Assembly: GCA_022600535.1 (NCBI GenBank)
Contig: JAHZKE010000087.1
Location: 1-40,366, forward strand
Length of the DNA: 40,366 nt
Source of the DNA: Pseudomonadota bacterium
Lineage (GTDB): Bacteria; Pseudomonadota; Gammaproteobacteria; Tethybacterales; Persebacteraceae
Direction of reading: 5' to 3'
Notes under the pieces: generated by a model
Databases searched by the model: none
Told to the model about the DNA's origin: nothing
What the model saw: the letters and a program-made list of their open reading frames with translations, nothing else
Made by a program: the position numbers and the translations under genes
Shown: positions 1-40,366 of the stretch, piece after piece
Layout: each line of letters opens with the position of its first letter
How positions within the stretch are numbered: the stretch's first letter is position 1

Positions 1-1566
1 CAAATATCCGACGGGGAGATCCAAATCGTCAAAAGCAAATAACACGGCATTGGGCTCAATGCTGTTAATTTTGGCGATGGCTAAATCGTGTGCCCAGCGA
101 TAATCGCTGCGATTATTAACATCCCAGTGCGCATAGACGCTACCGCCGATGACAACAATCACCACTAATCCGGCGATTTGTTGACGGACAATAAAGGGCA
201 ACAAGCGTAATTTATCTACCGCCCAAGCGGCGCCCAGTGCCAGCCAGATTGCCATAATGCCATAAGCAAGTAAATGATAAACGCGAAATGCAGCTAACCA
301 AATAAAGGATGCTTTAAAATCAAGCAAAAATACTAACAGCACACTGCTGGTAAACCAACTGACGGCTAAGGAAAACCACATCCAACTGTAGCGCGAGCGC
401 AACATGGCAAAAAATCCGAAAACAACAAAAACGAAACCAATCGGAGTGAATTGCCATAACATATCATCTGCCAGTTGGGTGCCAAAGGCAATTTTATCGT
501 CTATGCCAACGCCCGCTTGTGAATCAACCCCGGAATAACCGGAACGGCGTACATAAAATATAAATTGTTCTAAGGATTCAATCGGTCCGTAAAAATTTGC
601 CGGCGTAATGTCGTAAGAACGCCAAACCATCCAGATATAAGGCGGCACTAAGCCCAGCAATAACATACCAACTACTTTGATTAGGTTGGGGAGTATGTTT
701 TTAAAGAGTTGCGAAAAAACCAACAGTGCCAAACCGGTACTGCCGAGGAATAAAATCGGATAGTGATTTGCCGTACCCACTCCGTAAGTGAAAGCGATAA
801 TCAGCAATAGGCGTTGATGTAAGCGCCCCGAGCGCCCGATTTGCGCAGAATAGGCAATGCACAATGCCAAGACAATAAAGAAAAACGCAGCATTTAAAGT
901 ATAGACTTCAGCGATAATCGCTTGCGACCAAAATGTTTTAGAAGCCCCATAACTTAAGCCGCCGAGGTAGCCAAAAACACGCCCGCGCACTAACATAACA
1001 ACAATGGCATAAATTGCCGCACCGGCAATGGCACCGGAAAAACCGCTAAATAAGTGCCCGCGAAATGCTGGCGCGCCAAACGGTAACAGGTGGTAAAAAA
1101 TCCCCCCCAGGAAAGTATGCACCGGATAGCCGGGCGGGTGGGCAACGCCAAAAAACTCTAAATTGGCGATAAATAAGCCATCATCCTCTAAGGTAACCGT
1201 GTGCGGTGTGGTAAAGCCATAGAGCAATAAAATCAGCATGAAGACACTGAATAAATGCGGCATTTCTAACCGCCATTGCCGTCCGACTAAGCGATAAGGT
1301 TGGCTCGCGCCTTTAATAAATTCGGAGGGCCACAAACTGCGTTTTTCGGGCGGAAAGTAAAGAAAATTTTTCTCGTTGCTTTGCCCCCGTTGTTGCGGTT
1401 TGACATTTTTTGTTTGCTTATTGTTGGCAGATGCACCGCCATTACCATTATTTCCATTATCGCCATTGCCGGCACCATTGTTGGCAGTTGCGACAATTTT
1501 GGGTTGATTGGAAGTATTTTGTGCTGGACGTTTTTTACGGTAGCGACGAGGTACAGAATGGGCCAT
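1..1566 (-). CDS. DUF2723 / GT117-family integral membrane glycosyltransferase, 3' end outside window
   Basis: The frame is open from the ATG at 1566-1564 down to base 1, so the C-terminus lies beyond the window. After a cytosolic N-terminal stretch of about 100 residues, which contains a Gly/Asn-rich low-complexity run (NGAGNGDNGNNGNGG), many hydrophobic segments follow. The first periplasmic loop reads EDDGLFIANLEFFGVAHPPGYP. That fits the acidic loop plus HPPGYP signature of DUF2723 proteins, GT-C fold enzymes that use a polyprenyl-phosphate sugar donor (family knowledge). It starts 49 bp after nuoB and is probably read through from the nuoA promoter. The acceptor (protein or surface glycan) cannot be told from sequence. 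The family call is fairly secure; the substrate is unknown. Confidence 0.8.
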   Translation of the reverse strand, partial: MAHSVPRRYRKKRPAQNTSNQPKIVATANNGAGNGDNGNNGNGGASANNKQTKNVKPQQRGQSNEKNFLYFPPEKRSLWPSEFIKGASQPYRLVGRQWRLEMPHLFSVFMLILLLYGFTTPHTVTLEDDGLFIANLEFFGVAHPPGYPVHTFLGGIFYHLLPFGAPAFRGHLFSGFSGAIAGAAIYAIVVMLVRGRVFGYLGGLSYGASKTFWSQAIIAEVYTLNAAFFFIVLALCIAYSAQIGRSGRLHQRLLLIIAFTYGVGTANHYPILFLGSTGLALLVFSQLFKNILPNLIKVVGMLLLGLVPPYIWMVWRSYDITPANFYGPIESLEQFIFYVRRSGYSGVDSQAGVGIDDKIAFGTQLADDMLWQFTPIGFVFVVFGFFAMLRSRYSWMWFSLAVSWFTSSVLLVFLLDFKASFIWLAAFRVYHLLAYGIMAIWLALGAAWAVDKLRLLPFIVRQQIAGLVVIVVIGGSVYAHWDVNNRSDYRWAHDLAIAKINSIEPNAVLFAFDDLDLPVGYL

Positions 1567-1615
1567 TAACAGTTAAAATTAAAAAAATGCGGGAGCAAAG
1601 AAAACATTGTTGAGA

Positions 1616-2170
1616 TTAACTACGGGCAAAGGTGTTGGTGCGACGGATTTTTTTCTGCAGTTGGATAATCCCAAACAAAAGTGCCTCTGCGGTGGGGGGG
1701 CAACCGGGGACATAAATGTCTACCGGCACAATGCGATCGCAACCGCGGACAACAGAATAAGAATAATGATAATACCCGCCGCCATTGGCGCAGGAACCCA
1801 TGGAAATCACCCAACGCGGTTCGCTCATTTGGTCGTACACGCGGCGCAGTGCGGGTGCCATTTTGTTGCACAACGTGCCGGCAACAATCATCACATCTGA
1901 TTGGCGCGGACTAGGGCGAAAAACAATACCAAAGCGGTCTAAGTCGTAACGCGAAGCACCGGCTTGCATCATTTCCACAGCACAACAGGCAAGCCCAAAA
2001 GTCATCGGCCACATAGAGCCGGTACGCGCCCAATTTGCCAGAGAATCTAAAGTGGTGGTGAAATAACCGCGTTCGGTGAGTGCCGAACCAATATCAACCG
2101 GCGCCGTTGCCGCCGGCGACAGCGATTTTGTTACATCAGCGTTATTGCCATCAGGAGTGATTATTCCCAT
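1616..2170 (-). CDS. nuoB: NADH-quinone oxidoreductase subunit B (NuoB)
   Basis: A 184-residue subunit of respiratory complex I that carries the N2 [4Fe-4S] cluster next to the quinone site at the membrane/peripheral arm junction. The four cluster cysteines are visible: C62 and C63 ([10 protein letters not shown]), C127 (MGSCANGGG) and C157 ([12 protein letters not shown]). I chose the ATG at 2170 (MGIITPDG...) rather than an upstream in-frame start. It gives the usual family length and a 10-bp overlap with the end of nuoA, typical of translational coupling. The N-terminal 30 residues are a poorly conserved extension. No nuoC follows; the next gene is a GT117 glycosyltransferase. Confidence 0.95.
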
Positions 2171-2523
2171 TCCAACGCTCCTTTTTTCCATTCGTAAATG
2201 AAACCAATGACCAACACGGAAAGAAACAACATCATCGCCCAAAAGCCAGCTGCACCAATGGTGTCCCCTTTGAGCATAATCGCCCAAGGGAATAAAAACG
2301 CAATTTCTAAATCAAATAAAATAAATAAAATTGCCACCAAATAATAGCGCACATCAAATTTCATTCGCGCATCTTCAAACGCTTCAAAACCGCATTCGTA
2401 AGGAGAATTTTTATAGACATCAGGTTTATGCGGCCCCAAGACCATACCAAGTAACACTGGAGCCACGCCAATGACGGAAGCCACGCCAATAAATAATAAA
2501 ATCGGAAGGTACTCGTTTAGCAT
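2161..2523 (-). CDS. nuoA: NADH-quinone oxidoreductase subunit A (NuoA)
   Basis: A 120-residue membrane subunit of complex I with three transmembrane helices. The conserved loop [26 protein letters not shown] between helices 1 and 2 contains the signature cysteine. The ATG at 2523 is preceded by an AGAGG ribosome-binding site and a TATAAT at 2539-2544 on the same strand. It overlaps nuoB by 10 bp. Together nuoA-nuoB are the normal first two genes of the nuo operon, but the operon stops here in this window. Confidence 0.95.
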
Positions 2524-2538
2524 AATAAATATACCTCT

Positions 2539-2544
2539 ATTATA
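2539..2544 (-). promoter_or_regulatory. nuoA promoter -10 box
   Basis: TATAAT on the minus strand, about 15 bp upstream of the nuoA start codon, with AGAGG between them as ribosome-binding site. No good -35 hexamer is visible at the proper spacing. Confidence 0.5.
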
Positions 2545-2630
2545 CCGAATAATCCTATATTTTTATGTTGTCGTGCACAATCGTTTTAGGAATAATGCTG
2601 TGCAAGAGGCGTGTGCAAAACAGTACGATT

Positions 2631-2639
2631 TGCTATAAT
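2631..2639 (+). promoter_or_regulatory. ndk promoter, extended -10 (TGCTATAAT)
   Basis: The nonamer TGCTATAAT is a consensus extended -10, 32 bp before the ndk ATG. No -35 hexamer stands out. The same nonamer precedes the 4.5S RNA gene and the GST gene at 31899. Confidence 0.65.
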
Positions 2640-2671
2640 GGCGGATTATCTTTTGAGGAAATTTTACAAAT

Positions 2672-3076
2672 ATGCAAACTTTATCTATTATCAAACCCGA
2701 TGCGGTGGCAAAAAACAAAATTGGCGAAATACTGGCGCGCTTTGAAGGTGCTGGTTTAAAAATTGTGGCAGCAAAAATGCTGACTCTGACACGCGAACAA
2801 GCAGGTGCGTTTTATGCGGTGCATAAAGAACGCCCTTTTTATGAAGGATTATTAGACTTTATGACCTCCGGTCCCGTGATGGTACAAGTATTAGCAGGTG
2901 ATGATGCAGTAGCGAAAAACCGCCAATTGATGGGTGCCACTGACCCTAAAAATGCCGACGCCGGCACCATTCGCGCTGATTTTGCCGATAATGTGGAAGC
3001 AAACGCCGTACACGGTTCTGATTCCGCCGAAAACGCCGCCATTGAAATTGCTTTTTTCTTTCCCGAACGCGGTTAA
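2672..3076 (+). CDS. ndk: Nucleoside diphosphate kinase
   Basis: A 134-residue cytosolic enzyme that passes the gamma phosphate of ATP to other NDPs through a phospho-histidine. The N-terminal [10 protein letters not shown] strand and the active-site region NAVHGSDS with H114 are intact. The start is fixed by GAGGAA ending 9 bases upstream of the ATG. In many gammaproteobacteria ndk lies directly upstream of rlmN; here two unknown small genes lie in between. The protein is slightly shorter than the ~141-143 residues usual in enterobacteria, but no motif is missing. Confidence 0.97.
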
Positions 3077-3087
3077 AGAAGCGAATT

Positions 3088-3501
3088 GTGTTTAAATCTG
3101 GTGCGTCGTATATTGGTGATAAAGCAGATAACTGCGTAGCGATATTTTGTTGTTATCATAAGAAATGGGAATTGGTTGAAAACCACCCGTTGATTGGTAA
3201 TAAGGGTGTCTGGTTCGGTTCTAAGGATTCGAATCATGGTGGTTTAAATTCATACTGTCGAGAGGGTATGAACCATTATGACAAGCGTCGTAGAACACGG
3301 TTACGTGATGATGCAGAAGTCATAAATGATATGATGATGGGCAAAATAAGCCGTGAAGCATGTGCTGACAAGAAAGAGTTGATTGAATTGCAGTCAAAAG
3401 CAATCATTCCTACTGTGTCTAAAACCTTTTGTTGTGAAGAAAGAGAAGATATGTTGGAGCATATCAGGTCTGAGTTCCCAACAATAGATCTACACGAGTA
3501 G
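3088..3501 (+). CDS. Hypothetical protein (137 aa), unrecognised
   Basis: An open frame starting with GTG 11 bp after the ndk stop, with AAGAAG as a plausible ribosome-binding site. The first in-frame ATG would remove 60 residues, so GTG is preferred. The product is soluble and charged, with no signal peptide or membrane segment. It has six cysteines, including CC pairs near residues 21-22 and 114-115, and a basic central patch (YDKRRRTRLRDD) followed by a helical acidic/Lys-rich stretch. I recognise no family. Its position inside the otherwise conserved ndk-rlmN-ispG neighbourhood suggests an inserted accessory gene. The uninterrupted frame and its fit behind ndk argue for a real gene, but this is not proven. 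Confidence 0.5.
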   Translation: MFKSGASYIGDKADNCVAIFCCYHKKWELVENHPLIGNKGVWFGSKDSNHGGLNSYCREGMNHYDKRRRTRLRDDAEVINDMMMGKISREACADKKELIELQSKAIIPTVSKTFCCEEREDMLEHIRSEFPTIDLHE

Positions 3502-3543
3502 GATTGAATTTTCACATATTTTTATTTTATATTGACTAATTTT

Positions 3544-3777
3544 ATGACACACAAAGCATTTAAAGATTTATCGCCACCGGGGAATAGCATTGATATTTTA
3601 ACCGGTAGCGGTGTGGATGGCATCAGTAATATGGAACCTTGTCATTATCCGTTGACGGACGCAAACGAACTCGTCAATGTCTACATTGTGTTGAATGAAA
3701 AAGAAAACGAAATTGATGTATTGGAGGACGATGACGATGATGACGACGACGATGACATTCTGTTATTTAAGAGATAA
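3544..3777 (+). CDS. Small hypothetical protein with C-terminal poly-aspartate tract
   Basis: A 77-residue frame from the ATG at 3544; a TTG at 3532 could add four residues. The product is acidic and ends in a run of ten aspartates followed by ILLFKR. The run is encoded by GAY triplets around 3727-3758, a slippage-prone trinucleotide tract that could change length without breaking the frame. No signal peptide and no recognisable domain. It lies 6 bp before rlmN and may share its transcript. An acidic tail of this kind could bind cations or mimic nucleic acid, but that is only a guess. Confidence 0.45.
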   Translation: MTHKAFKDLSPPGNSIDILTGSGVDGISNMEPCHYPLTDANELVNVYIVLNEKENEIDVLEDDDDDDDDDDILLFKR

Positions 3778-3783
3778 CAGGCA

Positions 3784-4935
3784 ATGTTGGCAAGTGACTC
3801 AGTGAGGAATGCGTCAAGTGAACGTTTCAATTTACTTAATGCTGACCGCGTTAGCTTAGAAAAATTATTTAGCGCGCAGGGCGAAAAGCCGTTTCGTGCC
3901 CGTCAAGTATTTTCTCGCTTACACAAAAATGGGGGGTGCAATAACGAACTCGCCGCTTGCTTGCAAGACCTCCCCGCAGCAACCCGCGCACGTTTTAGTG
4001 AGCTGGTGCATATTGACGAGTTACCGTTGGCAACGGTTATCCCCGCGAGCGATGGCGTTTATAAATTATTGTTTTCGGTGGGAGCGGGGCAACAGATAGA
4101 AGCCGTTATTATCCCCGAAGCGCAGCGCATTACTTTGTGTATTTCTTCGCAAGTGGGTTGTGCGTTGGCATGTAAATTTTGTTTAACCGGCAAACAAGGG
4201 TTCGCCCGTAACCTAACGACCGCCGAAATTGTCGCGCAGTTGCGTGTCGCCAATCGTTTTTTACAAAGCCAAGGCAGCACTAGCGGCATTAGCAATATTG
4301 TGATGATGGGTATGGGCGAGCCGCTGTTAAATGCCGATGCGGTGCTTCCCGCCTTGCGTTTATTTACCGATACTGCCGCCTACGCCCTGACCCCGCGCCG
4401 AGTCACCGTTTCAACCGCCGGGGTGGTGCCGGCAATGGCACGTTTAGCGGCAGATGTGCCGGTATCGTTAGCGGTTTCCTTGCACGCGCCGACAAATGCC
4501 CTGCGCGATGAAATTATGCCCGTCAATCGCAAGTATCCATTAGCCTCATTAATGACAGCATGCCAGCAGCATATTATCAACCGTCCACGCGCCTATGTTA
4601 CATTTGAATACGTGATGTTAGACGGCGTTAACGATAGCCCCGCCTGTGCGCGGGATTTAGTCCGACTGTTGCACGGCATACGTTGTAAAGTGAATTTAAT
4701 CCCGTTCAATCCGTTTAGTGGTGCCAGTTATCAATGCAGTTCGCCGGCGACCATTCAGGAATTTCGCTCCCGCTTATTACAAAGCGGGGTGATGACCACC
4801 ATTCGCAAAACCCGCGGCGATGATATTTTAGCCGCCTGTGGACAACTCGCCGGCGATGTCCACGCGCGCACGATGGGTTTAGCAGGGCGCGCAGGGCAGT
4901 CAGAAAGCCCCATTGTTCGCCACTCGCCTCAGTGA
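3784..4935 (+). CDS. rlmN: Dual-specificity RNA (adenine-C2) methyltransferase RlmN
   Basis: A 383-residue radical-SAM enzyme that methylates C2 of A2503 in 23S rRNA and A37 of some tRNAs. The iron-sulfur motif CxxxCxxC is present as C126, C130 and C133 ([16 protein letters not shown]). The GMGEPL motif and the [15 protein letters not shown] region are typical of RlmN. The C-terminal [14 protein letters not shown] carries the cysteine that forms the protein-RNA intermediate. It overlaps ispG by 4 bp (GTGA). The rlmN-ispG link is common in gammaproteobacteria, often with pilus and RodZ genes in between, which are absent here. Confidence 0.97.
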
Positions 4936-6152
4936 GTATTATCCGCGAATATCGCCCGCGCCACGCCACGCCCGCTGTTGCCATTGGTAACGTAAAAATG
5001 GGGGGCGGCAACCCCGTTGTCGTGCAAGCGATGACCGATACCGATACTGCCGATGAAGTCGCAACGGCGATTCAATGTGCGCAATTAGTCAGTGCCGGTG
5101 CCGAAATGGTACGCATTACTGTCAATACGCCGCGGGCAGCACAGGCAGTTGCGGGGGTACGGGCGCGTTTGGATGACATGGGAATTGACGCTCCGTTGAT
5201 TGGCGATTTTCATTTCAACGGACATAAATTATTACCGCAATACCCCGCCTGTGCCGCCGCGTTGGCAAAGTATCGTATTAACCCGGGCAATGTCGGGCGT
5301 GGCGATAAACACGATGCACAATTTACGATTTTAATTGAACAAGCATTACAACACAATAAAGCCGTGCGCATTGGTGTGAATTGGGGTAGTGTTGACCAAG
5401 AATTATTAGCGACCTTGATGGATGAAAACGCCCGTAGCAAACAACCGCAAAGCGCGCAAGTTGTTTTGCAGCAGGCACTGGTGCAATCGGCAGTGCAGTC
5501 AGCACAATTTGCCGAGCAGTTGGGGTTAGCGGCAGATAAAATTGTGCTCTCTTGTAAAACCAGCCGCATTCCCGATTTATTAGCAGTTTATCGTGAACTA
5601 GCGCAAACGCCGTATGCACTGCACTTAGGGCTAACCGAAGCAGGTATGGGTTTGCGGGCAGTGGCGGCAACGGCATCGGCATTGGGGATTTTACTGGCAG
5701 AAGGCATTGGCGATACGATTCGCGCGTCATTGACTCCCCCCGCCGGGGGGGACCGCGCCGAAGAAGTGCAACTGTGTTGCGCTTTGTTGCAGAGTATGGG
5801 GTTGCGGGCATTCGCACCGCAAGTGACTGCTTGCCCAGGGTGCGGGCGCACAACTAGTGATTTTTTTCGCCGTCTGGCAGCAGATATTCAAACGCATATC
5901 AGCGCAAAATTACCGCAATGGAAAGAGCAACACCCGGGGGTAGAGAATTTAACCATCGCGGTGATGGGTTGTATTGTTAACGGCCCCGGAGAATCGCGCC
6001 ATGCTGATATTGGTATTTCCCTCCCCGGTAGTGGAGAAAATCCGGTCGCACCGGTTTATATAGACGGTGAAAAAACGACGGCATTAAAGGGCGAACACAT
6101 TGCCGAGGAATTTATTACTTTGATAGAAGAATATATTGCGCGGCGTTTTTAG
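4932..6152 (+). CDS. ispG: (E)-4-hydroxy-3-methylbut-2-enyl-diphosphate synthase IspG
   Basis: A 406-residue cytosolic enzyme of the MEP isoprenoid pathway that reduces MEcPP to HMBPP using a [4Fe-4S] cluster. The cluster cysteines are C301 and C304 (ACPGCGRT) and C347 ([11 protein letters not shown]), and the following glutamate is also present. The N-terminal TIM-barrel motifs [11 protein letters not shown] and GDFHFNGH are intact. The GTG start at 4932 overlaps the rlmN stop. It is longer than the E. coli form because of a spacer around residues 160-190, as in the ~400-residue class. The IPP made here would feed the heme O/A and quinone steps, such as ctaB further down. Confidence 0.96.
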
Positions 6153-6162
6153 TGTGTCGCCT

Positions 6163-7581
6163 TTATTTCTCGCTTAATTTATCGCTATTTCCCGCCAATA
6201 CCTGCCGACAATGTGCCAGTGATTCCGCTTGCATGGTTTCGTATAATTGAAATTCATCAATCACGGGTTGTCCGAGGGCGGTTTCAAATTCTTGTCGGCT
6301 AGCAGAATGGAGATTTTTTTCATTGACATGATTGCCAAGATTAGATTGAAAAATTCCCGCAGCACTCACCGGTAAAAAATCTTCATAAGTGATTGGCGCA
6401 TAAGAAATCAAACCTTTTTCTATTAATCGCGCGACAGTGTCATTAGCGGCGGCGGTGGCAGCGGTAGTGTTGGCGGCAGTCGTTGGGCTAAAGAAAAAAT
6501 AGGCGAGTTGTTGCGTGAGCAATAATTGCCAATCATCAGGGAAAGCACTAAAAGTTTCCTGCAACATTGTTTGATAGGCAGCGGCATTACTGCCATCGGC
6601 AGCGGGGGTGATTTTTTGCCGTGTTGTCGCTAACAATTCGTCATAGAGGGCGCGCCCTTTGCGAGTGAGGGCGACTCCGCGTTGTTCTACTTCACCAAAG
6701 CGGGCGGTGTGTTTGCCCTGCTGTTTATCGCGAAAGCGAATGTTTTCACTGAGGGCATGAAAACTGGTTTGCCGTAGCAATATCGGACAGCGGCGGGGCG
6801 GTGGTCCTTCTACCACTGCTTTCGCGGTAATCGCGTGGGCGGGCATTGCAGTTTGCACGGCATCAATATCTAAAGTGCGCGGGGTCAGATGATTAATGTG
6901 CGGCCCCTGAAAGCATACGATATCGGCAATTAATCGGTGTTCGGCGTGCAGTTTGTTGTAGGTGTCAGAGGTTACATTGGCATCCGCATGCCAGCGAAAA
7001 GTTTCTAATACTTCGTTAATAAAGGTTGTTGCTTGCGCTGCGTTTAATCCGCCTTGGGTTTCTGCCAGCGCGGTTAACTGCACGGCAACAGGGGTAAAAA
7101 TTTGCCGTTGGTTAATAATCGCGGTCGCCTGTGCGCGCAGTGCATCGTCTGCAATCAAGGGCAAGCGCAGTAGCGAAGTAAATACTCTAAACGGGTTTTT
7201 TGCCAATGCAGCATTATCGGTGGGGCGAAAGGCAGTGGAATGCACGGGAATGCCGGCACTGCTTAAATCGTAATAGCCGACCGCGTGCATTCCCATCACG
7301 GCAAATATGCGCCGCATCATACAGAGTTCTGTCGCACTTCCTAAACGAATCGCCCCGTGGCGTTCTTCACTCAGGCGCGATAAATTATCATTGTCTTGTA
7401 ATTGTGCTTTTAGGGCGGGGGTTGCGCTTAGCGTGCGTTGATTAATCGTGTGGACAATTTCTAATAGTGTGCCGTACGCGGGGACTTCCTGCCGATACAT
7501 CGCCGACATTGCCGCCGAAAAACGGCTACGAATGACATCAGCGGCAAGCCCGCGCGACGATTGAGATTGTGGAACAGACAT
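6163..7581 (-). CDS. hglS: 2-oxoadipate dioxygenase/decarboxylase (HglS/YdcJ, DUF1338 family)
   Basis: A 472-residue protein of the VOC-fold DUF1338 family. HglS-type enzymes turn 2-oxoadipate into D-2-hydroxyglutarate with Fe(II) and O2 in bacterial lysine catabolism (family knowledge). The signatures EVPAYGTLLEIV, ERHGAIRLG, GYYDLSSAGIPVHSTAFRP, GPHINHLTPRTLDID and FGEVEQRG are visible. The histidines of the second and fourth and the glutamate of the last fit the metal-binding triad. I use the ATG at 7581; an upstream TTG at 7599 would add six residues but has no better ribosome-binding site. It is convergent with ispG (10 bp apart). No lysine-catabolism neighbour is present. Confidence 0.85.
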   Translation of the reverse strand: MSVPQSQSSRGLAADVIRSRFSAAMSAMYRQEVPAYGTLLEIVHTINQRTLSATPALKAQLQDNDNLSRLSEERHGAIRLGSATELCMMRRIFAVMGMHAVGYYDLSSAGIPVHSTAFRPTDNAALAKNPFRVFTSLLRLPLIADDALRAQATAIINQRQIFTPVAVQLTALAETQGGLNAAQATTFINEVLETFRWHADANVTSDTYNKLHAEHRLIADIVCFQGPHINHLTPRTLDIDAVQTAMPAHAITAKAVVEGPPPRRCPILLRQTSFHALSENIRFRDKQQGKHTARFGEVEQRGVALTRKGRALYDELLATTRQKITPAADGSNAAAYQTMLQETFSAFPDDWQLLLTQQLAYFFFSPTTAANTTAATAAANDTVARLIEKGLISYAPITYEDFLPVSAAGIFQSNLGNHVNEKNLHSASRQEFETALGQPVIDEFQLYETMQAESLAHCRQVLAGNSDKLSEK

Positions 7582-7670
7582 CGCAAACAGAAGGGTCAAT
7601 TAATTAATAAAAAAGCAAACGTAGCGCAACTATGCCATGACAATTATTAGCGACAATTTTATGGTAAGTT

Positions 7671-7678
7671 GCTATAAT
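7671..7678 (+). promoter_or_regulatory. 4.5S RNA gene promoter, extended -10
   Basis: The TATAAT at 7673-7678 is preceded by TTGC, giving TGCTATAAT, and lies 8 bp before the first paired base of the SRP RNA. No strong -35 is seen. Confidence 0.6.
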
Positions 7679-7685
7679 GTTGCTT

Positions 7686-7780
7686 GGCGGGTTGCCCGGC
7701 ATGATATGATAAGAACCGAGTCAGGTCTGAAAGGAAGCAGCTCTAATTGTCCGCTATCAGTGCTGGATTTACAACCTGCC
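7686..7780 (+). ncRNA. ffs: 4.5S signal recognition particle RNA
   Basis: The conserved SRP domain IV apical region, TCAGGTCTGAAAGGAAGCAG, lies at 7721-7740. It closely matches the Ffh-binding internal loops and GNAR-type tetraloop of bacterial SRP RNA. The ends pair perfectly: GGCGGGTTG at 7686-7694 with CAACCTGCC at 7772-7780 (one G-U). Inner helices also form (CCGGCA/TGCTGG and GAG/CTC). The length of about 95 nt and lack of an Alu domain fit the short gammaproteobacterial type. A TTTTT follows at once, so the closing helix probably also serves as terminator. Confidence 0.92.
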
Positions 7781-7804
7781 TTTTTATTCGCGCGAGGCGT
7801 GCAA

Positions 7805-9712
<1,908 letters not shown>

Positions 9713-9736
9713 CTAATCGTATCAGGGTCTAATCCG

Positions 9737-9745
9737 TGTTATGAT
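9737..9745 (+). promoter_or_regulatory. Candidate msrB operon promoter, extended -10
   Basis: TGTTATGAT fits an extended -10 (TGnTATnAT) only 8 bp before the msrB ATG. If it is used, transcription would begin at or within one or two bases of the start codon, giving a leaderless or nearly leaderless mRNA. No Shine-Dalgarno sequence precedes msrB. Confidence 0.4.
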
Positions 9746-9753
9746 TCTACATT

Positions 9754-10164
9754 ATGGAAAAAGTAAAAAAGACAGACGCCGAATGGCAAGCGCAGTTAGA
9801 CGATATGCAATATAAAGTCACGCGCAAGCATGGCACCGAACCGGCATTTACCGGTCAATATCACGATTGTGAAACGGCGGGGATGTATCATTGCATTTGC
9901 TGTGCGGCGCCGTTGTTCGCTTCTGGCGATAAATTTGATTCCGGCACGGGTTGGCCCTCGTTTGACCGCCCCGCAAACGAAGCGGCAGTGGCTGAAAAAA
10001 GCGATTCTTCCCTGTGGATGCGTCGTACCGAAGTGTTATGCAATCAATGCGATGCACACTTAGGGCATGTTTTCCCCGATGGGCCAAAAACAACGGGAAT
10101 GCGCTATTGCATCAATTCAGCCGCCTTAGCACTTACCCCGAACACTCCCAACAAAGAAGAATAA
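9754..10164 (+). CDS. msrB: Peptide-methionine (R)-S-oxide reductase MsrB
   Basis: A 136-residue cytosolic repair enzyme reducing methionine-R-sulfoxide. Zinc ligands form two CxxC pairs: C47/C50 (CICC) and C96/C99 (CNQC). The catalytic cysteine is C119 in MRYCIN. The substrate loop GTGWPSF and the [10 protein letters not shown] motif are present. It is the first gene of a long co-directional run with yciB, bolA, ppsR, ctaA, ctaB and a GGDEF gene. No ribosome-binding site is visible before the ATG. Confidence 0.95.
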
Positions 10165-10177
10165 ACCCAGCGGATTG

Positions 10178-10756
10178 ATGGCTAACGCACGCACCGACCC
10201 GATTAATAATTTCTTTCCCATCATTAGTATGTTGGGTTTTGCGTTGGCGTGGTATGTCGGCGACATTTATATTGCGACGGCTACCTTAATGGGCTTACTC
10301 ACCGTTCATATTGCGTTGCTGTGGGGGATCCGCCGGCACGTGCCGAAAATCACTCTGGTAACGTGGGCATTGGTCATTGTTTTGGGGGCGTTAACGCTCA
10401 TCCTGCGCGATAAAGCATTTATTCAACTGAAAACAACCATTGTTTATAGTGTGCTTGCGTTGGCACTTTTTATTGCCGACCGCATGGATAAAAATTTAAT
10501 AAAAATAATGCTTGGGTCTTTCTTTGCGCCCCCGCCGGCAATGTGGCGGCGTGTCTCTACCGTTGCCGCGCTTTATTTTTTAGCGCTGGCGGGGTGTAAC
10601 TTTTTTGTTGCCAAGTATTTTTCCGAAGGCGTATGGGTGGGAGTCAAAACATTTGCATTTCCGGCGGCAACCATTGTCTTTTCTTTATTAATGGTCACTT
10701 ATTTATATCGCTATATACGTGAGGATGACACAGGTAAGGATAAAATTTCGCAATGA
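10178..10756 (+). CDS. yciB: Inner membrane-spanning septation protein A (YciB/IspZ)
   Basis: A 192-residue integral membrane protein with five to six hydrophobic segments (for example FFPIISMLGFALAWYVGDIYI and ALYFLALAGCNFFVAKYF). It matches the YciB/IspZ family, linked to cell-envelope synthesis and division. The family motif RDKAFIQLKTTIVYS and the MWRRVS segment between helices are present. I start at the ATG at 10178 rather than the TTG one codon earlier. Its stop overlaps the bolA start by 4 bp (ATGA), a pairing also known in other proteobacteria. Confidence 0.9.
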   Translation: MANARTDPINNFFPIISMLGFALAWYVGDIYIATATLMGLLTVHIALLWGIRRHVPKITLVTWALVIVLGALTLILRDKAFIQLKTTIVYSVLALALFIADRMDKNLIKIMLGSFFAPPPAMWRRVSTVAALYFLALAGCNFFVAKYFSEGVWVGVKTFAFPAATIVFSLLMVTYLYRYIREDDTGKDKISQ

Positions 10757-11016
10757 GTATTGTAGAAAAAGTTGAAAGTTTGTTGCAAGCATTAGAACCA
10801 ACAGTGCTGAAAATTGCAGACGATAGTCACTATCACGCCGAACACGCCGAGGGCAAAAGCGGGGCGCATTTGCGTTTGCGGATTGTCTCCGAGCAATTTA
10901 ATGGCTTGTTGCCGTTAGCGCGTCACCGTCTTATTTATCAGGCAGTGGGTGATTTTTCGTTGGTCGGAATACACGCATTGGCGATTACGGCACTCACCCC
11001 GAGCGAAGCCGCCTGA
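10753..11016 (+). CDS. bolA: BolA family protein
   Basis: An 87-residue protein with the BolA fold (KH-like). The signature is DDSHYHAEHAEGKSGAHLRLRIVSEQFNG followed by LLPLARHRLIYQAVGD. BolA proteins work with monothiol glutaredoxins in Fe-S handling or as regulators. The conserved histidines that bind the cluster are present. Translation appears coupled on both sides: a 4-bp overlap with yciB and a 1-bp overlap with ppsR (TGATG). Confidence 0.92.
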   Translation: MSIVEKVESLLQALEPTVLKIADDSHYHAEHAEGKSGAHLRLRIVSEQFNGLLPLARHRLIYQAVGDFSLVGIHALAITALTPSEAA

Positions 11017-11837
11017 TGTTAACGCATTACGTTTATTATTTATCCGATTCCACCGGCATTACCGTTGAATCCTTAGGGCGTAGCGTATTGGCGCAATTTT
11101 CCGGCATTAATTTTTTAGAAAAAACCATGTCGTTTGTTGATAGTAAAAAACGCGCGATTGCCGCGGCAGAAGAAATTAGCGCCAGTGCGAAGGCACACCC
11201 CGAGCGGCGACCGATTGTATTTTATACCTTTGCTGATGAGTCCTTTGCCAGCATTATTGAACAAAGCGGCGCTTTGACGATGGATTGCTTGGATACGTTT
11301 ATCCGCCCGTTAGCAAAAGAATTAGGGCGCGAACCCTCGCACGCCACCGGCACCCGCTTGGATGAAAAACGCGCCCGCGATTATCAACGCCGTATTGATG
11401 CGCTCAACTATACGATGAACCATGATGATGGTATTTCTATGCACCGCTATGCTGAAGCCGATATTATTTTAATCGGCGTTTCGCGCTCGGGCAAAACGCC
11501 GACTTCCTTATATTTGGCATTGCACTATGGTGTCTTTGCCGCGAATTATCCGCTGGTGGATGAAGATTTAACCAATACGCGCTTGCCGGAAAAGTTAACA
11601 GCATACAGCGATAAATTATACGGCTTGACCATCGCCCCGCAACGGTTAACCCAAATTCGCGGTGAACGCCGCCCGAATTCCCGTTATGCCGAATTAGATA
11701 AATGTCGACAGGAAGTCGGCACCGCCTTACGTTTATTTGATGAAAACAACATTCGTTATTTAGATGTTACGCGGCAATCGGTGGAAGAATTAGCATCTAA
11801 AATATTATACGATGCCAAGTTACCGCGCTATTTATAA
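11016..11837 (+). CDS. ppsR: Bifunctional PEP synthase regulatory kinase/pyrophosphorylase (PpsR)
   Basis: A 273-residue DUF299 protein that switches phosphoenolpyruvate synthase by ADP-dependent phosphorylation and Pi-dependent dephosphorylation. The P-loop GVSRSGKTPTSLYLA begins at G154. The N-terminal YYLSDSTGITVESLGRS and the C-terminal RYAELDKCRQEV are typical. The partner ppsA is usually adjacent but is not in this window, so it must be elsewhere if present. Paralogues in Firmicutes act on PPDK instead; the E. coli-like motifs favour PpsR. Confidence 0.92.
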   Translation: MLTHYVYYLSDSTGITVESLGRSVLAQFSGINFLEKTMSFVDSKKRAIAAAEEISASAKAHPERRPIVFYTFADESFASIIEQSGALTMDCLDTFIRPLAKELGREPSHATGTRLDEKRARDYQRRIDALNYTMNHDDGISMHRYAEADIILIGVSRSGKTPTSLYLALHYGVFAANYPLVDEDLTNTRLPEKLTAYSDKLYGLTIAPQRLTQIRGERRPNSRYAELDKCRQEVGTALRLFDENNIRYLDVTRQSVEELASKILYDAKLPRYL

Positions 11838-11852
11838 CTAAAATTTGAGCCG

Positions 11853-12836
11853 GTGTCTGCCCGTAAATTATTATTATTTGCGCTCCCTTTGACTTTTCTG
11901 GTGGTCGTTGTCGGCTCTTTTGTGCGTTTGTCCGATGCGGGGTTAGGGTGCCCCGATTGGCCTGGCTGTTACGGGCAGCTGATTGGCGTTGCCGATTCGG
12001 AAACTGCCGCTGCACTGCATCCGGATAGCCCTTATGATATTAAAAAAGCATGGATTGAAGTCGGACACCGCTATATTGCCGGCTTGCTCGGGTTGTTGAT
12101 TCTTGCCGCTGCCGTTGCCGATTGGCTTGCCCGCCGGCGGTTGACTCTAACGTTATTGTTGCCGCTATTGGTGCTTTTTCAGGCGCTATTAGGAATGCTC
12201 ACGGTAACAGAAAAACTCAAACCGCTGATTGTCGTTTCGCATTTAGTTGGCGGCATGACGATATTGGCATTCATTGCGGCGGCAGTGACTAAACGTCCGT
12301 TATCCGTTCCCCTCAATAGACAAGCGCATCGCCCTCTGATGCGTTGGTGGAGCTTGGCAGTGATTGTTTTGGCACTGCAAATTATCTTAGGCGGTTGGGT
12401 CAGTAGTAATTATGCGGGGCTTGCCTGTCCCGATTTTCCTTTGTGTCAGGGAGGCGTATTGCCGCCGCAGGTGGACTTTTCCGGTTTTTCCTTGCAGCGC
12501 GAATTACACCAAGGCGCAGATGGAAAAGCAGTCACTGCCGCCGCTTTGGCGACAATTCATTGGGTGCATCGCAGTATGGCAATCGTGGTGTTAATCATCT
12601 TTGCTTTCTTTATTCGCACTCTGTGGCAGCAGGGGGCAAAACGCGAAGCCCGCGGCTTACTCGGCTTTACGCTGTTACAAATTATCATCGGCATTATTAA
12701 TGTGTTGTTTCAACTTCCCCTCTGGGCAGCGGTCGCTCACAATGCAGTCGCGGCGATACTCGTGGTTAATATTGCTGTTTTAGGGGTAAAATTACGCTTT
12801 CAAGATAAAATTATCCCTCAGCCAACTGCGGGGTAA
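11853..12836 (+). CDS. ctaA: Heme A synthase (CtaA/COX15)
   Basis: A 327-residue membrane enzyme that oxidises the methyl group of heme O to the formyl of heme A for cytochrome aa3 oxidase. Eight hydrophobic segments are seen in two homologous four-helix halves. Each half carries histidine ligands (GHRYIAGLLG and SHLVGGMT; HWVHRSMA and AHNAVAA). Cysteine pairs in the periplasmic loops (GCPDWPGCYG and ACPDFPLCQGG) match the type with loop disulfides. The start is GTG at 11853. Its position before ctaB means both heme A steps are together, although no oxidase subunits are nearby. Confidence 0.95.
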   Translation: MSARKLLLFALPLTFLVVVVGSFVRLSDAGLGCPDWPGCYGQLIGVADSETAAALHPDSPYDIKKAWIEVGHRYIAGLLGLLILAAAVADWLARRRLTLTLLLPLLVLFQALLGMLTVTEKLKPLIVVSHLVGGMTILAFIAAAVTKRPLSVPLNRQAHRPLMRWWSLAVIVLALQIILGGWVSSNYAGLACPDFPLCQGGVLPPQVDFSGFSLQRELHQGADGKAVTAAALATIHWVHRSMAIVVLIIFAFFIRTLWQQGAKREARGLLGFTLLQIIIGIINVLFQLPLWAAVAHNAVAAILVVNIAVLGVKLRFQDKIIPQPTAG

Positions 12837-12860
12837 ATATCAATCATACAATACGAAATT

Positions 12861-13775
12861 ATGGAGCAAATTAAACTACAACAAGATGAAGGAAAGCTGT
12901 TAGTCGTACTACAGGATTTTGTTTCATTGTGTAAACCCAAAGTGCTAATGCTCATTATGCTGACGGCAGTGGTGGGGGCGGCGCTTGCCGCTTTTAGTCA
13001 CCCCGTTGCTCCATTGGCAACACTGTTGGCACTCACGGGCATTGCCGGCGTTGCCGCCGCCGCCGCGGCATTTAATTGCTTGGTAGAAGCCGCCACTGAC
13101 GGCGTGATGGGACGCACACGTTGGCGCCCGTTACCCAATGGCAGAATCAACACTTGGCAGGCAGTGCTTTTAATTACGTTATTAGGGGGGAGTGGTTTGT
13201 TACTGACGATCACCTTTGGCGGCGTATTGGCAGGCGTATTAACCTGTATTTCATTTTTCGGTTATGCCGTTATTTACACGTTGTATCTCAAAAAAGCCAC
13301 GCCGCAAAACATCGTCATCGGCGGCGCATCGGGGGCAATGCCGCCGTTATTGGGCTGGGTTGCCGCCAGCGGCGAAATTAGCTACGCGCCGTTATTGCTC
13401 TTTTTAATTATTTTTGTCTGGACCCCGCCGCATTTTTGGGCGTTGGCACTGTATCGTAAAAACGATTACGCCCGTGCCAAAATGCCGATGTTACCGGTCA
13501 CCCACGGCGATCAATTCACAGCATTACAAATTATTTTGTATACCCTGATGTTATTTATCGTTACCTTGTTGCCGTACCTGACGCAAATGGCAGGGGTGTT
13601 GTATTTATTGGTTGCGGTCGCACTCAACTGTCGTTTTATGCAGTTGGCATGGCGGTTAAAAAAATCACTTGCCGGCGAAGACGGTAGGCGTTTATTTACC
13701 TATTCGGTGTTATATTTGGCGCTGTTATTTGCCGCCTTATTGTTAGATGCAATGTTACAAACGGTGCTTGCCTAA
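12861..13775 (+). CDS. ctaB: Protoheme IX farnesyltransferase (heme O synthase, CtaB/CyoE)
   Basis: A 304-residue UbiA-superfamily prenyltransferase that adds farnesyl to heme B. It has about nine hydrophobic segments. The first metal/diphosphate motif reads NCLVEAATDGVMGRTRWRPL: the usual first aspartate of NxxxDxxxD is glutamate here, a conservative change. The second acidic region, YRKNDYARAKMPMLPVTHGD, is intact. It works before ctaA in the same pathway. Its stop overlaps the next gene by one base (TAATG). Confidence 0.95.
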   Translation: MEQIKLQQDEGKLLVVLQDFVSLCKPKVLMLIMLTAVVGAALAAFSHPVAPLATLLALTGIAGVAAAAAAFNCLVEAATDGVMGRTRWRPLPNGRINTWQAVLLITLLGGSGLLLTITFGGVLAGVLTCISFFGYAVIYTLYLKKATPQNIVIGGASGAMPPLLGWVAASGEISYAPLLLFLIIFVWTPPHFWALALYRKNDYARAKMPMLPVTHGDQFTALQIILYTLMLFIVTLLPYLTQMAGVLYLLVAVALNCRFMQLAWRLKKSLAGEDGRRLFTYSVLYLALLFAALLLDAMLQTVLA

Positions 13776-15271
13776 TGTTATCCAAACGGCTCGGAAAATG
13801 GCGTACTGAGTTCATGCAGGCAGTGGATGTTGCCTCGGAACCGTTAGCGCTCATGCGCGATAATATATTGATTTATGCAAACTCTTCTTTTTTTGAAACA
13901 TACGGAGATTGCCTGAATTATTCTTTGGATGATTTTTTTCTTCCGGCACATGTAGAACAACTCAACTGGTTAATTGCCGGTACCCGCGGCGAAGCCGACA
14001 AAATCATCTTGCCTCTAAAAGAAACGCTGGATACTCCGCTGGCGGGGAAAAGTATTTTAACGCAAATTTGGCCGATTGATAAAAAATTTTATTTATTGTC
14101 CTTTCGCGAAAATTACTCCTCTAATCGCATTGCCGATTTAGATGAACTAACACGTTTGCCGAATCGCCGTAAAGCACAGATGCTGTTAGAAATTGAAAGA
14201 GCACGTGTGCGCGGGGCGAAAAATTTTTGCTTGACATTGGGAGATATTGATCACTTTAAACAAGTCAATGATGTCTATGGACACGATGTAGGGGATCAAG
14301 TACTCAAACATGTAACAGAAATAATGACATCGGCATTACGTGAGGGGGATTGGGTTGCCCGTTGGGGCGGAGAAGAATTTTTAATCTTCACTGACGACAG
14401 CGATATTGTTACCGGTATGCAACCGATTGAACGGATACGACAAAAATTAGAAGAAACGCCCTTTATCAGCGAAGTCGAAATTCCAATTACCATGAGCTTT
14501 GGTTTAGCGCATTCTGCGGGGCATAAAACCGAACAAGCACTCATTAATAAAGCCGATGTGTTGTTGTATGAAGCCAAGAATAACGGACGTAACCGCATTG
14601 AATGGGAAAACAGCGGTGAAATCGTCTGGATTGCCGCCAACATCAGAAAATTAATTTCAGACAATGGGCTTGCAGTGGGGTATATTCCTGTTTACGATTG
14701 GGAAGATCAGTTATTAGCACGGCAAATCACAATCCGTTTGCCCAATAATAATTTTGTTCAAGTTGAAAAAATGATTTCCTCCGCCAAGCGCTTAAATCAA
14801 TTGGGGCAAGTGGATCATTGTTTTATGCAAATTTTAGCGAACGAATTTAAAGCGGTAGAAAATGAATTAAGTTTTTTTCCGTTACGTGAGCAACTATTTA
14901 AAGAATACGAAAAAGAATTATTTACGTTTCTGCAAGAATTTCCGCAACTCTGCTTGGCGATTGATGCATCCACTCCGTTGTCGGAGGAGTTAGTGGAAAA
15001 AATCATTATCTTAAATCGTCCTTTGGCATTATTTAATTTTAATCCCTTACGTGCCCCTTCTTATTTATTAGGGCTGCCGAATTTACAGCACATTATTTTT
15101 TCTAAAGTGCAGGATTCAAAAGACGTTTTAAAATTGTTGCACGGAAAAATTAATTGTTATGCTCAGTGTCTGACCCAAATTAGTGCGGCAGATCGGGTAT
15201 GGCTTCAGCAACAAGGGTTTGACGGTTGGACAATGTCGCCGGCAATGGTAGATGAGGAAAGCAGCAAATAA
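13775..15271 (+). CDS. PAS-like/GGDEF diguanylate cyclase with degenerate EAL-like C-terminus
   Basis: A 498-residue soluble signalling protein. Residues ~10-115 look like a PAS-type sensor (LALMRDNILIYANSSFFETYG). Residues ~125-275 are a GGDEF domain with an intact active site RWGGEEF near residue 200 and an inhibitory RxxD I-site (REGD) exactly five residues before it, so it should make c-di-GMP with feedback control. Residues ~295-495 resemble a phosphodiesterase EAL domain in spacing (VGYIPVYDWEDQLLARQ..., FVQVEKMISSAKRLNQLGQVD) but lack the EAL triad and other metal ligands, so this part is probably catalytically dead. It sits at the end of the msrB-ctaB run. Confidence 0.82.
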   Translation: MLSKRLGKWRTEFMQAVDVASEPLALMRDNILIYANSSFFETYGDCLNYSLDDFFLPAHVEQLNWLIAGTRGEADKIILPLKETLDTPLAGKSILTQIWPIDKKFYLLSFRENYSSNRIADLDELTRLPNRRKAQMLLEIERARVRGAKNFCLTLGDIDHFKQVNDVYGHDVGDQVLKHVTEIMTSALREGDWVARWGGEEFLIFTDDSDIVTGMQPIERIRQKLEETPFISEVEIPITMSFGLAHSAGHKTEQALINKADVLLYEAKNNGRNRIEWENSGEIVWIAANIRKLISDNGLAVGYIPVYDWEDQLLARQITIRLPNNNFVQVEKMISSAKRLNQLGQVDHCFMQILANEFKAVENELSFFPLREQLFKEYEKELFTFLQEFPQLCLAIDASTPLSEELVEKIIILNRPLALFNFNPLRAPSYLLGLPNLQHIIFSKVQDSKDVLKLLHGKINCYAQCLTQISAADRVWLQQQGFDGWTMSPAMVDEESSK

Positions 15272-15282
15272 TGATGGCGCCA

Positions 15283-15996
15283 CTATTGTGTCAATGATGA
15301 CGTTTTTAGCAACGCGCTAAAAAACGCCTCCACCTCCTCCGTCGCCGGACCATAACGCCCTTCATCAAACAAATGATGCGTTGTTGATTGCTCTAAATTT
15401 AATTCCACACACCGCGCTCCGATCGCACGCGCACTTTGTACAAAACCGGCAGCGGGATAAACATTGCCCGAAGTTCCAATCGCAACAAATAAATCGCATT
15501 GCATAAGCGCCTGTTCAATCGCCGACATTTGATACGGCATTTCACCAAACCAAACAATATCCGGGCGCATTCCCCCACGTTTGCCGCAAGCCACGCAAGT
15601 ATCTTCTACGGAGGAATCGCCGGTAATATTAATATTGTGCATACACTGCGTGCAGAACATCCGCAATAGTTCGCCATGCATGTGAATCAACCGCTTGCTA
15701 CCGGCGCGTTCATGCAAGTCATCAATATTTTGTGTAACCAGTAAAAAATCGCCCGTATAATTTTTTTCAAAATTTGCGAGTGCTTGATGTGCAGCATTGG
15801 GCTGAACCGTTGCTAACGTTTGTCGGCGTTCATTATAAAAACGGTGCACCAACACAGGGTCACGTGTAAATCCTTCTACCGTGGCAACATCTTCTATCCG
15901 ATGTTCTTCCCACAAACCATCGGCGGCGCGAAACGTACGCACTCCCGATTCGGCAGAAACCCCCGCACCGGTCAGCACGACAATGCCGCCATTCAT
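15283..15996 (-). CDS. cobB: NAD-dependent protein deacylase, class III sirtuin (CobB)
   Basis: A 237-residue sirtuin. NAD-binding motifs [14 protein letters not shown] and [12 protein letters not shown], the catalytic histidine in [11 protein letters not shown] and the zinc cysteines (CTQC and CVAC) are present. The Tyr/Arg pair in HRFYNERRQ is the class III mark and indicates desuccinylase/demalonylase activity besides deacetylase activity (family knowledge). It overlaps the upstream GST gene by 4 bp, so the two are probably co-translated. Its 3' end converges with the GGDEF gene (11 bp gap). Confidence 0.93.
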
Positions 15997-16697
15997 GGCT
16001 TGGGCAGGGCGCTATCGGTTTGCCCAAACAATACCTTTTGTGCCTCATCATCTACCGTCGGGGCAACATTCATTTCATCCGCTTTTTGATACGCCGCCAC
16101 CACCGCGGGACGTTGGGCAATTGCATTAAACCAGCGTTCTACATGCGGGTAGTCGGCAAAATCAATCCCTTGCCGTTCGTGCGGCACGGCCCAAGGATAA
16201 GTCGCCATATCGGCAATAGAATAGGAATCGCAAATATATTCGTGTTCTGCCAAGCGGCGATTCAACACCGAATATAAACGTTGTGCTTCTTTGGTATAGC
16301 GCTCTATCGCATAAGGCACCTGTTCGGGCGCGTAGTTGCGAAAGTGATGGTTTTGCCCCAACATCGGACCAAACCCGCCCATTTGCCACATCAACCATTG
16401 TAGAACATCATAACGTTGGCGCGGTGTATCGGGGATAAATTGCCCTTGCTTTTCTGCCAGATATAGCAAAATCGCTCCCGATTCAAACAAGGAAATCGGC
16501 GTGCGGTCATCGCCTAAGGGCGCATGATCAATAATTGCCGGAATGCGATTATTCGGTGAAATCTTTAAAAAATCAGGCGCAAACTGTTCGCCGCGCCCAA
16601 TATGAATCGGACACAAGCGATAAGGTAAATTGCATTCTTCTAAAAAAATAGTAATTTTATGCCCGTTGGGGGTCGTCCAATAATATAAATCAATCAT
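15993..16697 (-). CDS. yfcG: Nu-class glutathione S-transferase / disulfide-bond oxidoreductase (YfcG-like)
   Basis: A 234-residue cytosolic enzyme. [16 protein letters not shown], the SPNNRIPAI loop and [15 protein letters not shown] form the thioredoxin-like half. [21 protein letters not shown] in the helical half is highly characteristic of YfcG/YghU. Such proteins bind two glutathiones and reduce disulfides rather than conjugate electrophiles. I choose the ATG at 16697, where the family begins, over an in-frame start 12 codons upstream. The C-terminus is somewhat longer than in E. coli and overlaps cobB. Confidence 0.9.
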
Positions 16698-16800
16698 AAA
16701 TACCTGTAGGTGTAAAAGCCAACATTGTAGCATTGTGTTGTTAACGTTGTGGTGAATGGAGATAAGATGAAATAGGTTGAAAAAAGCGGCGATTTTTTAT

Positions 16801-16846
16801 ATTCTTTATTCCAAAAGATTAAAGAATATTATTTTTAATCTATAAT
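16801..16846 (+). promoter_or_regulatory. soxC promoter with overlapping inverted repeats
   Basis: A perfect -10 TATAAT at 16841-16846 lies only 6 bp before the soxC ATG. Just upstream are two inverted repeats: ATTCTTTA (16801-16808) with TAAAGAAT (16820-16827), and GATTAAA (16817-16823) with TTTAATC (16834-16840), the latter touching the -10. They look like a repressor operator. The regulator is unknown; in other sulfur oxidisers an ArsR-family SoxR controls sox genes. Confidence 0.5.
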
Positions 16847-16852
16847 AGCAAA

Positions 16853-18151
16853 ATGGGAAAAGAAAGCAACAAGCAAAAATTACCCAAAACCGCCGTTGCA
16901 ACAGAAAACACGCTAGCGGCAGCAGCGCGGCGTAATTTTTTAAAAAAAGGCGTACTCCTCGCCGCAGCAGGAAGTAGCGGGGTGGCAACAGCAGAAACGC
17001 TAAAAGTAGAACCGTGGTCTAAACAATTAGGGCGCAGTGTGGTGTCGCACCCGTACGGAATGCCCTCGCCATTTGAAAGCAATGTCGTGCGCCGCAATGT
17101 GCCGTGGCTAACGGCGGATACACACTCTTCAATCAGTTTTACGCCTCTGCACGAACTCAAAGGCATTATTACCCCCAACGGTTTAGTATTTGAACGCTAT
17201 CACGCCGGCGTGCCGGACATTGACCCCACCGCTCATCGTTTATTAATTCACGGCGATGTTGAACGTGAATTAGTATTAGACATGGACGCGATTACTGCTT
17301 TTCCTTCCGTTACCGTTATTCGTTTTTTAGAATGCCCGGCAAACGGCGGCATGGAGTGGCGCGGCGCACAAATGGAAGCCGTGCAATTTACTCACGGTAT
17401 GCTTTCTTGTTGCGAATGGACAGGGGTGCCGTTGAAAGTTATTTTACAAGAAGCGGGCATTCGCCCCAGCGGCAAATGGATACTCGCCGAAGGAGCAGAC
17501 GGCGCAGCAATGACGCGCAGCATTCCGCTTGAAAAAGCATTAGACGATGCCCTGTTAGTGTATGCCCAAAATGGTGAGCGCTTGCGTCCGGAGCAGGGCT
17601 ATCCACTACGTTTATTTAACCCCGGTTGGGAAGGCAACACCTCGGTTAAATGGTTACGGCGTTTAAAAATCGGCGACCAACCTTGGCACCATCGCGAAGA
17701 AACTTCTAAATACACCGACTTAATGGCAGACGGTAACGCCCGCCGCTTTACTTGGGTCATGGAAGCCAACTCGGTTATTTTAAGCCCCTGCCCGGAAAAA
17801 CCATGGACAGGACAACGCCGCCCACTATACGAAATAGAAGGCATTGCTTGGTCGGGACGCGGGCGCATTCGTCACGTGGATATTTCGGATGACGGCGGCA
17901 ACAACTGGCGCCGCGCCCAACTCAAAGGGTTGCATCTGCCCAAATGCCTCACGCGTTTTTCTTTATTATACGAATGGGACGGCGCGCCCAAATTATTACA
18001 AAGCCGCGTGACCGACGAAACCGGCTATGTGCAACCGACATTAGCCCAACTCCGGCAAGTGCGCGGGGTGGAATCGATTTATCATAAAAATTCTATTCAT
18101 ACTTGGGGGCTATCGGCAGATGGCAAGGTACGCAATGTGCAAATTTCTTAA
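16853..18151 (+). CDS. soxC: Sulfur dehydrogenase molybdenum subunit SoxC
   Basis: A 432-residue periplasmic molybdoprotein of the sulfite-oxidase family. A Tat signal is visible (RRNFLKKGVLLAAAGSSGVATA with R26/R27). The molybdenum-ligand cysteine is C161 in FLECPANGGMEW. The dimerisation domain follows (YEIEGIAWSGRGRIRHVDISDDGG). SoxC with SoxD removes electrons from the cysteine-bound sulfane sulfur on SoxYZ in thiosulfate oxidation. It overlaps soxD by 17 bp, indicating a two-gene operon. No soxXYZAB is in the window. Confidence 0.92.
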   Translation: MGKESNKQKLPKTAVATENTLAAAARRNFLKKGVLLAAAGSSGVATAETLKVEPWSKQLGRSVVSHPYGMPSPFESNVVRRNVPWLTADTHSSISFTPLHELKGIITPNGLVFERYHAGVPDIDPTAHRLLIHGDVERELVLDMDAITAFPSVTVIRFLECPANGGMEWRGAQMEAVQFTHGMLSCCEWTGVPLKVILQEAGIRPSGKWILAEGADGAAMTRSIPLEKALDDALLVYAQNGERLRPEQGYPLRLFNPGWEGNTSVKWLRRLKIGDQPWHHREETSKYTDLMADGNARRFTWVMEANSVILSPCPEKPWTGQRRPLYEIEGIAWSGRGRIRHVDISDDGGNNWRRAQLKGLHLPKCLTRFSLLYEWDGAPKLLQSRVTDETGYVQPTLAQLRQVRGVESIYHKNSIHTWGLSADGKVRNVQIS

Positions 18152-19202
18152 TCGTTACTTGTCTTTTTGTTTGTTTGCGCTTGTTAGTATCATTCCGCTG
18201 CCCGCCGTTGCTGCCGACAACACAACGCCGGATTCCATTGCAGATTCCATTGGTATCGTCGGCGGTTCGCAACCTGCCGATGGAAAAATAAAAGCCAGCG
18301 AACACATCCCCCTATTAAACAATTTACCGCGCTTAGACGTTGGGCGGGCAGCAAGTGCTAAGGACATCGCCGCCTGGGACATAGACATACGCTATGACGG
18401 CGAGGGCTTACCCGCAGGAGAGATGAACGTAGAAAAAGGCGTAGATATTTACGACAATAAATGCGCGGTTTGTCACGGCGATTTTGGACAGGGCGAAGGC
18501 AGATGGCCTGTATTAACAGGAGGATTTAACACGCTCACCAATCAAGGCGGCAGTCATCGCCCCGAAAAAACAATCGGCAGTTATTGGCCCTTTGTCTCCA
18601 CCTTATACGATTACATACGCCGCGCCATGCCCTACAACGCCCCGCAAACCCTAAGCAATGACGAAACCTACGGCTTAGTCGCCTACATATTGCATTTGAA
18701 TGATTTAGTGGATGAAAATTTTGTCGCCAATGCCGAAACCTTAAAAAACTTTAAAATGCCCAACGCACCAAATTTTTACCCCGACCCGCGCCCTGACGTC
18801 AACAACACTGCCTGCATGAACAACTGCCGCAGTAAAGATGAACTCGCCGTATTAGAAACCATCACCGGTGTTACTCCGTTAGAACATTTAGAAGAAATCA
18901 ACGAAACAATGGCACCCCCCGAGAGCGTAACGGCAGCCCCCGACACCAACACCGTCGTTGCCGAACAATACGAACAATTTTGCGGGTTATGTCATAACAA
19001 CGGCATCGCTAACGCTCCGCGTTTAGAAGCCAAAGCAGATTGGCAAACCCGTTTAACAAACGCCGGCACATTTGATAAATTAACCGAATCAGTAATTAAC
19101 GGCAAAGGCGCAATGCCCGCCAAAGGCGGCGCAGTACAATTAAGCGACAAAGAAATCGCCGCCATCGTAAAATATATTTTATTTACAAACGATATTAAAT
19201 AA
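18135..19202 (+). CDS. soxD: Diheme cytochrome c subunit SoxD
   Basis: A 355-residue periplasmic electron acceptor of SoxC. Two heme-c sites are present: C110-A-V-C113-H114 and C283-G-L-C286-H287. A Sec signal peptide spans about residues 1-27 (LSFCLFALVSIIPLPAVAA). I choose the ATG at 18135, which has AAGG seven bases upstream and puts the signal peptide at the N-terminus; an ATG at 18120 would add five residues. The SoxD-type middle segment with NNTACMNNCRSKDELAVL is present. Electrons would go on to other cytochromes and the terminal oxidase. Confidence 0.9.
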   Translation: MCKFLNRYLSFCLFALVSIIPLPAVAADNTTPDSIADSIGIVGGSQPADGKIKASEHIPLLNNLPRLDVGRAASAKDIAAWDIDIRYDGEGLPAGEMNVEKGVDIYDNKCAVCHGDFGQGEGRWPVLTGGFNTLTNQGGSHRPEKTIGSYWPFVSTLYDYIRRAMPYNAPQTLSNDETYGLVAYILHLNDLVDENFVANAETLKNFKMPNAPNFYPDPRPDVNNTACMNNCRSKDELAVLETITGVTPLEHLEEINETMAPPESVTAAPDTNTVVAEQYEQFCGLCHNNGIANAPRLEAKADWQTRLTNAGTFDKLTESVINGKGAMPAKGGAVQLSDKEIAAIVKYILFTNDIK

Positions 19203-19222
19203 GTAAAAGCGACAGCCCGCTT

Positions 19223-19240
19223 CGCTCGTAGATTTAAAAG
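19223..19240 (+). repeat. Dispersed 19-bp repeat, copy 1 (left edge of defence island)
   Basis: CGCTCGTAGATTTAAAAG, found again with one or two changes at 27709-27727 (same strand) and 31771-31789 (opposite strand). This copy lies 20 bp after soxD. Confidence 0.55.
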
Positions 19241-19241
19241 T

Positions 19242-19316
19242 AAGTCGCTGCGCCGAACTCAAAACAAGTCGCTACGCTGAACTCAAAATAAGTCGCTGGC
19301 TGAGCTTGTCGAAGCC
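19242..19316 (+). repeat. Two 24-bp tandem repeats plus partial third copy, non-coding
   Basis: Units at 19242-19265 and 19266-19289 both begin AAGTCGCT and end GAACTCAAAA plus one base, differing at three or four bases. A third unit starts AAGTCGCT at 19290 and then changes to GGCTGAGCTTGTCGAAGCC, an imperfect palindrome of a type seen between genes in many bacteria. The whole stretch 19203-19405 has no gene; it separates soxD from the defence operon. Confidence 0.7.
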
Positions 19317-19405
19317 CCCCCAGAGCGTGCAACTAAAACTGCCAGCACTTACTTAAAAATATAATTGCATTTATCCGCCAGTGGCTTTTTTTACGAGTTA
19401 TGCTT

Positions 19406-19411
19406 TATAAT
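19406..19411 (+). promoter_or_regulatory. Defence operon promoter -10 box
   Basis: TATAAT, 11 bp before the ATG of the PLD-helicase gene. The predicted start point is about 5 bases before the ATG, too short for a normal ribosome-binding site, and none is seen. Confidence 0.5.
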
Positions 19412-19422
19412 TTACTAGCAAG

Positions 19423-22400
19423 ATGCCCACTATATACGACAACATTGAGAAAAATCTAACCGATGGCTTATGCAACATGTTGCAGGGAGCGCGGCGGGCG
19501 GATTTTTGTGTCGGTTATTTCAATTTGCGCGGTTGGGGGAAGTTAGAAACTTCCATTAATGACCTGACAGGCGAAAATGGCGATTATTGCCGTTTACTTG
19601 TGGGCATGACATTATCGCCACAAAGTACGATTCAGCGTTTATATTCCGCTGAAAACTACGAAATTACCCAAGGCGAAGTCATTAAAATAAAAAGGCAAGC
19701 ACTGGAAGATTTTATGACTCAACTCACATACGGCACTCCGACAAATACAGACGAACGTAATTTACAAAAACTTGCCGAACAACTACACGCGGGCAAAATA
19801 AAAGTAAAAATATATACTCGTCATCCGCTACATGCAAAATTATACATCGCCCATCGCAACGACAATATGGCGCAAGTCGCTGGCTTTGTCGGTAGCAGCA
19901 ATTTAACCTTATCGGGGCTTAGCGGTAACGGCGAGTTAAATGTAGATGTAGTAGAACAAGATGCCGCCAATAAATTAAGCCAGTGGTTTAATGACCGTTG
20001 GGGGGATAAATGGAGTATAGATATTAGCACCGAACTATACAACACCATTATGGACAGTTGGGCGGGTGGCGCAAAATCTCCCTATCATTTATACATTAAA
20101 ACCGCTTGGCACTTATCCCGCGAAGCAGTAGAAGAAGCAGGACAATACCAATTACCGCCAGACCTTAAGCGAGATATGTTAGAACACCAACAACAAGCAG
20201 TCGGGTTAGCAGCGCAACGTTTGAATCGACAAAGCGGGGTTATTATTGGCGATGTCGTTGGTTTGGGTAAAACACTATTAGCAACAGCCGTTGCAAAAGT
20301 ATTTCAAGAAGACCACGGACACAATGTATTAGTAATTTGCCCGCCGGCGTTAGAAGAAATTTGGAAAGAACATATCCACCGTTACCATTTAGCGGCAGAA
20401 ACATTATCATTAGGAAAAGTTCGCGATTTAAAAAATATGCGCCGCTTTCGTTTGATAATCATTGACGAATCGCATAATTTACGCAACCGTGAATCCAGCC
20501 GTCACCGTCAAGTGCGCGAATACATTGAACAAAACGATTCTAAAGTAATTATGCTAACGGCAACCCCCTATAATAAAGCATTTGCCGATATTGCCGGGCA
20601 ATTACTATTATTTAATAACTCGGATGACGACTTAGGAATTGTGCCGGAGAAATTATTACAAGAATTGGGCGGCAAGACAGAATTTAGCAGAAAATACCCG
20701 AATACCCTTATTTCTTCAATATCTGCATTTGAGGTAAGCGAACATGTAGACGATTGGCGCGAATTAGTGCGTTTGTTTATGGTGCGTCGCACCCGCAAAC
20801 ATATCAAAGAAAATTACGCCGAATACGATATAAATAAAAAACGGTATTACATGCTCCTGCCTAACGGTAAAAAATTTTATTTCCCCGATCGAGAATCCAG
20901 ACAACTGGCATTTAGCATTAACCAAAAAGATACAAAAGACCAATACGCCAAACTTTATTCGGAGCGTGTCGTTAACACCATAGGGGAGTTATATTTACCG
21001 CGTTATGGAATGAAAAACTACCTCACCGCAGATGCCCCCGAAGACAATGAAGTTATCCGTAATTTAAGCCGTGCTGGCGCACGCTTACGCGGTTTTGCCG
21101 GTGTCGGGTTATTTAAGCGTTTAGAAAGCAGTGGCGAAGCATTTTTACTCTCGCTACGCCGGCATGTTATCCGCAATACAGCGATGATTGCTGCCTATCA
21201 TGCGGGCGATATATTTGTTGGTGGAGTGCAACCCACCCACATGGACGAAGCAGGTGAAGAAGATGAGTTAGAAAACATTATTTTTGCAGATGCCCTAACC
21301 AATGGCTTAGATAACGATATTTCGGACGATGGAACAGCAACGCACAGTTGGGAAGAGTATCAAAAATTGGGCGCAAAAGCGTTTAGGCGTATAGAAGAAG
21401 AATCTCATAAATTTAAGTGGCTCTCCAGTAATTATTTTAAAGATAATTTAATCACAGAATTAGAACGAGATGCAAAAGAATTATTGCAACTGCTCAACAT
21501 TGTGCCCGCATGGAATCCACAGCAAGACCGCAAACTAACCGCCATAAAAGAATTATGCGAAAACACACACGCCAATGAAAAACTACTGATATTTACCCAA
21601 TATAAAGATACCGCCGAATATATCTATCGTAATTTATCCCACCAGATAAAAGATGTAGCAGTAGTGCATGGCGATGACGATAAAAAAATCATACAATCTA
21701 CAATCCGCAAATTTAGCCCGCGCTCTAATGAACAAGATAAACAGAAAGACAAAAATAAAGATAAAAGTAAAGAAGAAATCCGCATATTAATTACAACCGA
21801 TAAATTAAGTGAAGGCGTGAATTTGCAGGATTCTCACATCATCGTTAATTATGATTTACCGTGGGCAATTATCCGCCTCATTCAACGCGCAGGGCGGGTG
21901 GATAGAATAGGACAAACAGCAGATACAATATACTGTTACAGTGCCATGCCGGAAGAAGGCATAGAACAGATTATTAACCTACGCCAGCGCTTAAAAAAAC
22001 GCATGGGCGAGAATCAAAATTTAATCGGTTCAGATGAGAAATTTTTTGATGATGGCAATACAAAAGACCTACAAGGGATTTACGACGGCTCTATTGATTT
22101 ATCCGCAGAAGATGCAGACGATACCGATTTAATCTCTCGTGCGTATGATATTTGGCGGCAAGCAATCAAGCAAAATCCACAACTGGAGCAAGAGATTAAA
22201 AAAATGCCCGATGTTGTCTATTCCGCTAAAACAAGCGATAAAAACAGTGTAATTGCTTATATTAGAGATAATTATAATCACTCTATACTGACAGAGTTAG
22301 ACGATGACAGTGAAATTATTTCACAATCGCAATTTCATTTATTAGATAAATTAGCATGTGAACCCGACGAAGAAAAAAAAGCAATTAACGACAACCATCA

Positions 22401-22812
22401 CGAATTAGTAACAAAAGCAGTTAAAAATTATCATGATGTCGGGTATTCACTGGGTGGGCAATTAGGATCTGCCAACAATACCCGCCGCCGTGTTTATGAA
22501 CGGCTGCAAGAAATAATAAAAGATAAAAATACATTATTTTCGGATAATAAAACATCAGATAATGAAACTAAAAAAATATGTCAATTAGTATATGATTACC
22601 CGCTAAAAGAAAAAGCCCGTAATACATTAAAGCGACAAATGCGTTTAGGAATTACCGATGATGACATGCTAAAAATAATAACAGCGTTATATTACAGTGA
22701 AGAATTATGTGCCGTGCCAAAATCGGAAAACAATGAAAAGATGCAACCGCAAATTATCTGTTCTATGGGGTTAGTTACGGCAACCGATGCTACGGAAGAA
22801 ATAGGGAAATAA
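19423..22812 (+). CDS. PLD-nuclease / SNF2-type helicase fusion, first gene of candidate defence operon
   Basis: A 1129-residue protein. Residues ~1-200 form a phospholipase D-like domain with one HxK motif (H137-A-K139) and GSSNLT at 157-162; a single motif implies dimerisation for DNA cleavage. Residues ~250-850 are a superfamily 2 (SNF2/HepA) translocase with Walker A GDVVGLGKT (276-284), DESH (348-351), MLTATPYNK, LLIFTQYKDT and motif VI QRAGRVDRIGQ near 821. A Lys/Asp-rich linker (NEQDKQKDKNKDKSKEE) interrupts the second RecA lobe near residue 770. The C-terminal ~250 residues are unassigned and helical. It is followed 4 bp later by a DNA methylase, so it likely forms the restriction or translocation arm. 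Confidence 0.85.
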   Translation: MPTIYDNIEKNLTDGLCNMLQGARRADFCVGYFNLRGWGKLETSINDLTGENGDYCRLLVGMTLSPQSTIQRLYSAENYEITQGEVIKIKRQALEDFMTQLTYGTPTNTDERNLQKLAEQLHAGKIKVKIYTRHPLHAKLYIAHRNDNMAQVAGFVGSSNLTLSGLSGNGELNVDVVEQDAANKLSQWFNDRWGDKWSIDISTELYNTIMDSWAGGAKSPYHLYIKTAWHLSREAVEEAGQYQLPPDLKRDMLEHQQQAVGLAAQRLNRQSGVIIGDVVGLGKTLLATAVAKVFQEDHGHNVLVICPPALEEIWKEHIHRYHLAAETLSLGKVRDLKNMRRFRLIIIDESHNLRNRESSRHRQVREYIEQNDSKVIMLTATPYNKAFADIAGQLLLFNNSDDDLGIVPEKLLQELGGKTEFSRKYPNTLISSISAFEVSEHVDDWRELVRLFMVRRTRKHIKENYAEYDINKKRYYMLLPNGKKFYFPDRESRQLAFSINQKDTKDQYAKLYSERVVNTIGELYLPRYGMKNYLTADAPEDNEVIRNLSRAGARLRGFAGVGLFKRLESSGEAFLLSLRRHVIRNTAMIAAYHAGDIFVGGVQPTHMDEAGEEDELENIIFADALTNGLDNDISDDGTATHSWEEYQKLGAKAFRRIEEESHKFKWLSSNYFKDNLITELERDAKELLQLLNIVPAWNPQQDRKLTAIKELCENTHANEKLLIFTQYKDTAEYIYRNLSHQIKDVAVVHGDDDKKIIQSTIRKFSPRSNEQDKQKDKNKDKSKEEIRILITTDKLSEGVNLQDSHIIVNYDLPWAIIRLIQRAGRVDRIGQTADTIYCYSAMPEEGIEQIINLRQRLKKRMGENQNLIGSDEKFFDDGNTKDLQGIYDGSIDLSAEDADDTDLISRAYDIWRQAIKQNPQLEQEIKKMPDVVYSAKTSDKNSVIAYIRDNYNHSILTELDDDSEIISQSQFHLLDKLACEPDEEKKAINDNHHELVTKAVKNYHDVGYSLGGQLGSANNTRRRVYERLQEIIKDKNTLFSDNKTSDNETKKICQLVYDYPLKEKARNTLKRQMRLGITDDDMLKIITALYYSEELCAVPKSENNEKMQPQIICSMGLVTATDATEEIGK

Positions 22813-22816
22813 TATT

Positions 22817-25800
22817 ATGAATGCACAACAAAGAAATGAGTTAATTAAAACGCGCAATTTTTATAAATTATTTATTGAGCAAGGGTTTGATAATCCGCCA
22901 TCAAGAAATAATAATATTCTCTTACCGCGTGCTGACAGTAGCAAAGTAACGGCGGAATTAATCTGTCAAAAACGCGGTTTTGTGATTTGCACCTGTGAAA
23001 TTAATAACAATGCAGAAATTAGCAAAGCAGAAATAAATAAATTATTACGTGAGTTGAGTAAAAGTCATTATGAAAATATATTAATAATATATGGCAAAGA
23101 TAGCAATGGGCATGAAGAACAGCAATGGATAGTTTCTATCCGCCCGCAAAACCGCCCATTATTGACGGTGAGTGTTCCGTGGCATGAAAATAAAAGTAAT
23201 CAACTATTAGAAGAAAAATTACAAGGATTAATTTTTCCCTTAGAAGGCGAAGAAGAGTTAACAATTAGTGATGTTGTGCAACGGGTACGTAGCGCTTTTG
23301 TTGCTAATAGTGAAAAAATAACAAAGAAATTTTATGAGAAATTTAAACAACAGTTAAATATATTTGAGGAGTTTATTGAAGGGATAGAAAACTTAATAGA
23401 TAAGAAGCAATATGCTGCCCTCATGTTAAACCGTTTAATGTTTGTTTATTTTATTCAGAAAAAAGGATTTTTAGATGGAAATATTAATTATCTGCAAGAG
23501 CGCCTTGAACAAGTAAAAAAGCAATATGGCAATAATCAATTCCATGATAAATTTTATCGTGAGTTTTTACGGCGATTGTTTAAGGAAGGATTAGACACTC
23601 CGGTTGAGCAACGCGACTCAACAATTAGTAAACTATTGGGGAAAGTGCCTTATCTAAACGGAGGTTTGTTTGATGCGCATAGATTAGAAACCGATAATTT
23701 AAAAATTAATCTTTCCGACAAAGCATTTGAAAATATATTTAATTTTTTTGGTCAATACCAATGGCATCTAGATAGCCGCCCAACAGCAAAGGGTAATGAA
23801 ATTAACCCCGATGTATTAGGGTATATATTTGAAAAATATATTAACGATAGGGCGCAAATGGGGGCGTATTATACGCAAGAAGATATTACCGAATACATTG
23901 CCAAAAATACCATATTGCCGTATTTGTTACAACAAGCAGAGAAAGAGTGCCGGAATGCCTTTACTGCTGATAGTAGCATTTGGCGCTTTTTACAAGAGAA
24001 TCCTGATAATTATATTTATGATGCCGTTAAACATGGGTGCAATTTATCGGATGACAAAATTCCCGAAAATATCCGCCAAGGGTTAGATAGTACAAAAGCG
24101 GATTTATTAGCACGGCGGCGGGATTGGAACACCACCGCCACAGAAAAATTTGCGCTACCGAAAGAAACATGGCGCGAAGTGATTGCCCGCCGTCAACATT
24201 ATTGCAAAGTAAAAGAAAAAATTAGCAATGGCGAAATAGAACGGGTAGAAGATTTAATTACCTATAATTTAGATATTGTTCGTTTTGTAGCAGATGCCTT
24301 AAAAAATTATGAAGGTAGTGATTTTACAGATGTAGTTTTTCGTACGATTGCGGGGGTACGTGATAAATGGGTAACTGGCACAAATTCTAAAGTTAGGCGC
24401 GGTATCAGTATATTAGACCCTTCATGTGGTAGCGGGGCATTTTTATTTGCAGCATTGAATATTTTACAACCACTCTATAAAATTTGCATTGAAAGGATGG
24501 AAGAATTTGTTGCTACTGATGACCATCGTCTGCAGCAAAAAGACGGAGCAAAAAGGTACCCATTATTTCGTCAAGTATTAAAAGAAGTTGAAGAACACCC
24601 CAACCAAGAATATTGGATATATAAGACGATTATATTGGAAAATTTATATGGGGTAGATCTTATGGCGGAGGCAGTAGAGATTGCTAAATTACGCTTATTT
24701 TTACAGTTAGCGGCGGTGGCAGAGTATGACGAAAATGCAGTTAATCTCGGATTAGAACCCCTGCCAGACATTGATTATAATATTCGTGCGGGTAATTCAT
24801 TGGTTGGTTTTGCCAACATGACAGAATTTGAAGATACACTCAAAGGTAAGTTAAATTTTGCCCCAAAGCTAAAAGAAAAAATAGGACAGCAAGCATATAC
24901 TGTTAGTATAAAAAATATCGCTTTCAGACAAGCGCAAGATGATTATCAAAATATTAATTACAGCGAAGTAAAACAAGAGTTAACTGATGAACTGAAAAAA
25001 TTGAATGATGAATTGAATAATTATTTAGCATCAGCTGCTTATAATATTGATTCTAATAAATCATCAAATAAGTATCAAGATTGGAAAAAAGATACTCAAC
25101 CTTTTCATTGGTTAGCAGAGTTTTATGGTATTATTGAAGAAAAGGGTGGCTTTGATGTAGTGATTGGCAATCCACCGTATGTGGCTAAAAGAAAGCTAAA
25201 CTATAAATTATTTGGTTATTTAAATAATAATCCGGCAGATATATATGCTACTTTTATAGAAAAAACAGCATACCTATTAAATGGTATCGGTAAAACTGGC
25301 ATGATAATTCCTCTTAGTTTGGGGTTTAGTAATTCTTTTAGTTCGTATAGAGAATTAATAATTCGACATTATAGTTATAACTGGTATTCTTCGTATGGAA
25401 GAATACCCGCAGGATTATTTAATGCCGATGTGCGAATACGCAATACAATACATATCGGAAGTAAAATTTTAAATACAAAAACGCACTGTTTGTATACTAC
25501 TAAATTAAATCGTTGGTATTCAGAACAACGAAATTCATTATTTAGCACTTTACAGTACGCTAATTACGCTTCATCTGTATGGGGTAATAAAGTGCCGAAA
25601 TCAAATTCGGATAAACTGTTGAATGCTTTTGAAAATTGTTTGCAAAAAAATGGAACGATTGGAGATCTTTTGGGAGATGCACGCAATACTGTTTACCCAC
25701 TTTTCTATAAACAAAGTGCTTATAACTGGTTAACTTGTGCTATTGAAATGCCGCCATGTTATATTGGTAAGAATATCGTATCAAATTCTAAGTTAGGGCA

Positions 25801-26191
25801 ATTAAATTTTACTATCCAAGATAATCGTAATATTGCTATGTTATTGTTGAATGGAAGATTAATGTTTATATTTTGGGTTATATTAGGTGATGATTTTGAT
25901 GTAACTAAAAATAATTTAACAGAATTTCCTATTTCATTAAATAAAATTTCTCCCCCAAAAAAAGTAAAGTTACTTTCACTATATAAAGAATTATCTGAAT
26001 TTTTACCTCAAACTATTCAATATAAATTAAATGCAGGAAAAAAAATAGGAACTTATAATTTGGCTAAATGTCGTCATATTACTGATAAGAGCGATGTTTT
26101 ATTTGCAGAGATTTTAGGAATAACAGACGTATGGGAAGAGATAGAACTATATTATTCACAAACAATAAAATCTATTGATAGCTATGAATAA
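22817..26191 (+). CDS. Eco57I-type N6-adenine DNA methyltransferase (class I, large)
   Basis: An 1124-residue protein. AdoMet motif I is DPSCGSGAFLFAAL starting at D534, followed by GVDLMAEAVEIAKLRLFLQLA. The catalytic motif is N785-P-P-Y788 in VIGNPPYVAKRK. The N-terminal ~500 residues hold an unassigned region plus helical segments (AALMLNRLMFVYFIQKKGFL and MGAYYTQEDITEYIA) typical of Eco57I/PglX-like methylases. The C-terminal ~330 residues are probably the target recognition domain. It should mark host DNA at an asymmetric site on one strand while the upstream PLD-helicase acts on unmarked DNA (inference). No clear PD-(D/E)xK nuclease motif is seen at the N-terminus. Base composition is clearly AT-richer than the flanking core genes. 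Confidence 0.88.
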   Translation: MNAQQRNELIKTRNFYKLFIEQGFDNPPSRNNNILLPRADSSKVTAELICQKRGFVICTCEINNNAEISKAEINKLLRELSKSHYENILIIYGKDSNGHEEQQWIVSIRPQNRPLLTVSVPWHENKSNQLLEEKLQGLIFPLEGEEELTISDVVQRVRSAFVANSEKITKKFYEKFKQQLNIFEEFIEGIENLIDKKQYAALMLNRLMFVYFIQKKGFLDGNINYLQERLEQVKKQYGNNQFHDKFYREFLRRLFKEGLDTPVEQRDSTISKLLGKVPYLNGGLFDAHRLETDNLKINLSDKAFENIFNFFGQYQWHLDSRPTAKGNEINPDVLGYIFEKYINDRAQMGAYYTQEDITEYIAKNTILPYLLQQAEKECRNAFTADSSIWRFLQENPDNYIYDAVKHGCNLSDDKIPENIRQGLDSTKADLLARRRDWNTTATEKFALPKETWREVIARRQHYCKVKEKISNGEIERVEDLITYNLDIVRFVADALKNYEGSDFTDVVFRTIAGVRDKWVTGTNSKVRRGISILDPSCGSGAFLFAALNILQPLYKICIERMEEFVATDDHRLQQKDGAKRYPLFRQVLKEVEEHPNQEYWIYKTIILENLYGVDLMAEAVEIAKLRLFLQLAAVAEYDENAVNLGLEPLPDIDYNIRAGNSLVGFANMTEFEDTLKGKLNFAPKLKEKIGQQAYTVSIKNIAFRQAQDDYQNINYSEVKQELTDELKKLNDELNNYLASAAYNIDSNKSSNKYQDWKKDTQPFHWLAEFYGIIEEKGGFDVVIGNPPYVAKRKLNYKLFGYLNNNPADIYATFIEKTAYLLNGIGKTGMIIPLSLGFSNSFSSYRELIIRHYSYNWYSSYGRIPAGLFNADVRIRNTIHIGSKILNTKTHCLYTTKLNRWYSEQRNSLFSTLQYANYASSVWGNKVPKSNSDKLLNAFENCLQKNGTIGDLLGDARNTVYPLFYKQSAYNWLTCAIEMPPCYIGKNIVSNSKLGQLNFTIQDNRNIAMLLLNGRLMFIFWVILGDDFDVTKNNLTEFPISLNKISPPKKVKLLSLYKELSEFLPQTIQYKLNAGKKIGTYNLAKCRHITDKSDVLFAEILGITDVWEEIELYYSQTIKSIDSYE

Positions 26192-27086
26192 AAACGATTC
26201 TTTTTCTGTCCGTATGGGCTTTGAACCAAAACAAGAAATGCAAATTAATGATTTAAACGAACCAGCAAGAACAGCACTCTTTAATGTACTGGATAGATGT
26301 ATTATGAAAAATGATACTGATATGTGGCAAGTTATCGGAGAAAATTTTTTTCACATACGATATAATAAAATAATAGAGTACACTCCAGAAGGATATAGAA
26401 ATCAGATGGATATAGATTGTGATGTCGTAGATGAGCGAACGCAAGAAATTATAGGTATGTACGATGAAATTTACATAAGGTGGTATCGTATTTTTGATTT
26501 TACCGAATTTGTGTATGTGATAATGAAAGAAAAAATTAACGAGGCATCTCGTAATGAAAAGAGGCGACTTCAGTATAAAAAACTTACAAAGTTAGAAGCA
26601 GACATAAATTCAGTGTTACGAGAACATGTTATTGGTTATACATTTATAAATGGAAAATTTATTCCATTGACAGATGAAGAGCAATTAGCAGAACTTGCCA
26701 AAGCGGCGGCAACACCTTATCAAAATGCGAATGAGCACATTAAGAAAGCAACTCAACTTTTTTCTAATCGCACTAAGCCCGACTATGCCAATAGTATAAA
26801 AGAAAGCATTAGTGCAGTAGAATCAGCGGCAGTAGAATTAACGGGCGAGGAAAATACTACATTAGGACAAGCGATAAAAGCATTAAAAGCTAACGGTATC
26901 AATTTGCATCCTGCTTTTGAAGAAGCATTGAGTAAGCTATACGGTTTTACTAGTGATAGTGCAGGCATTCGCCACGGCGGTACAGGCGAACCATTACAAC
27001 AAGACCAAGCGACTGCCCGCTTTATGCTTATCACCTGTTCGGCATTTGTTAACTACATTATCGCTAACGCACCTACCAAAAAATAA
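26184..27086 (+). CDS. AbiJ-like abortive infection protein (AbiJ-NTD4 plus HEPN-like C-terminus)
   Basis: A 300-residue soluble protein. The N-terminus (FSVRMGFEPKQEMQINDLNEPARTALFNVL) matches the AbiJ N-terminal domain 4 pattern. The C-terminal ~110 residues (YANSIKESISAVESAA..., TLGQAIKAL, LYGFTSDSAGIRHGG, FMLITCSAFVNYI) match the helical AbiJ/HEPN-like module often found in RNase toxins. The conserved SDxxGIRH holds the Arg and His candidates. I use the ATG at 26184, which overlaps the methylase by 8 bp; a TTG at 26175 is also possible. Placement inside a restriction-like operon suggests a back-up suicide response if the first barrier fails (inference). Confidence 0.7.
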   Translation: MNKNDSFSVRMGFEPKQEMQINDLNEPARTALFNVLDRCIMKNDTDMWQVIGENFFHIRYNKIIEYTPEGYRNQMDIDCDVVDERTQEIIGMYDEIYIRWYRIFDFTEFVYVIMKEKINEASRNEKRRLQYKKLTKLEADINSVLREHVIGYTFINGKFIPLTDEEQLAELAKAAATPYQNANEHIKKATQLFSNRTKPDYANSIKESISAVESAAVELTGEENTTLGQAIKALKANGINLHPAFEEALSKLYGFTSDSAGIRHGGTGEPLQQDQATARFMLITCSAFVNYIIANAPTKK

Positions 27087-27088
27087 CC

Positions 27089-27586
27089 ATGCCCGCCATA
27101 CGTGAAATACAAATTATGGGTTGGCAAAAGCCAGTAACAATAACAGGCGATGAGGCGATATTAAAACAGCAAAAAACGGCTTTCTTTTGTTCACAAAAAT
27201 ACCCCGCAAAAGCCGTATTACCGTCTTTTGATTGGGCAGAACAAGCCCGCGATAATGGAATATGCGTAGTGAGTGGTTTTCATTCACTCGTAGAGCAAAA
27301 CATCCGTGATATTTTATTAATGGGAGAACAACCTTTAATCTGGGTAATTGCGCGTAGTAGCTACCAAAATCCGCCCGAATGGGCAAAAAAAGCGTTAGAA
27401 AGCAATCGCTTGTTGATTATTAGCCCCATTAGTGAAAAACAGCAAAGCAATCGCACAACGGATACCCGCAACCGTCTTATTGTAGCAATAGCCGATCATA
27501 TTGTTATCGGCTATGCCGCCCCGGGCGGCAAGATAGAAAGCGCACTACAAACAAGTAATAAGCCGCCGCAACGATTAGCGCAATAA
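27089..27586 (+). CDS. Small DprA-like Rossmann-fold protein, last gene of defence operon
   Basis: A 165-residue protein starting 2 bp after the AbiJ-like gene. The pattern VVSGFHSLVEQNIRDILLMGEQPLIWVIARS, followed by LLIISPISEKQQSNRTTDTRNRLIVAIADHIVIGYAAPGGK, matches the Rossmann core of DprA/Smf-type proteins (GxxS-E, a leucine-rich helix, SP, RN and GGK elements). It is about half the length of DprA and lacks the winged-helix tail and the RecA-loading context. Similar short relatives occur in defence gene clusters; a nucleotide- or ssDNA-sensing role is a guess. Confidence 0.6.
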   Translation: MPAIREIQIMGWQKPVTITGDEAILKQQKTAFFCSQKYPAKAVLPSFDWAEQARDNGICVVSGFHSLVEQNIRDILLMGEQPLIWVIARSSYQNPPEWAKKALESNRLLIISPISEKQQSNRTTDTRNRLIVAIADHIVIGYAAPGGKIESALQTSNKPPQRLAQ

Positions 27587-27732
27587 ATCAATTCCCCGTC
27601 AGCCTAGCGCTGCGCGCCTTCCGATGATGGGAACATCGCCGATGAAGCAAACAAACAACGCCACAACCGCAAAACTTGACAACTGTCAATCCCACCAATA
27701 GCTCCCTACGCTCGTAGAATTAAAAGCAAAAA
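27587..27732. other. Intergenic spacer between the two defence modules
   Basis: No gene is seen. It holds a 14-bp segment GTCAGCCTAGCGCT (27598-27611), almost repeated at 31743-31755. It also has a perfect inverted repeat TTGACA-AC-TGTCAA at 27676-27689 and the second copy of the dispersed 19-bp repeat. Confidence 0.5.
27709..27727 (+). repeat. Dispersed 19-bp repeat, copy 2 (between defence modules)
   Basis: CGCTCGTAGAATTAAAAGC; related copies lie at 19223-19240 and, inverted, at 31771-31789. It directly abuts the tracrRNA terminator. Confidence 0.55.
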
Positions 27733-27822
27733 GCCGACCCGAAGGTCGGCTTTAGTATCGTGTATGGATCATTTAAATGATCACTTGTTAATCCAAGCTT
27801 AAAAAATCCAACTCTTAGTATG
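27726..27822 (-). ncRNA. Candidate tracrRNA of the type II CRISPR-Cas9 locus
   Basis: On the minus strand, ACTAAGAGTTGG (27818-27807) is the exact complement of the 12-base segment CCAACTCTTAGT in the middle repeat of the downstream array. Further on, GCTTGGATTAAC pairs with the GTTGTCC start of the repeats, with one bulged U. The palindromic hairpin GATCATTTAAATGATC and then the strong terminator follow. A TATAAT (27832-27827) lies at the right distance to begin transcription at the anti-repeat. The order anti-repeat, hairpin, terminator is the standard tracrRNA plan, and the predicted RNA is about 95 nt. It is divergent from cas9. It was deduced by eye, with no folding done. Confidence 0.7.
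27729..27753 (-). terminator. Intrinsic terminator of the tracrRNA
   Basis: The 7-bp perfect stem GCCGACC/GGTCGGC has a 4-base loop (TTCG on the minus strand). On the minus strand it is followed by TTTTT and on the plus strand only by TTT, so minus is the better direction. It marks the 3' end of the tracrRNA candidate. Confidence 0.75.
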
Positions 27823-27826
27823 ATAC

Positions 27827-27832
27827 ATTATA
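27827..27832 (-). promoter_or_regulatory. tracrRNA promoter -10 box
   Basis: TATAAT on the minus strand, 5-7 bases before the anti-repeat. A weak TTGCTC lies 19 bases further upstream. On the plus strand TATAAA at 27839-27844 may serve cas9, so the two promoters overlap back to back. Confidence 0.45.
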
Positions 27833-27867
27833 CAGTAGTATAAATAAAATAGAGCAAGGGAAAGCAA

Positions 27868-30800
27868 ATGAAATACAGGTTAGGGCTTGATATTGGTACA
27901 AATTCAATCGGTTGGAGTGTGTTAGCCACTAATGAGCAACAAGAGGTTGTGGAAATTGTTGATGCAGGAGCGCGTATTTTTTCGGATGGTAGAACTGATA
28001 AATCAAAATCAACACTGGCAGCAAATCGGCGCGTGGCGCGTGGGGCAAGACGTCGGCGCGACCGTTTTTTACAGCGACAGAGTTTTCTTCTGCAATCATT
28101 ATCGGCGGCAGGGTTGTTTCCTAAGGACCAAGAAGAACGTAAAGAATTACAATTAGAAAATCCACTACAACCGCGCACACGCGCGTTAACGGAAAAATTG
28201 CAACCTTTTCAAATCGGACGTGCGCTATTTCATATTAATCAAAGAAGAGGATTTAAAAGCAACCGTAAAGATAAAAGTGAAGAGGCGACAAGCGGTAAAG
28301 TCGTTAATTCGGTTAAATTATTAGCGCAGGAGATGGGGTTGTGCAAGGGAGAAGAACAAGAAGAAAGTAGCAGAGAATGGTTAGAAAAATTACAGAGTCA
28401 AAAACAATTATCATACGGTCAATTTTTGTGGGAGCGCCAACAGCAACATAAACCGACCCGTGCTCGTTCAGGGTATGGTGAAAAAGGCGATTTATATGAG
28501 GTGTATCCAACACGCGAGATATACATAGATGAATTTAATAAAATATGGGACGCACAAGCAACCTTTTATCCTGAAATGATGACGAAAGAATGTCGAAAAA
28601 ATATCTACGATATTATCTTTTTTCAGCGTCCCTTAAAAGCACCTGAATTAGGGCAATGTATATATTTAAGTAAAGAAAAACGTACTTATCGGGCAATGCC
28701 GAGTTTTCAGCAATTTCGTATTTATCAAGAGGTTAATCATTTGGAATGGCGAGATGGAAACCACGATAAATATCAAGTCAGGAATAATAAAAAATTACGT
28801 GACCAGATAGTTTCTATATTAGAAAAACAAGCGCATAAAAAAAGCCCCGCTAAGCCGTCTGTTAGAAATGCTGAAGTTAATTTTCGTGTGATCAAAAAAA
28901 TATTGGCGAAAAATGAAATCGCCGATAGTACGATTGTATTTAACTATGAAAGCGAAAAGCGTAATGGGCTTGATGCTAATTTAACTTCACATATTATGCA
29001 ACACCTTGATTATGTTGGACAACAATGGCATGAGTGGGATTTGCAAAAACAAGATAAATTTATTGAGGAGATTTTAGGGAATGAGAAAGAAGATGAAGAG
29101 GTGCATATTATATTGCAACAGCAATATGGGTTATCGCAGCAAGCTGCTGATACATGTATGCAAGCTCAGTTAATAGAGGGAACAGCAAGTGTATCGCTCA
29201 AGGCAGCGAGATTAGTATTAGAAAAATTACGCGATGGGGTTGTTGATGAGGAGGGGGAAATACGTATCGTAACGCAAGATAAAGCCGTTCAATTTTTGGC
29301 GGACGAAATTGATGAATTTGTTAATCCAATGCAACAAAAAAATGAGGACGGCGAAGAATATAAACTGGCTAAACAATTACCTTATTATGGTGAATTATTT
29401 GAAGATAGGCGGCATATTATCCCCGGGCAACGTAGAGAAATAGATAAAAAGAAAAAGGATGATTTAAATTATTTTGGTGGTGTTACCAATCCGACTGTCC
29501 ACATTGCACTTAATCAAATTCGTAAAGTGGTTAACGAACTCATTGCTCGTTATCAACATCCTGATTCTATTGCTATAGAATTAGGTAGAGATCTACCCGA
29601 AGGGGCGGGGTATCGTGCCTACATAGAAACAAGCCAGAAAAAAAATCAGGATAATAATCGTGAATGGGGCGACAAATTAATAGAATTAGGTGTTGACAAT
29701 AATGCGGCTAATCGTTTGCGGTTAAAACTATGGAACCAACAAAAAAAACTGTGTCCTTATTCTGGAAAAAAGATAGAATGTAGCGAGTTATTTAGTGCAG
29801 AAATAGAAGTGGATCATATTATTCCGTTTAGTATGGCGTTGGATGATAACGCAGCCAATAAAGTAGTGTGTACACGTCAAGCAAATAGAGATAAGGGCAA
29901 TCGCACTCCATGGGAAGCATTTCACGATAACCCTAATTATATATGGCGGGATATTTTGTCACGCGCTGGCGACATTGCAGTTAAAAGTAATCAATATAGC
30001 CGTCATAAGAAAAAATTTGAGGATAAAGAATTTAATAATAAATTATGGCGCTTTCAAGAAAATGTGATAGAAAAGTGGCAAGAGGAATATGGCAATGACT
30101 TTTTGGCACGGCACTTGAACGACACACGTTATATTGGTAGATTAACGCGGGAATATTTAGAGTGTATATGCCATAGCAATAAAATTAACGTGGTCACTGG
30201 TAAAGTAACCTCTTTATTACGTAAACATTGGGGGCTAAATAGTATTTTGCAGACGGCAGACGAGATCACAAAAAATCGCGAAGATTACCGTCACCATGCG
30301 GTGGATGCGATTGTTATTGGCATGATAAATAGAAGTATGCTACAAAAAATATCCACGAAAGTCAATCAAGGTGAGGAATTGCAAATAAATTTTATATTTT
30401 CCAAAAACGAAGATGGTACGAGTGTGATTGATCCGTGGGTTGATTTTCGTACTGATGTTAAAAAAGTGATTAACAATATTTATGTGTCTCATCGCACGAA
30501 TCATAAAAAACAAGGACAGCTACATAAAGAAACAGCATACGGTATAGCCGATCAGCAAAAAAGGCAAAAATTAAATCAAGCAGAACTAGATCAAGCGGTA
30601 TCAACATCTGTTGTTTTTCGTAAAGGTATAGAAGAGTTCACAGAAAGAAAACAGGTAATGGAAATTAGAGATAAATTATTGCAGCAGGAATTTTTACAAT
30701 ATTTTGATGCAGCAGTTGAACAAGGTGGAAAGGGTGTTGACGGTATAAAAGCACTGGCACAAGAAAAAAATATTAGACATTTGCGTGTTCAGGTTAATAG

Positions 30801-31323
30801 AACGGTACAACCCATTAGAAACAAAGAAAAAGAGATATATAAAGCTTACGAGTTGAGAAACAATTGGGCAATGGAAATTTATCAACCACATGACTTGCCT
30901 GATAATTGGTATTGGACCGTTATTTCTAAATATGAAGCGATCCAGAAAAATTTTCAACCCGGAGTCACAAAAAGAAAACAGCCAACAGATAAATTAGTAA
31001 TGCGTATTTTTAATGAGGACATGTTAAAAATTACAGATAAAAATGGAGAAACGCGTGTAATGCGCGTACATAAAATGAGTGAGGGTGATTTGTGTATATG
31101 CGAGCATCAACTGGCAAATATTGCCAAGCGTTTAAAACAATTAGTAGATAATCAATTATGCTATCGTTGCACCAGTGTGGGGGCTTTTAAAAAATTGCAG
31201 CCGCAAAAAATTCACATTAGCCCTACGGGGCGTATTCGTCACGCGAAACAAAAGCACGCACAGCAAGATTGTACGGGCGGCAGCTATTTGCTGCAAAACT
31301 TAAAAGAGATAAGGATTGCCTAG
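27868..31323 (+). CDS. cas9: CRISPR-associated endonuclease Cas9, subtype II-C type, with altered C-terminus
   Basis: An 1151-residue RNA-guided nuclease. RuvC-I is GLDIGTNSIGWSVL with D8; the Arg-rich bridge helix (NRRVARGARRRRDRFLQRQ) follows. RuvC-II is SIAIELGRDL with E571. HNH is IEVDHIIPFS with D649/H650 and the downstream N and K of ANRDKGNRTP. RuvC-III is YRHHAVDAIV with H809, H810 and D813. All catalytic residues are kept. The size, the SKSTLAANRR segment and the C-terminal KIHISPTGRIR resemble II-C enzymes. The start is fixed by AAGGGA before the ATG at 27868. The last ~25 residues, after GRIRHA, come from out-of-frame cas1 DNA and replace the normal end. No csn2, cas4 or cas2 is present. 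Confidence 0.93.
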   Translation: MKYRLGLDIGTNSIGWSVLATNEQQEVVEIVDAGARIFSDGRTDKSKSTLAANRRVARGARRRRDRFLQRQSFLLQSLSAAGLFPKDQEERKELQLENPLQPRTRALTEKLQPFQIGRALFHINQRRGFKSNRKDKSEEATSGKVVNSVKLLAQEMGLCKGEEQEESSREWLEKLQSQKQLSYGQFLWERQQQHKPTRARSGYGEKGDLYEVYPTREIYIDEFNKIWDAQATFYPEMMTKECRKNIYDIIFFQRPLKAPELGQCIYLSKEKRTYRAMPSFQQFRIYQEVNHLEWRDGNHDKYQVRNNKKLRDQIVSILEKQAHKKSPAKPSVRNAEVNFRVIKKILAKNEIADSTIVFNYESEKRNGLDANLTSHIMQHLDYVGQQWHEWDLQKQDKFIEEILGNEKEDEEVHIILQQQYGLSQQAADTCMQAQLIEGTASVSLKAARLVLEKLRDGVVDEEGEIRIVTQDKAVQFLADEIDEFVNPMQQKNEDGEEYKLAKQLPYYGELFEDRRHIIPGQRREIDKKKKDDLNYFGGVTNPTVHIALNQIRKVVNELIARYQHPDSIAIELGRDLPEGAGYRAYIETSQKKNQDNNREWGDKLIELGVDNNAANRLRLKLWNQQKKLCPYSGKKIECSELFSAEIEVDHIIPFSMALDDNAANKVVCTRQANRDKGNRTPWEAFHDNPNYIWRDILSRAGDIAVKSNQYSRHKKKFEDKEFNNKLWRFQENVIEKWQEEYGNDFLARHLNDTRYIGRLTREYLECICHSNKINVVTGKVTSLLRKHWGLNSILQTADEITKNREDYRHHAVDAIVIGMINRSMLQKISTKVNQGEELQINFIFSKNEDGTSVIDPWVDFRTDVKKVINNIYVSHRTNHKKQGQLHKETAYGIADQQKRQKLNQAELDQAVSTSVVFRKGIEEFTERKQVMEIRDKLLQQEFLQYFDAAVEQGGKGVDGIKALAQEKNIRHLRVQVNRTVQPIRNKEKEIYKAYELRNNWAMEIYQPHDLPDNWYWTVISKYEAIQKNFQPGVTKRKQPTDKLVMRIFNEDMLKITDKNGETRVMRVHKMSEGDLCICEHQLANIAKRLKQLVDNQLCYRCTSVGAFKKLQPQKIHISPTGRIRHAKQKHAQQDCTGGSYLLQNLKEIRIA

Positions 31324-31491
31324 GAATTAATGCGGCATTAAATTATGCGTACACTATTCTACGCGCATGTTTAGCAAGAGCCGTAGTGGCGGCGGGGTTG
31401 CATCCCAGTTTTAGCTTGCACCATAAAAAAAACGCAAAATACTTTTAATTTAGTGGATGAATTGATGGAACCGTTTAGACCAATCTCCGAT
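31245..31491 (+). pseudogene. cas1: Remnant of cas1 (C-terminal half fragment, frameshifted)
   Basis: In the frame +2 relative to cas9, the DNA reads ETKARTARLYGRQLF, then KRDKDCLGINAALNYAY and TILRACLARAVVAAGLHPSF, ending SLHHKKNAKYF before a stop. One base further on, the frame resumes as FNLVDELMEPFRPISD. These are the conserved central and C-terminal Cas1 motifs (RRD...GINALLNYGY, LHP, HHKN, DLMEPFRP). The first ~150 residues and everything after FRPISD are gone, and there is a +1 frameshift near 31444. The first ~79 bases overlap the cas9 3' end, so a deletion joined cas9 to the middle of cas1. It cannot make an integrase. Confidence 0.85.
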
Positions 31492-31556
31492 TGTTTGGGG
31501 TGGCACAAAGCGAAAATATTTTAATAATTCTTCCTTGAAAAATCAGGAAAAATTAT
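31492..31556. other. Short gap between cas1 remnant and array
   Basis: No gene or cas2 trace is seen. A weak imperfect hairpin (TTCCT...AGGAA) lies around 31530-31550. Confidence 0.4.
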
Positions 31557-31716
31557 GACCATTACAACACTAAGAACGGGGGGGAATAGTTCGTAAAGCG
31601 CGTAAAATGTGGCCCGCTTGTTTATAACACTAAGAGTTGGGGGCTGGGACAACGGTTTTGTCCGACGCGCTTATTACTGTTTGTATTATAACACTAATAA
31701 TGGGGAATTGGACAAC
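31557..31716 (-). CRISPR. Short degenerate type II CRISPR array (three repeats, two spacers)
   Basis: Read on the minus strand, three diverged copies of a ~36-nt repeat occur at 31716-31681, 31653-31618 and 31592-31557. The shared pattern is GTTGTCC, a C-run, then TTAGTGTTATAA, with a C-run of variable length. The unit spacing is about 63 and 61 bases, leaving putative spacers of 27 nt (31654-31680) and 25 nt (31593-31617). The third copy has lost GTTGTCC. The middle copy shares CCAACTCTTAGT with the tracrRNA anti-repeat. The first copy ends TGTTATAAT, an extended -10. Repeat boundaries are approximate because the copies differ. Confidence 0.6.
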
Positions 31717-31868
31717 TGCCGCGCCTTATCAAAACCCACCACGTCAGCTAGCGCTACCACTACTTCATCAGCTTTCAATTCTACGAGCGGATTGAGCGGT
31801 TAACCCAAATAGCATTTGCATAATGCAAAAAAACAATAGAATAACCCGTTAACCTTGCTTGAAACTGC
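31717..31868. other. Leader-side region of the array, no intact gene
   Basis: Upstream of the array on the minus strand. It has the GTCAGCTAGCGCT segment (31743-31755) also found at 27598, and the inverted third copy of the 19-bp repeat. The minus strand is open as NPLVELKADEVVVALADVVGFD, which could be a worn piece of coding DNA, but no start or family is seen. A perfect inverted repeat TTTGCAT-A-ATGCAAA lies at 31815-31829. Confidence 0.4.
31771..31789 (-). repeat. Dispersed 19-bp repeat, copy 3 (right edge of defence island)
   Basis: On the minus strand CGCTCGTAGAATTGAAAGC, one base different from copy 2. It is inverted relative to copies 1 and 2. Confidence 0.55.
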
Positions 31869-31874
31869 TATAAT
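31866..31874 (+). promoter_or_regulatory. GST gene promoter, extended -10 (TGCTATAAT)
   Basis: Consensus extended -10, 24 bp upstream of the ATG at 31899. The TTTGCAT/ATGCAAA inverted repeat lies 37 bp upstream. Confidence 0.6.
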
Positions 31875-31898
31875 TCTGCCTTTATTGCAAAAAATAAT

Positions 31899-32492
31899 AT
31901 GAAATTACTGATCTCTCCCACTAGCCCGTATGCCCGTAAAGCGCATATTGTCATCTTAGAAAAGCAAATTGCTTGCAGTATTGAAGCGGCGGTTCCTTGG
32001 GATAACGATCCGATTGTGATGCAAAACAATCCGTTGCGGAAAATCCCGATTTTACTTACCGATAGCGGCAATGCGATTGTCGATTCGCGGGTGATTTGCG
32101 AATACTTAGAAGGGCTTGGCACAGCACCGCAGTTGTTGCCGAATGACCCCGAAGCACGCATTGCCACACAAACACGGATCGCAATTGCCGAAGGGGCGAT
32201 GGATGGTGCTTTAGCAATCATTATGTCGGGGCGGGTTTCGCCCGATATGGCAACAGATGCTTGGAAAACTTGGCTGATGGACAAAGTCGCGGCAACGCTG
32301 ACTTATTTTGAAAATAATTTATCGGCAACCGAAATGCCGGATATGGCAGATATTACCTTGGGGTGCTTGTTGGGCACATTGGATTTTCGTATGCCGGCGT
32401 ATGACTGGAAAAGTTCTCACCCGCAGTTATCTGCGCGTTGGCAGGTATGGTCGCAACGCCCCTCTTTTATACAAACGGTGCCGAAAACTTGA
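31899..32492 (+). CDS. Glutathione S-transferase-like protein (YibF-like)
   Basis: A 197-residue cytosolic protein. The thioredoxin-like N-terminal half begins MKLLISPTSPYARKAHIVILEK with the catalytic Ser region. NNPLRKIPILLTDSGNAIVDSRVICEYLE carries the cis-Pro and glutathione-binding Asp-Ser. The helical half follows. The overall pattern resembles E. coli YibF. The substrate is unknown. It is the first intact gene right of the CRISPR module and has core-like composition. Its stop codon overlaps the -35 of the tRNA promoter. Confidence 0.85.
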   Translation: MKLLISPTSPYARKAHIVILEKQIACSIEAAVPWDNDPIVMQNNPLRKIPILLTDSGNAIVDSRVICEYLEGLGTAPQLLPNDPEARIATQTRIAIAEGAMDGALAIIMSGRVSPDMATDAWKTWLMDKVAATLTYFENNLSATEMPDMADITLGCLLGTLDFRMPAYDWKSSHPQLSARWQVWSQRPSFIQTVPKT

Positions 32493-32517
32493 CAAACTAT
32501 AACGGTTACTATACATT
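32489..32517 (+). promoter_or_regulatory. Promoter of the tRNA cluster
   Basis: A consensus -35 TTGACA at 32489-32494 overlaps the GST stop codon. It is followed by TATACA at 32510-32515 (15-bp spacer) or TACATT at 32512-32517 (17-bp spacer). tRNA-Gly starts 15-17 bp downstream. Confidence 0.55.
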
Positions 32518-32531
32518 AACTCTTTTTTTGC

Positions 32532-32607
32532 GCGGGAATAGCTCAGCTGGTAGAGCGCAACCTTGCCAAGGTTGAGGTCGCGAGTTCGAATCTCGTTTCC
32601 CGCTCCA
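32532..32607 (+). tRNA. tRNA-Gly (anticodon GCC)
   Basis: A 76-nt cloverleaf including encoded CCA. The acceptor stem GCGGGAA pairs with TTCCCGC. The anticodon loop TTGCCAA gives GCC. The T-loop GTTCGAATC is standard. It is the first of a three-tRNA cluster. Confidence 0.95.
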
Positions 32608-32642
32608 AATTTTAACGTAACAATGACACCAAAGCAGATAAT

Positions 32643-32716
32643 GGCGGGATGGCAGAGTGGTTATGCAGCGGCCTGCAAAGCCGTGTACGCCGGTTCGATT
32701 CCGACTCCCGCCTCCA
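32643..32716 (+). tRNA. tRNA-Cys (anticodon GCA)
   Basis: 74 nt including CCA. The acceptor stem GGCGGGA pairs with TCCCGCC. The anticodon loop CTGCAAA gives GCA. The T-loop GGTTCGATTCC is intact. Confidence 0.95.
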
Positions 32717-32725
32717 ATTTAACGT

Positions 32726-32811
32726 GCCCGGATGGTGAAATTGGTAGACACGAAGGACTTAAAATCCTTTGCCTTTACGGCGTGCCGGTTCGAGTCCGGC
32801 TCTGGGCACCA
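32726..32811 (+). tRNA. tRNA-Leu (anticodon TAA)
   Basis: 86 nt including CCA, with the long variable arm of class II tRNAs (TGCCTTTACGGCGT region). The acceptor stem GCCCGGA pairs with TCTGGGC. The anticodon loop CTTAAAA gives TAA. It ends 14 bp before argJ, so argJ may be transcribed with the tRNA cluster. Confidence 0.94.
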
Positions 32812-32825
32812 TCTTGTTACGATCC

Positions 32826-34031
32826 ATGCCGGTTAATTTAAAACCACCGGCATCGCTACCGGTTGTTGCCGGTGTTCGTCTGGCGACTACGCAGGCGATC
32901 AAATCCAAACACCGTGACGATTTAACGGTGATGCATTTGGCACCCGGTTGTAATGTCGCTGCGGTATTCACGCAAAACCGCTACCCTGCGCCTCCGGTAA
33001 CGCTCTGCCGCGAGCATTTGCAAAAGCAAGCGGATAGACAAACAGGGATTCGTGCGTTAGTCATTAACGCCGGTATCGCCAACGCCGGTACCTTAGGTGC
33101 GGGGCTTGAAGATGCCAAAGAAAGTTGCCGCTTGTTAGCGCGTTTAATCAAATGCCGCCCGGCACAAGTGTTGCCGTTTTCTACCGGAGTGATTATGGAA
33201 CGCCTACCGATGCAACGCTATGCCGCCGGGTTAGTGCGTTGCGTTGATAAACTGGCAGAAGACAACTGGCTGGCAGCCGCAAAAGCGATTACGACAACCG
33301 ATACCGTCATCAAGGGAGCAACAGCGACGGCTCATGGAGCGACGATTACGGGGATTGCCAAAGGGTCGGGGATGATACATCCCAACATGGCAACTATGCT
33401 GGCATTTGTCGCCACCGATGCCGCGATTGAACAACAACAACTGCAACGCTGGCAAAAACAAATTAGCACCGATACTTACAACACGATTAGCGTTGATGGC
33501 GATACTTCCACGAATGATTCTTTTGTGTTGATTTCCACCGGCAAAGCGGGGGCAGCGCGCACCAGTGGCGAACAACGGGCACTTAAAACAACGCTTACCG
33601 ATGTTTGCGCCCAACTGGCGCAGGCAATTGTGCGCGATGGCGAAGGGGCGAAAAAATTGGTGATGATTCACGTGCATGGCGGTAAAAGCTGTGCGGTTTG
33701 TCGCCGTGTTGGCGAAAGCATTGCCCGCTCGCCGCTGGTAAAAACAGCGCTTGCCGCCAGCGATGCCAATGTCGGGCGTTTTTTAATGGCGATTGGCAAT
33801 GCCGGCGATGGCTTTGACCCGAAGGCAGTCGCGATGACAATTAATGACACCCCCGTTCTGCAAGGGGGAGGAATCCACCCGCACTATAACGAAAAGAAAA
33901 CCGCAGCAGAATTAAAAAAAGAAGAACTAACAATTACCGTTCACATCGGCAACAGCAATAGTCATGCACTGATGCAAACCTGCGATTTAACGCATGACTA
34001 TATTCGTATTAATGCCGATTACCGCAGTTAA
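32826..34031 (+). CDS. argJ: Glutamate N-acetyltransferase / amino-acid acetyltransferase ArgJ
   Basis: A 401-residue enzyme of arginine synthesis that recycles the acetyl group from N-acetylornithine to glutamate and may also use acetyl-CoA. The self-cleavage site is in GMIHPNMATML; T190 would become the N-terminal nucleophile of the beta chain. VDGDTSTNDSF and DGEGAKKL are family motifs. The start at 32826 (MPVNLKPPASLPVVAGVRLAT) is preferred over a frame that begins inside tRNA-Leu. argH lies 3.3 kb downstream on the same strand. Confidence 0.95.
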   Translation: MPVNLKPPASLPVVAGVRLATTQAIKSKHRDDLTVMHLAPGCNVAAVFTQNRYPAPPVTLCREHLQKQADRQTGIRALVINAGIANAGTLGAGLEDAKESCRLLARLIKCRPAQVLPFSTGVIMERLPMQRYAAGLVRCVDKLAEDNWLAAAKAITTTDTVIKGATATAHGATITGIAKGSGMIHPNMATMLAFVATDAAIEQQQLQRWQKQISTDTYNTISVDGDTSTNDSFVLISTGKAGAARTSGEQRALKTTLTDVCAQLAQAIVRDGEGAKKLVMIHVHGGKSCAVCRRVGESIARSPLVKTALAASDANVGRFLMAIGNAGDGFDPKAVAMTINDTPVLQGGGIHPHYNEKKTAAELKKEELTITVHIGNSNSHALMQTCDLTHDYIRINADYRS

Positions 34032-34034
34032 GCG

Positions 34035-35402
34035 ATGATGCGCTTCCCGTTGCGTAATGCCTTTGCGGTGCTATTTTTTCGCCCGCCCTTTGTTGCTTTC
34101 TATTGGGCATTCGCCCTGTTTTATTTGGTTTATTTATTTGCCAACCAAGTGCCGCCGCAAAACATTTCTTCGGATAGTTTTGTTGAAGAATTGCAGATTG
34201 AAGAAAGCGAAACGATAGAGAGCGAGAGCGGGGCGGAATTATTGATTGCCGATGAAATTTCCGACTTAACACTTGCTATTGTTGCTCCCGAAGCACCGCC
34301 CGAAGAAAGTTGGTTAGAATATCGCGTGCGCCGCGGCGATACGATGGCACGGGTCTTAAGTGCCATTAATACCGACAGCGCCATGCGCGACTATCTATTA
34401 CCGCAAGACATGAAAACCTACCGCCGCTTGCGTGTTAAGAGCATTGTTTATTTTCAGAAAGATGCAGACGGCAACTTACAAAAATTACTGTATAAAACCG
34501 ACCCCAAATATTATTTTTCTGCCGGGCGCGATGCCGCGGGTAACTTATGGGTAAAAGAAGAAGCCCCGGTAACCACCAAAGCGCGTTATCAGCGCGGCGG
34601 GGTGATTGATAGTTCATTATTTGCCGCCACCGATGCCGCGGGAATATCAGAAGCGGCAAGTTCTAAATTGGTGCAAGTATTAGAAACGCAGATTAATTTT
34701 TATCGCGATGTGCGTAAAGGGGATAACTTTCGGGTCATTTACGAAACCTTAACCGATGAACACGGCGATGAAATAGAAGTCGGCGATATTATTGCTTTTG
34801 AATACGATAGCAAATTAGAATCGCGCCCGCAGCGTATCCGCGGTGTTTATTTTGATGATAAAGAAGGTAGCGGTTATTACACCGACGAAGGCGAAAGTTT
34901 GCAACGGGCATTTTTACCCGCACCGCTCAAATATCGCCGCATTAGTTCGCGCTTTACCAACAAACGATTTCATCCCATCTTAAAACGTTGGCGCTCGCAC
35001 CGCGGGGTTGATTATGCCGCCGCCAGCGGCACTCCCGTACACGCCACCGCCGATGGCATTGTTACCCGTGTTGCCAAGGAGCGCGGCTACGGCAAAGTCA
35101 TCATGCTGCAACACTTTAACATTTACACAACGGTTTATGCGCACTTGCGCGCATTCCGCAAAGGGATCAAACGCGGCAAGCGGGTTAAACAAGGCGATGT
35201 TATTGGTTATGTCGGGCAAACAGGGTTAGCGACCGGTCCGCATTTGCATTACGAATTTCGCATACGCGGCAAACACAAAAATCCGCTCTCCGCAATTTTG
35301 CCGAAACAATTGCCGGCATTAAAAGATAAACCCCTAGCACGCTTTCAACAATACAGCAACGCCTTATTTAGCGAGTTAGACAGCATTGCCATTCGGACAT
35401 AG
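34035..35402 (+). CDS. M23 family murein endopeptidase (MepM-like)
   Basis: A 455-residue protein with one N-terminal membrane anchor (VAFYWAFALFYLVYLFA), so the bulk lies in the periplasm. A LysM/OapA-like region starts near residue 95 (LEYRVRRGDTMARVL). The C-terminal LytM zinc peptidase has FHPILKRWRSHRGVDYAA (His and Asp ligands) and GPHLHYEFRIRG (HxH). Such enzymes cut peptidoglycan cross-links during growth. The neighbour is anmK, which recycles murein sugars, the usual order in gammaproteobacteria. Two ATGs occur in tandem at 34035/34038. Confidence 0.92.
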   Translation: MMRFPLRNAFAVLFFRPPFVAFYWAFALFYLVYLFANQVPPQNISSDSFVEELQIEESETIESESGAELLIADEISDLTLAIVAPEAPPEESWLEYRVRRGDTMARVLSAINTDSAMRDYLLPQDMKTYRRLRVKSIVYFQKDADGNLQKLLYKTDPKYYFSAGRDAAGNLWVKEEAPVTTKARYQRGGVIDSSLFAATDAAGISEAASSKLVQVLETQINFYRDVRKGDNFRVIYETLTDEHGDEIEVGDIIAFEYDSKLESRPQRIRGVYFDDKEGSGYYTDEGESLQRAFLPAPLKYRRISSRFTNKRFHPILKRWRSHRGVDYAAASGTPVHATADGIVTRVAKERGYGKVIMLQHFNIYTTVYAHLRAFRKGIKRGKRVKQGDVIGYVGQTGLATGPHLHYEFRIRGKHKNPLSAILPKQLPALKDKPLARFQQYSNALFSELDSIAIRT

Positions 35403-35404
35403 CA

Positions 35405-36472
35405 ATGAAAACGCTTTATATCGGGGTAATGACAGGCAACAGCATGGATGCGGCAGATGCCGTATTAATGTCATTTGCCGACAACAAAGAAAATACAGCA
35501 ACGGTTGAAAACGCCGCCAGCGTGCCGATTGACGCCCCCCTCGCCGATACCCTGCGGCACCTCGCGCAATCAGCAAGCATAGAAACAACAACCGTATTAG
35601 CAGCGCAAAATGCACTAACCGATACCTGTGCTGCCGCCGTAAAAAAATTAAACGCACCGGCAGCAACCGTGCGGGCAATCGGTTGTCATGGGCAAACCAT
35701 CGCCCACCGTCCCGCTACCGCCGCCACTTGGCAACTATTTAACGGTGCGCGCATGGCAGAGCAAACACAAATAGATGTCGTTTGTGATTTTCGCAGCCGC
35801 GACATTGCCAGCGGCGGGCAAGGCGCCCCCTTTGCGCCATTTTTTCATCAATATTTTTTTGCCGCGCACGCGCCGTGCGATATTATCAACATCGGCGGCA
35901 TTGCCAACATCACCCACATTGATAGCACAGGTGCAATCGCGGCGGGGTATGATACCGGTCCCGGCATGTTGTTATTAGACGCTTGGTATCGCCAGCAAGG
36001 AAACAACGGCTTTGATAAAAACGGCGCTTTTGCCGCCAGCGGTAATGTTGATGCGCCCTTATTACAACAACTTTTAACCCTGCCCTATTTTTCTCGCCCG
36101 CACCCCAAAAGTTGCGGACGGGAAGAATTTTCATTAGCGCAATTACCCGCCAGCATACACAACTTAGCCGCGGCAGACGTGCAAGCCACTTTATTGGCAC
36201 TTTGCACCCATAGCATCGCCGCCGCCGTGCGAGCGGAGCATGTATTTTTATGCGGCGGCGGCAGCCGTAACACCGCCTTAGTGGCACAGTTACAAAACTT
36301 ATTAGCAACCGCACCGCGACTCACCGATACCCTCGGCATCGCCGTAGAACAAATAGAAGCCGCCGCCTTCGCCTATTTGGCAAAATGCCACATAGAACGC
36401 ACCCCCTTAGCCGCCGCCAACATTACCGGAGGGCAAACCCGCATCGCCGGTGCTTGTTACCCTTACCAATGA
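35405..36472 (+). CDS. anmK: Anhydro-N-acetylmuramic acid kinase AnmK
   Basis: A 355-residue cytosolic kinase that opens and phosphorylates 1,6-anhydro-MurNAc in peptidoglycan recycling. The phosphate-binding GVMTGNSMDAADAVL is a variant of the usual GxMSGTSxDGxD. HGQTIAHRP, the catalytic DFRSRDIASGGQGAPF, GGIANIT and YDTGPGMLLLDAW are present. It begins 2 bp after the M23 peptidase gene and overlaps the channel gene by 4 bp, so the three are likely co-transcribed. Confidence 0.95.
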   Translation: MKTLYIGVMTGNSMDAADAVLMSFADNKENTATVENAASVPIDAPLADTLRHLAQSASIETTTVLAAQNALTDTCAAAVKKLNAPAATVRAIGCHGQTIAHRPATAATWQLFNGARMAEQTQIDVVCDFRSRDIASGGQGAPFAPFFHQYFFAAHAPCDIINIGGIANITHIDSTGAIAAGYDTGPGMLLLDAWYRQQGNNGFDKNGAFAASGNVDAPLLQQLLTLPYFSRPHPKSCGREEFSLAQLPASIHNLAAADVQATLLALCTHSIAAAVRAEHVFLCGGGSRNTALVAQLQNLLATAPRLTDTLGIAVEQIEAAAFAYLAKCHIERTPLAAANITGGQTRIAGACYPYQ

Positions 36473-37305
36473 AAGCCATCACGCAACGCCTGTTTTTATG
36501 GTCGCAACAGTTGCACAAAAATCCATTTTTTGAATGGACAACTGTCGCCGTCATTATTTTATCCTCCTTAGGAATCGGCGTTAAAAGTTACAACACCCCG
36601 ACAACAATAGAACACCTGATTTATTGGTTAGATACACTCATCACCGCTTATTTTTTAGCAGAAGTGATTATTCGCATGATTGCCGCCGGCAGTTTGAAAA
36701 ATTTCTTTCGCAGTGGTTGGAATATATTTGATTTTATAATTGTTACTATTAGTTTGATCCCTATTGATGAAAGCGAATACGCTTTATTGGCGCGCATGTT
36801 GCGCCTGTTTCGTGTGATGCGATTAATTTACGTGGTGCCGCAATTACGGGTATTAATCAGCGCATTAATTAAAGTCATTCCGCGCATTTCTTATGTTGCA
36901 TTAATGATGTTTATTATTTTTTATATGTACGGCGCTGTCGGCAACGTATTATTTAAAGACATCAATCCGGTATTGTGGGGCGATATCGGCATTTCTATGT
37001 TAACGCTATTCCGTGTCGCCACTTTAGAAGATTGGACTGACGTCATGTATGAAACCATGATTCTCTACCCGCTCAGTTGGATTTATTATTTAAGTTTTAT
37101 CTTTTTGTCCGCCTTTGTTTTCCTCAACATGATGATAGGTGTTATTATTGAATCGCTCAACGAAGAACACAACGCCGCCGAAGGCATTGTCCGTAACGAC
37201 CAACAACAGCAGTTAATGCAACAGTTAGCCCGCATTGAAACAAATTTGAAACAACTGCAACAACAACAAAATCGCCAAGAGCAAAACCACCGCCCCCATG
37301 AATAA
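36469..37305 (+). CDS. Voltage-gated ion channel, bacterial NaV (BacNav)-like
   Basis: A 278-residue membrane protein with the six-helix voltage-gated plan. S4 has four arginines at every third position, R109, R112, R115 and R118 (ARMLRLFRVMRLIYVV). The pore loop is TLFRVATLEDWTDVMYE, with the filter TLEDWTD (residues 185-191) in place of the sodium-selective TLESWxx of NaChBac and relatives. S6 is FLSAFVFLNMMIGVIIESL, and a Gln-rich coiled coil at the C-terminus fits tetramer assembly. I start at the ATG at 36469 (overlapping the anmK stop); an in-frame start 28 codons earlier lies inside anmK. The extra acid in the filter could allow Ca2+ passage. Confidence 0.85.
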   Translation: MKAITQRLFLWSQQLHKNPFFEWTTVAVIILSSLGIGVKSYNTPTTIEHLIYWLDTLITAYFLAEVIIRMIAAGSLKNFFRSGWNIFDFIIVTISLIPIDESEYALLARMLRLFRVMRLIYVVPQLRVLISALIKVIPRISYVALMMFIIFYMYGAVGNVLFKDINPVLWGDIGISMLTLFRVATLEDWTDVMYETMILYPLSWIYYLSFIFLSAFVFLNMMIGVIIESLNEEHNAAEGIVRNDQQQQLMQQLARIETNLKQLQQQQNRQEQNHRPHE

Positions 37306-37352
37306 AGCAGGGGAATTTTGCACAAAATACTATTTTTTAGGATAATGAGATT

Positions 37353-38735
37353 ATGACAACTGAAAATAAAAATTGGTCGGCGCGTTTTTCGCAACCGTTA
37401 GATGAACAAGTCGCCGTCTTTAACGCATCAATAGCATTTGACCGCCGCTTAGCGCAACACGACATCAAAGCATCATTAGCACACGCCGACATGTTAGCCG
37501 CTTGCAATATCATCAGCACGGAAGACAACAACGCCATTGCCAACGGCTTGCAACAAGTCGCAGAAGAAATCAACAATAACACATTCAACTGGCAAGCAGA
37601 CGATGAAGACATTCACATGAGTGTAGAACGGCGTTTGACCGAACTCGTCGGCGCAGCAGGTAAAAAGCTACACACCGCCCGCTCGCGTAACGACCAAGTC
37701 GCCACCGACTTACGCCTCTGGTTGCGTGACGAAATTGACACTCTGCAACAACACCTCCGCGCCGCCCGCAAAGCATTACTCGCGCAAGCCGAACACCATG
37801 CCGATACCCTGATGCCCGGCTTTACCCATTTACAAATCGCCCAACCGATCACCTTTGGACATCACCTATTAGCGTATGAAGAAATGCTCAACCGCGATGC
37901 CAGCCGTATCAGCGATTGCCGTCGCCGCTTAAATAAACTCCCCTTAGGTAGCGGTGCCCTAGCCGGTGTAGGTTACCCGATAGACCGCGCCCGCGTTGCC
38001 GCCGCCTTAGGTTTTGACGGCATTTGTGAAAACTCTATGGACGCCGTTTCCGACCGTGATTTTGCAATAGAATTTGTCTCCGCCGCCGCCACCTTAATGA
38101 TGCACCTATCGCGTTTTTGTGAAGAATTAATTTTATGGGGTTCGCCGGCATTTTCCTTTGTCAGTTTATCCGATGCATTTTGCACGGGTTCCTCCATCAT
38201 GCCGCAAAAGAAAAATTTTGACGTGCCGGAACTCATCCGCGGCAAATGCGGACGTGTATTCGGAGCGTTAACCGCGCTGTTAGTATTGGGCAAATCGCAA
38301 CCCTTGGCATACAACAAAGACAACCAAGAAGACAAAGAACCCCTATTTGATTGTGTGGATACAGTTAACAGTTGCGTGTCATTAATCGCCCCGATGGTTG
38401 CAGCAATGACCGCCAAACCCGACAACATGCGCAAACTATTAGAAGTCGGCTATCCGACCGCCACCGAACTCGCCGATTATTTAGTGCGCCGCGGCTTACC
38501 TTTTCGCGATGCCCATCATGCAGTATCGGCAATCGTACAATTTGCCGAAGCCGCAGGTGTCGGTTTAGAAGCATTAACATTGGAACAAATCCAACAATAC
38601 GCCCCCTTAGCCGATGAAGGTGCATTAGCCGCATTAAGCGCCACTGCCGCCGTAGAACGCCGCAACCACATCGGCGGCACCGCCCCGGCACAAGTACGCG
38701 CACAAGTGGCAAAAAAACAAGCAGAGCTTGATTAA
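37353..38735 (+). CDS. argH: Argininosuccinate lyase ArgH
   Basis: A 460-residue cytosolic enzyme that splits argininosuccinate into arginine and fumarate. The superfamily signature [20 protein letters not shown] carries the mobile catalytic serine loop; F replaces the usual P after [36 protein letters not shown] and [22 protein letters not shown] are conserved. A ribosome-binding site (AGGATAATGAG) precedes the ATG. It completes, with argJ, the arginine genes of this window. Confidence 0.96.
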
Positions 38736-38740
38736 TTCGC

Positions 38741-40366
38741 ATGTCTACGCCATCGCATTTGTTGTTTGTTGGCGCTGTTCCCTCTGCAACAGGCGAAGCA
38801 CGCGAAGTATTTTTTACCCATTGGCAAACTGCAGCAACGGCAGCCGAACAAACCTGCTTACAAAAATTATTACGCGCAACCACGATTGCCGATGAATTTG
38901 CCGATGGGGTGATGTTGTTGCCGCGTTTGGGGACGGTTTCCCCGTGGGCGTCTAAAGCAACTGATATTGCCCACCGTTGCGGCTTGGTTACACTGTTACG
39001 GGTAGAGCGGGGGTGGTGGTATGGCAAGAACGGTGCCGAACTTGCCGTAAAAGTTTGCGACCCGATGCGGCAGCAAATTTTATCGGCAGATGAGTGCGAA
39101 CAATGGCAGCAATTATTTAGCGCAACAGGCGAGTGCGTGATTGATGAAACAATCGCCTTAGGGAATGATGCCGCAACTGGCGCAACTGTATTGGCGCAAG
39201 AAAACCGCGCCCGCAGTTTGGCGTTGGCGGAGGATGAAATTAACTATTTACAACAACTGTATCAACAATTAGGACGCGACCCGACCGTTGCCGAATTAAT
39301 GATGTTTGCACAGGCAAACTCCGAACATTGCCGCCATAAATTATTTAATGGAAATTGGCAACTGGATAATAGCAACGATACGAATGACGGACAGTCATTA
39401 ATGGCGATGATTCGCCGCACCCATCAAGCCAACCCGCAGGGGGTAATTACGGCATTTAATGATAACGCTGCTGTTGTTGTCGGTGGTGGCGGCAGTGATT
39501 TTTTTCCTGATGCGGATGATATTTATCGCAGTCACACATCGCCGCAGGGGGTGTATGTTGTGGCAAAAGCCGAAACGCATAATCATCCGACAGCAATTTC
39601 TCCCTACCCCGGAGCGGCGACGGGGAGCGGCGGCGAGATTCGCGATGAAGCAGCAGCAGGGCGCGGGGCAACTGCCCGCGCCGGTTTTAGCGGTTACATG
39701 GTATCGGGCATTAATCACGCCGCCCACGCCACTTGCCCGCCGGCACCGGCGCATATTGCCAGTGCGCGGCAGATTATCCGCGAAGCTCCGTTAGGTGCTG
39801 CCGCCTATAACAACGAATTTGGCAGACCCGCGCTTGCCGGTTTCTTTCGCAGTTTTGAACAAGCGCACAACGAACGTTACTTTGGTTTTCATAAACCCGT
39901 GATGTTAGCGGGCGGGTTGGGGCACATGCTACCGTCTTCGGTCGGTAAAAATGAAATCCCCATCGGTGCTTATGTTTTACAATTAGGCGGCGAAGGGTTT
40001 CGTATCGGTATGGGGGGCGGGGCGGCTTCTAGCCGTAGCGGTGGCGATGATGCCGGTTTAGATTTTGCTTCGGTGCAGCGCGATAACGCCGAAATGCAAC
40101 GGCGGGCGCAACAAGTGATAGAAACATTGCGCCACCGTGAAGAGAACCCGATATTATCCTTGCATGATGTCGGTGCTGGCGGGTTGGCAAATGCAGTGAG
40201 CGAATTAGTGCACGATGCCGGACGTGGTGTTATCGTCAATCTCAATGCGGTACCGGTGCAAGAACAAGGAATGTCGGCGGCAGAAATTTGGTGTAATGAA
40301 TCGCAAGAGCGTTATGTCTTAGCAATTTTACCAACGGCATTAGAGGAGTTTCGCCGTGTGTGCGCG
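38741..40366 (+). CDS. purL: Phosphoribosylformylglycinamidine synthase PurL, 3' part outside window
   Basis: 542 codons are open to the window end. It belongs to the large single-chain PurL (about 1290 residues in E. coli), since the N-terminal PurS-like domain precedes the linker and synthetase parts. Visible signatures are [53 protein letters not shown] (ATP-binding) and [23 protein letters not shown]. It makes FGAM in purine synthesis using glutamine. The ATG at 38741 lies 5 bp after argH, without a clear ribosome-binding site. Confidence 0.95.

What the first reader, a model, noticed from the sequence alone, without database searches (positions are those of the whole stretch)
31200..31495. 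Deletion junction makes the Cas9 tail out of frame-shifted cas1 DNA
The last ~79 bases of cas9 also read, in another frame, as Cas1 (ARLYGRQLF, KRDKDCL), and the Cas1 homology continues past the cas9 stop as GINAALNYAYTILRAC and DELMEPFRP. So one deletion removed the natural end of cas9 together with the first half of cas1. Cas9 now ends in about 25 residues that never evolved as Cas9, right after the KIHISPTGRIR part of its PAM-interacting domain. The locus has lost adaptation but keeps an intact nuclease.
Basis: partly seen in the sequence, partly recalled or inferred. Interest (0 to 1): 0.8.

Follow-up and report, generated by a model that had tools for sequence, protein, structure and literature searches.

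The report
Cas9 ending in shifted cas1 DNA
In this bacterium a deletion joined the end of the Cas9 gene to the middle of the neighbouring cas1 gene, so Cas9 carries about 23 extra meaningless residues and the locus can no longer record new viruses: an ordinary kind of CRISPR decay that leaves the cutting enzyme, its helper RNA and perhaps one usable guide in place.

Summary
cas9 (27868-31323) is a type II Cas9 with all tested catalytic residues. Its last ~23 codons overlap, in the -1 frame, a Cas1 fragment that continues past the stop to ~31506. Cas1 homology begins at ~31248. Cas9 homology ends at residue 1123-1130 of 1151 in nearly all relatives that reach the C-terminus. The closest relative with a cas9-cas1-cas2-array locus (G046, about 50% identical Cas9) stops seven residues after a conserved Gly; the window keeps about seven before the cas1-derived tail. 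So Cas9 lost little more than its stop codon, and AlphaFold shows the fold ending there with a low-confidence tail.

Additions: the retained cas1 covers only profile positions 149-234 of 299 and has a frameshift; its 3' end and cas2 are gone too. The array is three repeats, of which one still pairs well with a tracrRNA predicted on the minus strand upstream of cas9. That leaves probably one usable guide, with no matched target. Orphan II-C Cas9s without cas1/cas2 are known in Campylobacter. This is ordinary decay, well documented here; interest is modest. The same genome also encodes a Cas12c with its own Cas1.

The parts
27868..31323 (+). cas9, 1151 aa; residues 1 to ~1128 are Cas9-derived
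   Evidence: TIGR01865 598 bits; RuvC_III and HNH_4 over Pfam cut-offs; D8, E571, H650, N673, H810, D813 conserved
31252..31323 (+). cas1-derived read-through tail of Cas9 (about residues 1129-1151) and its stop codon
   Evidence: homologues end before it; pLDDT below 50 at 1128-1147; -1 frame reads Cas1
31236..31252 (+). interval that holds the cas9/cas1 junction (inferred from where the two homologies end)
   Evidence: Cas9 homology to residue ~1128-1129 in G046, Cas1 profile from 31248
31248..31506 (+). cas1 remnant, Cas1 profile positions 149-234 of 299, with one frameshift in the A-run 31425-31432
27730..27827 (-). predicted tracrRNA: anti-repeat about 27827-27787, intrinsic terminator 27753-27730; -10-like TATAAT at 27832-27827
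   Evidence: terminator found; duplex with repeat -28.5 vs shuffled -11.9 (sd 2.7) kcal/mol; same place and strand as the predicted G046 tracrRNA
31684..31716 (-). degenerate CRISPR repeat (crRNA-upstream); ends in TGTTATAAT, an extended -10-like element
   Evidence: (-17.9 vs shuffled -11.1, sd 2.7)
31654..31683 (-). spacer, 30 nt; the only one followed by a repeat that pairs well with the tracrRNA
   Evidence: no target found
31620..31653 (-). best-preserved CRISPR repeat, 34 nt; only copy in the genome at up to 3 mismatches over its 24-nt core
31594..31619 (-). second spacer, 26 nt, followed by a decayed repeat
31559..31593 (-). decayed terminal repeat
   Evidence: pairing with tracrRNA no better than shuffled, -13.6 vs -12.3 (sd 2.7)

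Best explanation
A II-C-like cas9-cas1-cas2 locus has lost its adaptation genes by at least two deletions. The first joined the end of cas9, at or next to its stop codon, to about the middle of cas1 in another frame, so translation reads ~23 codons of cas1 DNA before a chance stop. The second removed the cas1 3' part and cas2 up to the array. (Shown: the anatomy. Inferred: the order and number of events, by comparison with G046.) Cas9 keeps its whole fold and catalytic residues; the tail is probably disordered and neutral (inferred). With the tracrRNA and one repeat that still pairs with it, Cas9 could still be loaded with one guide (spacer 31654-31683), transcribed from the extended -10 in the repeat before it, as in other II-C arrays (inferred). 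The locus is then a fixed, non-learning effector on its way to loss.
For: Cas1 homology inside and beyond the cas9 ORF. The G046 relative shows the expected order: Cas9 ends ...HISPAGRVSYEKR*, then cas1, cas2 and a six-repeat array. Homologues end 3-17 residues after the conserved Gly, the window 30. AlphaFold drops below 50 at 1128-1147 while the block 1111-1120 is at 90. No other type II cas1 and no cas2 found in the genome. tracrRNA and repeat pairing, terminator.
Against: No close relative with the intact locus, so breakpoints and number of events are inferred from a ~50% identical Cas9 locus that itself carries a cas9 frameshift and a cas1 stop. One MAG contig, no reads. Expression and activity untested. 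No promoter passed the consensus scan near the tracrRNA, and none on the minus strand over the array.
Confidence: 0.85

Rival explanations
1. The junction is an assembly or binning error in a draft genome.
For: The genome is a 116-contig draft, and no reads or second genome of the species were available.
Against: The two sides are neighbouring genes of one operon, in the right order and orientation (compare G046). The cas1 remnant also carries an independent frameshift, cas2 is missing from the genome and the repeats are degenerate, all pointing to decay. The contig continues through intact genes and three tRNAs.
Confidence: 0.06
2. The whole module is dead and Cas9 is merely not broken yet.
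For: cas1 and cas2 lost, two of three repeats degenerate, no target for either spacer, and the nearest relative's locus is also breaking.
Against: 1151 codons without a stop; departures from conserved columns 5 of 75, within the range of the other Cas9s; a tracrRNA terminator and one well-pairing repeat remain. These do not exclude a recent loss of function.
Confidence: 0.45
3. Cas9 is kept for a job that needs no new spacers, such as a fixed guide against one element or regulation of an own gene.
For: cas9, tracrRNA and one guide unit survive while the adaptation genes are gone. Cas9-only loci persist in Campylobacter (PMC8743540, PMC4607530).
Against: No self-match for either spacer at up to 3 mismatches and no phage or plasmid target found.
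Confidence: 0.2

Closest known systems
Orphan type II-C cas9 loci of Campylobacter coli and CampyICE1 (PMC4607530, PMC8743540)
   Same: A Cas9 without cas1 and cas2, with short arrays and a tracrRNA
   Different: Here a cas1 fragment is still present and forms the Cas9 tail; no mobile element or plasmid-targeting spacers found
EH CRISPR-Cas9, II-C locus from a metagenome (PMC10281378)
   Same: tracrRNA upstream of cas9 and antisense to it, array after the cas genes and read towards them
   Different: EH has complete cas1 and cas2
   Same: 47-56% identical Cas9, same order, similar predicted tracrRNA position and terminator
   Different: cas1 full length apart from one stop codon, cas2 and a six-repeat array present; its cas9 is frameshifted
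Nme1Cas9 and related II-C Cas9 structures
   Same: Best structure matches of the model
   Different: About 18-20% identity over the structural alignment; no tail

Membership tests
Cas9 (type II effector) | Cas9 profile over its curated cut-off | tested here: met
   TIGR01865 598 bits against a cut-off of 100
Cas9 (type II effector) | RuvC and HNH catalytic residues | tested here: met
   D8, E571, H650, N673, H810, D813 shared by all homologues that reach these columns
Cas9 (type II effector) | RNA-guided DNA cleavage | not testable with these tools
   needs biochemistry
Type II-C CRISPR-Cas locus | cas9 with complete cas1 and cas2 | tested here: not met
   cas1 is a fragment, no cas2 in the genome
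Type II-C CRISPR-Cas locus | no csn2 or cas4 beside cas9 | tested here: inconclusive
   the ORFs next to cas9 scanned (22817-27586) gave neither, but other genes of the original locus may be lost
Type II-C CRISPR-Cas locus | tracrRNA with anti-repeat matching the array | tested here: met
   duplex -28.5 against shuffled -11.9, sd 2.7; terminator
Type II-C CRISPR-Cas locus | regular array | tested here: not met
   three repeats, two degenerate, spacing 60 and 64
Orphan II-C Cas9 (Campylobacter type) | cas9 kept without functional cas1 and cas2 | tested here: met

The most novel reading that the evidence does not exclude
A minimal fixed Cas9 unit kept in use after loss of adaptation: one tracrRNA, one guide driven by a promoter inside the preceding repeat, and a Cas9 whose cas1-derived tail has become a working part.
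Probability: 0.07. Interest if true: 0.55.

Novelty: new member of a known kind. Interest (0 to 1): 0.27.

Why it matters
It is a clear snapshot of how a Cas9 locus loses its memory-making genes while the effector stays whole, and a reminder that odd C-terminal tails on predicted Cas9 proteins can be read-through debris. If the unit were still active, it would be a natural one-guide Cas9. The Cas12c system in the same genome may interest specialists more.

Tried and rejected
Spacer targets: an exact 20-nt match in 'phage' record MT835522 was dropped, since the region reads as a bacterial glycine dehydrogenase gene (from memory, by its translation) and only 24 of 30 bases match; the second hit, MT835503, shares no longer similarity with it and also reads like a bacterial gene. 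Two viral contigs match 17-nt parts only, 20 of 30 and 18 of 26 bases overall. Plasmids gave nothing. No self-target. A 40-nt direct repeat beside cas12c was rejected as an array: it resembles a dispersed repeat seen elsewhere. Natural overlap of cas9 and cas1 was rejected because the cas1 first half is absent. A dN/dS test was not run: no close relative.

Full report
Observation. The window is contig C110 of a 1.6 Mb, 116-contig draft genome, 95.8% complete. cas9 runs from 27868 to 31323, 1151 aa, TIGR01865 598 bits. A Cas1 fragment in the -1 frame begins inside it. TIGR03639 matches at 1.8e-15 over profile positions 154-208. A Cas1 profile made from 24 Cas1 proteins of the fetched loci aligns from codon 31248, profile position 149, to the end of that frame, 80 bits. 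The 29 codons inside cas9 score 7.7 bits alone, against at most 3.2 for 445 out-of-frame cas9 windows and 3.3 for 1000 shuffles. Beyond the A-run 31425-31432 the homology goes on in another frame to about 31506 (positions 209-234).

Where Cas9 ends. In alignments with 28 other sequences (A1) the homologues that reach this point stop 3 to 17 residues after the Gly at residue 1121; the window has 30. BLAST similarity of nearly all full-length relatives stops at 1123-1130. G046, the closest (47-56% identity by piece), ends HISPAGRVSYEKR*, seven residues after the Gly. The window keeps RIRHAKQ, also seven, before the cas1-derived part. AlphaFold2 on A1 (mean pLDDT 76.9, pTM 0.55) gives a mean of 90 for residues 1111-1120, a last strand at 1123-1125, and below 50 from 1128 to 1147. 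So the deletion cost Cas9 at most a few residues and its stop codon, and added about 23.

The rest of the locus. G046 has cas9, 30 nt, cas1, cas2 and six repeats. By its spacing the first deletion took about 470 nt and the second gap, from the end of the cas1 remnant to the first repeat, about 600 nt; the window has about 50 nt there (window sequence). No cas2 was found anywhere in the genome, with the search ringing in 10 of 14 controls. The only other Cas1 sits beside a Cas12c.

RNA parts. Between the upstream gene and cas9, on the minus strand, lies an anti-repeat followed by an intrinsic terminator; G046 has a like element in the same place. Duplex energies with the three repeats are -28.5 (middle), -17.9 (right) and -13.6 kcal/mol (left), against shuffled means of -11.9, -11.1 and -12.3 with sd about 2.7. 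Only the middle repeat is clearly functional, so one spacer (31654-31683) is followed by a working repeat. The right repeat, upstream of that spacer on the transcribed strand, ends in TGTTATAAT, an extended -10-like element. Promoters inside repeats are known in II-C arrays (mentioned in PMC10281378), but the consensus scan did not list it, so this is inference.

Function. Catalytic residues are intact, the predicted fold is that of II-C Cas9s, and the repeat core occurs once in the genome. Loss of adaptation for this system is well supported; whether Cas9 still acts is not shown. No target for either spacer was found. I think a fixed effector in decay is most likely. The rival confidences overlap with the best explanation, because 'deletion plus decay' can be right whether or not Cas9 is still active.

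Known things. Cas9-only II-C loci are described in C. coli and on CampyICE1 (PMC4607530; PMC8743540). The authors of the latter consider that Cas9 might borrow Cas1 and Cas2 from another locus, and in Flavobacterium a VI-B array does use II-C Cas1 (PMC8092290). Here the other Cas1 belongs to a type V-C neighbour and no Cas2 was found, so borrowing is not supported. I found no report of a Cas9 tail made from cas1 DNA in four paper searches, which were few and limited to open papers.

Noticed in passing
L052:6335-11527 (G000 contig C19, same genome): A Cas12c (type V-C) gene, 1345 aa, NCBIfam NF033950 477 bits against a cut-off of 250, convergent with a Cas1 gene near the contig end; no array on the contig.
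   Followed up: partly
27709-27726 (+), 31772-31789 (-), 19223-19240 (+): A dispersed 18-nt motif CGCTCGTAGAATTRAAAG, 14 copies in the genome at up to 2 mismatches (control 0), sits in inverted copies just outside the tracrRNA terminator and just outside the array, and once about 300 nt upstream of cas12c. Unexplained.
   Followed up: partly
22817-27586: Defence genes upstream of cas9: a type IIG restriction-methylase (PADLOC 774 bits), a PDC-S32/AbiJ_NTD4 protein and a DprA-like/PsyrA-like protein.
   Followed up: partly
L050:4504-8837 (-): In the relative G046 the cas9 is split by a frameshift and cas1 has an in-frame TAG, although its six-repeat array is regular.
   Followed up: partly
L055 (MT835522.1 36008-37227): A record filed as phage that reads here as a bacterial housekeeping gene (glycine dehydrogenase-like, by eye), so probably mislabelled.
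   Followed up: partly
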